Assembly (NCBI RefSeq): GCF_010091925.1
Contig: NZ_WVID01000008.1
Location: 1-64,000 of the forward strand
Origin: Nostoc sp. B(2019)
GTDB lineage: Bacteria; Cyanobacteriota; Cyanobacteriia; Cyanobacteriales; Nostocaceae
Direction: 5' to 3'
DNA: 64,000 nt
A program made the position numbers and the translations under genes. Under the pieces are notes generated by a model. The model made no database searches, had not been told where the DNA came from, and saw only the letters and a program-made list of their open reading frames with translations. Shown here one piece after another: positions 1 to 64,000 of the stretch. Numbering within the stretch: the stretch's first letter is position 1; every line of letters begins with the position of its first letter.

Positions 1-641
1 GTATAAGGTGGGGGCGCACCATAAAGCACACGGTTAGAGCGCAAGCGCATCAGTTTGTCTGCGGCAACGTCCGCTGTTTGCTTCACAAACGAAGCACATC
101 CGTATTCTGCATCCCACAAAGATAAGGGTCGTTGAGCCAGATGTTGGCATACAAGCTTGAATTGAGCCGCTGCTTTGGTTATGGGACTATCAAAACTCGT
201 AATCCGCTCATGCACTAACGGTAATGCCCAACTCCCCTGTTTCTCTGGAATCCAAGCTATGGTGCTGTAGCCTTGACCAACCGTCACTGGTTTAGCTCCT
301 GACATTGGTTGCGCTTGATGTTCGTAAGTGCGGTCTTTGAGTGTACGCGCATTTGGTCTTGACCACGCTGTGTGATCTCCTGCTAACACCAGTTGCTCTG
401 TTTGCGGTAGCTGTGTCATGTACAACTGCATCAATTCAAAGCGTGGTGGTAAGCTGTCTTCTATTGCTTCATAGATACTTGACCACTGCCGTCGAAATAC
501 TGGTGATATCGATAACTCAACAAACGAGTAAACACTACGTGTAACTAGCACTGCATCCATCAGGTCAAATAGTGCATCTTTACCATTACCCAAGAGGGTG
601 TACACTCCACAGCGGAATTGTTTAAGCTTATCAAATGTCAT
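1..641 (-). CDS. DDE transposase (IS701/IS4-like), N-terminal part; gene runs off the left edge
   Basis: Minus-strand frame open from an ATG at 641 to the window edge, about 213 codons without a stop. The protein begins MTFDKLKQFRCGVYTLLG and carries LAGDHTAWSRPNART, which fits the first catalytic Asp region of IS4-superfamily DDE transposases, followed by VGQGYSTIAWIPE and LWDAEYGCASF, the latter fitting a second Asp region. The C-terminal part with the expected Glu lies outside the window. The bases just upstream (671-710) hold an inverted TGACCA/TGGTCA pair and probably form the IS end. Assignment to IS701 is from memory of the family and is less sure than the DDE call. Confidence 0.75.
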   Translation of the reverse strand, partial: MTFDKLKQFRCGVYTLLGNGKDALFDLMDAVLVTRSVYSFVELSISPVFRRQWSSIYEAIEDSLPPRFELMQLYMTQLPQTEQLVLAGDHTAWSRPNARTLKDRTYEHQAQPMSGAKPVTVGQGYSTIAWIPEKQGSWALPLVHERITSFDSPITKAAAQFKLVCQHLAQRPLSLWDAEYGCASFVKQTADVAADKLMRLRSNRVLYGAPPPY

Positions 642-678
642 GGTCAAGCTGTAATTTTTCTCTAAATCTCAGCATTGA

Positions 679-1320
679 CCAAAACGTGGTCAGTTCAACA
701 GGGCTGACCGCTTTTTCTCACTATTTAGTCTAAAGTCCAGTATTGAAATATTCAAAAATAAAATATTTATTGGCTTCAATATAAAAGATAGCGATTTAAG
801 AACATTAAAGAATAGAATAAAATCTTTATCAATTTACTCAAATATTAATCAAATCAAGTTATTTGACTTTAGAAAATATTCAACACTTTATGGATATAAA
901 GGCTTAAATGGTTTGTATGAATATCTGGAAATTAAAGTAAATAAGCAGATTGATGGAAGTTATTTTTGTCAGAATCCTAAAAAAGTATTTTTACGAAAAA
1001 ACGGATGGATAAATATTCTATTAAATATGTTTGAGTATTGTTTAGAAGATGCGGCAGGTTATTTTGAAATCGTATTAAATTGGAATACAAAAATCCCTAA
1101 AATAACTAAAGATATGATTATAAGTGAATCATTAAATTACTCTGAACTAGATAAAAAACCATCAGTAAACCTAATATATGAGAATACAGAAATATTTCAT
1201 ATAGAAAATTTCCAACTTTCTTCAGACCAGCTTCTTAACAATCTCACAGTAGCAGACTTAGAAGCTTTAATTATCAAAATAGTTCAAAAGGCTCTTAAAG
1301 AAGAGATGTTGAGAAGATAG
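679..1320 (+). pseudogene. Unknown gene lacking its 5' part next to the IS end
   Basis: A single frame stays open from 679 to the stop at 1318-1320, but the only start-like codon before the body is a TTG at 913; there is no ATG and no ribosome-binding site. The translation upstream of 913 (for example FKNKIFIGFNIKDSDLRT and IKLFDFRKYSTLYGY) looks as protein-like as the part after it, so the true start has probably been lost at the IS junction near 700-725. The AT-rich body ends LTVADLEALIIKIVQKALKEE, a probable helix. I do not recognise the family. If translated from TTG 913 it would give 135 aa. Confidence 0.55.
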
Positions 1321-1631
1321 CCCTTATTTTTGTATTTCCGCAAGTAAAAATTCTACAAAATATAACGCCTATTGTTGTTTATCATAAGGTAATATTCTTA
1401 CCTGATCTATAATAATTTTTTTAATGTTCACTTACTCTAACCTCTCCTATCAATTAATATATTTTAAAGTATTATTTGACTGTGTGTCTTTAGCTGCGGC
1501 TTTAGTCGTTAGGTATTTAGAGGATAAGTTTGGTAAGTTGGTAGATGTACAGGGGCTTGCTTGTCGTCAGACGTGTCCTTATTGAGCGTTATATTTATTT
1601 TAGACGTTCAACTATACAAGATTAATTTATT
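1321..1631. other. Intergenic, AT-rich, with a 53-codon ORF of unknown status
   Basis: The only structure I see is a plus-strand ORF at 1424-1585 (53 codons, starting MFTYSNLSYQ and ending LACRQTCPY). Its second half (ALVVRYLEDKFGKLVDVQG) reads like real protein, but no ribosome-binding site precedes the ATG. It may be the C-terminal relic of another gene in this decaying island. Confidence 0.35.
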
Positions 1632-1850
1632 ATGAAATTTCAAGTAATTTTTACCTTTGATTCAGAATATGAAGGCTATGTTGCTGAGGTTCCTGAACTT
1701 CCAGGCTGCGTGAGTCAAGGCAAAACATTAGATGAGGCAATTAAAAATATTAAAGATGCTATTACGGGATATCTCCACGTCCAAGCTAAACATGATCAGC
1801 CTTATATTATGAAGGAATCACAAGTTTTTATTGGGGAAGTTGTAGTATAA
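1632..1850 (+). CDS. hicB: HicB-family antitoxin (UPF0150)
   Basis: 72 aa with the typical HicB partial RNase H-like fold: short beta strands FQVIFTFDSEYEGYVAEVPELPGCVSQG split here as VIFTFDSEYEGY, then VPELPGCVSQGKT, then the helix LDEAIKNIKDAITGYL. The family neutralises the HicA mRNA interferase. No C-terminal DNA-binding extension is present, so autoregulation would need another factor. The start ATG follows AT-rich sequence without a clear Shine-Dalgarno. The partner hicA directly downstream is broken, so this copy may be an orphan antitoxin. Confidence 0.85.
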   Translation: MKFQVIFTFDSEYEGYVAEVPELPGCVSQGKTLDEAIKNIKDAITGYLHVQAKHDQPYIMKESQVFIGEVVV

Positions 1851-2069
1851 ATAGGACGTTTATCAAGCATCTCCGGGAAGGAAGCTGTTAAGATTTTTGA
1901 AAAATTTGGTTATGTATTAGATCATCAAACGGTAAGCCAGATGATACTTTAGTGTGAATCAAAACCAACTTTATCAATTCCCAATCATCGGGAATTAGCG
2001 CCTGGGTTACTTAGAAGTTTGATTCGACAGGCAGGAATTACAGTTGATGAATTCCTCGAAAATAAATGA
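1851..2069 (+). pseudogene. hicA: hicA toxin remnant (start lost, internal stop, catalytic His replaced)
   Basis: Directly after the hicB stop one frame reads GRLSSISGKEAVKIFEKFGY, then a stop, then LRSLIRQAGITVDEFLE, which is a clear HicA protein. Three lesions are visible: the expected ATG is ATA at 1851, codon 34 is TAG (1950-1952), and the position of the conserved catalytic His (normally GSHMIL) reads VSQMIL. No frameshift is needed over 72 codons; the frame ends at TGA 2067-2069. The toxin is therefore inactive by several independent changes. HicA normally cleaves mRNA and is held by HicB. Confidence 0.85.
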
Positions 2070-2204
2070 ACTTAGAAACAAGCATCACTGTATTCTGGGA
2101 GATCACTAGTCAGAATAACCCTATCAAGTTCTTGAATCATCGCTGTCAATCTTACAGCCTTAGACAACTATAATGTACTTAAGATTTTACACGAGGATGG
2201 AACC

Positions 2205-2564
2205 ATGACTAACACTCAAAGGATGGTTCGCTTAAACTTAGATTTGTCACCTGAACTGAATCAAATACTAGACGAACTAGCAAATAAAATAGGCGGAAGT
2301 AAAAGCGATGTTCTACGTCAGGCTATAACGTTGATGCAAATTATGGTTATAGCTAAAGAGGAAACCAAAAAATTAGGAGTTCTAGAAGCAAATCAACTGA
2401 TAGCGAATGAAATAATTGTCTCATCTGACGAGCAGCCAAAACCCCATACATCAGAAGCTTTTTTAAAAACCTTTGGAACCTGGGAAGACACACGCACCGC
2501 GGAAGAAATTGTTGATGAAATATATTCAAGTCGTACTGTAAGCGATCGCGATTATACCTTGTGA
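2205..2564 (+). CDS. Ribbon-helix-helix antitoxin (VapB-like) of a PIN toxin pair
   Basis: 119 aa. The first 50 residues look like a ribbon-helix-helix DNA-binding domain (VRLNLDLSPELNQILDELA, then SKSDVLRQAITLM). The C-terminal part has TFGTWEDTRTAEEIVDEIY, which resembles the toxin-binding tail of VapB-type antitoxins (WxD..EE). A GAGG-containing site precedes the ATG (GAGGATGGAACC). The stop overlaps the start of the next gene, so antitoxin and toxin are translationally coupled. The RHH domain probably binds the operon's own promoter. The strand-1 motif is nearly the same as in the RHH protein at 3689, which suggests a local duplication. Confidence 0.8.
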   Translation: MTNTQRMVRLNLDLSPELNQILDELANKIGGSKSDVLRQAITLMQIMVIAKEETKKLGVLEANQLIANEIIVSSDEQPKPHTSEAFLKTFGTWEDTRTAEEIVDEIYSSRTVSDRDYTL

Positions 2565-2962
2565 ACTATTTACTCGACACTGATACGTGTATTTATTGGC
2601 TTAATGGTCGTCAGCCAGTCAGAGATAAATTATTAGCAGTCGGATGGGATGAAGTATGCATTTGTGTCATCACTGCCGCTGAATTGTACTATGGTGCATA
2701 CAATTCTAATCGAGTTTCAGAAAACTTAGGTAATGCAGAAGACTTTATTCAAAACTTACCCGTTCTACCTTTAACTGATCCTGCTCTTAGAAAGTTTGGT
2801 GAATTAAAAGCAGAACTTCGTAAAAGAGGACAAACAATTGCTGAATTTGATTTACTAATTGCTAGTGTTGCACTGACAGAAAATTACACTTTAGTTACAA
2901 ACAATACTCGTCACTACGAACGCATCACTGGATTAAAACTAGAAAACTGGACTCTGCTTTAG
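2561..2962 (+). CDS. vapC: VapC-type PIN-domain ribonuclease toxin
   Basis: 133 aa, usual PIN length. The start is GTG at 2561, overlapping the antitoxin stop (GTGA). Acidic active-site residues expected of PIN nucleases are visible: Asp in YLLDTDTCIYWL near the N-terminus, Glu in TAAELYYGAY in the middle, Asp in TIAEFDLLIASVAL, and a terminal TNNTRHYERI segment. VapC toxins cut tRNA or rRNA in a Mg-dependent way and are held by their cognate antitoxin. All key residues are present, so this pair looks intact, unlike the hic pair just upstream. Confidence 0.88.
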   Translation: MNYLLDTDTCIYWLNGRQPVRDKLLAVGWDEVCICVITAAELYYGAYNSNRVSENLGNAEDFIQNLPVLPLTDPALRKFGELKAELRKRGQTIAEFDLLIASVALTENYTLVTNNTRHYERITGLKLENWTLL

Positions 2963-2990
2963 AAACGTAGCAAAAACAGGCACATTAACT

Positions 2991-3584
2991 ATGATTCCAC
3001 AAATCCTAGACAAAATTACCACACTCCAAGAACAGCGGTTTTTTCTACCTGGCTACTACACTTGGGAAGAATTTGAGAAACTTGAAGCCTTAACAGCAGA
3101 TGCGCCAGGTTTGCGGATAACTTATCTTGATGGGTGTGTGGAATTTATGACTCTTGGGGAACAACACGAAGCTATTAAAAGTGTGATTGCTATATTATTA
3201 GCGCTTTACTTCTTTGAAAAAGATATCAACTTTTTTCCTGTAGGTAGCGCTACCCGTCGAGCACAAGAAAAGGGAGCTTCCTTTGAGCCGGATGAATCTT
3301 ATTATATAGGGGAAAAGAAAGAAAATCCTGACTTGGCAATTGAAATAAATATTACTAGTGGCAGCATAGATAAGCTAGAAAAGTATAAGCGGTTTAAAAT
3401 TCCTGAAGTCTGGTTTTGGGAAAATAATCAGTTATCTGTATATCACCTTAGTAATGATAATTATGAGCAAATTACTCAAAGTAAATTGCTGCCAAAATTA
3501 GATATAAATTTGTTAGTACGTTGTGTTTTAATGCCTTCAATAATTGAAGCTAGGACAGAGTTTGTTAACGGAATTCGGACGTAA
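2991..3584 (+). CDS. Uma2 family (DUF820) putative endonuclease
   Basis: 197 aa. Shows the DUF820/Uma2 pattern: TWEEFEKLEALTADAPGLR, the LDGCVEFMTLGEQHEAIK block, FEPDESYYIG, then PDLAIEINITSGSIDKLEKY and VWFWENNQLSVYHL. The PDLAIEI...K segment fits the PD-(D/E)xK nuclease core. This family is greatly expanded in cyanobacteria and its biological role is unsettled; a nuclease role is inferred from fold. It lies 28 bases downstream of vapC on the same strand and could be co-transcribed. Confidence 0.85.
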   Translation: MIPQILDKITTLQEQRFFLPGYYTWEEFEKLEALTADAPGLRITYLDGCVEFMTLGEQHEAIKSVIAILLALYFFEKDINFFPVGSATRRAQEKGASFEPDESYYIGEKKENPDLAIEINITSGSIDKLEKYKRFKIPEVWFWENNQLSVYHLSNDNYEQITQSKLLPKLDINLLVRCVLMPSIIEARTEFVNGIRT

Positions 3585-3688
3585 CTTAGCATATCTTAAT
3601 GTGTAAGCATTTTTCCTAGTAGAAAGATAAAAGTAAAAGTGATATTCTGTATCCGGGTTTAACCTTGATGCAAATAATGGTGGTAGCA

Positions 3689-3916
3689 ATGACTACACAA
3701 GATAAAACCCAACGAATTCAAATAAATTTAGATTTATCGCCAGAACTTCATGAGACACTAAACAAACTGGCTCAACAGATTAATGGAGATAATGCGGAAG
3801 TGTTGCTAAAAGCGATTGCACTTATGGAAGTAGCAGTAGAAGCCAAGCAAAAAGGTAAGCATCTCTGGATTGCAGACGAGAACCAAAACCTTGAGACTGA
3901 AGTTATTGGCATCTAA
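3689..3916 (+). CDS. Small ribbon-helix-helix protein, antitoxin-like
   Basis: 75 aa from ATG 3689 (MTTQDKTQRIQINLDLS). A longer frame from TTG 3665 exists but its extra residues are not family-like. The strand IQINLDLSPELHETLNKLA and helix AEVLLKAIALMEVAVEA give an RHH fold closely related to the antitoxin at 2205. It is followed after four bases by a small membrane protein. No PIN, RelE or other recognised toxin follows, so this may be the DNA-binding member of an uncharacterised pair. Confidence 0.65.
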   Translation: MTTQDKTQRIQINLDLSPELHETLNKLAQQINGDNAEVLLKAIALMEVAVEAKQKGKHLWIADENQNLETEVIGI

Positions 3917-3920
3917 CAGC

Positions 3921-4172
3921 ATGACAGATTTAATTGATTTATCAAAGATAATTGCTAGCAAAGGCGACAAGCCATTAATTGTATCAATAGTAAACTTACA
4001 GTCATACAAAGAAGTAGAACTTGAGCAAAAGCTGCGAGAACTCAAGTTTAAACAAGAACTAAGGAAAGATTGGATTTTATTTATTGTCAGAGATGTAGTA
4101 ATCTTTTCATTTGCTATCCTTTTCATTTTTGCTGTTAGCGGCTATTCTCTATTTATTCAGATTCATCGGTAA
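3921..4172 (+). CDS. Small protein with a coiled coil and one membrane helix
   Basis: 83 aa from ATG 3921 (MTDLIDLSKIIASKGD). The start was chosen because the frame upstream runs back into the preceding RHH gene. Residues 25-55 are charged and helical (VELEQKLRELKFKQEL), and residues 58-80 form a hydrophobic helix (WILFIVRDVVIFSFAILFI) before a short tail. The gene starts four bases after the RHH gene and is very probably co-translated with it. Function unknown; see the finding on this pair. Confidence 0.6.
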   Translation: MTDLIDLSKIIASKGDKPLIVSIVNLQSYKEVELEQKLRELKFKQELRKDWILFIVRDVVIFSFAILFIFAVSGYSLFIQIHR

Positions 4173-4375
4173 CTCATCTGAATAATATGTAGCAATCTTT
4201 AGAGTGTGACTAGTTATCTTTGCAAATGAGTATCAGATTGTACAAAAATCTATCCCTAGGCTAGAAGTATTAATTTGCATAAAAAATTTCAGACAAAACA
4301 TCTGCTTGCTTAGCATTCCAGAAATTTGGTTGCTATATTATACTAAATAACTATTCTGGCAAGGATTTGAAAGCT

Positions 4376-5095
4376 GTGAGGGATGATTTACAAGGCTTAG
4401 AGATTAGTCAGAAGGAATTACAAAAGCTGACTAATTTACCTGTTAATGATAAACTTATAATTATTATAAATCCTCTCAAAAAATTGGGAGTGAACTTTCT
4501 AGAAAAAATTAAAGGTTCTGAAGGAGCAACTGTAGTTTTTATTGGCTTTTCTACAATTGTGTTTGGTTATCTTTTATTTGATGTAATTATCAAACTATTC
4601 GCTACATGGATAACAATTCCATCTTGGATATTGTTAATAATATTATGTCTTTGGGTGGGTGGAGTTATCCAAACCATCTTATATTTAACCTGGAAGAAAA
4701 ACAGCAAATTTGTCAAATTAAATATGACAAACTCTTTACTAGTTCTGTTAAATGATGTTGATAGATATAATGATGTTATTAGAGCAATAGATATTAATGA
4801 CCAAATAGAAGAAGCTGGTAATCCAGAAGTGAGTATAAAAGAAAGAGAAAAAGTTATCGAAGCACTGAAACTCACAAGAACCGATTTAATCCGCGCTTTA
4901 AAGACAGAAAAGATTTTGAGAGAAAATAAAAACTTTATTCTCAGTAATACAGAACTGTTCGTCAACAATTTAGCAACTTTAACAGCTATGCAAGTAACTG
5001 AACAGGCTACTGAGCATGGAAGATTACTCAATCAAGCATTGCAAATTGCATTAGATGTGCAACATGAAATGAGAAGGTTACAGAGTCAGCGTTAA
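4376..5095 (+). CDS. Membrane protein with two TM helices, unknown function
   Basis: About 239 aa. I prefer GTG 4376 as start because AAGGA (4361-4365) lies 10 bases upstream of it, while TTG 4367 would be too close. After a soluble N-terminal 40 residues come two hydrophobic stretches (TVVFIGFSTIVFGYLLFDVI and SWILLIILCLWVGGVIQTIL), then a long acidic/basic helical C-terminal region ending ALDVQHEMRRLQSQR. No family recognised. It follows the RHH/small membrane pair by 200 bases and could belong to the same accessory block. Confidence 0.6.
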   Translation: MRDDLQGLEISQKELQKLTNLPVNDKLIIIINPLKKLGVNFLEKIKGSEGATVVFIGFSTIVFGYLLFDVIIKLFATWITIPSWILLIILCLWVGGVIQTILYLTWKKNSKFVKLNMTNSLLVLLNDVDRYNDVIRAIDINDQIEEAGNPEVSIKEREKVIEALKLTRTDLIRALKTEKILRENKNFILSNTELFVNNLATLTAMQVTEQATEHGRLLNQALQIALDVQHEMRRLQSQR

Positions 5096-5252
5096 AACCA
5101 ATAATTAGGCGAATTGCATGAGGCGAGTGAGTTAGACAAAGCGATCGCTTTTTCTACACTTTACATCCTCAATGGCTTTTTCCATAATCCTCCCCACGAC
5201 TACAATCCCCGGTTTAACATAAAGAATATCCCTGAAGCGATCGCTCATCAGC

Positions 5253-6020
5253 ATGGACTGGAAAGAAATTAGAGGTAACTGGGTAATCATTCCGCAAAAT
5301 CCCATCGGGATCATCCATTTTTTGGGAGGTGCATTCGTCGCCACTGCACCCCACATTACTTACCGTTGGTTACTAGAACAGTTGGCAAGTAAAGGTTATG
5401 TTGTAATTGCTACGCCTTTCGTTAACACGTTGGATCATACTGCGATCGCTAAAACTGTACTCCTAAACTTTGATCGGACTCTCGAACGCTTACACGACTC
5501 CGCGGCATTACGCAAGCTCTATCTTCCTATCTACGGTATTGGACACAGTATGGGCTGTAAACTCCACTTGCTGATCGGTAGCTTCTTTAAAGTAGAACGC
5601 GCTGGCAATATCTTAATATCCTTTAACAACTACGCCGCTAGGGAAGCTATCCCCTTAGTCGAACAGTTCAATTCTACTTTTGCGATCGAGTTTACCCCCA
5701 CACCGTTAGAAACTAACAAGCTTGTACAAGAACGATACAATGTTCGGCGCAATTTATTAATAAAATTTAGCAATGACACCATCGACCAATCGGCAGCTTT
5801 AACCAAAATCTTACAAGCACGCTTTCCTGAGATGGTGACAGCACAAACGTTACCTGGAACCCACACCACACCATTAGGTCAAGACATCAAATGGCAAACT
5901 GGATCATCTTTCACCCCCTTTGACGCCCTAGGGCAATGGTTCAAACAAGAAGCATACCGCGACTTGAACCAGCTAAAACGTATCATTCTCTTGTGGCTAA
6001 ATCCTCTTTCACAGCCATAA
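5253..6020 (+). CDS. DUF1350 family alpha/beta-hydrolase-like protein
   Basis: 255 aa, conserved in cyanobacteria and chloroplasts. It begins MDWKEIRGNWVIIPQNP and contains IHFLGGAFVATAPH, then GIGHSMGCK, a classic nucleophile elbow with Ser99, and late PGTHTTPLG, which may supply the catalytic His. The fold suggests a hydrolase or esterase, but the substrate is unknown. The gene stands alone; 150 bases separate it from the next gene. Confidence 0.8.
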   Translation: MDWKEIRGNWVIIPQNPIGIIHFLGGAFVATAPHITYRWLLEQLASKGYVVIATPFVNTLDHTAIAKTVLLNFDRTLERLHDSAALRKLYLPIYGIGHSMGCKLHLLIGSFFKVERAGNILISFNNYAAREAIPLVEQFNSTFAIEFTPTPLETNKLVQERYNVRRNLLIKFSNDTIDQSAALTKILQARFPEMVTAQTLPGTHTTPLGQDIKWQTGSSFTPFDALGQWFKQEAYRDLNQLKRIILLWLNPLSQP

Positions 6021-6168
6021 TATTTTATGCCTGTCAAAAGGTGATAAATTCGGTGGACAATTGGGAATGAGTTAGTAGTATCTCTGTATTGATACTGCTA
6101 ACCTATTAGCCTTAACTATATTTTTATTTATTAATCCAATTATTAATTATTGTTGCCCGCAACCTTCT

Positions 6169-7305
6169 ATGTTTCAAATACTAATAATTGATGACGACCA
6201 TTCAATGAAAATACTCCTGAAAAGGATGTTGGAAAAACAGGGTTATGAGGTAGTTGCTGCTAGTAGTGGAGAAGAAGGAATAGAAAAGGCGCTGGCTTGC
6301 AATCCAGCACTAATTATTTGTGATTGGATCATGCCAGGCTTGAATGGGCTAGAAGTCTGCCACCGCATCAAGACAGACCCCCAATTATCCACCACATTTT
6401 TTATTTTATTAACATCCTTAGATTCAGTCGCCGATTGTGTTAAGGGTTTAGATGCTGGTGCAGATGATTTTATCTCCAAACCCATCGAGCAAAATGAATT
6501 ACAAGCAAGGGTAAGAGCAGGGCTACGCCTGCATCAGTTGAGTCGGGATTTGCAAACCCAAAAGCTGCTTTTAGAAGCAGAAATGGCAGAAGCAGCAGAA
6601 TATGTGCGATCGCTTCTACCTCCGCCGATAACTGAACCTTTTAACATAAATTTTCGATTTATTCCATCGCGGCAACTCGGCGGCGATTGTTTCGATTATT
6701 ACTGGCTCGATTCTGATTATCTGGCAATTTATCTACTAGATACAGCCGGACATGGACTAAAAGCTACTCTTCCTTCAGTGTCAGTACTGAATCTGCTGCG
6801 TTCTCGCGCACTCAAAAGTTTGAATTACTATCAACCTAGTGATGTACTGGCGGCTTTGAATGATACCTTTCAAATGAGTTATCAAAATGACAAATACTTT
6901 ACAATCTGGTACGGTGTTTATAACCGAGTTAAGCGCCAGTTAATTTATGCTAGTGCAGGTCATCCACCAGCAATTTTAGTATCTTGTACAAATCCAAAAA
7001 TCTCTGAAGTTAACTATTTAAAAACACCCGGTATGCCAATCGGGATGTTTCCAGAAGCAAAATATGTTGATGGGTTTTGCAATATTGAAAATTTCAGCAC
7101 CCTTTATATTTTTAGTGACGGTGCTTATGAGATTACTAAATCTGATGGCACTCTTTGGAGTTTGGATGCTTTTATTCAGCTATTAGTTAGCCTACAGCAT
7201 CCCTTGGACTACCAACTTGAACAGATACTAAACTACCTAATCACTTTGAACTCCAAAGAGGCTTTTGACGATGATTTATCTATACTTCAGATTCAGTTTG
7301 ATTAA
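6169..7305 (+). CDS. Response regulator with PP2C/SpoIIE phosphatase output (RsbU-like)
   Basis: 378 aa. Residues 1-125 are a receiver domain: acidic pocket IIDDDHS, phospho-acceptor Asp52 in LIICDWIMPG, Thr in LLTSLDS and Lys in ISKPIE. A coiled linker (about 125-150) leads to a SpoIIE-type PP2C domain (about 155-375) with GGDCFDYYWL, DTAGHGLKATL, FTIWYGVYN, SAGHPPAILVS and FSDGAYE and a final DDLS, the metal-binding acidic residues of the family. Such proteins dephosphorylate STAS anti-anti-sigma factors in partner-switching. The convergent STAS gene next door, one base from its stop, is the likely partner. Confidence 0.9.
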   Translation: MFQILIIDDDHSMKILLKRMLEKQGYEVVAASSGEEGIEKALACNPALIICDWIMPGLNGLEVCHRIKTDPQLSTTFFILLTSLDSVADCVKGLDAGADDFISKPIEQNELQARVRAGLRLHQLSRDLQTQKLLLEAEMAEAAEYVRSLLPPPITEPFNINFRFIPSRQLGGDCFDYYWLDSDYLAIYLLDTAGHGLKATLPSVSVLNLLRSRALKSLNYYQPSDVLAALNDTFQMSYQNDKYFTIWYGVYNRVKRQLIYASAGHPPAILVSCTNPKISEVNYLKTPGMPIGMFPEAKYVDGFCNIENFSTLYIFSDGAYEITKSDGTLWSLDAFIQLLVSLQHPLDYQLEQILNYLITLNSKEAFDDDLSILQIQFD

Positions 7306-7306
7306 T

Positions 7307-7633
7307 TTAGTTTTGGGAGACTAAAACCTGATTAAATGCTTCTTGGCTTGGAAAAATTTCAAATACCTTATCCATATTAGTTAGTTCAAATAATATTCTG
7401 ACTTGCTCATTAATTGAGCAGACAACAAGCTTGCTATCTGCCGCTCGTAATGTTTTGAAAGCCAACACCAAAGCACCTAAACCAGAACTATCCATAAACG
7501 TCACATCTTGAAAATCAACTAATACGATTTTTGCCCCACTTTCTAGAATCGCACTAATATTTTGCCGAAAATCTTGTGAGGTTGTGGCGTTTAAATTTCC
7601 GCTGAGCTTAATAACTTTGACTTGTTCTCTCAT
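7307..7633 (-). CDS. STAS-domain anti-sigma factor antagonist
   Basis: 108 aa, a complete single STAS domain. The phosphorylation site motif is FMDSSGLGALVLAFK with Ser49 following Asp48. Proteins of this family bind and sequester an anti-sigma kinase when dephosphorylated. It is convergent with the RsbU-like phosphatase, the stop codons being one base apart, which supports a partner-switching pair in spite of the opposite strands. No anti-sigma kinase gene is next to it. Confidence 0.9.
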   Translation of the reverse strand: MREQVKVIKLSGNLNATTSQDFRQNISAILESGAKIVLVDFQDVTFMDSSGLGALVLAFKTLRAADSKLVVCSINEQVRILFELTNMDKVFEIFPSQEAFNQVLVSQN

Positions 7634-8200
7634 AATATGTCACTCTGATTTGTGTAATACCAATTCTTTGCAAAGATACAGTTTATTTACCCTCAGCTAT
7701 CGTCGTCTCTCCTAATTGAGAGAACTACAGAGAGGTTAGATTTAGTGCATCTTCATAGAGAAATGGTATAAATGATGTTGTGTTTTCGTTAGTATATCCT
7801 AATCATATATCATTTAAAAAATGCTTACCAGATAAAAATCAGGAATTAAGAGCCTTCAATGCTTTCTCAGCACTGCTGAATGAGGTATTATCAATTTAAT
7901 AATTTGTTTTTTCCAAAAAAAACAAATTATTAACTTATAATCACTCTCTGACTGCTGGAAGTAAAAAGGTGCAAATAAATATTACTTATGATGGTTGTTA
8001 GGGAACAGTGAACAGTAGTCATATAAAGTAATTGAAAAGTAGCGATCGCTCCTTCAATCTTCAAAAAATACAATTATAAAAACTCTTTAGCCATCAGGGT
8101 TTTAGTCATGGAAAGATTGATAAACTCTCGCTAAATTTGCTTTCAGGAGTGTCAAGCTCAAACATACAGATTAAATCGTTTTGAAACTGAAGGTAGTAAC
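7634..8200. other. 567-bp intergenic region, no gene
   Basis: No coding frame is supported. It holds the promoter side of the STAS gene, an AT-rich stretch, a perfect long hairpin (separate entry) and one HIP1 site near 8043. No further structure seen. Confidence 0.6.
7896..7933. repeat. Perfect AT-rich inverted repeat (17-bp arms)
   Basis: TTAATAATTTGTTTTTT at 7896-7912 is exactly complementary to 7917-7933, with a 4-base loop CCAA. It lies more than 260 bases from either flanking gene. Each strand ends its stem in an A- or T-rich run, so it might act as a terminator, but it contains almost no G/C and is too distant for a typical one. It could be a relic element end. Confidence 0.7.
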
Positions 8201-11200
8201 TTACCCTTGGCGAAGAGGAATAGAAATCACAAACTCAGCCCCACCTCCTGACTGCGAAATACACTCTAAAGTGCCTCCATGCTTTTGTGAGATAATCTGG
8301 TAGCTAATAGATAGCCCCATGCCAGTGCCTTGACCAATAGGCTTAGTACTAAAGAAAGGATCAAACAGTCGTTGTTTTACTTCTTCTGAGATTCCTGGCC
8401 CGTTGTCGGTAATGCGAATTATTACTTGATTTGGCTCTAATAATTGGGTATAAATGTAAATTTGTGGAGAGACCATTTGTCCTTTTTTACAAAGTTGAGG
8501 CAGTCCATTGGCGGGGTTCCCCCGCTTAGAGGAACTGCCATCTGAGCGCCGGAAGCCGGCGCTCAGACTTTGCGCTCTGTCATTTGTCCTTGGAGTTTTG
8601 TTCGTCTCTATCTGGCGATCCGAATTCTCTATTTCTACAGAGCTATTTACGAATGACATAGGCGCTTCGCCTTCCCGCAGGGTATGACCACTGACTAATG
8701 ACTCTTCCAAAGCATCAATTGCATTCGCCAAAATATTCATAAATACCTGGTTAAGTTGCCCAGCATAACATTCCACTAAAGGCAGATCGCTGTATTCTTT
8801 AATAACCTGAATGGCACAGCGATTAGGTGTAGCTTTAATGCGATGTTCCAAAATCATCAGAGTACTATCAATTCCTTCATGGATATTTACCTCTTTCATG
8901 TCGGCTTCATCCATGCGGGAAAAGTTGCGTAAGGATAAAACAATCTCTCGAATGCGCTGTGCTCCAACTTTCATTGAGTTGAGGAGTTTGGGCAAGTCTT
9001 CTATTAAGAATTCTAACTCTATCTCTGCTGCTAATTTCTGAACTTGAGGTGTGGGATGAGGATAGTATTGCTGGTAGATTTGTACGAGTCCTACTAAATC
9101 TTGAATGTAGTCGTTGGCATGGGTGAGGTTGCCGTAAATGAAGTTGACAGGGTTGTTGATTTCGTGGGCAACACCTGCTACTAGTTGTCCCAAGCCTGAC
9201 ATCTTCTCGCTTTGGACAAGCTGCGTTTGAGTTCGCTGGAGTTCTTGGAGGGTTCTTTCTAAATCTTCTGCTTGCAGCTTTAGCTGAGTTTCCGCCTGTA
9301 CGCGCTCAGTGATATTGTATGTAGTCCCTACCAACCGATAGATTCTCCCTTCACTATCTTTAAGGGGATTAATTGTAGTTAGCCACCAAGTTTCCTGACC
9401 CTGGAAAGTCAGACGTTCTTCGTAGGTAATGGGCGTACCTGTTTCTAGGCATTTCAAATATCTCTGACGTATTGCTATACCTTCAACTGCACCATGTGCA
9501 ACCTCTGGTGTTACACCGATTATCTCTTTGCTACTTATACCAGTAGCACGCTCTGTGGCAGGGTTCCAACCTGTATAGTAGCACTCACCTTCGCCTATAA
9601 TATCCAGCACAAATATAGGATTTTCAGCCCCATCATAAACACTGCGGAGGAATTGCTCTTTCTCTTGTAGTTGAGCTTCTGCTCGTTTGCGCTCTGTGAT
9701 ATCGGTAATTGCACCAACCAAACCGATGTTTTGGCCTGTGGAGTCTTTCAGAGCATAAGATCTTAGGAAGGTCTGCATACTCCGACCACCAGCAGATTGT
9801 TGTTCAATCTCACCTATCCAAGATTGACCCGAAATAGTAGCCTGCCATATTTCCTGGGCAACTACTGAGTTAGTGAAGACACCAGAAAAGCCCCCAAATG
9901 CGATGAAGTCTTCCACGGTTTTGCATTCGTACAATTTGCAAAATGCCGGATTCTGGTAGACGTGATTACCTGCTGCATCTGCTATTGCGATCGCATCGCT
10001 TGAGCTTTCTACAGCTTGCTTATAAAGTATCAAACTTTGCTCTACTTGTTTGCGCTCTGTGATGTCAAGCACCATTGATGCCACACCAATCACTTCGCCA
10101 TTCATGGCTACTAGAGGGCTGTTATACCACTCGCAGATAATTGTTCTATTGTCTGATGTCAGGTTATCGTTCACACTCAAAGTTCCCCCTTGTTGCTTCA
10201 AAAGAGCATCTGTTAAGTGCTTGACGTGTTCTCTAACTGTCTCAGGAACTAAGAACTCCAAATAACGACCCAGAACCTCACTTCTGCCATATCCAAAAAT
10301 TTTTTCGGCCGCAGGGTTCCATTCCTGAACCTCAAATTTAGTATTCCATTCAATTACACCTACTGGTGTTTGTTGAATCAAAAGTGCTAGCCTTTGTTGC
10401 GAAGCCCTCAATTCTGCTTCTGCTTGTTGCCGTTCAGCAATCTCAGCCTGTAGCGTTTCATTACTTTGTGCCAGTTGTTTAGTCCGTTGTTCTACCCGTC
10501 TTTCTAGTTCTGCATAAGCTTGCTGGAGCGCCTTTTCCGCCTGCTTACTACGGGTTATGTCTATTATTAAACCATCCCAAAGAATCGACCCATCTGCTTG
10601 CTGTTCTGGACGCGATACACCCTGTAGCCATTTAACTTGTCCATTAGGTAAAATAATTCGTCCTTCCCATTGCCAAGGTTCCAAGGTTTGGGCAGAAACA
10701 CCGATGGATTGTACAAAGTCCTCATGTTCATCTGCATGAACAATTGAAATTATCAAGCTGGGATCGGCTTGAATCTCTTGTGGTGTCAAACCGTACAATT
10801 CATAAGAACCAGAATTCACATAGGGCAAGGAGAGCGAGCCATCAGGATGCAGCATAAACTGGTAGAGCATTCCCGGCACATTTGCCGATAGCTTCTGTAA
10901 TTTTGCCTCACTTTGACGTAAAGCTTGCTCCGTTAGTTTGCGCTCGGTAATGTCTTCGTAAGTACAAAGGATACCGACCACATTCCCCTGAGTATCGTGC
11001 AATGGGATTTTATTGGTATCTGACCAATACTGCTTGCCATCAGCCTTGTGTTGTGTTTCGATAATGTGCAGTTCTGGTAAGCCTGATTCCATCACACGGC
11101 GATCGCATTCTCGATACCAGTCAGATTCTTCTTTTTTCCAAGGCAAATCATAGTCATTCAACCCGACGATATCATCTGGGATCACACACGCATCACGGGC

Positions 11201-11749
11201 AAAGTTCCGATTACAGCCCAGATAAACTGAATTACGGTCTTTCCAAAAAATAGACTGAGGGATGTTATCCATCGCTAGTTGTAGCAGGTGTTTTGACTGG
11301 CGTTGTTCAGCTTCCACTTGCTTATACTGCGTTATGTCCCGAATAGTACCAATTAAAAACTTACTACCTGCACCGTCTTCAAATACACATTTTTTGGTAG
11401 ATATAAAGCGCGTTTGACCCTCAGTAACAGTAAAAGATTCTTCATTCTCGTTGGTAATACCTGTGGTAAAAACCAGTTCGTCTTTTTCCCAAAACACATC
11501 AGCTTCCGCTTTTGGGAAGAAATCATAATCTGATTTGCCAATTAGTTCTTCTCGGTTATGTCCCAAAAACTTACAGAAGGCATCGTTGAGCAATACCCAA
11601 CAATGTTGACGGTCTTTAACAAAAATTGGGTCTTCTATACCGTTGATGATTTGGAGTAGAAAGGCAACAGAGAGATTTTCCTGTGGATTTCTCAGCGAAC
11701 AATTGTTTGCGAGTTCCTCTGGTTGATAAGGGGTATTGTCCTCTTGCAT
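8201..11749 (-). CDS. Multi-PAS sensor histidine kinase
   Basis: 1182 aa, no membrane segment seen, so probably cytoplasmic. Six PAS/PAC units are visible in order, each ending in a (D/N)IT-type motif: about residues 30-150, 155-275, 285-405, 455-570, 575-695 and 700-820. A coiled coil (405-450) follows the third. HisKA: phospho-acceptor His in [16 protein letters not shown]. HATPase: N box [14 protein letters not shown]1 [13 protein letters not shown]2 [12 protein letters not shown]. Between N box and G1 lies a foreign-looking stretch of about 70 residues (LREGEAPMS ... [13 protein letters not shown]) that is encoded by dispersed repeat DNA. There is no receiver domain; the partner is not in the window. 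Signal unknown. Confidence 0.92.
8541..8567. repeat. GC-rich perfect palindrome inside the kinase gene
   Basis: TCTGAGCGCCGG, spacer AAG, CCGGCGCTCAGA: 12-bp perfect arms. It is the core of a repeat-derived stretch of roughly 8500-8700 that also contains GGCGCTTCGCCTTCCCGC, a type of short repeat common between genes in Nostoc. Here it is translated in frame within the ATPase domain. Confidence 0.75.
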
Positions 11750-12030
11750 CTCTGAAGTCCTGTTGGTAATTGTTTTAGCCTCTGATAGCTGGAGTTGATA
11801 TACACCAACACTTTCTGAGGTTTTCTAAGGCTATTGCCTCTACAGCTTTAGTATTCCCAATGTTTGTTATTGCTCAACAGGAACACTGGTTTTTCACCAG
11901 AGCAATGGTTGTGCCAGTTAAACAACTCGCGCGATCGCTTAGGCACAAAAAATCAGGTGAAGCATCCACTTTATTCTTTTAAGGGACTTTGGGCTGATTT
12001 GAATTTTCACATATCTCACACCAGCAGTAT

Positions 12031-12732
12031 CTAAGCCTCAGTTGATAGAAGTGCTGGAGTCTTGATGCTGACTTTCGCTCGATAAAGTAGTTTGCCGCCT
12101 TGAAGATACCCAGTGTAGCGCACCTTGACTGTTTCACCGGGTTGTGCAGTTCCCTCCATCAAGTGGTGCAACTGGGGATTGTATGGTATCTCGGCTCCCA
12201 CAGGTGCGATCGCTTCCACACCCCACGCCTGCAAAAGTTTTTCTAGGGGTTTTTGCACCAACGGCACTATTTTGACTGCTGCTAGCTGCGGATTTTCCTG
12301 TGCCTTCTGCGCTGCTGTGGGCCATTGCAATAATAAAGACTCCAGCAGTTGCAAACTCGACTGCTGAAACTCTTGCAGCAATACCTCTCGTTGTTCTTCT
12401 AGCTGAAGCTGCGATCGCTGGTACTCTCTTTTTAAATCTGCAATCTCTTTGTGAGTGCTGTTAGCGGTAGCGGGGCGTTTAGCCCGTTCTGAGGAGACTT
12501 GATACTCAACACTTAATACTGAAAAAGTAGCTACTAATTCACTTAATGGCACTTGTAGTATCAGCGACAGCTTGAGTAGCACATCCATCCGCATCTGCTC
12601 TAACTTTCCTTGCCGTAACCGCAAAATTTGACGCTCTGAGACACCAGCAGCGCGACTCAGCGCTCTAAAACTAGAAATATCTACCCGTTGCATTAAATCT
12701 TGCAATTTCTGGGTGAAATTAGTATTGGGCAT
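12031..12732 (-). CDS. grpE: GrpE-like nucleotide exchange factor with N-terminal HTH
   Basis: About 233 aa from ATG 12732 (MPNTNFTQKLQDL). The frame extends to 12774 but those codons are a CCCATGCCC-type repeat. Residues 5-70 look like an XRE-type HTH (FRALSRAAGVSERQILRLRQ, then VLLKLSLILQVPLSEL). A long helix (110-150) follows, then a GrpE head: WGVEAIAPVGAEIPYNPQLH, PGETVKVRYTGYLQGGKLLY. GrpE works with DnaK as ADP/ATP exchange factor; no dnaK or dnaJ is nearby. The HTH fused to a GrpE head suggests either a stress regulator or a cyanobacterial GrpE variant. I am sure of the two domain resemblances, less of the function. Confidence 0.72.
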   Translation of the reverse strand: MPNTNFTQKLQDLMQRVDISSFRALSRAAGVSERQILRLRQGKLEQMRMDVLLKLSLILQVPLSELVATFSVLSVEYQVSSERAKRPATANSTHKEIADLKREYQRSQLQLEEQREVLLQEFQQSSLQLLESLLLQWPTAAQKAQENPQLAAVKIVPLVQKPLEKLLQAWGVEAIAPVGAEIPYNPQLHHLMEGTAQPGETVKVRYTGYLQGGKLLYRAKVSIKTPALLSTEA

Positions 12733-12842
12733 GGGACATTGGGCGTGGAGCATGGGGTATGAGGCATGGGGCATTGAGCATTAGTGATTAAGTTTTTTCC
12801 CTGTCCTCTATCCTCTATCCCCTATGCCCTATGTCCTATTCC
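12715..12842. repeat. Degenerate GGGCATTGGGC-type tandem repeats
   Basis: Short tandem variants of GGGCATGGGACATTGGGC followed by a run of CCTCTATCCCCTATGCCC units. Both are low-complexity intergenic repeats common in Nostocales. They overlap the upstream extension of the GrpE-like frame and reach up to the dps stop; they argue for the shorter grpE start. Confidence 0.6.
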
Positions 12843-13334
12843 CTATTCTTCCAGTAAACTTCTCAACATCCAAGCTGTCTTTTCGTGAACTTGCATCCGC
12901 TGGGTTAACAAATCGGCAGTAGGTTCATCGTTAACTTCTTCTACTACAGGAAAAATAGACCGTGCGGTTCGCACTACAGCTTCTTGTCCTTCCACTAGTA
13001 AGCCAATCATTTCTGTAGCTTTAGGAACTCCAGGAGTTTCTGCGATCGAACTGAGCTTGGCATATTCGCTGTATGTTCCTGGCGCGGGATAGCCAAGTGC
13101 TCTAATCCTCTCAGCAATTAAATCAACTGCTAGAGCTAGTTCTGTATACTGTGTCTCAAACATCAAATGCAAGGTTTGAAACATCGGCCCTGTAACGTTC
13201 CAATGGAAGTTATGAGTTTTTAGATATAGTGTATAGGTGTCGGCTAAAAGACGAGACAACCCTTCGGCAATTTTAGCCCGACTCGTTTCGTCAATGCCGA
13301 TATTTACATTCTTAACTGTTGCTTTAGATGACAT
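12843..13334 (-). CDS. dps: Dps-family ferritin-like protein
   Basis: 163 aa, usual Dps length. The four-helix fold and the inter-subunit ferroxidase motifs are seen: [19 protein letters not shown] and then [20 protein letters not shown], with His, Asp and Glu in place. Dps dodecamers oxidise Fe(II) with peroxide and store iron, protecting DNA. The next gene on the same strand upstream is sulfiredoxin, which points to an oxidative-stress block. Confidence 0.92.
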
Positions 13335-13428
13335 AATTTTCTCCTAATTGGGTTATATGTAATTGTGTATTGAGCATTGGGCATTATTGATTATCTGTTA
13401 CTTTTTACCATGCCCTAGACCCCATTCT

Positions 13429-13692
13429 CTATGCCAGGTGCATTTTCAGAACGCTGCGGTTAGCTTTACGGACTCTGGCTAAAATGGTTTCTTTGCCTAA
13501 ACGCTGGCAAGCTTCATAACGATGGCAACCAGAAAAGCCATAATACCGTCCATCTACTTCTAAGACATCGATGGGTTCTTGCTGCCCAATCTCCGCTATC
13601 GATTCCATTAAGGCTTGCACTTTATTGGGATCGTTTGCACGGGGCAACGGCCGTTGAATCTGATTTAATGGAATTTCTTGGACTCTAACCAT
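13429..13692 (-). CDS. srx: Sulfiredoxin
   Basis: 87 aa from ATG 13692 (MVRVQEIPLNQI); five further codons upstream are open but unlikely. ParB/Srx fold with the diagnostic FSGCHRYEACQRLG, in which Cys56 is the catalytic residue. The enzyme uses ATP to reduce over-oxidised (sulfinic) 2-Cys peroxiredoxin. The end KSVLKMHLA-like tail (SVLKMHLA) is typical of cyanobacterial sulfiredoxins. Located about 95 bases upstream of dps on the same strand. Confidence 0.88.
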   Translation of the reverse strand: MVRVQEIPLNQIQRPLPRANDPNKVQALMESIAEIGQQEPIDVLEVDGRYYGFSGCHRYEACQRLGKETILARVRKANRSVLKMHLA

Positions 13693-13807
13693 AAAGCGTT
13701 TTTCCAACTAGTTCTGTTTTGTGTCTCTAAATAAATCATAGTCATTATGACTTCGCTTTGCAAGCAATATTTTGGGCAAAATAGGTAATGGTATCGTTGG
13801 AGCACTA

Positions 13808-15520
13808 ATGCGACAAAAACACCGCACCACAAAGCAATTGAAAAATCTGCCCCAACGCCTCATTGAGGGGCAGAAGATGCTCTCTACGAGACGCTGCGCG
13901 AACGATTCCTCGCTACCGCGCTGTCAGGTAGCTATGCAATTTACGTTCTGGCGTTTTTCTTCCACCGTACTGGCGACATTTTGTTTGCTGGGACTGACTG
14001 CTGCATCAGGCCCAGCAAGCAATACAAAGGATGTAGAACTAAAGATTGGGATTGTACAGCGATTTGGAGAGACCACAGCCAAGCTGCAACTGGAACCGAC
14101 AAAAGGCGATCGCCTAAAGTTAAGATTTAAAAAGGGTAACAAACAGCAAATCCTAGTTACAAAAGACCCCGTAAAGCTAGAAACAGTAATGCAAGCTTTA
14201 CCCCAGCCGGCGGTTGAGGAAGTAGTAGTTTTGGGTAATTACCGCACCTTTGAAACTGCCGAAGACAGTGCTCAAAACTGGCGCTCTCAAGGAATTGAGG
14301 TGGAAGTAGCCCAGCCGGAACGCTGGCAAGTTTGGGCAAAACGGGATATTTACAGCACGCCCTTGCTGCGACGCTTGCTATTCCAGAACATCCAAGCTTC
14401 TGGCAAGAAAGGGGCATATATTGACACCAAAATCCTGCAAAAAGTACCGCGAGTTAGTTGGGTGGTGAATGGTAATCGCTACAGCCCAAATAATCTGGAA
14501 ATTAGTAGTGATACAAACTTAATTCGGGTAAATAAAAGCGAAAAACCTGAAAATGCTCGGCTTTATGCAGGGCAGATGAACTTACAGCCAAATGCCTACG
14601 GTACATACACTCTAGTTAACCAAGTACCTTTAGAAACTTATTTGCGTGGGGTTGTACCTTACGAAATTGGCACAAATGCGCCAAAGGCCGCGCTAGAAGC
14701 CCAAACAATTCTGGCTCGGACTTATGCCCTGCGGAACTTACGGAGATTTGCCGCAGATAACTATCAGTTGTGTGCTGATACTCACTGCCAAGTTTATTAT
14801 GGGCTAAATGGAGTAGCTCCCGTCACAGATCGAGCGATCGCCTCAACAAGGGGTATGGTTCTAACCTATGAAAACCAGTTAGTGGATGCCCTTTATTCTT
14901 CTACAACTGGTGGCGTCACCGCCTCCTTCAGCGATGTCTGGAATGGTGAGGATCGTGCTTATCTGCGCCCAGTAGTAGATGCTCCGATTAATCTTTGGAA
15001 CTTGTCTCAACAGAGTTTAGCCAATGAAAAGAATTTTCAGCAGTTTATTAATCGGCAACAAGGATTTAATGAAAGCAGTTGGGATATGTTTCGTTGGCGC
15101 AAAGAAACTTCTTTAGAGGATATTACTAAGGGCTTGCAGAAATTTTTGCAGGTGAAAAAGAGTCCTTATGCCAAATTTAAGACCATTCAGGCTATGGCTG
15201 TTACAAAGCGAAGTCCGAGCGGACGGATTCTTGAACTGGCTGTTAAAACTGATATCGGCACTTTTACTCTCCACAAAGACGAAGTTCGTAGTGCCTTTGC
15301 TGCTCCCAGAAGTACGCTTTTTTATCTGGAACCTTTGAACAAAGGCAAACAAGATCTTTGGGGATACGCGTTTATTGGTGGTGGGTTGGGACATGGAGTC
15401 GGTTTGAGCCAAACTGGTGCTCAAAATTTAGCCAAACTAGGTTGGTCGAATCCAAAAATTTTGCAATTCTACTATCCCGGTACTCAGATTAAAATTCTCA
15501 GCGACGAGATTAAGTTTTAA
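13808..15520 (+). CDS. SpoIID/LytB domain protein, probably exported
   Basis: 570 aa from ATG 13808, which has GGAG seven bases upstream; an alternative ATG at 13934 would place a signal-like helix (FWRFSSTVLATFCLLGLTAA) right at the N-terminus. The 42 codons between include LSTRRCANDSSL, encoded by a dispersed repeat (GAGACGCTGCGCGAACG), so they may be an added leader. The C-terminal half is a SpoIID domain: YLRGVVPYEIGTNAPKAALE, AQTILARTYALRN, ALYSSTTGGVTAS and GLGHGVGLSQTGAQNLAK. SpoIID proteins cleave denuded peptidoglycan glycan strands. In a cyanobacterium the role is probably wall remodelling. Confidence 0.85.
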   Translation: MRQKHRTTKQLKNLPQRLIEGQKMLSTRRCANDSSLPRCQVAMQFTFWRFSSTVLATFCLLGLTAASGPASNTKDVELKIGIVQRFGETTAKLQLEPTKGDRLKLRFKKGNKQQILVTKDPVKLETVMQALPQPAVEEVVVLGNYRTFETAEDSAQNWRSQGIEVEVAQPERWQVWAKRDIYSTPLLRRLLFQNIQASGKKGAYIDTKILQKVPRVSWVVNGNRYSPNNLEISSDTNLIRVNKSEKPENARLYAGQMNLQPNAYGTYTLVNQVPLETYLRGVVPYEIGTNAPKAALEAQTILARTYALRNLRRFAADNYQLCADTHCQVYYGLNGVAPVTDRAIASTRGMVLTYENQLVDALYSSTTGGVTASFSDVWNGEDRAYLRPVVDAPINLWNLSQQSLANEKNFQQFINRQQGFNESSWDMFRWRKETSLEDITKGLQKFLQVKKSPYAKFKTIQAMAVTKRSPSGRILELAVKTDIGTFTLHKDEVRSAFAAPRSTLFYLEPLNKGKQDLWGYAFIGGGLGHGVGLSQTGAQNLAKLGWSNPKILQFYYPGTQIKILSDEIKF

Positions 15521-15845
15521 AATGTTGGGCTAATAAACTTGCATATTTATCAGGGTTGTCATTTGTCATTGGTCATTTGTATTTGTGGCGTTGCATAAAT
15601 GCGGGATGAATTGAGATTATTAGCAAAAGGTAAATCTAGATTTTTTGCGCCTTTGTCTTGAAAAGTTTCCTAGGTCGGGCTAACCCTCCTTCTCCTGACG
15701 GAGACGCTACGCGAACAGAACTTTTCGCTGCGCCTTTGCGCGAAATAAAATTCATCCCATTAATCAGCAACGCCGTATTTGTTAATGACTAATGACTGTT
15801 GACGATACCCAAAGATATTGACATTGCGAACAAATTTTGCATATT
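15521..15845. other. Intergenic region filled mainly by a MITE
   Basis: Between convergent genes. Outside the MITE (15587-15774) only short GTCATTTGTCATTGG-type repeats and AT-rich DNA are seen. Confidence 0.6.
15587..15774. mobile_element. MITE, 188 bp, with imperfect terminal inverted repeats and 8-bp target duplication
   Basis: Left end GGCGTTGCATAAATGCGGGA and right end, read on the other strand, GGCGTTGCTGATTAATGGGA match with small differences and both continue into GATGAATT. The element is flanked on each side by GTATTTGT (15579-15586 and 15775-15782), a perfect 8-bp target duplication. It has no coding frame. Its centre includes the dispersed module GACGGAGACGCTACGCGAAC and a TTTCCTAGGTCGGG motif that recurs at about 50265. 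It would depend on a transposase elsewhere. Confidence 0.85.
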
Positions 15846-16610
15846 TTATTCTGGTAGAGTCAGAATTTCAACCCCATCTTCGGTGACGGCTAAGGTATGC
15901 TCACATTGAGCAGAAAGCAGGCGATCGCGAGTTAAAGCAGTCCAACCATCACTCATAACTTCGACTTCCCATGTGCCTTCGTTAATCATCGGCTCAATGG
16001 TAAAAACCATCCCTGGTCTGAGACGCTTGCCTTTGCCGCGCGTGCCATAGTGAGGAATATCCGGCGCAGTGTGGAAAACATTACTGATGCCGTGTCCGAC
16101 GAAATCTCGCACTACAGAAAAGCCTTGTGCTTCGGCATACTCTTGAATTGCTGCACCAATGTCTCCAATCCGTGCGCCTGGTTTAACTTCAGCAATGCCC
16201 AGGCTACGGCATTTCTCGGTAACATCTACTAACTTTTTGGCCTTGGGGGAAGGCGTACCGACAAAGAATGTTTTAGATGTATCGCCGTGATAGCCCTCAA
16301 CAATCAGCGTCACATCAATATTGATAATGTCACCATCCTTGAGAATCTGTTTAGCATTAGGAATACCGTGACAAACAACCTCATTGACACTGGTGCAAAT
16401 CGATTTGGGATAGCCTTTGTAGCCAAGAGGTGCGCTTTTTGCTCCGTGCGCCTGTGTCCAACGTTCGGCTTCATCATTGAGCTGGAGAGTACTAATCCCT
16501 GGCTTCACCAAGGGTTCAAGATGCTGTAAAAGTTTTGCTGCTAAGCGTCCCACGTGACGCATTTTGTCTAGTTCTCGTGTAGATAAAATAACAATTGGTT
16601 CGGTTTTCAT
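15846..16610 (-). CDS. map: Type I methionine aminopeptidase
   Basis: 254 aa. Metal ligands expected for the family are visible: Asp in NIDVTLIVEGYHGDTSKTF (two Asp), His in VVRDFVGHGISNVFH, Glu in FTIEPMINEG and Glu near the end in QCEHTLAVTEDG. The substrate-binding His lies in VCHGIPN. It removes the initiator Met from nascent proteins. The start overlaps the stop of the upstream oxidoreductase by four bases, so the two are translationally coupled. Confidence 0.95.
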   Translation of the reverse strand: MKTEPIVILSTRELDKMRHVGRLAAKLLQHLEPLVKPGISTLQLNDEAERWTQAHGAKSAPLGYKGYPKSICTSVNEVVCHGIPNAKQILKDGDIINIDVTLIVEGYHGDTSKTFFVGTPSPKAKKLVDVTEKCRSLGIAEVKPGARIGDIGAAIQEYAEAQGFSVVRDFVGHGISNVFHTAPDIPHYGTRGKGKRLRPGMVFTIEPMINEGTWEVEVMSDGWTALTRDRLLSAQCEHTLAVTEDGVEILTLPE

Positions 16611-17626
16611 GAACTTACATCTAGAGAATTTTTCATAAATATAGTTGTCCCTGTCTGTGCGGCTCTTTTTGCAGCATCAGCAACCTTCAGGGTGTACAAG
16701 CTCTCCTCTGGAGTAACGTACAAAGGAGTGTCATCAATAAGATGGTCTAACACTAAACTTGTGTCTTTGGCAAACAAACCCCGGCGAGCGCCAACCTCTA
16801 TCGGTGTAGTTTCTCCAGGCTGGATGAAAAGTCCTTTGTCGCCATCAAAAATTAACCCACCATTTTCACCATGAACTTCAAATTTGCGTTCTGGCTGCCA
16901 AAGGGTTTCGCCTTTACCATAGACTACTTGCGCTAGAAGTCCGCTGGTAAAGCACACTTGACTAATGCAGAAACAGGTTTGGTAGTACTCCTGTTCGGTT
17001 TCCCAATATCGCTGATGACAGTTAACAGTCAAGACTTGACCAAATAAATCGGTGAGACGATGTAGGCGAGACAGCGCACCCATTAGGGGAAAGCCGAAAA
17101 GCTCATGGTTATAAGTCCACTTGCGGGGTGCGGGATACTGGGAATTGATAGTGCTGTAGCGGACATAAAACACATTGCCAATTTTTGCTAAGTGCTGCTT
17201 CAAGGCTTGATGCAATCCACCCAAGAGTTCAATGTGTTCAACATGTAAGAGTTTTTGTTGTGCTTTGGCTAAGGTGATCAGTTCTTCAGCTTCTACCACA
17301 TCCAACGAAAGAGGATACTCTACAACTACGTGTTTGCCGTTAGTAAGTGCGGCACGGGCGATCGCACCATGATCTCGATTCACAGTAGAGATAACCACCA
17401 GATCTATATCATCGCGTTCTACTAGCTGTTGCCAAGAACTTAATGCTTCAGTCTGATATTCTCTGGCAAAAGTTTGCGTATTTTCTGGGTTATGACCAAC
17501 AATCGCGATTAGATGCGATCGCTCGTCACTCACAAAAGCCTCAGCCCGAAGCTTTGCTGCATATCCAGTACCAACCAAACCCACACGCACTCTTGCTTTT
17601 TCCAAAGCTGCCTCTGAATTATACAT
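16607..17626 (-). CDS. bvdR: Biliverdin reductase (Gfo/Idh/MocA fold)
   Basis: 339 aa from ATG 17626 (MYNSEAALEKARVRVGLVG); a GTG start further up is open but less likely, as AAGGA precedes 17626. N-terminal Rossmann motif VGLVGTGYAAKLRAE, then HVVVEYPLSLD, and the segment LLHVEHIELLGG, which as I remember is characteristic of cyanobacterial BvdR. C-terminal GARRGLFAKDTSLVLDHL also fits. The enzyme reduces biliverdin IX-alpha to bilirubin with NAD(P)H, affecting phycobilin metabolism. In an operon with map by a 4-bp overlap. A different oxidoreductase of the same superfamily is the main alternative. Confidence 0.8.
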   Translation of the reverse strand: MYNSEAALEKARVRVGLVGTGYAAKLRAEAFVSDERSHLIAIVGHNPENTQTFAREYQTEALSSWQQLVERDDIDLVVISTVNRDHGAIARAALTNGKHVVVEYPLSLDVVEAEELITLAKAQQKLLHVEHIELLGGLHQALKQHLAKIGNVFYVRYSTINSQYPAPRKWTYNHELFGFPLMGALSRLHRLTDLFGQVLTVNCHQRYWETEQEYYQTCFCISQVCFTSGLLAQVVYGKGETLWQPERKFEVHGENGGLIFDGDKGLFIQPGETTPIEVGARRGLFAKDTSLVLDHLIDDTPLYVTPEESLYTLKVADAAKRAAQTGTTIFMKNSLDVSS

Positions 17627-18086
17627 GATCCTTACCAGTTCTGTTTTTGACAATTCCACGGCTAGAAAGCATGAGATTCTTTTTTTTCATCAGAAGTCTA
17701 ACAATACTTGCCCACCATTTGTAAGGTTTACGAAGTCGCGCCGTGGTAAGTCAGTGTGCATGATTCTTTCTAGTGCTGTGGGCACAGAAAAGCCTGTAGA
17801 CGCTTCTTTGGTGAGACAGCGCTGCGGGAGATTCATATTTTTTATCTAAAAGATAGTTTTTTCTGAAAACAACGTTATTAGGTCAGTTTTTGTATAAATA
17901 AAACTTATCGGTATTAACTAACTAAATTTCATTACTAATCGGCTTCAATTTCCAGTTACATCCATTAGTTTTTCTCGTAGTATCAGAATTGAAGCAAATT
18001 TGAACCAGCGGCTAATCCATAAGAGTAGCCGTACCGTTTGCTTTAGCATAACTTATGCTGCCGTTTGCAAAAGAGAGGACTACTAA
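17627..18086. promoter_or_regulatory. Divergent upstream region of bvdR and petF
   Basis: About 460 bases without a supported gene between divergent genes, so both promoters must lie here. A perfect palindrome AGCATAA-C-TTATGCT (18045-18059) sits 27 bases before the petF ATG, within the likely leader. The ferredoxin has a good ribosome-binding site AGAGAGG 8 bases before its start. Fragments of a dispersed repeat (GACAGCGCTGCGGGAG) lie near 17813-17830. Confidence 0.5.
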
Positions 18087-18386
<300 letters not shown>

Positions 18387-18721
18387 AAGTTAGGCGCCTC
18401 AACAATAAACCTCTTGCAAGAGTTCCCGATGTTGGAGAAATAAAAGCAGCGCATCCAAGGGAAAAATTCTCCCTACACTGCGTATTTTTTCAAGCTACTT
18501 TGGCAAAAAGTCTAATTTCACGTTAAGCAGGAACACATTAACTTTGTGTGTTCCTGCTTCATTTCTATTTGTTAACAAATACGTTTATGGCTTTTAAGGC
18601 TGCCCATGATAAAGGGCAACCTCTGTTCCACACAGTTCAGTAATGATTAACTACCTATACTATTGTTCCAATAGCATTAAATTCCGTTCTGTTTGAGTGC
18701 TGCGATCAGCCTCATAATTAC
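18387..18721. other. Intergenic region between convergent petF and pentapeptide gene
   Basis: No gene seen. It contains the hairpin terminator listed separately and otherwise unremarkable AT-rich sequence. Confidence 0.6.
18527..18562 (+). terminator. Hairpin downstream of petF
   Basis: GCAGGAACACA (18527-18537) pairs perfectly with TGTGTTCCTGC (18547-18557), loop of 9, followed by TTCATTTCT. The T tract is weak. It lies 140 bases past the petF stop and would end the petF transcript. Confidence 0.6.
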
Positions 18722-20074
18722 CTATCGCCCTAAGTTATTAGGAATGCCTTCACAACCACCGGGAATAGTGCTTCTAGTTTTTTCACCGCCCCAGGCGCAG
18801 CAGTAGTAACGTGTAGACTCTGACATTCTTTGCACATCAGTAAAATCGGCATTTTCCACTACAGCGCCGGTGTGTTCGCCAGTTTCGTAGTTTGGTGGTT
18901 GCGTCCGACTGCGTGGTGATGCGATCGCTACTGTACCGTAGAATAAGCAAATCCCGTTGAGGTCAGCACCGCGAAGATTGGCATTATATAAAATTGTGCG
19001 GGAGAGGTTGGCTTTAACTAAATCACAACTGCTGAGGTTAGCGCGGACAAGATTAGCTTCACTGAGGTCAGTCCAACGTAGATCTGTAGTAGAAAGGTCG
19101 GCGGCGGCTAGCATGACGCCTAAATCGATGACGCGCACACCTGCAACGCGGTCTTCAGCATAACCGCCAAAACCGTTGAGAATGGCTCGACCCAAGCGAG
19201 AATCGCGTTTTAGGGGTGTCAGCAGCTTGGAACGTGAGAGAAAACGGAGAATTTTTGCTTTACCACTACTATCAACACTACTAAAAATTGCAGCAGTGCG
19301 TCCTTCAGCGATCGCCCGTTCTTGGGGCCAATCTTCTAATAATCCTTCTTCATCTAATACTAAGTCTGAAACGCCTTGGAAATAGGAATCAATCGTCTGC
19401 TGCTGAGTGATAATATTTTGCTGAACCGTCAATAGGTTTTGCTGAATTGTCAAGTCTTTGGAAATAACGTATTGTCGCCACGCCACATAAACAGCGATGA
19501 TGGCGATGAGAATTTGCCCTAAAGCGCCAAACCATTCTGCCAGAGTACCAGCAATATCCCAATTAATCTGGCGTCCCCAAAGAAGTAGGCGATCGCCCCC
19601 ACCACTAAACTTAAATAAGCCGATAATCGCTACTACTAGCCCCAAAAAGGCTACAAAAAGAGTTTTCTCATGGGATGAAAACCACTCATCTAGTACATAT
19701 TTCAACCACGGCAATAGTATCGCCAACGATAACACCAAAGTCACCAGCGTTCCCAAGATGCCGATGATCGAGTTATTTAGAGCAAATCCGATAAAAGTGG
19801 TGGCGATCGCTACTAGAGTAATTACTAACGCTCTCGGCTTAACGGTGAATTGATTGGTAGTCTGTTGCTTGAAGCGGGAACGGGATTGTTGCAGGGCGGT
19901 GGTATGTTGTGAAGATTGCAAAGACGAAATTGCAGCTAAAGCTTGTTGTGCCGCTAGCGCTTCTGAAGTGAGGTTATTCTCACCTGCACCACTATCAAAG
20001 TCATCGGGTTGCAAGTCGTTTTCAGAGACGGGTTCTGGGGTTGGTAGATTAGGGGAGTTGGATTCAATCGTCAT
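18722..20074 (-). CDS. Membrane protein with C-terminal pentapeptide repeats
   Basis: 450 aa. An acidic/Gln-rich N-terminus (1-80) is followed by four or so hydrophobic helices (about 85-200: ALVITLVAIATTFIGF, IIGILGTLVTLVLSLAILLP, KTLFVAFLGLVVAIIGLF, IAGTLAEWFGALGQILIAII), then a soluble region and a right-handed beta-helix of A(D/N)LxX pentapeptides (about 315-380, for example DLSEANLVRANLSSCDLVKA). The last 60 residues include NADFTDVQRMSEST. A conserved cyanobacterial type; function unknown. The start is the first Met of the frame. Confidence 0.8.
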   Translation of the reverse strand: MTIESNSPNLPTPEPVSENDLQPDDFDSGAGENNLTSEALAAQQALAAISSLQSSQHTTALQQSRSRFKQQTTNQFTVKPRALVITLVAIATTFIGFALNNSIIGILGTLVTLVLSLAILLPWLKYVLDEWFSSHEKTLFVAFLGLVVAIIGLFKFSGGGDRLLLWGRQINWDIAGTLAEWFGALGQILIAIIAVYVAWRQYVISKDLTIQQNLLTVQQNIITQQQTIDSYFQGVSDLVLDEEGLLEDWPQERAIAEGRTAAIFSSVDSSGKAKILRFLSRSKLLTPLKRDSRLGRAILNGFGGYAEDRVAGVRVIDLGVMLAAADLSTTDLRWTDLSEANLVRANLSSCDLVKANLSRTILYNANLRGADLNGICLFYGTVAIASPRSRTQPPNYETGEHTGAVVENADFTDVQRMSESTRYYCCAWGGEKTRSTIPGGCEGIPNNLGR

Positions 20075-20738
20075 GCTTTCTATTTTGCCCCAGCAGATTC
20101 AGTTCAACAGCTGTTTTATGTTAACCGCCACTGGGTAGGGTAAGGCAAGAGTCCAATACCATAATCAACTACTTTATTTGGATTGGAAATAGTTTCACTC
20201 TCGTATTCCTGTAGTGATCTTGCATTTGATTTAGCTATTCCGTTTTCAAATTTCAAAACATAGTAAAACAGCAACTTGAGCGCATGTCAGCTACAGGTAT
20301 TGTCAGCTTAGTTAAACTTCAAAGCTCGCTTCACCATAATTTCACATAAGACTGTACTTAATCCCCTCCTACTCCCAAATTATCTATTCTGCTACTCCCG
20401 CTTTCCCTGCATTCTCAGCTTTCTTAATAGATATTCTTTTAGTGTGATGTCTTTGAGTTGGTTTATGCTTGCTTAAGCACATTATTTATTAGCGATTTTG
20501 GTATGCAGGCAAAGTCATTGCAAGAGCTTGGTAATTAAACTCTAAGCAAAGCAATTGCCTGATCTGTATTTAATATGATAATATGACCAGTACTTTATAC
20601 TAAGAAACGTTTATGCATTGTCAACAAGGTTTTTTTTCAAAAAACAAGAAAACTAATTGATAAAAACCAGTGCATTTTGATACGATTTTAAAATCTGAAC
20701 AGGTTCTAGCATCATATTACGAGTTATACAGGTACAGC
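20075..20738. other. 660-bp divergent intergenic region, no gene seen
   Basis: Contains the promoters of the pentapeptide gene (minus) and TPR lipoprotein (plus). The plus-strand frame of the TPR gene extends back to 20670 but those residues precede its signal peptide. No hairpin or repeat of note. Confidence 0.5.
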
Positions 20739-21482
20739 ATGGTCTTTTGGCGTTGCTTCGTTGCCTCTGGCTTTATCACTTTCTTCGTATTTGGTTGTGG
20801 TGATGGGGCAAACTCATCAATAGAAAACACTAAACAAGTTGTACAGGAAACTAATGTAGCCCAGCTGCTTGTAGAAGCAAAGGCTAGCCAAAAAGCAGAA
20901 GATTTTTTTCACCAAGGCAATAATTTATTAGATGCACAACGCTACGAAGCTGCAATAGCGGCTTATGATAAAGCGATCGCCATTAAATCAGAGAGTCCTG
21001 AAACCTGGATTAATCGCGGTATTGCCTTAACAGCTTTGCAACACTATAAAGACGCGATCGCATCCTATAACAAAGCGATCGCCATCAAACCTGACAAGGA
21101 TGAAGCTTGGTATAATCGCGGCATTGCCTTAACATCTATGCAACGTTATAAAGATGCGATCGCATCTTACAACAAAGCGATCGCTATTAAACCTGATAAG
21201 TATGAAGCTTTGATAAACCGAGGTATTGCCCTCACAAAGTTGCAACGTTACAAAGAGGCGATTGCATCTTACGATAAAGCGATCGCCATCAAGCCAAATA
21301 AACACGAAGCATATTACAACAAAGCTTGCTCTTATGCTTTACAGAACGATCTAGAATTAGCAATTGAGAATCTCAATAAGGCAATTCAGCTTGTTCCTGA
21401 TAAGTACAAGAAATTAGCAAAAACTGATCCTGATTTTAATAAAGTGCGTAGCGAAAAGCGATTTCAGGAATTACTTCAATAG
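20739..21482 (+). CDS. TPR lipoprotein
   Basis: 247 aa from ATG 20739, which has AGGT six bases upstream and puts a lipoprotein signal at the start (MVFWRCFVASGFITFFVFGC, lipobox FVFGC). After a spacer come about four TPR units of 34 residues (for example WINRGIALTALQHYKDAIAS, WYNRGIALTSMQRYKDAIAS), which are nearly identical to each other and rich in HIP1 sites in the DNA. TPRs mediate protein contacts; the anchored location suggests an envelope scaffold. No partner evident. Confidence 0.85.
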   Translation: MVFWRCFVASGFITFFVFGCGDGANSSIENTKQVVQETNVAQLLVEAKASQKAEDFFHQGNNLLDAQRYEAAIAAYDKAIAIKSESPETWINRGIALTALQHYKDAIASYNKAIAIKPDKDEAWYNRGIALTSMQRYKDAIASYNKAIAIKPDKYEALINRGIALTKLQRYKEAIASYDKAIAIKPNKHEAYYNKACSYALQNDLELAIENLNKAIQLVPDKYKKLAKTDPDFNKVRSEKRFQELLQ

Positions 21483-21517
21483 TCTGTTGTTACCACCACT
21501 AGTAATAGTAATTAGAC

Positions 21518-22408
21518 ATGAAAAAATTGTTAATAACTGGAGCTAGTGGTTTCTTGGGATGGCATCTTTGCCAGCTTGCAAAGCAAGAGTGGGAAATTTA
21601 TGGTACTTATTTTTCTCATTCTTTAGAGATTCCTGGCATCAAAATGCTGAAAGTTAACTTAGCAGACTTTCAAGAATTAAGGCGCTTATTTAATGATGTC
21701 AAACCAACAGCAGTGATTCATACAGCGGCGCGATCGCAACCTAATATCTGTCAAACTCATCCTGAAGAATCACACATAATTAATGTTACAGCATCGTGTA
21801 ATATTGCTGGACTTTGCGCCGATAATTCCATTCCTTGTGCTTTTACATCAACCGACTTAGTTTTTGATGGCTTAAATGCTCCCTATCGAGAAACAGACCC
21901 CGTGTGTCCTGTAAACATTTATGGTGAGCAAAAAGTCAAAGCCGAAATAGGTATGCTAGAACGATATCCGATGACCGCAGTGTGCCGGATGCCGTTAATG
22001 TTTGGTATGGCAACACCTACAGCTAAAAGCTTTATACAGCCATTTATCCAAACTTTAAAAGCCGAAAAAGAACTAAGTTTATTTATAGATGAATTCCGCA
22101 CACCAGTAAGTGGAACAACTGCGGCAAAAGGGCTATTATTAGCATTAGAAAAAGTCCACGGGCGCATTCACTTAGGCGGAAAAGAGCGGATTTCGCGCTA
22201 TGATTTTGGGCAGCTATTAGTTGAGGTATTTAAACTTCCCGCTACTGGGCTTAAAGGCGGCCGACAGCAAGATGTGAAAATGGCAGCACCAAGACCAGCA
22301 GATGTTTCTTTAGATAGTTCTAAAGCTTTTGCATTAGGGTATCAGCCTTTATCTGTAAAAGAAGAATTAGAAAAGTTAGCAGTTATATCAAATTCGCATA
22401 GTTATTAA
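21518..22408 (+). CDS. RmlD-like NAD(P)-dependent sugar reductase/epimerase (SDR)
   Basis: 296 aa, extended SDR. Cofactor motif LLITGASGFLGWHLC, then VIHTAARSQPNIC, STDLVFDGLNAPYRETDP, and catalytic Tyr/Lys in NIYGEQKVKAE. It resembles dTDP-4-dehydrorhamnose reductase, but there are no other rhamnose genes here, so the substrate is uncertain. It begins 35 bases after the TPR lipoprotein and may be co-transcribed. Confidence 0.8.
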   Translation: MKKLLITGASGFLGWHLCQLAKQEWEIYGTYFSHSLEIPGIKMLKVNLADFQELRRLFNDVKPTAVIHTAARSQPNICQTHPEESHIINVTASCNIAGLCADNSIPCAFTSTDLVFDGLNAPYRETDPVCPVNIYGEQKVKAEIGMLERYPMTAVCRMPLMFGMATPTAKSFIQPFIQTLKAEKELSLFIDEFRTPVSGTTAAKGLLLALEKVHGRIHLGGKERISRYDFGQLLVEVFKLPATGLKGGRQQDVKMAAPRPADVSLDSSKAFALGYQPLSVKEELEKLAVISNSHSY

Positions 22409-22655
22409 ACATTCTTGCAAAAATGCGGATAAGCGGAAAAGGAACCACAGATAAACACCGATAAACACCGATGAATTATTAGTTAAGCCACCGCACAAGC
22501 TCGTGTTATTTCTCAACTTGCAACATATCACCAACAATTGCACAGCATCCCAACTGAAGTTTTAGCCGAAGCTGGGATATCTTCTTCTGGCGCGGCGCGA
22601 TCGCGTCAAGAAAGATAGAGTTAGGAATTAAAGCTCCTAACTCTTCACTTCATGT

Positions 22656-25589
22656 TTAATAAGCGTCCATTGGTAGACAAGAGCAAACAAAATTCCTGTC
22701 CCCAAAGGCCGCGTCAATGCGACTAACAGCTGGCCAGAACTTGTGTTCACGAGTCCAAGGCGCAGGATAGGCGGCTTGTTCACGAGAATAGGTATGCTGC
22801 CATTCTCCAGCGATAAGGCTTTCCGCAGTGTGGGGTGCATTCTTCAAGACATTATCTTGGGTATCCACCTTGCCTGATTCAATTTCGGCGATTTCTTGGC
22901 GAATAGAAATTAACGCATCGCAAAAACGGTCTAATTCTTGCTTAGATTCGCTTTCTGTCGGTTCCACCATAATTGTACCCGCCACAGGCCAGGAGACAGT
23001 CGGCGCATGGAAACCGTAATCCATGAGACGCTTGGCAACATCATCGATTTCGATACTCGCAGATTTTTTGAGCGATCGCAAATCTAAAATACATTCATGG
23101 GCAACTAAAGCATTTTTCCCTTTATACAAAACGGGATAGTAAGATTCAAGTCTCTTAGCAATGTAGTTAGCATTGAGAATTGCCACTTTAGTTGCTTGCG
23201 TCAAACCAGCTGCACCCATCATGACAATGTACATCCAAGAAATTACCAGGATGCTGGCACTACCCCAAGGCGCAGCAGCAACAGCACCAATATTAGAGTG
23301 CTGAGCTAGTTCTTTACTCCTGTGCCCCTCTGCTCCTCTGCTCCCCAGCCTAACCACAGGGTGTCCGGGGAGAAACGGTACAAGATGGGAAGCAACTCCA
23401 ATGGGCCCCATACCAGGGCCACCGCCACCATGAGGGATACAGAAGGTTTTGTGTAGGTTCAAGTGACAGACATCAGCGCCAATATCTCCAGGACGGCAAA
23501 TCCCCACTTGGGCATTCATATTCGCCCCATCCATGTAAACTTGTCCACCGTGAGTATGGATAACAGCGCAGATTTCCTGAATTTGCTCCTCGAAAACACC
23601 GTGAGTTGAGGGATATGTCACCATCAAGGCGGCGAGTTCATTGTTATGTTTTTCTGCTTTGACCTTCAAGTCATCAAGGTCAATGTTACCTTCTAAGTCA
23701 CAGGCAACTGCCACAACCTTCATGCCGCACATCACTGCACTTGCCGGGTTTGTCCCATGTGCCGATTGGGGAATTAAACAGACGTTGCGATGTGCTTCAC
23801 CACGACTTTCATGATATTGGTGAATAACTAAAAGCCCTGTGTATTCGCCCTGAGAACCGGCATTTGGTTGCAGAGAAATTCCGGCAAACCCGGTAATTTC
23901 AGCTAACCATGCCTCAAGTTGCTGAAACAGGATTTGATAACCCCGCGTTTGCGATAGGGGAGCAAATGGATGAATCTTGCCAAATTCCTCCCACGTGACT
24001 GGGATCATCTCAGATGTGGCATTTAACTTCATCGTGCATGACCCTAAAGGAATCATCGATGTAGTTAGGGACAAGTCCTTAGTTTCTAACTTGTGCAGAT
24101 AGCGCAATAACTCCGTTTCGGAGTGATAGCGGTTAAAAACGGGGTGAGTTAGGTAACTGCTTTGACGGGAGAGGGGGAGAGGGGGGGAAGTTAATTCTTC
24201 TATGGTGAAAGATAAATCGTCTGTTCCTGCAAAAATCTGCCAGAGGTCAATTAAGTCTTCTGATGTAGTAGTTTCGTCTAGTGAGATGCCAACAGCAGTT
24301 GTGTCAAAAATCCGTAGGTTAATATTCCGTGCTTGACAAGCTTCAAGAATTGCTTCTAAATTATGTGTTCCCAACTCTACCCGCAGCGTATCAAAGAAAT
24401 GTTGAGAACTTATCCCATAACCCAGGCGCTTCAATCCTTCTGCCAAGATTAAAGTTAATTGGTGGATTTTGTCGGCAATTTTCTTCAATCCATCTGGGCC
24501 ATGATACACAGCGTACATACTCGCTATCACTGCCAGTAGCACCTGTGCTGTACAGATATTACTGGTGGCTTTATCACGGCGAATGTGTTGTTCGCGGGTT
24601 TGTAAGGCGAGACGTAATGCTGGCTTACCGAGGGCATCCTTTGATACACCCACTATTCGTCCTGGAACCTGCCGCTTATATTCTTCTTTTGTGGCGAAGT
24701 ATGCCGCATGGGGCCCTCCAAATCCCAATGGAATACCGAAGCGCTGGGTGCTACCTACAGCAATATCAGCGCCAAATTCACCGGGGGGTGTTAGCAAAGT
24801 TAGGCTTAAGGGATCTGCTGCTACCGTCACCAATGCACCCTTAGCATGGGCTTTTTCTATAAAAGCGCGGTAGTCGTAAATGGTTCCGTCACTTGCAGGG
24901 TATTGCAAGACTGCACCGAAAATTGGTTGATCAAAATTAAATGTCTGATGATCATCAACAATAATGTTAATCCCCAGAGGTTTAGCCCGTGTTTGTAGCA
25001 CGTCAATGGTTTGGGGATGGCAGTCACGCGACACAAAATAGGCATTTGCTTTATTTTTACAAACACCGTAACTTAAGCTCATCGCTTCTGCTGCTGCTGT
25101 GGCTTCATCAAGTAATGAAGCATTGGCAATTTCCAAACCTGTGAGGTCGATAATCATTGTTTGGAAATTTAGCAGCGCTTCTAGTCGCCCTTGAGCAATT
25201 TCTGGCTGATAAGGGGTGTAGGCAGTATACCAACCAGGGTTTTCTAGGATGTTACGCCCAATTACGGATGGGGTGATACTGTCGTAATATCCCATACCAA
25301 TGAATGAGCGGCACACCTGATTTTTAGCAGCAATTTGTTTTAACTTTGCCAGTGCTGCGTACTCACTTTGTGCTTCTGGTAACTGTAGCGTTTTATTTAA
25401 CCGAATCGCCTGCGGTACTGTTTGGTTAATAAGGGCATCTAAGCTAGAAAAATCCAATACCTCAAGCATTTGCTGGATGTCATCGGAGTCAGGCCCAATG
25501 TGCCTTTGCGTAAAATCACTAAACTTTTGACCCTTTTGGTCTAGCACTTGGCGATCGCTAGACTTAGGAATAGAGGCGTAAGATACCAC
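22656..25589 (-). CDS. gcvP: Glycine dehydrogenase (decarboxylating), P protein
   Basis: 977 aa, full homodimeric P protein. N-terminal [18 protein letters not shown]-terminal half has the PLP-binding [19 protein letters not shown] with Lys714. It decarboxylates glycine and passes the aminomethyl group to lipoylated GcvH, which in cyanobacteria serves photorespiration. The loop after HPVVRLG carries [15 protein letters not shown], encoded by a GGAGCAGAGGAGCAG-type dispersed repeat, about 12 residues longer than the corresponding loop in E. coli GcvP as I remember it. Lies after gcvH on the same strand. Confidence 0.96.
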
Positions 25590-25749
25590 AAATTCAACTC
25601 CAGACGCAACTATTTCATATTTTGCAACAAATACTCTTAAACTGGGGACTCTTAAGAGGGGAAAAGGTTAAAGGGTAAGGGGATGGTTTTTCCCTTTCCC
25701 CCTTACCCCTTTCCCTAATACCCAATACCCAATACCCAGTCCCCAGTCT
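25590..25749. repeat. Palindromic GGGGAAAGG / CCTTTCCCC intergenic repeat
   Basis: Between gcvP and gcvH. A purine-rich arm (AAGAGGGGAAAAGGTTAAAG, about 25650-25685) is followed by a pyrimidine-rich arm (about 25690-25715), so it can form a long imperfect hairpin. It is followed by tandem AATACCC units. Related copies occur at about 40200, 41240, 52440, 54110 and inside the protease gene at about 51920. Confidence 0.75.
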
Positions 25750-26142
25750 CTATTCCCCTTCCACCTGTGCGCGGTACTCATCCGCTGTCAAGGCGTCCTC
25801 AACTTCACCAGGGTCATTGACACGCACTTTCAAGAACCACCCCTCGGCGTAAGGGTCATCTGCCACTTGTTCGGGAGATTCAATCAAGGTTTCATTGCGT
25901 TCGATGACTGTGCCAGTTACGGGCGAACTCAGGTTTTCAACTGCTTTTACTGATTCAATTGAGCCAAAATTTTCTCCCTTAGTCAGAGCGTCGCCAATTT
26001 CTGGCAGTTCCAAAAATACGATGTCACCCAACTGGTCTACGGCAAAATCAGTAATGCCAATGGTGGCAATCTCGCCATCTATCCTTACATATTCATGAGT
26101 ATCCAGGTATCTTAAATCTTGAGGATATTCAAAAGACGACAT
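25750..26142 (-). CDS. gcvH: Glycine cleavage system H protein
   Basis: 130 aa. Lipoyl domain with the lipoylation Lys66 in [19 protein letters not shown]. It shuttles the aminomethyl intermediate between GcvP, GcvT and dihydrolipoamide dehydrogenase. It lies between gcvT and gcvP on the same strand, with 124 and 160 bases between them, so the three could form one operon, though the gcvH-gcvP gap contains a strong hairpin repeat. Confidence 0.96.
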
Positions 26143-26266
26143 ATCACTTCCCCTCCCGTATCAAAAAACTTATCACCCCAACAGTCATCCTGGTCATATT
26201 TGGTAATTAACAATACTGTACATTGAGTAACTCACAACACATTATCCTCAAAAACTTCGATGGTTA

Positions 26267-27403
26267 TCAGTTAGTGACACGATTTTTTGAGCGATAAAAG
26301 GGACGTTTAACTACAACTGCTGGGTAAGCTTTGCCACGAATTTCTACTTCTAGCTGCTGACCAACACTCGCTAGCTGGGTGGGAACGTAGGCTAAGGCAA
26401 TTGGATAGCCAAGTGTAGGCGATAGAGTACCACTGGTAACTTCTCCCACGATTTTACCTGCGGATAAAATTTGGTAGCCGTGACGCGCTATGTTGCGTCC
26501 TTGAGTTTGCAAACCGATGAGGCGGCGTTGCACTCCAGTGGCTTTTTGCTGGGCCAAAACTGCCCGACCAATAAAATCACCTTTGGTGTCTAGGTGAACC
26601 AGCCACCCTAAACCTGCTTCTAAGGGGGTGGTGGTGTCGTCGATATCTTGCCCGTAAAGTGCCATTGCTGCCTCTAGCCGGAGGGTATCTCTCGCACCCA
26701 GTCCGGCTGGGATAACACCAGCATTATGGAGTTTTCGCCACAATTCTACTCCAACATCTGGATCTACCATCACCTCAAAGCCATCTTCTCCGGTGTAACC
26801 TGTGCGGGCAATGAAGGCTGGTTTACCCAGTACCGTTGCTTGGAGATGTCCGAATGCTTTAACTGGCTGTAAGTCTTCTTGCACTGAGGTTTGGAGATAT
26901 TTAATCGCTTTTGGCCCCTGCACAGCAATTAAGACTTTATCTGGCGAAATGTCTTGAAATTGCAACTCATCCAGGTTGAGATGTTGTAATATCCACGCTT
27001 TGTCTTTACCCGTGGTTGCTGCATTGACGATGATTAATGCTCGCTGTGTACCAGTGGTATCTTCACCTTGGTAATAAACAATGATGTCATCAATAATTCC
27101 CGCTTGGGGATTCAATAATACGGTGTATTGTGCTTGACCGGATTGCAACCGACTCAAGTCTGAAGGTACTAATAGCTGGAGTTGAGAAATGAGGTTTTTA
27201 CCTTGGACGGTAAATTTGCCCATGTGGGAAATATCGAACATCCCAGCTGTATTTCTTACAGCCTCGTGTTCGCGGCTAATGCCACTAAATTGTACGGGCA
27301 TTTCCCAGCCGCCAAAGCTGGTAAGGCGTGCTTTGAGTTCTACACCCAGTTGATATAAAGGAGTTCGCGCCAAAGATTGGATGATTTCTTCTTGATTAGC
27401 CAC
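26267..27403 (-). CDS. gcvT: Aminomethyltransferase, glycine cleavage T protein
   Basis: 378 aa. Folate-binding T protein: begins with LARTPLYQLGVELKARLTSF, FGGWEMPVQFSGI, then FDISHMGKFTV, and the conserved ARTGYTGEDGFEVM and TLRLEAAMALYGQDIDD. It transfers the methylene unit to tetrahydrofolate and releases ammonia. First gene of gcvT-gcvH-gcvP. I looked for a glycine riboswitch in the 160 bases upstream and saw none. Confidence 0.95.
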   Translation of the reverse strand: MANQEEIIQSLARTPLYQLGVELKARLTSFGGWEMPVQFSGISREHEAVRNTAGMFDISHMGKFTVQGKNLISQLQLLVPSDLSRLQSGQAQYTVLLNPQAGIIDDIIVYYQGEDTTGTQRALIIVNAATTGKDKAWILQHLNLDELQFQDISPDKVLIAVQGPKAIKYLQTSVQEDLQPVKAFGHLQATVLGKPAFIARTGYTGEDGFEVMVDPDVGVELWRKLHNAGVIPAGLGARDTLRLEAAMALYGQDIDDTTTPLEAGLGWLVHLDTKGDFIGRAVLAQQKATGVQRRLIGLQTQGRNIARHGYQILSAGKIVGEVTSGTLSPTLGYPIALAYVPTQLASVGQQLEVEIRGKAYPAVVVKRPFYRSKNRVTN

Positions 27404-27564
27404 AGGTAGTTTTGCGATCGCACCTCAACATCTATCTATCCTACGGGATGCTAGCAAAAGATGAAGGCTCAAGGCTCAAGGCTGAAAATTTCACACTTTA
27501 TACTTCTGCCCAGTGAGGTTTAATAGTTAATGATGCAAGTGTTGAGTTTTGTTAAGAAAACATT

Positions 27565-28062
27565 ATGAAATATTGGCGAATACTAGCTAGCTTTGTTTTA
27601 GCTATGGTTCTTTTTTTGTTTCCTCTATCGGCGCAAGCTGCAAGTTCATCTAGTATCACCCGTTCTGCTGGTAATGATGAATTTAAAGGCAAGGATTACT
27701 CTGGTCAAAATTTAGTTGGCACTGAGTTTACCAATGTCAATCTAGAGAATGCCAACTTTAGCAATGCTGACTTACGCGGTGGTGTGTTTAACGGTAGTGT
27801 CTTGGAGGGAGTAAATCTGCATGGTGCAGATTTTAGTAATGGCATAGCCTATCTAGCAAGGTTTAAGAGCGTTGATTTAAGTGATACAGTTTTGACAGAT
27901 GCAATGATGCTACGTTCTACTTTCGATAATGTAAATATCACGGGCGCTGATTTCACGAATGCAATTTTAGATGGACAGCAAGTGAAGAAGCTCTGTACTA
28001 AGGCAAGTGGTGTGAATTCTAAAACTGGTGTTGATACTCGCGAGTCTTTAGGATGTAGATAG
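27565..28062 (+). CDS. Exported pentapeptide-repeat protein (thylakoid lumen type)
   Basis: 165 aa. A signal peptide (MKYWRILASFVLAMVLFLFP, cleavage after SAQAA) is followed by a beta-helix of pentapeptides (about 50-140: NLVGTEFTNVNLENANFSNA and so on) and a tail with two Cys (KKLCTKASG ... LGCR), which could form a disulphide. Resembles the lumenal TL15/TL17-type proteins of chloroplasts. Monocistronic, with a good terminator just downstream. Confidence 0.8.
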   Translation: MKYWRILASFVLAMVLFLFPLSAQAASSSSITRSAGNDEFKGKDYSGQNLVGTEFTNVNLENANFSNADLRGGVFNGSVLEGVNLHGADFSNGIAYLARFKSVDLSDTVLTDAMMLRSTFDNVNITGADFTNAILDGQQVKKLCTKASGVNSKTGVDTRESLGCR

Positions 28063-28069
28063 AATCTCA

Positions 28070-28102
28070 CCCCTCTTCGCTAATGGAGAGGGGAACATTT
28101 TT
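28070..28102 (+). terminator. Rho-independent terminator
   Basis: CCCCTCT (28070-28076) and AGAGGGG (28087-28093) form a 7-bp GC-rich stem with 10-base loop, followed within three bases by six T. It begins 8 bases after the stop of the pentapeptide gene. The remaining part of the 300-bp gap up to 28364 holds only a GATGGGCTAAGCCTACGC-type short repeat and HIP1 sites. Confidence 0.75.
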
Positions 28103-28364
28103 TGAACCACTGAGGACGCAGAGAACACAGAGAGAAAGCATTTAAGGTTTACAGTTGAAGCTTTGAATTTGAAATTTACTATTTAGAAGCTCAAGTTTGG
28201 AGTTTAGTACTTAAAATAGCTAACTATGTCTACGATGGGCTAAGCCTACGCAGTATTGTTTACTTTATGATTCTGGGGTGTAGAGTGCGATCGCTCCTAA
28301 AATTTAAACTACAACTGTTGTGTGGCATCAATTTGGTGTGATTTTAGGAGAAAGGGTGCGATCG

Positions 28365-30881
28365 TTAGGAATATGCTTCTCTTAAAAACCTTGCATAATT
28401 TTCCTGAACCGTGATTGTATGGGGATGACCTACACCTAAAATCTGCTCACGAATCGCCAAAGCCTGCTGATACAGAGGTTCGGCTAGGCTGTAGCGTCCT
28501 GTAGAACAGTAGAGTTCTGCCAGATTGTTCAGGCTAGTGGCGAAATCGGGATGGTTGTCTCCCAGTAGGTGTTTTCTCAGTTCTAAAGCTTGCTGCAAGA
28601 GGGGTTCAGCCTCGCTGTAGCGTCCTGTAGAACGGTAGAGTTCTGCCAGATTGTTCAGGCTAAAGGCAACATCGGGATGCTTGTCTTTCAGTAAGCGTTT
28701 TCTCAGTTCCAAAGCTTGCTGATACAGGGGTTCAGCTTCGCTGTAGCGTCCTGTAAAACGGTAGAGTTCTGCCAGATTGTTCAAACTAGTGGCGAAATTG
28801 GGATGGTTATCTCCCAGTAGGCGTCTTCTCAATTCTAAAGCTTGTTGCAAGAGGGGTTCAGCTTCGCTGTAGCGTCCTGTAGAACTGTAGAGTACTCCCA
28901 GATTGTTCAGGCTAGAGGCGACATGGGGATGGTTGTCTCCCAATAAGCGTTTTGTCAGTTCTAAAGTTTGCTGCAAGAGGGGTTCAGCTTCACTGTAGCG
29001 TCCTGTAGAACTGTAGAATAATCCTAGATTGTTCAAACTAGTAGCGACATCGGCATGGTTGTCTCCTAGTAAATGTTTTCTCAGCTCCAAAGCTTGTTGA
29101 TAAAGGGGTTCAGCTTCGTTGTAGCGTCCTCTATAATCGTAGACTAATGCCAAATTGTTCAGGCTAGAGGCGACATGGGGATGGTTGTCTCCCAATAAGC
29201 GTTTTGTCAGTTCTAAATTTTGCTGTAATAGGGGTTCAGCTTCGCTGTAGCGTCCTGTGGGAAGATAGAGTAATGCCAGATTGTGCAGGCTGGCAGCAAC
29301 ATGGAGATGTTCTAAACCAAAACGATTTTTAGTCACTTCTACAGACTGCTGCAACCAAGGTTGTGCCTGATCATATAAGCCTTGTCCTGTATAGAACCAG
29401 CCTAAACCCCTGAATATGTAAATTAAATCTTCGTCGTTAACGTAGCTAATCATCTGATTAGCTACTTCTATCAGATGAGGGATAAAAGGGGTAAGTTGTT
29501 GAATCAAATCACGGTTAGGGTATTGCGAAATTTGCTTTGCCACCTCTACCATCTGAGCGGTAAAAGCAGTTTTCACTTCATCAGCCTCGCTTGACTTATC
29601 CAGCTTCATTTGGAAAAATTGCCGAATCAGTGGATGTAGTCGATATATTCCTTTACCCTGGGGTTGTAGCAAATGCAGTTTTAGCAAGTCAGATGTAGTT
29701 TTTACTTTCAGTTCTTGTTCTTCGTCATCTTCTATCGTCTCCACAAATAAGTGAATGTCAGCCAAGGCATACAAACTCAGCCTACAGCCTAATCTTTGTG
29801 CATTTTCATCCAACTGTTCCCAACTCAATGCAAAAGCTTCAACGACACCGTATTCATAACGCATCAATGGGTTAGCCTTGGCTACTGCTTCGTGTTCTAG
29901 TCGCTTTTTCTTTAGCCGCTTCAGCAGTGTCTCCAGAGACAAATTTGGCATTGTATCCAGATATCGCCCCACTAACTCTAACGCCAAAGGCAAATATCCC
30001 AAGAATTTACAAATTCTTCTCGCAACCCAAGGTTCGCTTTTAAGCCGTTCTCTATCAACCAGCGATTTTAATAATTTCATCGCCGCCAATGGTTTGAGAA
30101 CACCCAAAGATAATTGTGGCAAAGTTCTATCAAACCCCAGGCGCGTTGTCAGCAGTGCTTTAAACCGGGGTGATTCTGGGGGTAGATAACGCTGAACCTG
30201 TGTTTTGTACTCGGTGACATCATCAAACACCAGCAGTACTTCACCTTGTTGCCAATTCTGCCAGCAGTATCTCAGCCTATCTGCTAATTCCCAATCGTCC
30301 GGTGCAATGAGTTTAAATTTCAATTCCGCAAATCTGAGAATCTGAATTCCCACATCTATTCCCTGTGCTGATAACCAGCAAACCCCACCTTGATAATTCG
30401 GCAAATGCTGTTTGGCGTACTGGTTAGCTAGTTCAGTTTTGCCTACTCCACCCATACCCGCCACAGCTACAATGGCAACTTGCTGAGATGTTTGTAATTG
30501 CTGGTGCAGGTTTTGCAGTTCCGTCTCACGTCCCACAAATCTTTCAAATGGGACAGCAGGGGGAATATTTTGATGAATTTCTTTAACTGTGGAGCGAACA
30601 TCTTGCCCACCATTATATCTCGCTGTGAGGTAAGCCCGTAACTTTTCTAGCTTACCCCGGCTTTCAGAATTGGCTAACTCAGGATAACTCTGGGCGAATT
30701 TGTCATAAACCTCAGTCATCCGTTTTTTGAAAGCAGCAGCGCCGATGTTCAACTCGCTGGCAACTTTTGCCTCACTCTTACCTGAGTTTTCAGTCTTCAA
30801 ACGCTCCACAAAAGCTGCCGTTTGCTCCGGGGATAAGCCATGAGTAGCAGCTTCGTTAGCTAGAAAATCAGCCCATTGCAT
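28365..30881 (-). CDS. STAND protein: N-terminal helical domain, NB-ARC ATPase, tandem TPRs
   Basis: 838 aa. Residues 1-92 form an all-helical domain (LSPEQTAAFVERLK, VASELNIGAAAFKKRMTEVY) that I know from other cyanobacterial STAND proteins but cannot assign a function. NB-ARC (about 112-400): P-loop AGMGGVGKTELA at 141-152, Walker B VLLVFDDV, then LLTTRLGFDRT and PLALELVGRYL. The C-terminal third (about 490-835) holds about eight kinesin-light-chain-type TPRs of 42 residues (YSEAEPLLQQALELRKHLLG), nearly identical in DNA and likely to recombine. Such proteins are molecular switches; some bacterial relatives act in phage defence. No effector enzyme domain is visible. Confidence 0.85.
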   Translation of the reverse strand: MQWADFLANEAATHGLSPEQTAAFVERLKTENSGKSEAKVASELNIGAAAFKKRMTEVYDKFAQSYPELANSESRGKLEKLRAYLTARYNGGQDVRSTVKEIHQNIPPAVPFERFVGRETELQNLHQQLQTSQQVAIVAVAGMGGVGKTELANQYAKQHLPNYQGGVCWLSAQGIDVGIQILRFAELKFKLIAPDDWELADRLRYCWQNWQQGEVLLVFDDVTEYKTQVQRYLPPESPRFKALLTTRLGFDRTLPQLSLGVLKPLAAMKLLKSLVDRERLKSEPWVARRICKFLGYLPLALELVGRYLDTMPNLSLETLLKRLKKKRLEHEAVAKANPLMRYEYGVVEAFALSWEQLDENAQRLGCRLSLYALADIHLFVETIEDDEEQELKVKTTSDLLKLHLLQPQGKGIYRLHPLIRQFFQMKLDKSSEADEVKTAFTAQMVEVAKQISQYPNRDLIQQLTPFIPHLIEVANQMISYVNDEDLIYIFRGLGWFYTGQGLYDQAQPWLQQSVEVTKNRFGLEHLHVAASLHNLALLYLPTGRYSEAEPLLQQNLELTKRLLGDNHPHVASSLNNLALVYDYRGRYNEAEPLYQQALELRKHLLGDNHADVATSLNNLGLFYSSTGRYSEAEPLLQQTLELTKRLLGDNHPHVASSLNNLGVLYSSTGRYSEAEPLLQQALELRRRLLGDNHPNFATSLNNLAELYRFTGRYSEAEPLYQQALELRKRLLKDKHPDVAFSLNNLAELYRSTGRYSEAEPLLQQALELRKHLLGDNHPDFATSLNNLAELYCSTGRYSLAEPLYQQALAIREQILGVGHPHTITVQENYARFLREAYS

Positions 30882-31016
30882 AGACAGCTTGTGAGATTTC
30901 TTCTTGATTCTACTTAATTTCTACCTTCTCTCTACTTTGTCTACATCTCTAGGGAATCTCCTCTCTTCAACGCAGAAATATCATTTGCATAGAAACATTT
31001 AAAAGAGGTTCAAGCC

Positions 31017-31277
31017 GTGAAAACTGTCTTAAAAACTCCAGTCAATTCCAATCAAACCACTCAAACTTCCCAATTGATCCCCGCCTCGTCAACATCGCTA
31101 GAGACACCATCTACATGGATGCGAGACGGGTACAGTCCTACTGAAATCATCCTTGCAATAGCAATTTTGACTTCATTATCGATTGGGGGAATTGCTACTG
31201 TGATAGTTGCGATTACGGGTTTAGTCAAAACTCTAGTACCCGTGATGGTGCGCCCGACAAGCGAAAAAACTAAGTAG
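31017..31277 (+). CDS. Small single-pass membrane protein, unknown
   Basis: 86 aa from GTG 31017, with AGAGG nine bases upstream. A Thr/Ser/Gln-rich N-terminal 40 residues precede one hydrophobic helix (EIILAIAILTSLSIGGIATV IVAI, written in two parts) and a short basic tail. It is divergent from the STAND gene and convergent with the next gene. No family recognised. Confidence 0.55.
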   Translation: MKTVLKTPVNSNQTTQTSQLIPASSTSLETPSTWMRDGYSPTEIILAIAILTSLSIGGIATVIVAITGLVKTLVPVMVRPTSEKTK

Positions 31278-31290
31278 CTCTTGCCTTTCT

Positions 31291-32037
31291 TTAATCTGCG
31301 TTCACAAATTCCAAATAATCATTGCTGAGTTCCTTCACCGCCAAGTCATAGAATTGCTTGCCATGTTCCGGTGTAGCCAAGCTAGGATTTGATCCCATCC
31401 GTCCATCTGGGTAATGCGCTCGAAAGTTCGCAGCACCATAAATCCTGTGTACAGTTCCAACTTCTGGTGAGAGGGGTGCTTGCTTAATCGCCTCTGGATA
31501 AACGTATTGGGTGAGCGCTACTTCACTTGGGGTGGCATGAGAACCTTCTTGATTGCCATATAATTCTTTAGCAAGCTTATAAACAGAACCGCACATAAAC
31601 CAGTTAGCTACTTGACATTGCACCCGTTGAGCATTCGCAATCTGCAAATCTTCTAAGTGGGCGTAAGTTTCGGAGAAAGCAGCTTTGAGAGTGGCAATAT
31701 TACCGCCGTGTCCGTTGATAAAGTAGAACTTGGTAAAACCAGCTTTAGCTAAACAAGTTACATACTCTTGCACCACCTGAATCAAAGTACTGGGACGCAG
31801 ACTGATTGTGCCAGGAAAGGCGGTGTGGTGCAGTGCCATCCCAACATTGATTGTAGGGCCAACGATCGCCTGGGTTGCATCACCTACACCACGAGCGATC
31901 GCTTCTGCACAAATAGCATCAGTGCCAATTAATCCCGTTGGCCCATGTTGCTCAGTAGAACCAATAGGTAAAATAATACCCTGAGACTGCTGTAGATAAG
32001 CTTCGACTTCCTGCCAAGTACTTAAATGAAGTAACAT
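31291..32037 (-). CDS. Creatininase family amidohydrolase
   Basis: 248 aa. Metal-binding motifs of the family: ILPIGSTEQHGPTGLIGTDA (Glu, His, Asp), then YFINGHGGNIATLK and EGSHATPSEVALTQ. The family hydrolyses creatinine or cyclic amides, and MftE and riboflavin/F420-pathway relatives belong to it. In cyanobacteria the substrate is unknown. Stop lies 13 bases from the stop of the convergent small membrane protein. Confidence 0.88.
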   Translation of the reverse strand: MLLHLSTWQEVEAYLQQSQGIILPIGSTEQHGPTGLIGTDAICAEAIARGVGDATQAIVGPTINVGMALHHTAFPGTISLRPSTLIQVVQEYVTCLAKAGFTKFYFINGHGGNIATLKAAFSETYAHLEDLQIANAQRVQCQVANWFMCGSVYKLAKELYGNQEGSHATPSEVALTQYVYPEAIKQAPLSPEVGTVHRIYGAANFRAHYPDGRMGSNPSLATPEHGKQFYDLAVKELSNDYLEFVNAD

Positions 32038-32452
32038 TTTTTATAATTTCCCTCATTAATATTGCGGTGGTAAGCAACCTTTGGCTGCTAAGTAGGTAGG
32101 TATCATTAAACATAAAATAAAATCTTAGTTTGTAGTGAGTGATTCATCACTCAAAATAAGGATTATCATGACTAAAGTCCTTACTACAAACTTTAATTTA
32201 CTTACGCACAAATTTATGCCAAGTTTGGAGCAAATGAAACTATTTATTTTTAAGAATATTCTTTAGGGGATGAAGTTGCAACGAGTTTTGTAAGATACTG
32301 ATACAAGCAGTTTACTAATTTTACCACTTTATCCTACGACCTCGTTGCGAACCTCTCTACAATTAAAATCTGAACTGAGTTCTTGAGATGTTTGCGTTCT
32401 AGAAAATAAAGCAGATAAAAATGCTTTGGAACCAGCACATCTCTACTCTTGA
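32038..32452. other. 415-bp intergenic region with one small inverted-repeat element
   Basis: AT-rich. Besides the element at 32127-32192 and the promoter of the creatininase-like gene I see nothing coding. Confidence 0.55.
32127..32192. repeat. 66-bp inverted-repeat element
   Basis: AGTTTGTAGTGAG (32127-32139) and CTTACTACAAACT (32180-32192) are inverted with one mismatch. Inside are nested small palindromes (GAGTGATTCATCACTC and GGACTTTAGTC-like on the minus strand). The type is common between genes in Nostoc; a related GCTTACTACGAAC fragment occurs near 36595. Confidence 0.65.
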
Positions 32453-32725
32453 CTAAGCAAAGTAATAATGTTTTTTCACATCGCTTGTTATTTCCCATAC
32501 ACAGGATATACCAGCGGGAAAAGTTACCAAATCGCTTTTACCCATTTGCACTGGCTGTCCACCATCAGGAGTAACAATTACATCACCTTCTAAAAAGTAA
32601 CAAGTTTCTTGAGAATCATACGTCCAAGGGAACTTTGAGATTTCCTTTTTCCAAATTGCCCATTTGGACACACCTAATTGATTAAGACGCTCTTGACTGG
32701 GTTGATGCTCAATTTTAATTTCCAT
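32453..32725 (-). CDS. Small cupin (DUF861/EutQ-like)
   Basis: 90 aa from ATG 32725 (MEIKIEHQPSQERL); the frame extends to 32776 but would overlap the upstream gene. A single cupin: WAIWKKEISKFPWTYDSQET, CYFLEGDVIVTPDGG, DLVTFPAGISCVWEI. Family members bind small molecules or metals; here only few His residues are seen, so a binding rather than enzymatic role is plausible. It begins 22 bases after the upstream gene and is very likely co-transcribed with it. Confidence 0.82.
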   Translation of the reverse strand: MEIKIEHQPSQERLNQLGVSKWAIWKKEISKFPWTYDSQETCYFLEGDVIVTPDGGQPVQMGKSDLVTFPAGISCVWEITSDVKKHYYFA

Positions 32726-32747
32726 GCCATGTTTACTTTGGTTATTT

Positions 32748-33107
32748 TCAGCAGTAGGACTGAATATCTTCTCCACACTGATCTACTAAATAACACAAAG
32801 CGCGAAAACGCAAGCCTACAAGTTGATCATAAAGGGGATTAAGCTTGCACATGGGAGGAATATGTCCGATTTTGCGACCAAACAGCATGACATCACGCTC
32901 GAAGGGACACTGAGCAGGAATCATTTTAGCAATAAATTTAGCTAATTTACGATTCGGAATTTCGAGTTTGTCAAGCCATATACGTAATGGTTGCAGTAAA
33001 TCTAATTTAGGCTGAGCAAACTTGTTTTCAGTTCCTTCTTTATGGTTTTCTCCTACAGCATTAACAAAAGCAGGGAAAACAATACGCCGATTATTTGTTT
33101 TGACCAT
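32748..33107 (-). CDS. Mo-dependent nitrogenase C-terminal domain protein (PF06967 type)
   Basis: 119 aa from ATG 33107 (MVKTNNRRIVF). Contains the block LAKFIAKMIPAQCPFERDVM, then GHIPPMCKLNPLYDQLVGLR and FRALCYLVDQCGEDI with four well-placed Cys. As I know the family, such proteins occur mainly in cyanobacteria, many near nitrogenase or heme genes, and their role is unclear; the Cys could bind a metal. Here it pairs with the cupin, not with nif genes. Confidence 0.8.
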   Translation of the reverse strand: MVKTNNRRIVFPAFVNAVGENHKEGTENKFAQPKLDLLQPLRIWLDKLEIPNRKLAKFIAKMIPAQCPFERDVMLFGRKIGHIPPMCKLNPLYDQLVGLRFRALCYLVDQCGEDIQSYC

Positions 33108-33974
33108 TGTTCTAAGCAAGGTTTTCCTTGTGTTGATAAACTATTCGTCAATTTGAGATGTTACTATGCAACATATCTCGGTCATTTATTTTGTGCCTCT
33201 AGATATAAGACAAGCGCAAAACAAATCATTAACATCGAGTTTTGGAACAGGGAAATGGTTTAACTAATTGATATTTAAACCCACCAAATGATGAATAACT
33301 GTCCCACTAAATACAAAATAACAAAGAAATTATAAAAATGGTATTTCTTTAACTTATTAATTGCTGATATTCAAAATAGCAATCTCATATCTTGAATATA
33401 AATGCTCGGTTTTGAAACTACATAGTACCTTGAGATGTACTTTTGCAGACAAAATTGCGGTTTTGCTCTGACTTCAGCTAGAGATTCTAGGATTAGCCCC
33501 TCATGAAAACAGATTCTAGGGTATTGAGTATCAAATCAAATGTCATGGATGTTACATAAACTGACCTGGATATTATTTAATAAGTTGCAACACCCGGTTT
33601 GATAAGTACAAGCTAATATACTTGTGCAATGAACTGTAACTTAGGTAAAACTGGTTACAGAAATGTGGAGCAAATACTGTGTTTGCACCCAAAGAAGACC
33701 GAAAAGTTAGAGCTTGGTCTACCAATATCTGTTGACAAAGCTACTACTGTGTATGTTCCTATAAAAAAATCATCTTTGGCGATCGCATCTGTGAACAGCG
33801 TAATTGCTATGCTTTGAAACTAGTTGCTCAGGTTGATGAGAAAAAAGAAATATAGCGATCGCGTTATTAATCAGTTAATCAGCAGTAACAGAAACGACAA
33901 TTTTAAGCCTCTACCTTAGCGAAACCTCTGCCTAGATAATGATTTCTAATTCTGTATCACTCTTAATTAGATTC
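33108..33974. other. 870-bp intergenic region, no convincing gene
   Basis: The longest gene-poor stretch in the window, strongly AT-rich. A plus-strand ORF at 33629-33817 (62 aa, starting MNCNLGKTGYRN) has neither a ribosome-binding site nor a recognised domain. Two HIP1 sites near 33780 and 33856. I see no repeats or hairpins that stand out. Confidence 0.5.
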
Positions 33975-34694
33975 TTATTGCAGAGTGTCAGGGTCAACGC
34001 CCAGCGTTCTCAACCTTGCCTTTAATTGTTCTATCTGCAATTGTGCTTGTTCTGCCCGTTGACGTTCTTGTTCTGCTCGTTCTTCTGCCTGCTGCCTTGC
34101 TGCAATTTCTTGCCGTAACGCCTCTGCTAGTTCATCGGGGATCAGTAATTTTTCACCCGTATCCTCTCGATAAAACCCAATCAGCCGACCCTCAAGCACC
34201 AAGCGCAGTTGTAAAGGTTCACTACGGCCATCTTGAATAGCTTCGTAGGTTTCTCCCCGCAAGCGATAACCACGTAACTGTTGCTCTACCCACTCGCCTT
34301 TCGGATCAAACAACCAGTATTCCTTAACACCTAGCTGCTCATAGAGAGTCTTTTTGAAGATTTCATCTTGTTCCTTAGTACCAAAAGATGTCATTTCAAA
34401 AATGACTGCGGGTACTTGACCCTCTTCCCAGATTTTATAGTTGTCTCGACCGCCAGGTGCTACATCAAAAATTACCATCACATCTGGGGCAACCCGCAAC
34501 TTGGGAAACCCCTGTGCATAGTAAAGAAATTGATTTCCCAATACCGTTGCCTGACGATCTGCTAGATATTGTTTAAGCACTTCCAGGGTGGTGAGCAATG
34601 CATAAAGGTGATCGTAGGTTTCCGCCACTGGTTGACCATCAGCACTAGGGTAGAAGGGTTGAGATTCAATACTGACAGGTAGAATAGCTGTCAT
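33975..34694 (-). CDS. Uma2 family (DUF820) putative endonuclease with coiled-coil tail
   Basis: 239 aa. Uma2 core: KLRVAPDVMVIFDVAPGGRD, VPAVIFEMTSFGTKEQDEIF, KKTLYEQLGVKEYWLFDPKG, matching the PD-(D/E)xK layout (Asp, Glu and Lys in order). The last 60 residues are a highly charged coiled coil (EEIAARQQAEERAEQERQ-like repeats) ending LRTLGVDPDTL, a tail common in cyanobacterial Uma2 proteins. Different subgroup from the copy at 2991. Role not established. Confidence 0.87.
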   Translation of the reverse strand: MTAILPVSIESQPFYPSADGQPVAETYDHLYALLTTLEVLKQYLADRQATVLGNQFLYYAQGFPKLRVAPDVMVIFDVAPGGRDNYKIWEEGQVPAVIFEMTSFGTKEQDEIFKKTLYEQLGVKEYWLFDPKGEWVEQQLRGYRLRGETYEAIQDGRSEPLQLRLVLEGRLIGFYREDTGEKLLIPDELAEALRQEIAARQQAEERAEQERQRAEQAQLQIEQLKARLRTLGVDPDTLQ

Positions 34695-34744
34695 GGTTAT
34701 AAATTCAGTGCTACCAAACTATTCTAGAGCAAGTCTAGCGCTCC

Positions 34745-35569
34745 TTAACTTCTGGGTATTTCCAAGCTTTTTAGAAGATAACTAGATAATTCACAAAATC
34801 CTTCTCCTTCGGCAGATGTAGTTACATAAGCAGGCTGATATAGCAATTTATTGACATATTCCAGCACATTCGCCACGCCCACAGAAACCGGAAAATAACT
34901 CTGATTAAATAAACTTTCATCATTGGGGCTATCGCCAACGGTGACAATTTGTTCTGGCGAGTACTCCAGCAAGTATTCGCGCAATACCTGCAACAAGCCT
35001 ACAGCCTTATCTTGCCCTTGGGGTTTAATATGGCACTGCACATTACTGTAGGTGAATCCCCAACCCATTTGCTGACAAAGATTATCCAGGGTTTGTAGTT
35101 CACTTGAACTCAAAGCAGCTACATCAAAAGTCCAGTCAGTAATGCGAAAACGATTGTCAGCAGATTCCTGAATTTGGGGAAATTTGGTTTGTAATTGCTT
35201 AAAAGCCATAGCCAAATGCTGGCGATGTTCAGCTAAATCGGGAATAGGTGTTAAGGTTACTGGTTTCTGGTTCCCAGATGGAAAGAATAAACCGCCATTT
35301 TCTGCCATAGCCCCCGCAATCGGCATCAAGCTACTTAATCCACTTACCCATCCAGCTGAGCGTCCTGTGACAATAAGCACTTGGATACCAGATGCAGCTA
35401 AATCCTCCAGCGCTTGCAAGAGTGTAGCAGTAAATTTTCCTCGTTTGGTTAGAGTGCCATCCATATCTGTGGCAATAAGACGAATATTGCTCAAGCAAGT
35501 AGACGAAATCTCAGACAAGGGTCTTAGGTTTGTTGAACCCCCAGCAGGGACGCTCAAGTGTCTGGACAT
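34745..35569 (-). CDS. HAD-superfamily phosphatase (class IIB, Cof/SPP-like)
   Basis: 274 aa. HAD motif I LIATDMDGTLT, motif II VLIVTGRS, Lys in QGQDKAVGLLQVL, and motif IV VTVGDSPNDESLF. The IIB cap layout resembles sucrose-phosphate or mannosyl-3-phosphoglycerate phosphatases, which would fit osmolyte metabolism, but the substrate cannot be told. Divergent from the next gene with 95 bases between. Confidence 0.85.
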   Translation of the reverse strand: MSRHLSVPAGGSTNLRPLSEISSTCLSNIRLIATDMDGTLTKRGKFTATLLQALEDLAASGIQVLIVTGRSAGWVSGLSSLMPIAGAMAENGGLFFPSGNQKPVTLTPIPDLAEHRQHLAMAFKQLQTKFPQIQESADNRFRITDWTFDVAALSSSELQTLDNLCQQMGWGFTYSNVQCHIKPQGQDKAVGLLQVLREYLLEYSPEQIVTVGDSPNDESLFNQSYFPVSVGVANVLEYVNKLLYQPAYVTTSAEGEGFCELSSYLLKSLEIPRS

Positions 35570-35663
35570 ATAAAGCTGTAAAAAATATTAATGGTACAGC
35601 AAGATGGTATTCAAGATTTGGGCATCCTAAAAATCAGGAGTCAAGTTTTTCAGTTTGTCAACT

Positions 35664-36485
35664 ATGCTCACTTCGATGTTTCTTGCCCAATCCCCAGGGT
35701 CAATAACTAAAAAGGCATCCCAGGAAGTGCCCGCAAGCGATCCTCAAACACCACCTTTTTTAGTGATAACCTCTGGCGGGCTGGCTTTAGCGGTGATTGC
35801 TTTGATTGTGTATAGCAAACTCCAGATGAATCAGCTGGAGAAAAAAATCAGGTTTGAAAAATTCCGCGTGCGAGAACTAGATAAAAAGTTTAAGCTGGCG
35901 CTGGAAACAATTCGCAAAATGGAAACTAATCCCGATTTGGTCAACTCACGGGACTTTAACCTAGATTATCTGCGAATGCGGATGTCAGAGGAGGTGTTTC
36001 ATTTTGCAATCCTTAATCAGGTTAAGATCAAGGTCAAAGATAAAATTTCTCAAGCTCTGCGTCCAAATCAAGCTCAACAAGGAACATTAGGAATTGCTAA
36101 TAGTGCTGGACGACAGGTCGATGAAACTTTTGATGTAGAGTATGAAACTGTTAGTCCAGGGAACTCTGCTAAGCGAGTACTGTTTCGCATCCAAATCCGG
36201 TTAATGAAGTTACCTACGCAAACAACTTCTGCAACTATTAGCCAAATTATTGACTGTATTGAAACTTACCTGAGTCCAATAGAAGATGAAGATACTTGGC
36301 AACCAACAATTCAAGGTCGGATTGCTACCATGCATTGGGATCAAAAGGCTAAGCCTACACCTCTTTTAGTGCTAGAACAATCGAATGAAGGCGTGAATGT
36401 GACTTTTCGCACTAGTCGCCAACCAAATGCCCCAAATCAACCTCAGCAACCTGGAATGAAAAAATCAGGCTCGGCTAGACAATAA
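35664..36485 (+). CDS. Conserved cyanobacterial single-pass membrane protein
   Basis: 273 aa from ATG 35664 (MLTSMFLAQSPGSITK). One membrane helix (about 32-52, ITSGGLALAVIALIVYSKL) is followed by a charged coiled coil (55-90) and a soluble domain (100-255) with LDYLRMRMSEEVFHFAIL and VLFRIQIRLMKLPTQT. The tail is Pro/Gln-rich. No domain recognised, but the composition and order suggest a membrane-anchored scaffold. Confidence 0.65.
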   Translation: MLTSMFLAQSPGSITKKASQEVPASDPQTPPFLVITSGGLALAVIALIVYSKLQMNQLEKKIRFEKFRVRELDKKFKLALETIRKMETNPDLVNSRDFNLDYLRMRMSEEVFHFAILNQVKIKVKDKISQALRPNQAQQGTLGIANSAGRQVDETFDVEYETVSPGNSAKRVLFRIQIRLMKLPTQTTSATISQIIDCIETYLSPIEDEDTWQPTIQGRIATMHWDQKAKPTPLLVLEQSNEGVNVTFRTSRQPNAPNQPQQPGMKKSGSARQ

Positions 36486-36813
36486 ACGTGCTTTGAAAGT
36501 CTACTTTCATCATTCCTTGTGAGCGCAGTTAATGGAGTCTCTTGAATATAAAAGGCTTCATTTGTGTACTTGACTTACACAGAGTGATAAATCGCTTACT
36601 ACGAACAAAAGGTTTATCTCATATTGAGCCAAGAATTTACTTTTTCGGTAGATTAAATATTCTTATTGACTAAAAATACTGTAATGATGCTACGGAATTA
36701 TTTTGAGTGCTTTGGCGATTTTTAGTAGGTAATTTGACATAAACAATACACAATTAAGTATATATGATGCTAGCTTTAGGTATTAAAATCTACATACACA
36801 TAATTGTGATTTC
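36486..36813. other. Intergenic region, no gene
   Basis: 328 AT-rich bases. A small hairpin TGAAAG-TCTA-CTTTCA just after the upstream stop (36493-36508) could end that transcript. A fragment related to the element at 32127 lies near 36580-36600. Confidence 0.5.
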
Positions 36814-37239
36814 ATGTTAAAGCTAATACCAGTAACCTTAGTAGCAACAGTTCTCAGCCTTGCATTAATCGATAATCCCAGTGCTACACTGGCTGGAACC
36901 TGCGCTTCTAAGTGCGGTTCGCGCCCAGTTCAGTTTATACCTGGCCAACGTGTTCGCTTGGAAGTGGTAAATACTACATCTGGCTTGGTGAAACTAGAGA
37001 AACTGCAAGGAACCACTCCAATTCCCTTGCAACCTGGGCAGAAATTACGATTGGAGCAAGGAGACGGTACACAACCTAATATCTCTCTTGTATTCTGGGA
37101 TGAAACAGGGTTGCCACTACAAGCAATTGTTTCTAAACTAAACTTTGGTACATTACGTCTAGAAATCCGTCCTGGTAATAGTTATCCAGGCGATCGCTCT
37201 CTCTACATACTCAACGATGGTCGCGTAAACGTATTTTAA
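36814..37239 (+). CDS. Exported protein of unknown function
   Basis: 141 aa. A signal peptide (MLKLIPVTLVATVLSLALID, cleavage near ATLAG) is followed by a beta-rich domain (VRLEVVNTTSGLVKLEKLQG, IPLQPGQKLRLEQGDG, GTLRLEIRPG). Two Cys near the mature N-terminus (GTCASKCGS) could form a disulphide. Periplasmic or lumenal. No name known to me. It is 10 bases upstream of the monooxygenase-like gene and shares its terminator. Confidence 0.7.
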   Translation: MLKLIPVTLVATVLSLALIDNPSATLAGTCASKCGSRPVQFIPGQRVRLEVVNTTSGLVKLEKLQGTTPIPLQPGQKLRLEQGDGTQPNISLVFWDETGLPLQAIVSKLNFGTLRLEIRPGNSYPGDRSLYILNDGRVNVF

Positions 37240-37249
37240 AACCCACATT

Positions 37250-37540
37250 ATGATTTTGGAAGCAGTAATGCTCAGTGTAAAAAATACTACAGAGCAAGAT
37301 TTTGAAAGCGCTTTCCAACAAGCCTCAGATCTAATTTCGTCGATGCATGGTTATATATCCCATGAACTCCATAGATGTCTTGAAGTTAAAGGCAAATATT
37401 TATTGCTGGTGAGATGGGAAACTTTAGAAGCGCATACAATCGGATTTAGAGGATCTCCCGAATATCAGGAATGGAAACAACTTCTGCATCATTTTTACGA
37501 TCCATTTCCGATAGTTGAACATTTTGAACTCATCTTATAA
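37250..37540 (+). CDS. Antibiotic biosynthesis monooxygenase (ABM) family protein
   Basis: 96 aa, one ferredoxin-like ABM domain: FESAFQQASDLISSMHGYIS, KYLLLVRWETLEAHTIGF, then SPEYQEWKQLLHHFY. Such proteins are dimeric; some are heme-degrading or quinol oxidases and many have no known substrate. It follows the exported protein by 10 bases and is followed by a strong terminator. Confidence 0.85.
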   Translation: MILEAVMLSVKNTTEQDFESAFQQASDLISSMHGYISHELHRCLEVKGKYLLLVRWETLEAHTIGFRGSPEYQEWKQLLHHFYDPFPIVEHFELIL

Positions 37541-37584
37541 AGTAAACAGTTGGTAGAGTTTTTTGACTGGGTATAAGTAATCAG

Positions 37585-37613
37585 AAGGGTGAAGTATATC
37601 TTCACCCTTTTGA
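37585..37613 (+). terminator. Rho-independent terminator
   Basis: AAGGGTGAAG (37585-37594), loop TATAT, CTTCACCCTT (37600-37609), then TTT. Perfect 10-bp stem, 45 bases after the ABM stop; separates this unit from recJ. Confidence 0.85.
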
Positions 37614-37652
37614 CTGTAAGCTGATACCTGATAGCTGACAGCTAATAGCTAA

Positions 37653-39794
37653 ATGCCTGATAGACCTTCATCCGAACCCCCAAAACGCCACAGACGCTTG
37701 CCTGATCAGCGCTGGCAGATTTCCCCACAGCAAACGGAATTAGCCCAAAAGTTGGCGGTTGCGACAAATATTTCACCCACAATCAGTCAGTTGTTGATTA
37801 ATCGCGGTATTGAAACACCAAAACAAGTAGAAACATTTTTAGAGCCAGAGTCTTTAATCTTGCCTTCACCACTAGAAGAGTTCCCAGATTTAGCGATTAG
37901 TTTGGAGTTGTTGCAAGAGGCGATCGCTTTTCAAAAAAAAATCGCCATTTGCGGTGATTACGATGCTGATGGCATGACTAGCACTGCTTTATTATTGCGT
38001 AGTCTCCGCGCTTTAGGCGCACAAGTAGATTACGCTATCCCCAGTCGGATGCATGAAGGCTATGGCATTAATAAACGCATTGTTGAAGAATTTCACAGCG
38101 AAGATGTATGGCTCATTCTGACTGTAGATAACGGTATATCAGCATTTGAACCTATTGCCAGAGCTAGAGAACTTGGTCTTGCAGTTATTATCACCGACCA
38201 CCACGATATTCCCCAACAATTACCACCAGCTAACGCTATCCTCAACCCCAAATTGATAGCAGAATCTTCACCATATCGCGGTGTTGCTGGCGTTGGTGTT
38301 GCTTATATCCTAGCTGTGTCTTTAGCACAACATCTCGGTCAGATGCAAGGTTTGATTAAGCCGATGCTAGCACTGTTTACACTAGGGACGATCGCAGATT
38401 TGGCCCCTTTAACTGGTGTGAATCGCCGCTGGGTAAAACGCGGTTTACAGCATTTACCGAAATCTCAATTACCTGGAATACAGGCTTTAATTCAGGTAGC
38501 TGGGGTGCAGGCGCGGGGGGATGAGAGAGCAGGGGGAGCAGGGGGAGCAGAGGAGCAGGGGAAGAGTAGCAATAACCAAATAACAATTACCAATCCAAAA
38601 TCCCAAATCCCAAATCCCAAATCGTTGAAGCCGGAGGATATCGGCTTTCGCTTAGGGCCGCGAATTAATGCTATTGGTAGGATTGGTAATCCCCAGACAG
38701 TGATTGAACTGCTGATCACAGATGATATGGGGGTAGCGCTGGAACTCGCAATGCAGTGCGAACAAACAAATACGAGTCGCCAGCAAATGTGTGAGCAAAT
38801 TGAACAAGAAGCGATCGCTTATGTAGAGACAGAATTTTTTACCTCTCTACAACAAGATCGTGTATTGTTTATTGTCCAACCCAACTGGCATCATGGCGTT
38901 ATTGGAATTGTCGCCTCCCGCTTACTAGAACGCTACGGCGTCCCGGTGTTCATCGGTACTTATGAGGATGAGGAACACATACGCGGTTCAGCAAGAGGAA
39001 TTCCAGAGTTTCATGTGTTTGAAGCTTTAGAATATTGTCACGATTTACTTGGCAAATTTGGCGGACACAAAGCAGCCGGGGGATTTTCTCTAAAGGCGCA
39101 GAATTTGCAGGCGTTGCGATCGCGTTTGAGTGAGTTTGCTAATCAGTGTCTTGAACCCCAGCACCTCAAACCTCTACTCAAAATTGATGCTCAACTTAAC
39201 CTTAATGAAATAAATCAGCAGTTTTATCAACAGCTTAATGCTTTGCATCCCTGCGGTATGGACAACCCTGATCCGATATTTTGGACACCCAATGTTCAAG
39301 TAGTTGAGCAGCAAACCATTGGCAAGGGTCACATTAAACTAACAGTCATTCAAAATATTGATAATCAGCAGTATAAAATTAAAGCGATCGCCTGGCGTTG
39401 GCGCGACTACTTTCCTTTACCACCACGAGTGGATGTTGCATACAAACTACGAGAAAACCACTTTAACGGCAATACTACCGTCGAGCTTGAGCTAATCGGT
39501 GTCAGACTCCCACAGTCTCACCAATTTTTTGCCTCTTCACGTACCCCGTCAAGCACTACCTTTGAATATCACCAGCGTCAGTATACTTGTGGTTTTTATA
39601 AAAATGGTTTGGGATCAGAATTAAGAATCAAAAATCCTGAAGGTAAGGTCTTAGTTATGCAACCAGGACATATAATCGGTTTACTAGGTACTAATCGTGA
39701 AAACGCCAAAGAGGTTGATTTATCTCAACCACAGTATGACAGTATTATCCAAGCTGCCCTTAAAGCGTTATCAGTCCTGAGTGCTGAGTTATAA
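37653..39794 (+). CDS. recJ: Single-stranded-DNA-specific exonuclease RecJ
   Basis: 713 aa. DHH phosphoesterase motifs: AICGDYDADGMTSTALLL, LTVDNGISAFEP, IITDHHDIPQQLP (DHH), and later GGHKAAGGFSL of the DHHA1 domain, then an OB-fold. It degrades ssDNA 5' to 3' in recombination and mismatch repair. Between VAGVQ and EDIGFRLGPR lies an added stretch (about 290-325; RAGGAGGAEEQGK, then NPKSQIPNPKSLK) encoded by GGAGCAGGGGGAGCAG and CCAAATCCCAAATCCC low-complexity repeats at about 38505-38630. The frame is kept. Confidence 0.95.
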   Translation: MPDRPSSEPPKRHRRLPDQRWQISPQQTELAQKLAVATNISPTISQLLINRGIETPKQVETFLEPESLILPSPLEEFPDLAISLELLQEAIAFQKKIAICGDYDADGMTSTALLLRSLRALGAQVDYAIPSRMHEGYGINKRIVEEFHSEDVWLILTVDNGISAFEPIARARELGLAVIITDHHDIPQQLPPANAILNPKLIAESSPYRGVAGVGVAYILAVSLAQHLGQMQGLIKPMLALFTLGTIADLAPLTGVNRRWVKRGLQHLPKSQLPGIQALIQVAGVQARGDERAGGAGGAEEQGKSSNNQITITNPKSQIPNPKSLKPEDIGFRLGPRINAIGRIGNPQTVIELLITDDMGVALELAMQCEQTNTSRQQMCEQIEQEAIAYVETEFFTSLQQDRVLFIVQPNWHHGVIGIVASRLLERYGVPVFIGTYEDEEHIRGSARGIPEFHVFEALEYCHDLLGKFGGHKAAGGFSLKAQNLQALRSRLSEFANQCLEPQHLKPLLKIDAQLNLNEINQQFYQQLNALHPCGMDNPDPIFWTPNVQVVEQQTIGKGHIKLTVIQNIDNQQYKIKAIAWRWRDYFPLPPRVDVAYKLRENHFNGNTTVELELIGVRLPQSHQFFASSRTPSSTTFEYHQRQYTCGFYKNGLGSELRIKNPEGKVLVMQPGHIIGLLGTNRENAKEVDLSQPQYDSIIQAALKALSVLSAEL

Positions 39795-39927
39795 GTTATC
39801 AGTAATGAGTTTTGAGTTTTAACTTCAACAAATTTCTTCAGTTCAGCAACGCCAGTTGCCACATCGGAGGGAATCCCTGCAACACACTGGCTCCTCTACA
39901 CTTATTCCTACTCAGCACTCAGCACTC

Positions 39928-40059
39928 TTATAGATTTCCGTTGCGAAATGCCAGCACAAAGATTACCACTGGCCCAGCAATTATGATTAGAGCCACAGAC
40001 AGTAATTGGAAAATAACTTCCCAATTGATACTGGTGAAGGTGTTAAATAAAGCGTCCAT
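39928..40059 (-). CDS. psb30: Photosystem II protein Psb30 (Ycf12)
   Basis: 43 aa, too short for many ORF finders. ATG at 40057-40059, stop TAA at 39928-39930. The sequence starts MDALFNTFTSINWEVIFQLL and continues through the diagnostic IIIAGPVVIFVLAFRNG, a single membrane helix. GGGAGG lies 11 bases upstream. Psb30 is a small PSII subunit near cytochrome b559 that stabilises the complex. It is antisense to a meaningless plus-strand ORF. Confidence 0.9.
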   Translation of the reverse strand: MDALFNTFTSINWEVIFQLLSVALIIIAGPVVIFVLAFRNGNL

Positions 40060-40194
40060 TTTTTCTCTTTTCCTCCCAATAGCCTTAAAAAATTCAATAG
40101 CTCAGTTGCAAAACCCGCCTTCGATCATATCCGGCGAGCGCCAGTCGCATTTAATTTACTTAACAAAAGTATAAGAAAAAACATAAAAACGTAA

Positions 40195-40312
40195 AATAGA
40201 GGGACTAAAGACTCTTAACAAGGGGAAAAGGTAAAAGGGGAGAGGGATGGTTTTTCCTTTTTCCCCTTACCCCTTTCCCTTTACCCAATTCTTAATCCCC
40301 AATACCCAAACA
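40195..40312. repeat. Palindromic GGGGAAAAGG / CCTTTCCCC repeat
   Basis: A purine arm (ACAAGGGGAAAAGGTAAAAG) followed after GATGGTTTTT by a pyrimidine arm (CCCCTTACCCCTTTCCC). Same layout as at 25640-25720, including the preceding GACTCTTAA. It fills the gap between psb30 and the YkgJ-type gene and ends just before its ATG. Confidence 0.75.
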
Positions 40313-40313
40313 A

Positions 40314-40664
40314 ATGGCAACTTGGCAATGTGTAAAGCAATGTGGAGCCTGCTGTAATCTTGATCCAGCAGAGCGTCCAGACTTAGATCAGTATCTTTCA
40401 CCAGCAGAACTGGAACTATACCTCAGCATGGTAGGTGAAGGAGGATGGTGCGTTAATTTAGACCGTGCTACACGAGAATGCCGTATCTATGCTAATCGTC
40501 CTCGCTTCTGTCGCGTAGATCCAAAAATATTTCAAGATATGTATGGGATTGAGGCAGAAGAACTCAACGAGTTTGCTATTGACTGCTGTCGCCAGCAAAT
40601 AGAGGGAGTATATGGCGATCGCAGTTTAGAAATGCTCCGCTTTGAACGATCTGTTGGACTGTGA
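40314..40664 (+). CDS. YkgJ family cysteine-cluster protein
   Basis: 116 aa. Cys pattern CVKQCGACC at the start, then WCVNLDRATRECRIYANRPRFCRVDP-type segment (split here: GWCVNLDRATREC and PRFCRV), and DCC later: eight or so Cys fitting a zinc or Fe-S binding YkgJ domain. Function unknown. It lies 104 bases upstream of the UPF0016 pair on the same strand; a role linked to metal handling is possible but only inferred. Confidence 0.85.
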   Translation: MATWQCVKQCGACCNLDPAERPDLDQYLSPAELELYLSMVGEGGWCVNLDRATRECRIYANRPRFCRVDPKIFQDMYGIEAEELNEFAIDCCRQQIEGVYGDRSLEMLRFERSVGL

Positions 40665-40768
40665 TTTCGTTTCTCACTCTCTTCCTACTTTGTGGGGTTG
40701 CAATTTATTACAAGAATCTGAGAATATGATAAGAATATGAAAGTAACCTAGGAAGAAAATTACTGCCT

Positions 40769-41200
40769 GTGAAACTTGATTCTGCACCTTTGGGCTTTTC
40801 TGGCATATCTCAAACTGAGATCGAGCTAGAACTGGAAGACAGCATCGATTCTAAATTAACTACTGCGACGCTAATTGAGCCAGTTCAGCCTGTAGTTGCC
40901 GATAGTCCTCAAAAGCAGCAATCAGCAGCGGTAATTTTTGGTACAACCTTCATCACCATTTTTCTAGCAGAAATTGGAGATAAAACCCAGCTATCCACTC
41001 TGTTAATGAGTGCAGAATCTCATTCACCGTGGATAGTATTTATGGGATCTGCGGCTGCACTGATAACCACTAGTCTATTAAGTGTACTTTTAGGTAGTTG
41101 GATAGCCAGCCGACTCAGCCCGAAAATTGTGGAAAAATCAGCAGGGGTGATGTTGCTGGTGATTTCTCTAATGCTATTTTGGGACGTGTTTCAGGGGTAG
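40769..41200 (+). CDS. Half-size UPF0016 (TMEM165/GDT1) cation transporter, first subunit
   Basis: 143 aa from GTG 40769. A 50-residue soluble N-terminus is followed by three membrane helices carrying one family signature EIGDKTQLSTLL. Full-length UPF0016 proteins have six helices and two E-x-G-D-(K/R) motifs; this has one of each half. With the next gene it should form a two-component transporter. Cyanobacterial relatives export Mn2+; split pairs have been called hemi manganese exchangers (Hmx) in Anabaena, to my recollection. Confidence 0.85.
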   Translation: MKLDSAPLGFSGISQTEIELELEDSIDSKLTTATLIEPVQPVVADSPQKQQSAAVIFGTTFITIFLAEIGDKTQLSTLLMSAESHSPWIVFMGSAAALITTSLLSVLLGSWIASRLSPKIVEKSAGVMLLVISLMLFWDVFQG

Positions 41201-41308
41201 TCATTTGTCATTTCTTAGGAGGCACAAGCAGAAGTTAGTTATTTTCTCCCTTTCCCCTTTCCCCTTTTCCCCCTTGTCTTCCTTATCCCCCACTCCCCCT
41301 TAATCAAT

Positions 41309-41611
41309 ATGGACTGGCATCTTTTAGGATTGAGCTTTATTACAGTTTTTTTATCAGAGTTAGGTGATAAAAGTCAGTTAGCGGCGATCGCACTTTCCGG
41401 GCGTTGTCAATCTCCGCGTGCTGTGTTCTTCGGTGCAGCAGGCGCACTACTGTTAACCAGCCTTTTAGGAGCATTAGCAGGGGGAGCAGTAGCAGAATTA
41501 TTACCCACACGCTTATTGAAAGCGATCGCTGCTGTGGGGTTCGCTATCCTCGCTGTGCGCCTGCTGTTTTTTAACAATGAAGCTTCCTCGGATTCTGAGC
41601 AAACGCCGTAA
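41309..41611 (+). CDS. Half-size UPF0016 (TMEM165/GDT1) cation transporter, second subunit
   Basis: 100 aa, almost only membrane: LLGLSFITVFLSELGDKSQL (signature ELGDKSQLA), then AVFFGAAGALLLTSLLGALA and a third helix, with a short acidic tail. It is the partner half of the preceding protein and both signatures are intact. Between the two genes is a CCCTTTCCCC low-complexity tract of 100 bases, so the pair may not be tightly coupled in translation. A bidirectional terminator follows. Confidence 0.85.
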   Translation: MDWHLLGLSFITVFLSELGDKSQLAAIALSGRCQSPRAVFFGAAGALLLTSLLGALAGGAVAELLPTRLLKAIAAVGFAILAVRLLFFNNEASSDSEQTP

Positions 41612-41651
41612 CTAAATCCTTTGGGTTGTGCATTCAGATAAACCATACAGC

Positions 41652-41684
41652 AAAAAGACGCCAAGTATTTCTTAGCGTCTTTGC
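41652..41684. terminator. Bidirectional terminator between convergent genes
   Basis: AAAGACGC (41654-41661) and GCGTCTTT (41675-41682) form an 8-bp stem with flanking A and T runs on both sides, 43 bases from the UPF0016 stop and 26 bases from the stop of the opposite gene. Fits termination on both strands. Confidence 0.75.
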
Positions 41685-41707
41685 AATTTCTATGTAAGAT
41701 TTAACTT

Positions 41708-42205
41708 TTAAAATTGCTGTCGCCAGCACCAGCTTAAAAGCGTGCCACCAGCTAATAGCTTGACTACTTCTAACAGCCAATAACCACCGTGCAATAAATT
41801 CATTGTTGATGGAATTGCAGCAGCGGCTTCAAATAGATTAAGTTGAACTCCTATGGCGCACATTTGCGGAGTTAAGAAATAGGTGTCAAGCAGAGCTATA
41901 GTTAGCAGCAGCGCAGATAAAACAATACCGCCAAGACGCCAGTAAGATTGGGTTTTACTTAAAGCCAGTGCCCCAGTCAATACCACAGCAGCAGATAATA
42001 ATTCCATGCGATTAAAATTCCAAAAAATCACATAGCCTGCTGTAGTAAAACCAGCTTGATTCATCATCCCAGAAAGATAAAGACTAGGCATAATTACCCA
42101 ATCTAAAACTACACTGGCACTGAGCCAAAAGCCCAAAGTCAGCATAATGGCGGTTTGCCAAATTGGTCGCTTTAATTCAAAGCTAGAGCTAGAAATAGCA
42201 GTCAT
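41708..42205 (-). CDS. Four-helix membrane protein (DUF4149-like)
   Basis: 165 aa. Four hydrophobic segments: AIMLTLGFWLSASVVLDWVI, the MELLSAAVVLTGALAL region, GIVLSALLLTIALLDTYFL and a last one ending LLAGGTLLSWCW. The FWLSASVVLDWVIMPSLY motif and the central NFNRMEL resemble DUF4149-type proteins, but I am not certain. Function unknown. Confidence 0.6.
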   Translation of the reverse strand: MTAISSSSFELKRPIWQTAIMLTLGFWLSASVVLDWVIMPSLYLSGMMNQAGFTTAGYVIFWNFNRMELLSAAVVLTGALALSKTQSYWRLGGIVLSALLLTIALLDTYFLTPQMCAIGVQLNLFEAAAAIPSTMNLLHGGYWLLEVVKLLAGGTLLSWCWRQQF

Positions 42206-42449
42206 AAAATAATTGCCTGTGTTGTACTCTTAGTGTGTAACCTCACCAGTTAGTTTGACAACAAATATCAATTATCCTTTACAAAGCAATTGCCACTTTT
42301 GAAGCGATCGCTGTTATTTTTGGCTAAATCCTAATATCTTTTAATTTTGCTTGAGAAATATTACATTAAAATAAATTTCTTCAATTTAGAAAAACCTATA
42401 AAAAATCAGTCCAAGTATAATTTTGGACTGAGAAATAAAAATTACTCGC

Positions 42450-42896
42450 CTAAGTTAATGAACTAGCTTTAGGTGTTGCTATTTCATGCATTAATTCAGA
42501 CGCATTGTAATTATCAGTGATAACTTGTGGACAACGCATACAAGCTGCCCTGCCTTCTTGTTGCCACCAACGACAGTCTCGGCGTATTGGACAGGGAGGC
42601 AGTTCCGCCGCTACTGTGGGCAATTTCTCGACAATGTGCATTGCCAGGCGACAGTCTCTACCATCAAAATGCTGGCAACCTTTAGCCGCGCAAGGTGCTG
42701 CCGTCCGAAAAACTTCAGTAGGTGTAACTGGGCTAACTTTTGCTATCAGTTCATCTGTCACAAGTGTCGGCTGCTTAAGATAAGCTACACGGGGTTCTGT
42801 CACCGTCCCACTGATTAAACCAAAAACAACACTATTCGCCATTTCTGGTCTAGCACTTGGGCAAAGTGTGGTCTTATTAGTACCAATATTTTCCAT
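42450..42896 (-). CDS. Cys-rich protein of unknown function
   Basis: 148 aa from ATG 42896 (MENIGTNKTTLCPS), chosen because GGAGG lies seven bases upstream; a TTG start at 42929 is open but has no site. The C-terminal half carries eight Cys: CAAKGCQHFDGRDC, then PPCPIRRDCRWWQQEGRAAC and MRCPQ. The spacing suggests a metal or Fe-S binding domain. It lies 48 bases downstream of the GG-leader-like peptide gene on the same strand and is probably co-transcribed with it. Not recognised. Confidence 0.7.
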   Translation of the reverse strand: MENIGTNKTTLCPSARPEMANSVVFGLISGTVTEPRVAYLKQPTLVTDELIAKVSPVTPTEVFRTAAPCAAKGCQHFDGRDCRLAMHIVEKLPTVAAELPPCPIRRDCRWWQQEGRAACMRCPQVITDNYNASELMHEIATPKASSLT

Positions 42897-42944
42897 CAGT
42901 GGAGCCTCCAACAAAGAGTATTTTTTCAACTTGAAGGCTGTAAA

Positions 42945-43193
42945 CTAAGCTACTGGCGGATTAGTGGCAATTATCCCAACTGTAGTCGGCGGCTTAACTG
43001 GCCGTTTAGGTGGTGTGTAAACAGGAATAGGCTGAGCACCCAGAGTCGAACCACCTACAATGTTTGCTGCTTCATCATCAGATAAAGTTGGCAAAGCATC
43101 TTCTGAATGTAAAGCCTCGTTCCGTCTTGCTACTGCATTCTCAACTGCTTGTTCAAGCAAATCTGTAATTTCAATTCTTTGTTTCCTTTCCAT
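42945..43193 (-). CDS. Small GG-leader-like peptide with Pro-rich tail
   Basis: 82 aa from ATG 43193, which has AGGAG seven bases upstream; an ATG two codons earlier is too close to it. A helical charged N-terminus (ITDLLEQAVENAVARRNEAL) leads to LPTLSDDEAANIVGGS, which resembles the double-glycine end of leaders of secreted peptides. The following 34 residues are Pro-rich without Cys (PIPVYTPPKRPVKPP). Possible exported peptide or natural-product precursor; this is inference, since no peptidase or transporter is adjacent. Confidence 0.6.
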   Translation of the reverse strand: MERKQRIEITDLLEQAVENAVARRNEALHSEDALPTLSDDEAANIVGGSTLGAQPIPVYTPPKRPVKPPTTVGIIATNPPVA

Positions 43194-43199
43194 ATCCAT

Positions 43200-43684
43200 G
43201 CTCCTCTTAATTTTGGGAACTTGACTAAATTAGGTCTAAGCACTAAGTAGCATTATTGCTTAATTATTCCTCAAATTGTAGACAATAAAAAAGTTCTTCA
43301 GCTAAAGGTTAAAACTTTATATTCCATAAAAATAAACTATTTATGTCCCTAAAGTTTTATGAATCCTCAGTTGTTTATTACTACCTTTCCAGTCTACATC
43401 TGTGTATTTTGCATAATATTTATGCTTAAGAACCTGTAGTTAATCTAGCCTTCAACTTCCATATTATTAAAGTCTCACATCTTGCAGCACTTTCAAGGGC
43501 AGGCAAGACACCCAACGCTACAGATACAACAAATTCTTGTAAACGTGTGTCTTTTAGAGAGGCGCAAAGCTAGTTTTGCGCCCCTACCGCTGCATCCAAA
43601 TGAAAGCCGTTATAGTCGAATACTGACAAAAAAATAAAACATTTATATCTCAAATATTTCTGCAAACAATAATACCTACCGAGC
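43200..43684. other. 485-bp intergenic region with one hairpin
   Basis: GGCGCAAA-GCTAGT-TTTGCGCC (43561-43582) is an 8-bp perfect stem, about 100 bases past the end of the cyclase gene, and could end that minus-strand transcript (a CTCTCTAAAAG follows on that strand). The rest is AT-rich and contains the promoter of the GG-leader-like peptide gene. Confidence 0.55.
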
Positions 43685-46270
43685 TTATTTCTCGTGAAAT
43701 GTCCAGACACCCTCATCCCAATCTGCATCTGATGGGGGTGACTGCAACCAATGCTGACAACGTCGCAGATGTAACATAGCAGCTTTGTCATTCTTATCAG
43801 CTGATAAAACTTTGGCAAACTCGGCTTTAGCAAAGGTAAACTGGCGATTGAGATAATACTCGCGTCCTCTATGATAATGCTCAATCACTTGCAATTTTTC
43901 GCTACTAATTGGGTCAGAACGCAAACTCACTAATTCGTATATAGCTACTGGCTCATTTCTACCCTTGACGCGAATATAATCTAGTTCCCTCGCCCAAATA
44001 TCATCTTGGCAAGGTTGATAAGTGTTATCGCTAATAATAATGTCGCAACCATATTGTTTACTAACACTTTCTAGTCGGGAGCCAAGATTAACACCATCAC
44101 CAATTGCGGTAAATTCCATCCGCTTACTAGAGCCAATATTACCACTGATCACGGTATCAGAGTTGATACCAATACCGATATTAATTCTTGGCTTATTAGC
44201 TATATAACGACGTTGATTAAAATCTTGTAAACGATGGCGCATTTCTAGAGATGTTTGCACTGCCATCCAAGCGTGTTCTTCTAATGGTAAAGGAGAACCA
44301 AACACAGCCATGATCGCATCGCCGATGTATTTATCAAGAGTACCTTTATGTTTAAAAACTGCCTCTACCATTGATTCAAAATATTCATTGAGCATACTCA
44401 CCACTTCTTCTGCTTCCAGGTTTTCTGTCAAAGTAGTGTAGCCACGAATATCAGAAAATAAAATTGAAACTTCTTTGCGATCGCCTCCTAATTTAGCATC
44501 ATCCAATTTCAGCAATTCTTCCGCTAATTCCTGGGTCATATAGCGGTACATTGTACTTTTGAGGCGCTTTTCATCACTGATATCTTCCATCACAACTAGC
44601 GCCCCACGAACTTGCTGTTGATCGCTAGCATCAGCAATTGTGTTAATCGATAAATTAATACTGTGCTGTTCTGTACCAGTAGTCACAAGTGTGCGATCAG
44701 GGTAATATTGCTGACGACTTTTTAAGTCTGTTCCATGTAAAGCATCCTGACACCACTTACTAAAGTCGCTTTCTTTAATGCCGATCACATCATTAACTAA
44801 TTTACCTTCTAAACGGTCTTCTAATTCCAGCCCTAACAAACGCTTGGCACTTTCATTAGCAGCGATAATTAATCCAGTTTTATCAGTAGAAACCACTCCA
44901 TTAGAAAGACTACGCAAAATATCTCGCTGCATTTGCTCTTGTTGCTTGACTGTGGCAAACAACTGTGCATTTTGTAATGCCACACCCGCTTGAATATTAA
45001 AAGCTTCCATGAACTCTTCATCATTGCGGTCAAAGCTAGCTTGGAAGCATTCGGGAGCTTTGGGCCAATACGCTGGATTATAAAGCGGAAAATCCCCTGA
45101 TTTCTTTTTATTTACTAGCTGTGTAACACCAATCAATTCTTGATCGGCGTTAAACACTGGCATACATAGTAAACTACAGGTGCGATAGCCATTTTGCTGG
45201 TCAATTTGTTTGGCTGTCTCAGAGTCAGGGTGCTCATATAAATCAAAGGGAATATTCAGCTTTTTGCCAGAAGCAGCGACTATACCAGCAAAGCCTTTAC
45301 CTACAGGTATTCGCAACTCTTTTGTTGAGCCATCGTCCTGAGTGATTTTCGTCCATAATTGATGGCGATCGCGGTCTATTAACCATAGGGTACTGCGATC
45401 GGCGTTCATCAGTTCCTTCGCCTCATCCATTACTCGTTTTAGAGTATCTTCTAAATCAAGACTGCTTTGAGAGAGCGACTTAATCGCTTTCATCAGCGCC
45501 GCCACCGCTCTTTGTTTTTGGGTTGCTACATAAAAAGAGCGCGACGACTCTAAAATCAGTCGAATTGAAGGAGCAAATTCTTGAAATAATTGTTCGTCAG
45601 CACTGGTAAAGCCTCTAGTATCAATGCGCTCTGCAAGTGAAGCATCTGGATCATTAACAGAGTTTAATTTATTTAGTAATTGCACCACTGCAACTAATTG
45701 CCCATGTTCATTCAACAGTGGCAAAGCCAGCATGGTGTAGGTGCGATAGCCAGTTCTTTTTTCTTGTTCCTGGGCAAAATGCGATCGCGGATCGTTATAA
45801 AAATCAAAAGGAATATTGATAACTTGCTTGAAAGTGGCGACTTCACCACCAATGCCTTTATCTGCTGGGATACGAATTTCTAAAGAGCGATCGCCCTCCG
45901 CCTCCGCTACTATTGACCAGAGTTCTTTTTTTTCTTCATCTAATAAAAATATTGTCGTGCGATCTGCCCCCAGTAATTCCCCAGTTTTCAAGGTAATTGA
46001 ATGCAACATTTCTTGCAGAATTGTTTCAAACCCCTGAGAATCAAGCATTGACAGGGTTTGATGGACAATCTGTAATTTTTGCTCGACATCCCTAACAACC
46101 TGTTTAAAAGTATCCTGAGTCAGAGGAGCAAGAAACGTAGAAATAGTTCCTTGCCTTGTGGCAAGAGCACCCACAGGAGCAGAATTTGGTTGTAAGTCAT
46201 GGTTTTCTTGGTTACGAACACCAATAATCAAATCGGCGGTTTCCCCAGAACTACCTTGATACACTGACAT
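43685..46270 (-). CDS. cyaB1: Adenylate cyclase, GAF-GAF-PAS-class III (CyaB1-like)
   Basis: 861 aa from ATG 46270 (MSVYQGSSGETADL); the frame opens three codons earlier. GAF-A about 60-225 and GAF-B about 245-420, both with the NKxxD/F-type ends (QLLNKLNSVNDPD, QLVNKKKSGDF) expected of cyclic-nucleotide-binding GAFs. PAS about 440-560. Cyclase domain about 590-780: SILFSDIRGYTTLTENL (metal Asp), DKYIGDAIMAVFG (second Asp; Lys as adenine-selecting residue), EFTAIGDGVNLGSRLE with Thr where most cyclases have Asp, a feature I recall from Anabaena CyaB1. C-terminal TPR-like helices. GAF-B binding of cAMP would give positive feedback. Confidence 0.9.
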   Translation of the reverse strand: MSVYQGSSGETADLIIGVRNQENHDLQPNSAPVGALATRQGTISTFLAPLTQDTFKQVVRDVEQKLQIVHQTLSMLDSQGFETILQEMLHSITLKTGELLGADRTTIFLLDEEKKELWSIVAEAEGDRSLEIRIPADKGIGGEVATFKQVINIPFDFYNDPRSHFAQEQEKRTGYRTYTMLALPLLNEHGQLVAVVQLLNKLNSVNDPDASLAERIDTRGFTSADEQLFQEFAPSIRLILESSRSFYVATQKQRAVAALMKAIKSLSQSSLDLEDTLKRVMDEAKELMNADRSTLWLIDRDRHQLWTKITQDDGSTKELRIPVGKGFAGIVAASGKKLNIPFDLYEHPDSETAKQIDQQNGYRTCSLLCMPVFNADQELIGVTQLVNKKKSGDFPLYNPAYWPKAPECFQASFDRNDEEFMEAFNIQAGVALQNAQLFATVKQQEQMQRDILRSLSNGVVSTDKTGLIIAANESAKRLLGLELEDRLEGKLVNDVIGIKESDFSKWCQDALHGTDLKSRQQYYPDRTLVTTGTEQHSINLSINTIADASDQQQVRGALVVMEDISDEKRLKSTMYRYMTQELAEELLKLDDAKLGGDRKEVSILFSDIRGYTTLTENLEAEEVVSMLNEYFESMVEAVFKHKGTLDKYIGDAIMAVFGSPLPLEEHAWMAVQTSLEMRHRLQDFNQRRYIANKPRINIGIGINSDTVISGNIGSSKRMEFTAIGDGVNLGSRLESVSKQYGCDIIISDNTYQPCQDDIWARELDYIRVKGRNEPVAIYELVSLRSDPISSEKLQVIEHYHRGREYYLNRQFTFAKAEFAKVLSADKNDKAAMLHLRRCQHWLQSPPSDADWDEGVWTFHEK

Positions 46271-46904
46271 AACTACCATTTGATATAACAGGATTAGATT
46301 TTAGGATGTTTAACAATGCAATTAAATTTATGTAAGTAGTGCTAAAAGCAACAATTGCTAGACATTATCCACAGTTTAGTCGCTTGTTCAGCTAGCGTCA
46401 TCCTGTAGACTAAAGAGCAGATGCGGTGTAGATAACTTGCCACTCATTGAACATCCAATCTGAAGATGCATTGGCTCTAATCTGCGATCGCCAGGTTTGC
46501 AGATATTACCAGATCACTTAGCTATCATCTACTTGACTGGCAATACTTATGCAGGTAATGTATACATATTTCTTAAGTATGCGGCTAAACAAACAGTTTC
46601 CTGTTCAAAATAGTCAGGTTGCCAGAGCCAAAAACATAACATTTTTCTAGGTACGCCAGACAAATCAATCACAGTAATGCATGGGCAGGTAAGGTACTTA
46701 GCTCAGAATTATATAAAGTTGTGTAACAAATTTTTGATTGTTGCATAAAACCCAGAGTAAGAGCCGTAGATATAAAAGGAGACACTAAATTCCATCAGGA
46801 AAGTCTCCACGTTACTAAATTACTTTTTGGTTATCGTTCATCCTCAGCAATTCATTTCCAAACATTTATTCAATTGCTGTTTCTTGAAAGGGGTACATTT
46901 ACAT
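46271..46904. other. Divergent intergenic region, 630 bp
   Basis: Holds promoters for the cyclase (minus) and the small Pro-rich protein (plus). A weak hairpin GGAGAC...GTCTCC (about 46779-46809) sits in the leader of the latter. No other coding signal; HIP1-like GCGATCGC at 46484. Confidence 0.5.
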
Positions 46905-47120
46905 ATGACTAACAAATCAGGGCAAGCAAGTACTTTGGTGAAGAGTGGGGTGATCGTTGCCACTCAATCGGGTGACAAAAAACCCACAAGACCAGGCTTT
47001 CCTCTTATAGGAACTCCACCACGCCGATTATTATCAGATGAAGAACAGCCATCCTCCCCTCCACAATCAACCCCCAATGAGCCGGAAGAGCCATCTCAAC
47101 AGCCTACAAAACTCCCTTAG
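46905..47120 (+). CDS. Small Pro-rich protein, unknown
   Basis: 71 aa from ATG 46905 (MTNKSGQASTLVKSGVIVAT); the longer frame from 46827 is less likely because AAAGGGG lies 12 bases before this ATG. The tail is Pro/Glu/Gln-rich (QSTPNEPEEPSQQPTK). No signal peptide or known motif. It is followed by a GC-rich terminator and then by the hemagglutinin gene. Confidence 0.5.
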   Translation: MTNKSGQASTLVKSGVIVATQSGDKKPTRPGFPLIGTPPRRLLSDEEQPSSPPQSTPNEPEEPSQQPTKLP

Positions 47121-47230
47121 TCTGCCTGAAGAATCATCTTACTCCCTCCATCTTTTCTAGAGCCACCGCAAAAAATATTGTTGTATCTTCCTTTAGAAAA
47201 GACTGTTAGGGGGTATTAAGAAAGAGAAAA

Positions 47231-47264
47231 ATAGCCCCCTCTCTGCTTGCGGTGAGGGGGTTTA
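47231..47264 (+). terminator. GC-rich hairpin terminator
   Basis: CCCCCTC (47235-47241) pairs with GAGGGGG (47254-47260), followed by TTT. It lies 110 bases after the small Pro-rich gene and before the hemagglutinin gene. Confidence 0.65.
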
Positions 47265-47346
47265 GATATGAGGCATTTTCAGAAGTGGTAAACATAGTTA
47301 TTTTTGAACGCCACTTAATAGTTTTTGATCAAAGGCAAATTCTCAA

Positions 47347-50166
47347 ATGACTCAAAACGGTAAAGGTTGCTCTCAGCAATTGGGTTTACTAAGTTCTTTC
47401 GCAACTACTGGAGTGTTAACCCTTGGCATAGCCTTTTCTTTTGCAAATTCTGCTTTTGCCCAGAGTGTGATTACAAATGATAACAGTCTAGGAAATGAAA
47501 GCTCTCAAGTTATCAACAACTACCTTGGTAATCCTACTGAAGCGCTAACAGGTGGGGCAACTCGTGGCAGTAATCTGTTCCACAGTTTTCGAGAATTCAA
47601 CGTTAGAGAAGGTAGATCAGCTCTTTTCTTAAGTCAGAGTAATATTCAGAACATTTTAGTTAGAGTAACAGGTAGTAATCGCTCTGAAATTCTAGGCAGG
47701 CTTGAAACTTCTTTTGGTTCTAATGCTAATTTATTTTTAATTAATCCCAACGGGGTAATCTTTGGCTCAAATGCCACACTCAATATCGGTGGCTCGTTTG
47801 TGGCGAGTACAGCTAGCGGCATTAAGTTTGCTAATGATACTGTTTTTAGTGCAACTGATCTCCAAACAACACCTCTACTGACAGTGAGTGTACCGTTTGG
47901 ATTGCAATTTGGGAGGACTGGGGGAGAGATTAATCAGCAGGGGACACTAGCAGTATCAGCAGGTAGAACTTTGGCGTTAGTGGGCGGTAGTATTACCTTG
48001 GATGGTGGCAATGTTAGTTTAGAACGTAACAGTCTACTTGCTCCAGATGGTCAGGTTGCGTTGGGAGGCATACTGGGAGCAGGAATAGTAGGACTGAATC
48101 TGGATAGCAAGACCCAGACCTTAAGCTTCCCTGATGAAGTACCATTAGCAGATGTATTGCTGAGAAATCAAGCCCGATTAGATGTTACTGGCGAGGGCGG
48201 CGGTTATATCCAGATCCAAGGTAGAAGCATCACGCTCACCGATACGTCGCAAGTATTTGCGGAAACAAAAGGAAGTCAAAACGGCAGAGAAATCTATATC
48301 GAAGCAGAGCAATTAACTCTTCAAAATGGCTCGCAAGTAACAACTTCTACTCTTGAGAACGCGACGGGTTCCGGGGGAAGTTTAAATGTGAAAGTAACTG
48401 ACTCTGTACAATTGATCGGAACAGTACCAAGTGGTAAGACCAATGCTGGTAATCCCAGTGGTTTGTTTACTCGAACTTTTGGCGAAGGCGCGGCAGGCAA
48501 CTTGACTATTGAAACTGGAAAGTTAATCGTTCAGGACGGGGGAAACGTATCAGCAAGTGCTATTAAGGGTAGCGGTACTGGTGGAACATTGAAGGTAACT
48601 GCTTCAGAAGTTGTAAAACTGAACGGAACTTCAGCAATTACTGGCAAACCTAGCGGCTTGTTTACCCAAACTGATGATGTGGGAGATGGGGGTTCTTTGT
48701 CAATTGATACGAGCCAGTTAATTGTTCAGGATGGAGCAGTAGTATCATCTAGTACGTTTAGCAAGGGCAAGGGGGGGAATATTACAGTACGTGCCTCTGA
48801 CTTTGTGGAATTAAGCGGGACTAGTGGCTTGTTTGCTCAGGTTGAAGATATTGGAGATGGGGGTTCTTTGTCAATTGATACAAGCCAGTTAATTGTTCAA
48901 GATGGAGCAGTAGTATCATCTAGTACGTTTAATAAGGGCAAGGGAGGGGATATTACAGTACGTGCTTCTGATTTTGTGGAACTGAACGGAACAGATTCGG
49001 ATGGATACCCTAGTGGCTTGTTTGCTCAGACTCAAGGTGTCGGAAATGCAGGTTCTTTAACGATTGAGACAAGGCTGTTGAGTGTGCGAGATGGAGCAGT
49101 GGTATCAGTTAGTACGAGTGGCCAAGGCAAGGGAGGAAATATTACCGTACACGCCTCTGACTTTGTAGAACTAAACGGAACAGGGTTAACAGGTAATTCG
49201 AGCGGCTTATTTGCTAGAAGTCGAGGTAGCGGAGATGCAGGTTCATTGTCAATTACCACAGGAGAATTAATTATGCGTAATATGGCTCTGGTAACTGTAG
49301 GTGCATTAGAGTCAGGAAATGCAGGCAATCTAGATATTACAGCTCGCGAAATCCGTCTAGATGCAGGAAAACTGCTGGCTGATACAAGATCAGGGAATGG
49401 TGGCAACATTACACTGAAATTACAAGACTTCTTGTTGTTACGTAATAATAGTCAAATCTCTACTACGGCGGGTACTGAGGTTGCTGGTGGTGGGAATGGC
49501 GGCAATATTACTATAGATACCGCTAATGGCTTCATCATTGCTGTTCCTGATGAAAATAGCGACATTAGCGCTAATGCTTTTACCGGTTCTGGTGGCAAGG
49601 TCGAAATCACAGCTTATAGTGTCTTCGGTATAGAAAAGCGTAGTCGAAAAGACTTGGCTAGACGCCTGCAAACCAACGAGCCAACAAAACTAGACCCACA
49701 ACGGCTACAAACTAATGACATCACAGCAATTTCCCAGACTAATCCGACTTTAAACGGTGTGGTAAATATTAATACCTCAGATATCGACCCTAATGAGAGA
49801 TTAATCAAATTGCCAACCCAACCAGTTGAGCCAAAAGTAGCCCAAGTTTGTAAAGCTAGTGCAGGTCGAAATCAAAACAGTTTTACCATTACCGGCCGCG
49901 GTGGCATGCCTTCTAGTCCTACGGAACCACTCAGCGCTGATGCTGTTTTAGCTGATTGGATTACTCTTGACATTAGCAAAACTTCATCTAATATACCCGT
50001 TACGCAAAATCCAACTAAGCCCAACCCAGAAACTATCGTCGAAGCTACAGGGTGGGAAATAAATGCTAAGGGAGAGGTAGTTCTCACTACTAATGTGTCT
50101 AATATTGAACCTGATAATTCCTGGCAAAAATCAACTGATTGTGGTGAGCTTCAAGCATCGTCTTAA
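47347..50166 (+). CDS. Filamentous hemagglutinin-type (TpsA) exoprotein
   Basis: 939 aa. Signal peptide (TTGVLTLGIAFSFANSAFAQ) then the TPS domain: VITNDNSLGNESSQVINNYL, HSFREFNVREGRSALF, LFLINPNGVIFGSNATLNIG, the NPNG(V/I)xFG hallmark. The rest is a beta-helix with imperfect repeats of about 60 residues (GDGGSLSIDTSQLIVQDG, GKGGNITVRASDFVELNG). Two Cys near the C-terminus (AQVCKASAG, STDCGELQ). Exported through a TpsB outer-membrane partner, which is not in the window. Probable role in adhesion. Confidence 0.9.
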   Translation: MTQNGKGCSQQLGLLSSFATTGVLTLGIAFSFANSAFAQSVITNDNSLGNESSQVINNYLGNPTEALTGGATRGSNLFHSFREFNVREGRSALFLSQSNIQNILVRVTGSNRSEILGRLETSFGSNANLFLINPNGVIFGSNATLNIGGSFVASTASGIKFANDTVFSATDLQTTPLLTVSVPFGLQFGRTGGEINQQGTLAVSAGRTLALVGGSITLDGGNVSLERNSLLAPDGQVALGGILGAGIVGLNLDSKTQTLSFPDEVPLADVLLRNQARLDVTGEGGGYIQIQGRSITLTDTSQVFAETKGSQNGREIYIEAEQLTLQNGSQVTTSTLENATGSGGSLNVKVTDSVQLIGTVPSGKTNAGNPSGLFTRTFGEGAAGNLTIETGKLIVQDGGNVSASAIKGSGTGGTLKVTASEVVKLNGTSAITGKPSGLFTQTDDVGDGGSLSIDTSQLIVQDGAVVSSSTFSKGKGGNITVRASDFVELSGTSGLFAQVEDIGDGGSLSIDTSQLIVQDGAVVSSSTFNKGKGGDITVRASDFVELNGTDSDGYPSGLFAQTQGVGNAGSLTIETRLLSVRDGAVVSVSTSGQGKGGNITVHASDFVELNGTGLTGNSSGLFARSRGSGDAGSLSITTGELIMRNMALVTVGALESGNAGNLDITAREIRLDAGKLLADTRSGNGGNITLKLQDFLLLRNNSQISTTAGTEVAGGGNGGNITIDTANGFIIAVPDENSDISANAFTGSGGKVEITAYSVFGIEKRSRKDLARRLQTNEPTKLDPQRLQTNDITAISQTNPTLNGVVNINTSDIDPNERLIKLPTQPVEPKVAQVCKASAGRNQNSFTITGRGGMPSSPTEPLSADAVLADWITLDISKTSSNIPVTQNPTKPNPETIVEATGWEINAKGEVVLTTNVSNIEPDNSWQKSTDCGELQASS

Positions 50167-50725
50167 ACTGTGGTATTAAGTAGTAGTTTTAGAACGCTCC
50201 TGAAGCATCAGTAGCAATATTGAGAAAATATTTTCTCTTATGGAATAAAAAACTATGCCCCTGTCTTGAAAAATTGCCTAGGTTGGGAAATCATCAGCAG
50301 AACTTTTCGCTTGTGGGCGTGTTTTTAGGCATGGGGGATAGAGAATGGGACATTAGTAATTCTTCCCCATGACCTATGCGGCGGTACGGCTTTCCAACAA
50401 CACTCAGAAGGGGACGACGTATTTCGCCGCTTTCTATCAGGACTTACGCACAGGTAACGAAAAATCGAACCGCAGAGGACGCAGAGGGCACGGAGAAATA
50501 AGAGTTTCAGAGAGTTATTGCGTAAGTCCTATCTATAAATCAACTCTTAATAAGAATCACACTTTTCATAGTGTTTTTTTGTAATAAAATTAGCATTTTA
50601 TTCTCATTTTTCATAGTAATTATTGGCAATAGAAGATTTTTCATGAATTAAAACCTTTTTTTTGCAAAGGTTTTAACAGATTAATTTGTCAAAAAAAGAT
50701 TGCTATCTTTGAGGAGAAAATACTT
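50167..50725. other. Repeat-rich intergenic region
   Basis: Contains in order a TTGCCTAGGTTGGG / AGAACTTTTCGC module also found inside the MITE at 15587, a GGGGATAGAGAATGGGACATT repeat (near 50335, split across variants), a CGGCGGTACGGCTTTCC repeat, and the MITE at 50439-50530. No gene is supported; the small ORF through these repeats is an artefact. Confidence 0.65.
50439..50530. mobile_element. Small MITE (92 bp) with AGGACTTACGCA ends
   Basis: AGGACTTACGCA (50439-50450) and its exact complement TGCGTAAGTCCT (50519-50530) bound a 92-bp element with CCGCAGAGGACGCAGAGGGC in the middle. The same 12-bp ends bound the element at 61458-61548, though the interiors differ. No clear target duplication here beyond ATC. 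Confidence 0.75.
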
Positions 50726-52423
50726 ATGCCCATTGATGATATTAGTAAAAATTTGTTGTCGAATAAAGGGCTAAATTTTACTTCTATTTCTTCAGTAGAT
50801 AGCTTCAATAGTAAGGATGAATACAGCTTCAGCCTCAGCGGTCGTAGTAGTTTCAACTCAGCTATTAATGATTTAGAAGCAGATGATACTAATGTGCGAT
50901 CGCTCAATAGTAGTGGTTCAGAAAATGTTACTGCTACTGCTTCTAGTACTGGGAATTATAACTCTACCTATGGCTATGGCTTAATTAATGGAGCAGCAGC
51001 AGTGGCTCAAGCTGCTGGTAAAAATACTTTCGCTGATGTTCCTGACCTTGGTGGCAATAATTGGGGAGCAGATGTTGTGAAAGCTCCAGAAGTTTGGGCA
51101 CAAGGATACACAGGTCAAGGCGTTGTTGTCGCTGTTATAGATACTGGGGTTGACTACAACCATGAGGATCTAAAAAATAACATCTGGACGAATACAAAGG
51201 AAATCGCTGGAAACAGTATTGATGATGATGGCAATGGCTATATTGATGATGTTTACGGTTGGAACTTTGCCAACAACAATAACAACATCCAAGACAATAA
51301 TGGTCATGGTACTCATATTTCTGGCACGATCGCAGGAGAGAATAATAACTATGGTGTCACTGGCATTGCTTATGATGCCAAGATTATGCCAGTCAAAGTT
51401 TTGAATGAATCTGGCTCTGGTTCCTCTACTTCTGTAGCTAATGGCATCTACTATGCTGTAGACAATGGAGCTGATGTCATTAACCTCAGCCTAGGAAGCA
51501 ATTATTCTAACCGGACTCTCAAGTCGGCCGTTGAATATGCCAGCAGCAAAGGAGTGATTGTTGTTATGGCAGCAGGTAATGATGGCGAATCATTACCAGA
51601 CTATCCTGCTCGTTATGCAAACAAGTCGGGTATTGCAGTCGGCGCAGTCGATCGCAATAACAAAATAGCTGATTTCTCGAATCGAGCTGGCAGGAATGAA
51701 ATTACTTATGTTACAGCTCCAGGCGTTGGTATCTACTCCTCAGTACCAGGAAATCAGTATGGCAGATATAGCGGTACATCTATGGCAACTCCCCATGTTG
51801 CTGGTGTAGTTGCGCTGATGCTCAGTGCTAACCCCAATCTGACTGATGCCCAAGTACGTCAAATCGTCACAGAAACGGCAGGAAATAGTACACAAGCTTC
51901 AACTTCCAATACGGTTCGGTTAAAGGGGAAAGGGGAAAGAGGAAAGGTTTTGAATACATCCTTTCCCCTTTACTCCTTAACCTTTTCCCAGACCATAAGC
52001 AAAGTGGAAAGTGCTTATCCGAACCGTATTGCTTCAACTTCTAGTTTTGATAGTTTCAATGTTAATTCTTTGGTGAATCAGACAATTACACAGACAGAAA
52101 ATTATCTGACGCCAGTTTCAACTTCTAGTTTTGATAGTTTCAATGTTAATTCTTTGGTGAATCAGACAATTATACAGACAGAAAATTATCTGACACCAGC
52201 CAATACTTTGAACACCATCTCTCAACTTGAAAATAATGATATGTTGGTTAATTCAGAATCATGGTTGCAATTTCAATACTATGATCAGATTCTAAGCACT
52301 AATACCAACATTCCAGATGGTAATAATGATAATAACAATGGCAATAATCCTGACTTTGGCAACCTACTACAGATAATCCAACGACGATTAGAGGCGTATA
52401 GAAAATTGTTGGGAATTAGTTGA
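50726..52423 (+). CDS. Subtilisin-like serine protease (S8)
   Basis: 565 aa. Catalytic triad: Asp139 in VAVIDTGVDYNHEDL, His194 in NNGHGTHISGT, Ser352 in YSGTSMATPHVAG. No classical signal peptide; the first 100 residues are Ser/Asn-rich and include GYGLINGAAAVAQAAGKN. From about 394 to 436 the protein contains a repeat-derived segment (KGKGERGKVLN ... SLTFSQTI) and then two near-identical 28-residue units (TSSFDSFNVNSLVNQTITQ). Lacking a Sec signal, it could leave by type I secretion; an HlyD gene is convergent next door. Function probably extracellular proteolysis. Confidence 0.9.
   Translation: MPIDDISKNLLSNKGLNFTSISSVDSFNSKDEYSFSLSGRSSFNSAINDLEADDTNVRSLNSSGSENVTATASSTGNYNSTYGYGLINGAAAVAQAAGKNTFADVPDLGGNNWGADVVKAPEVWAQGYTGQGVVVAVIDTGVDYNHEDLKNNIWTNTKEIAGNSIDDDGNGYIDDVYGWNFANNNNNIQDNNGHGTHISGTIAGENNNYGVTGIAYDAKIMPVKVLNESGSGSSTSVANGIYYAVDNGADVINLSLGSNYSNRTLKSAVEYASSKGVIVVMAAGNDGESLPDYPARYANKSGIAVGAVDRNNKIADFSNRAGRNEITYVTAPGVGIYSSVPGNQYGRYSGTSMATPHVAGVVALMLSANPNLTDAQVRQIVTETAGNSTQASTSNTVRLKGKGERGKVLNTSFPLYSLTFSQTISKVESAYPNRIASTSSFDSFNVNSLVNQTITQTENYLTPVSTSSFDSFNVNSLVNQTIIQTENYLTPANTLNTISQLENNDMLVNSESWLQFQYYDQILSTNTNIPDGNNDNNNGNNPDFGNLLQIIQRRLEAYRKLLGIS
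51907..52030. mobile_element. MITE-like palindromic insertion inside the S8 protease gene
   Basis: 124-bp element bounded by CAATACGGTTCGG (51907-51919) and CCGAACCGTATT(G) (52019-52031), with an internal purine arm (AAAGGGGAAAGGGGAAAG) and pyrimidine arm (CCTTTCCCCTTTACTCC) that pair. It is flanked by an 11-bp direct repeat GCTTCAACTTC (51896-51906 and 52031-52041), consistent with target duplication. Element plus one repeat is 135 bp, that is 45 codons, so the frame is intact. Confidence 0.8.
52034..52201 (+). repeat. Two tandem 84-bp coding repeats
   Basis: Units 52034-52117 and 52118-52201 differ at only a few bases and encode STSSFDSFNVNSLVNQTI-type 28-residue units. A recent duplication in the protease C-terminal tail. 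Confidence 0.85.
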
Positions 52424-52514
52424 ACTGGGGATTGGGGACTCTTAAGAAGGGGAAAGGGATAGTTTTTCCCTTTCCCCAATGCCCCATGCCCAATGCCCCA
52501 TGCCCAGTTCAAAC
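52424..52514. repeat. GGGGAAAGGG / CCCTTTCCCC and CCCATGCCC repeats between convergent genes
   Basis: GGACTCTTAAGAAGGGGAAA followed by TTTTTCCCTTTCCCC, then tandem AATGCCCCATGCCC units. Related to the repeats at 25640 and 40200. The hairpin might serve as terminator for both neighbouring genes. Confidence 0.7.
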
Positions 52515-54011
52515 CTATCGCACTGAAAATGCTTCGTTAAAGCGTCGCGTCACAGGCTCGGTGATGAACGTCAAAATCGACTTTTTACGAGTGACAATTT
52601 CACCTGTTGCTGCCATCCCCGGTGTAAATTCTACATTTTTACCCTGTACGTTAACTGAATGTTTGTTCAGTTTTATTCTTGTGGGAAAAACTAAGCCTAA
52701 TTCTTTATCAACAATTGAATTCGGACTAACTTGCACGACTTCGCCTGCAATAGTGCCAAATTCTTGAAAGGGGAAAGTTGCCATTTTCACTTTTGCTTTC
52801 ATCCCCTGACGTATAAACCCAATATCGCGGTTGAGGACTTTCACCTCTAACAGCATTTCTTCACCTTCGGGTAAAATTGACAGCAATTCTTCACCCGATT
52901 GCACTGGGCCTCTAGTGGCTTTGACTCTGTAAATCGTACCGTCAAAGGGAGCCTCAATAGTTTCTAAAGCTTGTTGCTTTCTCGCTTGCTCTAGTTCACC
53001 TTGAACGGTAGTCAGTTCTTCTTTGCGCTTGTTCATGAGCGTCAAAATTTCACTTTGGCGTTCTGATGCTACGCGCTGGGCTTGATTGCGTGCGGTTTGA
53101 TAGGCTTGTTCGGCTTGGCGAATTTCTTGGACTTGAGCAGCAATATCTTTTTCTAAGGATGTAACTTTGTCTTGAGCCTCTGTTATTCTATTTTGGGCGT
53201 TAATTACTTCATCTTGGGCTTTGGTGATATCTGTCTTCGCACGAACTAATCTTTCTTGTGCTTCCAGGTAATCGACTCTTGGGACAGCGCCAGGAGAAAT
53301 TAGGGTGCGTAAATTTTCTTCTCTTGATTGAGCGATCGCCAAGACACTTTCAATTTTGATGCGGATACTTTCAACGTTAGCCAAATTTGTTTTGGCGTTA
53401 CCTACACTGCTTTTGGCGTTGACTAAGTTGTCTTGCAATCGGGTCAAGCGAACTTTCGCCTGATCGATAAGTGCTAGTTGGCGATTTGCTTCGGCTTCCG
53501 CCCCTGCTTGACGCGCTTGGTAATCTTGCAGGCGAGAGTTTAAAAGTTCATCTTGCAGTTTCGTACCAGCAATTTTGCCTCCAGTGCGTTCTGCATCTAA
53601 ACGCTGCAAGTCATCCTGAATCAATTTAGTTGATTGAGCGAGGCGGGTTACATCGGTTTTTTGCAAGTCTGGATCTTTTTGAACTAAGATTTGACCTTTG
53701 GTGACGCGATCGCCTTCTTGCACTCTCACAGCAACAATTGACCCCCCACCCAAGGATGTTACAGGTCTTACCTGTGTTGAAGCAATTAATTCCCCCGGTG
53801 CTGTCGCCACTTCATCGACTTTTGAGAAGTGCGCCCAGGCGATCGCCCCAAAAACTATGACGCTAATTGTCCCCGCCAATAATCTAGTATATAAGGGTGG
53901 TAATTCCTGTACAGCCTTCCCCAATTCAAAAGTTAGTTGTTCTTCTGGTTTGGCAAAGCGTTCTTTTGTTTGACGTGCTTGAGCCGCATTTGTAGGTATG
54001 GGAGATCTCAT
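52515..54011 (-). CDS. HlyD-family membrane fusion (periplasmic adaptor) protein
   Basis: 498 aa. One N-terminal membrane helix (YTRLLAGTISVIVFGAIAWA) follows a cytoplasmic 45 residues; then a lipoyl/barrel half (EGDRVTKGQILVQKD), a long coiled coil (about 120-350) and the returning half (IEAPFDGTIYRVKATRGPVQ) with a C-terminal beta-barrel (GMAATGEIVTRKKSI). Adaptors of this type link an inner-membrane ABC transporter to a TolC-like channel in type I secretion. The ABC partner is not in the window. Candidate substrate: the signal-less protease next to it (inference). Confidence 0.9.
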   Translation of the reverse strand: MRSPIPTNAAQARQTKERFAKPEEQLTFELGKAVQELPPLYTRLLAGTISVIVFGAIAWAHFSKVDEVATAPGELIASTQVRPVTSLGGGSIVAVRVQEGDRVTKGQILVQKDPDLQKTDVTRLAQSTKLIQDDLQRLDAERTGGKIAGTKLQDELLNSRLQDYQARQAGAEAEANRQLALIDQAKVRLTRLQDNLVNAKSSVGNAKTNLANVESIRIKIESVLAIAQSREENLRTLISPGAVPRVDYLEAQERLVRAKTDITKAQDEVINAQNRITEAQDKVTSLEKDIAAQVQEIRQAEQAYQTARNQAQRVASERQSEILTLMNKRKEELTTVQGELEQARKQQALETIEAPFDGTIYRVKATRGPVQSGEELLSILPEGEEMLLEVKVLNRDIGFIRQGMKAKVKMATFPFQEFGTIAGEVVQVSPNSIVDKELGLVFPTRIKLNKHSVNVQGKNVEFTPGMAATGEIVTRKKSILTFITEPVTRRFNEAFSVR

Positions 54012-54169
54012 AGAATTTTAGATTTTGGATTTTGGATTTTAAATTATTGGGGATTGGGGATTGGGGAGCCACTGCGTCGGAAAGCAAGTGGCGTGATTGG
54101 GAAACGGGTAAAGGGTAAAGGTAAAAATCATCCCTTTCCCCTTTAACCTTTTCCCTCATTCCCCAGTCT
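54012..54169. repeat. Intergenic low-complexity and palindromic repeats
   Basis: TTTTGGATTTTGGATTTTAA units, GGGGATTGGGGATTGGGG units, the CACTGCGTCGGAAAGCAAGTG small palindrome-like repeat (21 bases in variants; key core GCGTCGGAAAGC) and a GGGTAAAGGGTAAAGG / CCCTTTCCCCTTTAACC hairpin. Separates HlyD from the SDR gene upstream. Confidence 0.65.
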
Positions 54170-55045
54170 CTAAACTGCTAGATAGCGACGCAAAAAACTT
54201 TCTAAAGTCTCCAATTGAAAGTTGAAAATCGCCTCTAAATTGGCAATTTCTTCTTTTGTACAGAAAAATTCATTTGCGAGCAATGTCCGATAGGTTCCCA
54301 AAGCTGTTTGTCCTTGAGGATTAAATAAACCCAATGCACTGCGTAACCCATCAATTACAAACAGTGGCGAGTTAATTACTACTGGTTCTTTGTTAAAGAT
54401 CCGACCAAAAATTTTGGGAATATCCTCTCGCAAAAAAATCTCCGGGCCTCCGACGGGTAAAATCTGGTTACGAGCGCCTTCAACTGCTACAGAATCCACC
54501 ACTATCCTTGCTAAATCGTCTGTACTGACAATTGAAGTCCGGTTTTTGCGATCGCCTATGAGCAAATACAACTCAGTTTCACGAAACCGTTCTGCTAATG
54601 GCAGCAAGTTTGATGCTAATCCAGCTGGGCGTAAAATAGTGTAATTTAAGCCACTACCTTCCAAGTATTGTTCTACCGCCCGTTTGGCTTTGAACGTCGG
54701 AGCATCTTCATACCCCCGATCGGCTCCCAATACGGAAATAAAGACAAAGTGCTCTACTCCATTAACTTTTGCTTGGTCAATGAGTTCAATATTGGCGCGG
54801 TAGTCTAGAGATAAGGCATCGCCATCAGAACCGTGAGCGCTGATAATATACCGGATGCCTTGACTAGCTTTTTGGATATCTTTTTCCAGGCGTAAATCAC
54901 CGATGAAGATTTCTGCACCCCGATGTTCTAACTCGCTGTAGCGCGAGGTGAGGCGGACAAATGACCGCACGGATTGCTCCCGTTGACGCAGGAGTCGCAC
55001 AACTCTGCGACCGATTCCTCCCGTTGCTCCAGTTACCAGAAACAT
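54170..55045 (-). CDS. NmrA-like atypical SDR (NAD(P)-binding)
   Basis: 291 aa from ATG 55045 (MFLVTGATGGIGRRVVRLLR); a TTG six codons upstream is less likely. Glycine motif VTGATGGIGRRV, then FIGDLRLEKDIQKA and VEHFVFISVLGADRGYEDA, and ILRPAGLASNLL. No YxxxK catalytic pair is obvious, typical of atypical SDRs such as NmrA or complex I-like assembly factors. In cyanobacteria related proteins (Ycf39 family) take part in photosystem assembly, but subgroup is uncertain. Confidence 0.78.
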   Translation of the reverse strand: MFLVTGATGGIGRRVVRLLRQREQSVRSFVRLTSRYSELEHRGAEIFIGDLRLEKDIQKASQGIRYIISAHGSDGDALSLDYRANIELIDQAKVNGVEHFVFISVLGADRGYEDAPTFKAKRAVEQYLEGSGLNYTILRPAGLASNLLPLAERFRETELYLLIGDRKNRTSIVSTDDLARIVVDSVAVEGARNQILPVGGPEIFLREDIPKIFGRIFNKEPVVINSPLFVIDGLRSALGLFNPQGQTALGTYRTLLANEFFCTKEEIANLEAIFNFQLETLESFLRRYLAV

Positions 55046-55497
55046 ATAAATACCTAAATTCAATACTTTCAGCTTTTATAGTTCTCGAAATGCTTGGTAT
55101 ATGCTCAAAACCCATTTATCGATTCTTGAACATGAAAGATGAGCATATTTTTATACTTAGTAATCATGCTCAAGATATCCTCACGCCAACGCAGGCGAAT
55201 TAGGTCACACTTTATCCATCTTAATACTCCAAAAACTATCCTCTACATCTTTGTAGATACAAGGGATAGCCTACATGCCCACAATAGAGTTTAGTTCTCT
55301 TGAGAGGACTTTTGCTATGAGCTATAGGTTTCTAACCTGTGGCGGACGATGATTCAAATGCTATTTGAACTTCTGAATAATTACAGAATCTTTGCATTTC
55401 CTACACGTCAGCCTCAGAATAAATTCTGCGGCTCATAGCAAAACTTAGCTAAAGCTGACTGAAATTGGTGTTTTCACAATTCCCAATCCCGTCATAT
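55046..55497. other. 450-bp intergenic region with a 13-bp inverted-repeat-bounded stretch
   Basis: TTTTGCTATGAGC (55310-55322) is exactly complementary to GCTCATAGCAAAA (55431-55443), bounding 134 bp. No target duplication seen and no ORF inside. It might be a small element or an unusually long stem. Nothing else stands out. Confidence 0.55.
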
Positions 55498-56280
55498 CTA
55501 AAATTCAACAATTACCGGTGCATGGTCGCTGGGTTGGGTTAATTTTCTGGGTGCGACATCAATAATGCAACTTTTAGCCCGCTCGTAAAGCACAGGTGTA
55601 AGATAGTGGTGGTCAATTCGCCAGCCTAAATTACGACGGAAGGCGGCGGCGCGATAGTCCCACCAACTATAGTGTCCACCTTCTGTGGTGAATTTACGAA
55701 AGGCATCAGCAAATCCGAGGGCGAGAATATCCTGTAAAGCTTGGCGCTCTAGTTGGGATGCCATGATGTGATTTTCTGTACTCACTTGCTCATGAATATC
55801 TTTGGCTTCTAGGGCGATATTGAAGTCGCCGCACACACAAATGGCAGGTTGTGATAGCACCAGCAACCGCAAATACTCTTGCAGTATTGTCAACCAGTGC
55901 AGTTTGTATTCGTATTTCTCGGTTCCTACTGCTGCACCATTGGGAACATATAGATTTACAATCCGAATTCCATCAATTACACCTGTAATCACCCGCTTTT
56001 GCTCATCCCATTCAGGCTGTAGTCCTGTCAATATTGCGGTGAAACCACTACTTACGTCTACAAGCGGTTGGCGACTAATCAGAGCTACACCGTTGTAAGC
56101 TTTTTGTCCTGATAAATAGAGATGATAACCCAATTGCTCAAAAGGCGATCGCGGAAATTCGGCATCTACAACCTTGATTTCTTGCAAGCAGAGGACATCA
56201 ACGGGATTTTTACTTAACCAATCGATCACCTGTTCTAGGCGAATGCGAATCGAGTTGACGTTCCAAGTAGCGATTTTCAT
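55498..56280 (-). CDS. xth: Exodeoxyribonuclease III
   Basis: 260 aa. EEP nuclease fold: MKIATWNVNSIRIRLEQVID, LCLQEIKVVDAEFP (Glu), YVPNGAAVGTEKYEYKLHWL, CGDFNIALEAKDIH (Asp/Asn), WWDYRAAAFRRNLGWRIDHH and a final QPSDHAPV (Asp-His). It removes nucleotides from 3' ends and nicks at abasic sites in base excision repair. Stands alone. Confidence 0.95.
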   Translation of the reverse strand: MKIATWNVNSIRIRLEQVIDWLSKNPVDVLCLQEIKVVDAEFPRSPFEQLGYHLYLSGQKAYNGVALISRQPLVDVSSGFTAILTGLQPEWDEQKRVITGVIDGIRIVNLYVPNGAAVGTEKYEYKLHWLTILQEYLRLLVLSQPAICVCGDFNIALEAKDIHEQVSTENHIMASQLERQALQDILALGFADAFRKFTTEGGHYSWWDYRAAAFRRNLGWRIDHHYLTPVLYERAKSCIIDVAPRKLTQPSDHAPVIVEF

Positions 56281-56723
56281 TAGTTAGTTGACAGTATTGA
56301 ATCAAGTTTGAATTAAGAATTATGTAAATTATGCACGCTTATTTAACATTAATAATTCCTTTCTTCATTTTGCTATTTCGCCTAAAGGAGACTTTATTGA
56401 ATTGATCCCATCTAATAATTTAGTATTTTTAGCTACCAAATTGCATATTTTGTAGGTTTAGCTACAAAATCTTCCAGAAAGTTATGATCCCCAAGATAGA
56501 TGAAGTTAGTAAATGATCAGCTGTAGCTTAGAAGTGTAGTTGAGTATTGCTCACAAATCTAAATTTGTCGGTGGCGAATTGGCGGTACGGTTAACCGATA
56601 TTGTGCTTTTAGCGGTCAGTTAGGTTAATTTAAATGTCAGAAGAGTAAGTACAAATGCTCTGCCTCATAAAATGTAATTGATTACTATTGAGGACAATTT
56701 CACCGACTGAATCAAAACCACTT
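56281..56723. other. 440-bp divergent intergenic region
   Basis: AT-rich, with the promoters of xth and the glycosyltransferase. The glycosyltransferase frame opens at TTG 56688 but the family start is ATG 56724. No other structure seen. Confidence 0.5.
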
Positions 56724-57794
56724 ATGAAAATCGCTCAAGTTGCCCCCTTATGGGAAAGAGTTCCACCTCCTAGTTATGGAGGAATTGAATTGGTAGTGAG
56801 TCACTTAACCGATGAACTAGTTCGTCGTGGTCATGAAGTAACTTTGTTTGCCTCTGGCGATTCTCACACTTTGGCTCGTTTAGAAGCAGTTTGTCCGCAT
56901 GCATTGCGCTTAGACCCAAATGTCAAAGAGTATGAAGTGTACGAAATGCTGGAACTAAGCCAAGTTTACCAACATGCTGCCCAATTCGATATTATCCATT
57001 CTCATGTAGGGATTTCGGCACTACCTTTAGCGAGTTTAGTAACAACAACCCCAACTGTGCATACTCTGCATGGCAATTTTACAAAGGATAACCGTAACGC
57101 TTTTAGTTACTACCAAAAACAACCATACGTCAGCATTAGTAACGCGCAGCGTCAACTTCATCTCAACTATGTTGCCACGGTTTATAACGGAATTGAACTC
57201 GAAGATTATAAGTTTATAGCCCAAGCGCAAGAACCACCATATTTAGCATTCTTGGGACGCTTTTCACCAGAAAAGGGCCCTCAACATGCGATCGCCATTG
57301 CTAAGCAGACTGGTTGGCGCTTGAAGATGGCAGGAAAAGTTGATGTAGTAGACTCTCAGTTTTTTGAACAAGAGATTGCCCCCCATATTGATGGTCAGCA
57401 AATTGAATATTTAGGCGAAATCAACCACGCCGAAAAAACTGAACTTCTGGGCAATGCTGCAATAACTCTTTTCCCCATTACCTGGCAAGAACCTTTTGGT
57501 TTAGTCATGACTGAATCAATGGCAACTGGTACACCAGTAATTGCCATGAATTTAGGCTCTGTACCAGAAGTAATTACTCATGGCAAAACAGGTTTTGTCT
57601 GCCAAAGCTATGAAGAAATGGCAGCGATGATTCCACTAGCTTTGGAATTAAATCGCCAAACCTGTCGAGAATATGTAGAAAACAATTTTAGCGTTAGCCA
57701 AATGGTTAACGGCTATGAAGCTGTTTACAGACAAATTATCAAAGACCGCATAAAATCGAATGGTCGCATTCATGCAGCCAAAATCCAGTTTTAA
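56724..57794 (+). CDS. Glycosyltransferase family 4
   Basis: 356 aa from ATG 56724 (MKIAQVAPLWERVPPPSYGG). GT-B fold: N-terminal GGIELVVSHLTDELVRRGHE, then VTLFASGDS, and in the C-terminal half LAFLGRFSPEKGPQHAI, EYLGEINHAEKTELLGNA, and EPFGLVMTESMATGTPVIA with the EX7E motif that holds the sugar nucleotide. Product not identifiable; similar genes act in exopolysaccharide, glycolipid or trehalose/sucrose-type synthesis. Precedes a small zinc ribbon gene. Confidence 0.88.
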   Translation: MKIAQVAPLWERVPPPSYGGIELVVSHLTDELVRRGHEVTLFASGDSHTLARLEAVCPHALRLDPNVKEYEVYEMLELSQVYQHAAQFDIIHSHVGISALPLASLVTTTPTVHTLHGNFTKDNRNAFSYYQKQPYVSISNAQRQLHLNYVATVYNGIELEDYKFIAQAQEPPYLAFLGRFSPEKGPQHAIAIAKQTGWRLKMAGKVDVVDSQFFEQEIAPHIDGQQIEYLGEINHAEKTELLGNAAITLFPITWQEPFGLVMTESMATGTPVIAMNLGSVPEVITHGKTGFVCQSYEEMAAMIPLALELNRQTCREYVENNFSVSQMVNGYEAVYRQIIKDRIKSNGRIHAAKIQF

Positions 57795-57846
57795 TCAACA
57801 ACTTTTTTATCCATCTAAAACAACTTTTTTTAAGGAGGACATTGGT

Positions 57847-58041
57847 ATGAGTATGAGAGCCAACACCTGCCCTTGTTGCGGTGGTTCCCTCCTGCGTCAT
57901 GTGCGTCATAGTGAACTGTATTGGTTTTGCCAGTCGTGCAGACAAGAAGTACCGCTGTTAACTGTAACTCGTCTACCTAATCCTACTAATGTGGAAACCC
58001 GAAGCACAGGCGTGCTGCCACAGCCAGCTATAAATTCCTAG
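57847..58041 (+). CDS. Small zinc-ribbon protein
   Basis: 64 aa from ATG 57847, which follows a near-perfect ribosome-binding site AAGGAGG (57831-57837). Two Cys pairs, CPCCGGSLLRHVRHSELYWF then CQSC, form a zinc ribbon. The rest is unstructured. The longer frame from 57760 overlaps the glycosyltransferase and is not needed. Common in cyanobacteria; role unknown, perhaps regulatory. Confidence 0.8.
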   Translation: MSMRANTCPCCGGSLLRHVRHSELYWFCQSCRQEVPLLTVTRLPNPTNVETRSTGVLPQPAINS

Positions 58042-58173
58042 GATTTCAAAATTGTAGGATAGATGACAGCTTAATTTAATTACCTACTTTTTTGAATTCA
58101 AAAGCGATTTAATTTTAACCTATCAATTAGCTCCAACTGGTAAAATCAGGGGGATCTAATTGATAGGTTTAAA

Positions 58174-59196
58174 GTGTTAGCAGCATTACTTTATGGCCAA
58201 GAAGATTTACGTCTAGAAGAAGTTGCTGATCCTACTCCGGCAGTTGGTGAAGTGGTGATTCAAGTAGGAGTAGCAACAACTTGCGGCACAGATTTGAAAG
58301 TCTGGCGTCGTGGTGGTCATGCGAAGATGCTGAAACTACCGACGCTGTTTGGTCATGAAGCCGCTGGAAGAATTGTAGCAGTGGGTGCTGGTGTCACAGA
58401 TTGGCAAGTAGGCGATCGCGTCGTCGCTAATAATTCTGCTCCATGCATGAGTTGCTTTTTTTGTCAACGTCAAGAATATTCGTTATGTCCGAATTTGACA
58501 TGGAATAATGGAACTTTTGCTAAATACTTGAAAATTCCTGCACCCATAGTGCAGCATAATTTGTTGAAGGTTCCCGATGAATTGCCTTGGGAATTGGCAG
58601 CCATGACCGAACCCTTAGCTTGTGTGTTGCACGGGGTAGCGCGTTCTAATGTCAAAGCCAAAGATAAAGTAGTCGTCTTGGGAGATGGGGCGATCGGGCT
58701 GATGTTTGTGGCGGCGTTGAGTGGGAAAGCTGAGGTTTTACTGTGGGGAGGTAATGACCACAGGCTAGAAATTGGTAAAAAGCTAGGTGCAGCCCAGACC
58801 TTTAATTATCATCAAAGCTCAGATATTCCTAGTGTCGTGAAAGAACTCACACAAGGATGGGGTGCAGATGTGGTGATTGAAGCTACTGGCGTCCCAAGTG
58901 TTTGGGAAACTGCGATCGCCTGCGCCCGTCCTGGTGCAACTGTGAATCTATTCGGTGGATGTCCACGAGATACTACGATTACCGTCAACACAGAACAGCT
59001 ACACTACAGTGAACTTACGTTAAAAGGGGTGTTTCACAACACACCGGAGTATGTGCGATTAGCACTTTCCCTGATAGCTAGTCGCAAAATTCCCTTTGAA
59101 TTACTCATCAGCGAACAGCGATCGTTAAAGGATTTAGAACAGGTATTTTATGACATGAAGGCACGTAAGGTAATTAAGGTAGCTATGATTCCTTAG
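58174..59196 (+). CDS. Zinc-dependent alcohol dehydrogenase (threonine/sorbitol DH type)
   Basis: 340 aa from GTG 58174. Medium-chain dehydrogenase: catalytic zinc Cys and GHE in TTCGTDLKVWRRGGHAKM and LFGHEAAGRIV, structural zinc Cys cluster CMSCFFCQRQEYSLC, cofactor motif VVVLGDGAIGLMFVAAL. Oxidises a secondary alcohol or polyol with NAD(P)+. Substrate unknown. It ends four bases into the convergent gene. Confidence 0.88.
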   Translation: MLAALLYGQEDLRLEEVADPTPAVGEVVIQVGVATTCGTDLKVWRRGGHAKMLKLPTLFGHEAAGRIVAVGAGVTDWQVGDRVVANNSAPCMSCFFCQRQEYSLCPNLTWNNGTFAKYLKIPAPIVQHNLLKVPDELPWELAAMTEPLACVLHGVARSNVKAKDKVVVLGDGAIGLMFVAALSGKAEVLLWGGNDHRLEIGKKLGAAQTFNYHQSSDIPSVVKELTQGWGADVVIEATGVPSVWETAIACARPGATVNLFGGCPRDTTITVNTEQLHYSELTLKGVFHNTPEYVRLALSLIASRKIPFELLISEQRSLKDLEQVFYDMKARKVIKVAMIP

Positions 59197-59630
59197 TTTT
59201 TTGTGGGGTACAGCAGATGATCTCGGTCTAACCAAACAATGTAGAAAATCTCGTCAATAAAGAACCCGTGAACTCTACCGTGTTCATTTGAGGAGAGTGA
59301 AAACTGATATGGTGTATCAACTAATTGTTCTTCGTTTGGCAAACTAAATCCGCTCTCGCTGGTATCTTCCCACTTTATGGGATGACATCTGAGGGTACTG
59401 CTACGATTCACTAACAACTCTTGAGCCGTTAGGCTAGATAGAGCTTTTAACCGATCAAGCAAGGTTAGCCAGTAAATTACTTCTTTTTCGCTACAAGAAA
59501 ACTTGCTGTTACTATCCTGATAGTATTTAAACGAAAAGCTGATACCTTGAAATGGCTTCAGCTTTGTTGGTTTAATACTTGATGTGCCGACTTTAGCAAC
59601 GTCAGTCTTTTTAATCCTTTTCTTCGGCAC
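59193..59630 (-). CDS. Candidate toxin partner of a Panacea (DUF4065) antitoxin
   Basis: 145 aa. A basic N-terminus (MPKKRIKKTDVAKV) is followed by an alpha/beta body: ISFSFKYYQDSNSKFSCSEK, IYWLTLLDRLKALSSLTAQE, RCHPIKWEDTSESGF and a conserved-looking C-terminal hairpin RVHGFFIDEIFYIVWLDRDH. I do not recognise a toxin family. Its start overlaps the end of the Panacea gene by 20 bases, the arrangement of toxin-antitoxin pairs in which Panacea domains neutralise many unrelated toxins. The stop overlaps the end of the alcohol dehydrogenase gene. Confidence 0.7.
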   Translation of the reverse strand: MPKKRIKKTDVAKVGTSSIKPTKLKPFQGISFSFKYYQDSNSKFSCSEKEVIYWLTLLDRLKALSSLTAQELLVNRSSTLRCHPIKWEDTSESGFSLPNEEQLVDTPYQFSLSSNEHGRVHGFFIDEIFYIVWLDRDHLLYPTKN

Positions 59631-60063
59631 GAGATCCGTAATACTCCTTCATCCACTCCTTCTTAATAACTTCGTTGGAAGGTGCATCAGGTGGTAGATT
59701 TCCTCTAGCCCAATTCCAGGGTGCTTCAGCATGAGTCATCTGCTCTAGTTCATAAGCATCGCAGGCAAAGTACTCTTGTGCAACCTCATCCAGAAACTCT
59801 TGAACCTCTTGGTTTAATTCCGGGTTAGCATCCTCTAAAATTGGTTGCCATCCATAAAGCTTGTACTTCTGGTACAACGCAGGTATTACGGGGCCATGTA
59901 TCCAGGCTTGAAAATCCTCTTGGAACAGAGGAGTATCATATAGTGCGAGATGCCAAGCTTGAGCATAATATACAAGCTTTTGAAGCTTGAGATTACTTAT
60001 AAAAGAGCCTGTTTCATTTGCTAACCAAATAAAGTAATCTGCTATGTTAAAACATGACAGCAC
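59611..60063 (-). CDS. Panacea-domain (DUF4065) protein, antitoxin-type
   Basis: 150 aa from GTG 60063 (reading MLSCFNIADYFIWLA), chosen because AAGGGGG lies 8-9 bases upstream; a GTG three codons earlier abuts that site. Panacea/SocA-like features: NLKLQKLVYYAQAWHLALYD, the FQEDFQAWIHGPVIPALY block and the C-terminal MTHAEAPWNWARGNLPPDAP. The domain is known as a promiscuous antitoxin in bacteria and phages. Together with the overlapping downstream gene it forms a two-gene unit. Confidence 0.85.
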   Translation of the reverse strand: MLSCFNIADYFIWLANETGSFISNLKLQKLVYYAQAWHLALYDTPLFQEDFQAWIHGPVIPALYQKYKLYGWQPILEDANPELNQEVQEFLDEVAQEYFACDAYELEQMTHAEAPWNWARGNLPPDAPSNEVIKKEWMKEYYGSRAEEKD

Positions 60064-60289
60064 TACAACCACCCCCTTCAGTCTGTTACAGAATACATTA
60101 ACTTATAGAGCTATCACGGGAATAACTATAAAAAATTTTCGACATCTTATAGTTTAATTGTACTAGCTTAAAGATGAATGAGAACCCCGATTTCGTATGT
60201 TGTGTCACTTTAAATAATCTTGCTGAAAAACGGGAAAACTATGATTACCTCCATTAGGGGGAAGTTTCATACAAGTCCCGAATCGGAAA

Positions 60290-60901
60290 ATGTTCAAAAA
60301 ATCTCTGTTTAACTTTTTGATTCTGCCTTTTTCTTTAATGCCCTGGCTGAGTGTGGGAATGCTTGTTGATTCCAAAGTTAATGCTTTACCAGGCCAAAGT
60401 ACAGAGGAAGTAAGTACCTGGATTAAAGCACATCCTACACTTCGTCCTGGCATTGGTGAACGATTGTTTGTCCAAAAGAGTGATACAGCCGCTCAGAGAT
60501 TCACTTTTCTAGCATCGGTGTTGCCTCCCGGTAAAGTGGCATTTACCCAAGACCGTGGCAGAATTCGCACTGAGCGCATTACTATGTATGATGCCATTAA
60601 CGGCATCTCATTTGGACGGCTCCAAGAATCTTTGCGGGTGATTTATAGCTTGGATGTTTATCAAGACTACGATCGCGCTCAAGTCGTCTACCAATATCCC
60701 AACCAAAGTATAATTAACTCGGCGCGTCATGCCAAAACTCCCATCAGAGAAGCTTTACAGGGAGAATTGCGAGTAGGCGATCGCTACGTCTACTGGGTGG
60801 AAGTTGCCCAACCCAAAGCAGGAAAAGCTTTCACAGGTCAAATGACGATTTTGCTCAAAACTGATTTAGACAAGTTGCAAGCAGAACTGCAAACTCGTTA
60901 A
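60290..60901 (+). CDS. Exported protein of unknown function
   Basis: 203 aa. Signal-type N-terminus (MFKKSLFNFLILPFSLMPWL, possible cleavage near VNALP). The mature part is soluble and beta-rich (RLFVQKSDTAAQRFTFLASV, GRIRTERITMYDAING, VGDRYVYWVEVAQPKAG). Conserved in cyanobacteria as far as I recall, without assigned role. No operon partner. Confidence 0.7.
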   Translation: MFKKSLFNFLILPFSLMPWLSVGMLVDSKVNALPGQSTEEVSTWIKAHPTLRPGIGERLFVQKSDTAAQRFTFLASVLPPGKVAFTQDRGRIRTERITMYDAINGISFGRLQESLRVIYSLDVYQDYDRAQVVYQYPNQSIINSARHAKTPIREALQGELRVGDRYVYWVEVAQPKAGKAFTGQMTILLKTDLDKLQAELQTR

Positions 60902-60959
60902 TCCGATAAACAATGAAGGATGAAAGCTCAAAAGTTGAAGATTTCATCTTTCATACTTC

Positions 60960-61328
60960 TTACAGTCTTCCCAACCCCACAGGAGCTAGAGTTTGCCACG
61001 TACCAGAAAAGATACTTTCAGATGCTAATGAAATTCTCAGCAAGTCTTCTTTCAGCAGTGGCGGCCAATCAATCCCAGCTTTGCGCCCGGCGGCAAATAG
61101 CTGTTGAGCCTTAATGCCTAACTGATAAAGGGCCAAAGCCAGTTCTCGGTCTAGACTGGGGGCATCTTTGAGGGCTTCAAACACCACTTTTAATGCCAAC
61201 AAAATTGAGGTGATCTGACCGGGTACTGGGGGTTTTCCCTGCTTCATCCGCGTTAACAGAGCATCTGGGTTTTCCTCAGTTGCGATCGTCTGGTCGATGA
61301 GGATTTTGCGAGCTGTTTCGTAGTTCAT
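60960..61328 (-). CDS. Small helical cyanobacterial protein, unknown
   Basis: 122 aa, nearly all helix: MNYETARKILIDQTIATEEN, TSILLALKVVFEALKDAPSL, LALALYQLGIKAQQLFAAGR. Relatives are sometimes labelled dethiobiotin synthetase in databases, which I think is a misannotation, since no P-loop is present. Convergent with the exported protein upstream. Function unknown. Confidence 0.65.
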   Translation of the reverse strand: MNYETARKILIDQTIATEENPDALLTRMKQGKPPVPGQITSILLALKVVFEALKDAPSLDRELALALYQLGIKAQQLFAAGRKAGIDWPPLLKEDLLRISLASESIFSGTWQTLAPVGLGRL

Positions 61329-61612
61329 TCCTCAAGCGTAACCCAGATTATGGTACATAGGGATGCCGTTGACTGCTACTATTGTGTCGGCCATGGATTG
61401 TGGTAAAAACGCTACATCATCATACCCTCATCTCCAAGGCGATCGCTCTTATTCAGCAGGACTTACGCAAACAATAGCCAAAACCCTTATTTTGAAGTAG
61501 AGGCAATTCATGAATTGCCTCTACAGCCTGTAGTCTTGCGTAAGTCCTATTCAGCTTGCTAAAAAGTTTCTCAACCACCTAATCGCCAAATCTGATTTTA
61601 GCGCCAAAGATT
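61329..61612. other. Intergenic region before the CRISPR array
   Basis: Contains the MITE at 61458-61548 and otherwise nothing recognisable. No cas gene and no AT-rich leader-like tract are seen on this side of the array. Confidence 0.55.
61458..61548. mobile_element. Small MITE (91 bp) with AGGACTTACGCA ends and 7-bp target duplication
   Basis: AGGACTTACGCA (61458-61469) and TGCGTAAGTCCT (61537-61548) are perfect 12-bp terminal inverted repeats. ATTCAGC flanks the element on both sides (61451-61457 and 61549-61555). Inside is a perfect 28-bp palindrome (61497-61524, half-site GTAGAGGCAATTCA). Same ends as the element at 50439. Confidence 0.85.
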
Positions 61613-61649
61613 ATTTCAATCCCTAATAGGGATTTTGATTAATTGGAAC
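61613..61649 (-). CRISPR. Lone terminal CRISPR repeat with one changed end base
   Basis: Identical to the array repeat except that the first base on the plus strand is A, not G. On the minus strand this alters the last base of the GAAAC end. A changed repeat is expected at the leader-distal end of an array. It is separated from the next repeat by 377 bp containing a gene. Confidence 0.9.
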
Positions 61650-61675
61650 ACTTTCCGCTTTCTTTGGGGATTTAA

Positions 61676-61999
61676 TCATTGACTCTCCATTGGATCTTCA
61701 CGCCCAATGCCGAGCGATCGCAGTTGTGCTTTAATATCCTCTGGATCGGTTCCACAGTAATAATATTCTTTGCTGCGGAGATCGGCTAAGTAGTATCCCG
61801 GCTTTCCACCGTTGATCCGAAATAATTCTACAGCAACCTCCTCTTTTGTTGTGCCGAACATAAATTCAATATCGCCGCTTTCATTCGGCAGATTTAATGG
61901 GTTATAAAAACCTTTACTTCTAATAAAATGCCAGTAAGACCTTTCAGGTGTGATTTTACGATCAATGATTCGGTATCTAATGGGGTGAATTATTGACAT
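61676..61999 (-). CDS. 107-aa protein encoded between CRISPR repeats, unknown
   Basis: 107 aa from ATG 61999 (MSIIHPIRYRIIDRKITPER) to TGA. Mixed alpha/beta; the centre IEFMFGTTKEEVAVELFRIN and the segment GGKPGYYLADLRSKEYYYCG look like a conserved cyanobacterial family whose role I do not know. The gene is on the minus strand, the likely direction of array transcription, with 26 bases to the lone repeat and 27 to the next one. No good ribosome-binding site is visible. It is not a recognised Cas protein. Confidence 0.75.
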   Translation of the reverse strand: MSIIHPIRYRIIDRKITPERSYWHFIRSKGFYNPLNLPNESGDIEFMFGTTKEEVAVELFRINGGKPGYYLADLRSKEYYYCGTDPEDIKAQLRSLGIGREDPMESQ

Positions 62000-62026
62000 A
62001 ACTGTGTTTCACTTGAGCTAAAATTT

Positions 62027-64000
62027 GTTTCAATCCCTAATAGGGATTTTGATTAATTGGAACTCTAGTTAACTGGAGGGTGTGATAGTTTAGTGATTAG
62101 TATCTGTTTCAATCCCTAATAGGGATTTTGATTAATTGGAACCTTGATCGCCTCCAAGTTGAGCGTTTTGCGATTGCTGGTAATGGTTTCAATCCCTAAT
62201 AGGGATTTTGATTAATTGGAACCAGAAAAGCTCTGCGCTAATAGCAAACCTTGTTCGCTGGGCATTTGTTTCAATCCCTAATAGGGATTTTGATTAATTG
62301 GAACAATACATGGCTCACACAAGCCAACACACCAACTAAGTTTCAATCCCTAATAGGGATTTTGATTAATTGGAACAGCAATTCACAGAGGAAGTAGAAA
62401 GAGGCTTCACGTTTCAATCCCTAATAGGGATTTTGATTAATTGGAACAGGATCACTACTTCTTACTACGTAATTATTTCTTTGTTTCAATCCCTAATAGG
62501 GATTTTGATTAATTGGAACGCGACGGGCGCAAGCGAAATGAGCGATGTAAGTGTTTCAATCCCTAATAGGGATTTTGATTAATTGGAACATTTCCTCGGT
62601 GATGATGCACACCCTCCCCAGTGCTTTGTTTCAATCCCTAATAGGGATTTTGATTAATTGGAACGCCACAAAAATGAAGGAACAGAATCAATCATAGGTT
62701 TCAATCCCTAATAGGGATTTTGATTAATTGGAACAAGACGGGATTGCCGCTGGGCATAAAAGTTTGAATGTTTCAATCCCTAATAGGGATTTTGATTAAT
62801 TGGAACCAGCGACAGCCGCGGGTGAAAGAGAAATCAGTAACCTTATGTTTCAATCCCTAATAGGGATTTTGATTAATTGGAACCAATATTGAAAACAGGT
62901 TGCCCTGTTGAATTCTGAGTTTCAATCCCTAATAGGGATTTTGATTAATTGGAACAATCAAACTGACCTAGTCAATAACCTTCAGTTTTTCGTTTCAATC
63001 CCTAATAGGGATTTTGATTAATTGGAACATAACTGTAAATACCCACTGCCATAAGGCTTTACGGGTTTCAATCCCTAATAGGGATTTTGATTAATTGGAA
63101 CTTTATGAAAAGACTCTTACTCCCACTGAAAGAGCTGTTTCAATCCCTAATAGGGATTTTGATTAATTGGAACATAAATTAATAATCCCGCGCAACCACT
63201 TACTCATGTTTCAATCCCTAATAGGGATTTTGATTAATTGGAACCTGAAACTATGCGTGCTACAGCCAAAAATCCCGTTTCAATCCCTAATAGGGATTTT
63301 GATTAATTGGAACGGCGTGACCGCTGACTTCTTGAATTGTTCGCAGTGGGTTTCAATCCCTAATAGGGATTTTGATTAATTGGAACTTGAGTAATGTCAG
63401 CAACCCATAACAAACTCGAGTTTCAATCCCTAATAGGGATTTTGATTAATTGGAACTTCTTTGGCTTCACCTTCATGTTCAAACGCCTCTGTTTCAATCC
63501 CTAATAGGGATTTTGATTAATTGGAACACTTAAACGAATTCCGCCCGGATCTTGTGGTTATTGTTTCAATCCCTAATAGGGATTTTGATTAATTGGAACT
63601 TGGTATTCACCAATTCCCTTGATCGTGCTTTTGTAAGTTTCAATCCCTAATAGGGATTTTGATTAATTGGAACAATGTTAAAGGCATACATACCCCCGTA
63701 AATTTAATGTTTCAATCCCTAATAGGGATTTTGATTAATTGGAACTACATACCCCCGTAAATTTAATGACACACGGCATGACAGTTTCAATCCCTAATAG
63801 GGATTTTGATTAATTGGAACTGGTACGAAATTTACCCATTCAAATCGCAGTAACTCGTTTCAATCCCTAATAGGGATTTTGATTAATTGGAACATGTAGC
63901 CATGGCATCCGTATTTCCTGCCTATGGTTTCAATCCCTAATAGGGATTTTGATTAATTGGAACTAATACCATCCATCCGCAAAACAGGCTCCTATAGTAT
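62027..64000 (-). CRISPR. CRISPR array: 27 repeats of 37 bp, continues or ends beyond the window
   Basis: 27 identical 37-bp repeats from 62027 to 63963, plus-strand ends GTTTCAATCCC and TTAATTGGAAC, with an internal palindrome AATCCCTA/TAGGGATT. There are 26 complete spacers of 32-45 bp; the three at the left end (62064-62105, 62143-62185, 62223-62267) are the longest at 42-45. Read on the minus strand the repeat ends ATTGAAAC, the usual 5'-handle of type I-A/I-D/III crRNAs, so transcription is inferred to run right to left with the leader past 64000. The last 37 bases are a spacer or leader start. No cas genes lie in the window, so subtype is not determinable. Confidence 0.97.

Follow-up and report, generated by a model that had tools for sequence, protein, structure and literature searches.

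The window, the 64,000-nt stretch of Nostoc sp. B(2019) analysed here (contig NZ_WVID01000008.1, positions 1 to 64,000), ends within a CRISPR array whose last spacer slot is filled by a gene. This array is part of a type I-D CRISPR-Cas locus: cas2, cas1d, cas4, cas6, csc1, csc2 and csc3/cas10d lie beyond its far end on the minus strand, all seven above the NCBIfam cut-offs. In total it contains 67 repeats and extends past the window end to C98:66800. The terminal repeat and the repeat next to it, both 37 bp long, are 377 bp apart, while the remaining 65 spacers are 32-45 nt long (mean 35.9). The features at this end of the array are:

61613..61649, minus strand: terminal CRISPR repeat, in the crRNA sense GTTCC...GATTGAAAT, with the last base changed
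61650..62026, minus strand: insert filling the last spacer slot, 377 bp of plasmid-type DNA running from repeat border to repeat border
61650..61675, minus strand: 3' tail of the insert, ending inside a sequence that in plasmid pn2 runs on into a repeat-like element
61676..61999, minus strand (stop included): 107-aa ORF belonging to a gene family of cyanobacterial plasmids and prophages; no named domain
61991..62026, minus strand: the 5' 36 nt of the insert in the crRNA sense, the would-be guide part of a crRNA, covering the start codon of the ORF
62027..62063, minus strand: CRISPR repeat without mismatches, bordering the insert on its leader side
62027..63963, minus strand: in-window part of the type I-D array, which continues to C98:66800 with the cas genes beyond

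The changed base of the terminal repeat is its only mismatch in 37 positions and is the outer one. We take the minus strand as that of the crRNA because the repeat, read on this strand, ends in ATTGAAAC, and therefore the ORF lies in the crRNA sense, in the slot farthest from the leader. The insert holds a single ATG-started ORF with an intact frame, covering 324 of the 377 bp and leaving margins of 26 bp (61650-61675) and 27 bp (62000-62026). This is not a chance ORF, given this coverage, homologues in 28 of 100 genomes and 98.1% identity to a plasmid gene. A consensus scan of 61400-62200 found neither promoter-like nor terminator-like sites. The initial annotation had described the two repeats, the gap, the 107-codon minus-strand ORF and its margins, and all these coordinates were reproduced. 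Its proposal that the gene follows the transcription direction of the array is backed by the repeat ending on the minus strand and by the cas operon beyond the far end; its view that the gene at the oldest end is not debris is likewise supported.

Some further observations concern the surroundings. Two neighbouring spacers of the array (63674-63708 and 63746-63783) have 22 nt in common, as if taken from overlapping stretches of one target, and spacers 35 and 37 counted from the leader, beyond the window, have 20 nt in common. The genome has a second array with a variant of the same repeat (G000:C23:32108-34160). An antitoxin-like SocA/Panacea-domain gene (59611-60072) lies beside a 145-aa ORF, 1.5 kb from the array end.

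The insert is plasmid DNA. Plasmid pn2 of Nostoc sp. UHCC 0926 encodes a protein 98.1% identical to the ORF product, and at the DNA level bases 2-377 of the insert match pn2 at 98.4%. Other close relatives outside arrays are found in Nostoc sp. JL33 (96%) and CHAB 5836 (94%), where a small acidic ORF is followed by a G/C-rich hairpin and then by the family gene. Between the window gene and pn2 there are two synonymous and one non-synonymous codon differences and one added codon, too few to judge selection after capture. The insert resembles a canonical spacer in that it sits exactly between two repeats and matches foreign DNA over its full length, and it is classed as an oversize variant and not as an ordinary spacer because of its 377 nt.

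Both edges fall on repeat borders. On the 5' side, homology to CHAB 5836 and JL33 starts at the first base past the repeat, and the first 36 nt of the insert are identical (36/36) in CHAB 5836, with GTT just before. GTT precedes the edge in two of the three donors, CHAB 5836 and JL33; in pn2, the closest donor, an extra AATT blurs the edge, so that ATT or AAT precedes it instead. On the 3' side, homology to pn2 reaches the last base before the terminal repeat, and there is one shared base (G) at this junction. PMC10212523 gives GTN as the type I-D PAM, with spacers of ~35 nt, and describes the PAM end as joined at the repeat-spacer junction; by our own reading, the PAM end becomes the 5' end of the spacer. 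The GTT in two of the three donors fits this PAM.

Ordinary spacers were also used to look at the PAM. A search of 2133 spacers against the collected DNA gave six rows, of which three lay inside arrays and were dropped. The three remaining protospacers are all in pn2, with 5' flanks GTC, GCC and GCT, i.e., one GTN and two non-GTN. A spacer of the sister species G001 matches pn2 within a UvrD-helicase gene (L165:11572-11606, 94%, GTC at its 5' side), and one spacer of the window array matches the transposase gene region of pn2 (flank GCC). From these two matches, pn2-like plasmids look like CRISPR targets in the genus.

The gene family is a dispersed, multi-copy plasmid/prophage gene family. 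Counting this genome in both, matches occur in 28 of 100 relatives and in 43 of 388 genomes of the order, with up to 18 per genome, some of them fragments. Copies are also found behind a terminase-like or a strawberry-notch gene; the next paralogue in the window genome is 52% identical. A phage origin was considered and rejected: the family has no match in 50,697 phage records against ten in 72,556 plasmid records, and in IMG/VR six pattern matches gave four loci. The four IMG/VR contigs that carry the family gene are L161, L162, L163 and L164.

Homology between close copies is often lost near the gene. In 29 copy pairs with at least 90% DNA identity it is lost at most 43 bp downstream of the match in 20 pairs, being kept farther downstream in the other nine, and at most 60 bp upstream in 11, the upstream zone being where the family hairpin lies. 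This indicates that the gene moves readily. Conserved cassette ends were sought among 163 copies and rejected: although many copies end close to the stop codon on the 3' side, the two exactly delimited inserts (the second is described below) cannot be fitted to one common end.

The 107-aa product has no match among the families of Pfam, NCBIfam and PHROGs (E 1, 0.01 and 0.1), and comparison of its model (pLDDT 86.3) with the PDB gave no clear structural match (Foldseek, none at E 0.001; VIA, best Z 3.1), so that neither family nor fold could be assigned. The same profile and structure searches gave no evidence for the anti-CRISPR activity that the initial annotation had considered. The small acidic ORF of the donors has no Pfam or PHROG match; it is present in six of 60 genomes, in two of these only at E about 0.01, and has no match in the window genome.

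The orthologous array was compared in other genomes of the genus. In G001 it contains no gene and has a small insertion in the terminal repeat; in G002 it also contains no gene, and a normal last repeat is followed by the common trailer. In G004, ~1.3 kb of other sequence separates the array from the common flank. In G003, where the array has the same neighbouring 122-aa gene and trailer sequence, the last slot holds a 375-bp insert with another member of the family, 46% identical to the window protein and in the same direction. Its 3' edge is exact at the terminal repeat against two donors in G002 (81% and 79% identical). The 5' edge includes a hairpin, the repeat next to it is one base short, and in the best hand alignment the donor has GTT before the edge. 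The two inserts are cut differently: that of the window starts 27 bp before the ATG and stops 26 bp past the stop codon, that of G003 starts 59 bp before and stops 1 bp past. Between the G003 gene and donor L207, dN is 0.114 and dS 0.93, and most of this divergence may predate capture. No spacers common to genomes of the genus were found at E 1e-4 (220 spacers). G003 is a second, independent case in the same genus.

These comparisons bear on the origins named in the initial annotation. Its idea of a relic of two fused arrays does not hold, as the insert is plasmid DNA and the orthologous array is geneless in two relatives and carries a different gene in a third. Its cassette inserted into a spacer is better described as a cassette that is itself the spacer, because the edges fall on repeat borders.

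There are further cases. Trichormus NMC-1 has a 42%-identical gene flanked by its final two repeats, which both carry the same variant bases. The orthologous array of Anabaena catenula FACHB-362 has ~990 bp between the last standard and the terminal repeat, with three ORFs: a short ORF without a database match, which we take to be of ribbon-helix-helix type from its look, an acidic ORF and the family gene. The family genes of these two strains differ by one synonymous and two non-synonymous codons, too few to judge selection, and the ORFs listed next to the two arrays included no cas genes. One copy in G039 starts 29 bp past the terminal repeat of a I-D array; a second one there is convergent, 197 bp from a second array, and a copy in Rivularia MS3 is convergent, 175-185 bp from an array. 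From the repeat directions, all these cases lie at the trailer end. The four sense-strand cases (the window, G003, A. catenula/Trichormus and one G039 copy) are all at the old end of the array and all from the same family.

How strongly the family is tied to arrays was evaluated on 163 unique copies drawn from 255 loci, in which only identical sequences were collapsed and common descent was otherwise uncorrected. Seven copies are located at array ends and one more has an array at a distance of 1.4 kb; the other 155 have no array within 1.5 kb of flanks (shorter at contig ends). Six of the seven are at most 200 bp from an array of at least three repeats, and A. catenula is counted as the seventh by its terminal repeat; L092 enters these counts through its terminal repeat, with 652 bp to its array proper. 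Five further true arrays lie 200-2500 bp from copies, and four repeats judged not to be CRISPR (L050, L056, L080 and L262) were dropped. Given an array within 2.5 kb, distances of at most 200 bp are over-represented (P 0.0009 when the window is left out and A. catenula/Trichormus enter as one case).

As controls, 130 loci with HicA, XisH or ParE genes of relatives were used, none of which has an array in its 1.5-2.5 kb flanks. These are the best-scoring hits of 60 relatives plus 40 picked by hand from the same hit lists, a non-random set from genomes that are only partly those of the family copies. The Fisher test against these controls is a weak one: 7/163 against 0/130 gives P 0.016; without the window (6/162) P is 0.028, and with A. 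catenula/Trichormus also counted once (5/161) it is 0.050. An array link of the family is therefore likely, not proven, and most copies are without one. The array-linked role that the initial annotation had considered can only be presumed.

To place the insert among other long gaps, 66 array regions were surveyed: 59 of the 60 fetched cas1d regions, six regions of this genus (two in this genome) and one of G039. There are 15 gaps of 61-2999 bp. Two hold family genes, four hold transposase-like ORFs (L186:8345-9172, L310, L312 and L319) and two hold ORFs between two arrays (L295 and L282), presumably cobS- or cas6-like. Four last slots of 94-200 bp and two stretches of 265 and 346 bp have no notable ORF, and one stretch has 740 bp. 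The latter (L315:12564-13302, I-D array of G202) contains two ORFs in the crRNA sense, which from their motifs we take to be a YefM/Phd-like and Txe/YoeB-like pair, and four ordinary spacers separate it from the trailer end. Long last slots are not rare. In the arrays of the 59 other I-D cas1 regions no family gene was found, the one fragmentary hit (L282) being about 10 kb from the array. Repeat-bordered plasmid DNA with a whole gene is seen only for this family in the survey, in which donors were sought only for family inserts. The G003 array itself also has a 265-bp gap without a notable ORF (L186:7614-7878), and its transposase-bearing element (L186:8345-9172) is inserted in a repeat.

We suggest, with a probability of about 0.55, that the 377-bp insert is an over-long prespacer from a pn2-like plasmid that was joined by the I-D adaptation proteins and kept at the old end of the array. 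A fragment of the plasmid would have been cut beside the GTT motif just behind the hairpin, where a break beside the gene could supply the prespacer end. Cas1-Cas2-Cas4 would then have joined it between two repeats without trimming it to ~35 nt. The insert now occupies the oldest slot, as it would if the array had retained the gene but shed its older spacers, or if the terminal repeat had been the insertion site.

Transcription of the insert probably occurs only within the pre-crRNA, because it lies in the crRNA sense and the scan revealed no separate promoter for it. Any expression would then depend on co-transcription with the array and on Cas6. Cuts by Cas6 at the repeat before the insert and at the terminal repeat after it would yield a crRNA-like RNA of ~414 nt, starting with ATTGAAAC and containing the whole ORF. 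Through the first 36 nt of the insert, this RNA would direct Cascade to the gene copy on the plasmid, at its start codon. The host may also make use of the 107-aa protein.

Untrimmed uptake by Cas1-Cas2-Cas4 is favoured by the edges that fall on repeat borders (both for the window insert, one for that of G003), by the GTT in two of three donors and by the presence of I-D adaptation genes. Against it stand the usual spacer length of ~35 nt, the 5' edge in pn2 without GTT and the two ordinary protospacers, of only three, without GTN. The position also speaks against it: new spacers are added at the leader, but all close cases sit at the trailer, which requires either the loss of all spacers that predate the gene or an insertion at the trailer itself. 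It is also hard to see how the ~990 bp of A. catenula with three ORFs could be one spacer, and random capture does not explain the recurrence of one family. A plasmid fragment might instead have entered a broken array through ordinary end-joining or repeat-mediated recombination, with no part played by the Cas adaptation proteins. The trailer position, the long insert and the single shared base at the 3' junction agree with this, and other arrays do contain long non-spacer DNA. Such joining would have no reason to hit repeat borders twice (at both window edges and at the G003 3' edge), and we find it rather unlikely. Alternatively, the gene could be a small mobile unit with its own way of insertion, for example behind hairpins, with the CRISPR repeats at array ends as one of its targets. 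The homology loss near the gene, which upstream falls at the hairpin, and the seven array-end copies agree with this, as does the hairpin of the window repeat, which occupies the place of the family's own hairpin elsewhere. Yet there is no transposase, the one ORF matches no family, the two exact inserts have no common ends, that of G003 carries its own hairpin, no target duplication besides the repeats is seen and nine of the 29 pairs keep homology farther downstream; mobility of this kind is an unlikely explanation.

Two other readings are much weaker. That the lone repeat is left from a second array, with the gene an old chromosomal resident between the two, has a parallel in the ORFs between two arrays at L295 and L282. 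The plasmid nature of the segment and the same trailer without the window gene in G001, G002 and G003 make it very improbable, and it appears already refuted unless all three relatives have lost or replaced the gene. The genome is a draft in 109 contigs, so a plasmid read might have been wrongly joined into the array. This is scarcely credible, as the genome has no second copy as a source, the insert has its own differences from every donor, and the same kind of arrangement is present in the G003 assembly and in Trichormus/A. catenula. Uptake of an over-long prespacer is the reading that we prefer.

Compared to known systems, the insert shares with a canonical I-D spacer its origin from a mobile genetic element, its place between repeats beside I-D cas genes and the GTT of two donors, and differs by its length, by the whole sense ORF and by the last slot. 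IS insertions likewise lengthen arrays with foreign DNA, but the window insert has no transposase and its edges are on repeat borders. Integron gene cassettes are mobile one-ORF units of unknown function next to hairpins. The family gene is also a one-ORF unit that moves and lies beside a hairpin, although its edges vary between copies. The L315 pair of G202 likewise consists of accessory genes of a I-D array, read in the crRNA sense and close to its trailer end, but with two genes in 740 bp. In the CRISPR-regulated toxin-antitoxin system CreTA, as described in abstracts, a gene adjoins a changed repeat of a type I array, as here; there the toxin CreT is an RNA, and the guide CreA comes from ectopic repeats that lie outside arrays, while the window has a conserved protein gene within the array and no toxin shown. 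Titles and abstract openings, with few subscription papers among them, contain no report of a whole gene taken up as a spacer or of 375-nt spacers, and a term search of PMC8390005 for long protospacers returned no passage.

A plasmid gene as an oversize spacer is a real, recurrent and odd arrangement, and the proposed mechanism of its capture is probable. It can be speculated, as one joint reading to which we give little credence, that I-D arrays are occasional gene-capture platforms: whole plasmid genes would be taken up as giant spacers, useful ones kept at the trailer by selection, the RNAs released by Cas6 would act as messenger and, at the same time, as guide against the plasmid, and the 107-aa protein would help the host to handle the targeted plasmid, e.g., as an antidote on plasmid loss.

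In the usual view, a ruler within the Cas1-Cas2 complex sets the length of spacers. A repeat-bordered insert of 377 nt, and a second one of 375 nt in a sister species, would imply that this ruler is not infallible and that its faulty products can persist. Were the gene expressed, the array would encode proteins in addition to guides, and Cas6 would act as the processing enzyme. The position at the old end and the same family in four sense-strand cases make selection testable. These cases suggest that whole genes can at times be taken up and retained by CRISPR arrays.
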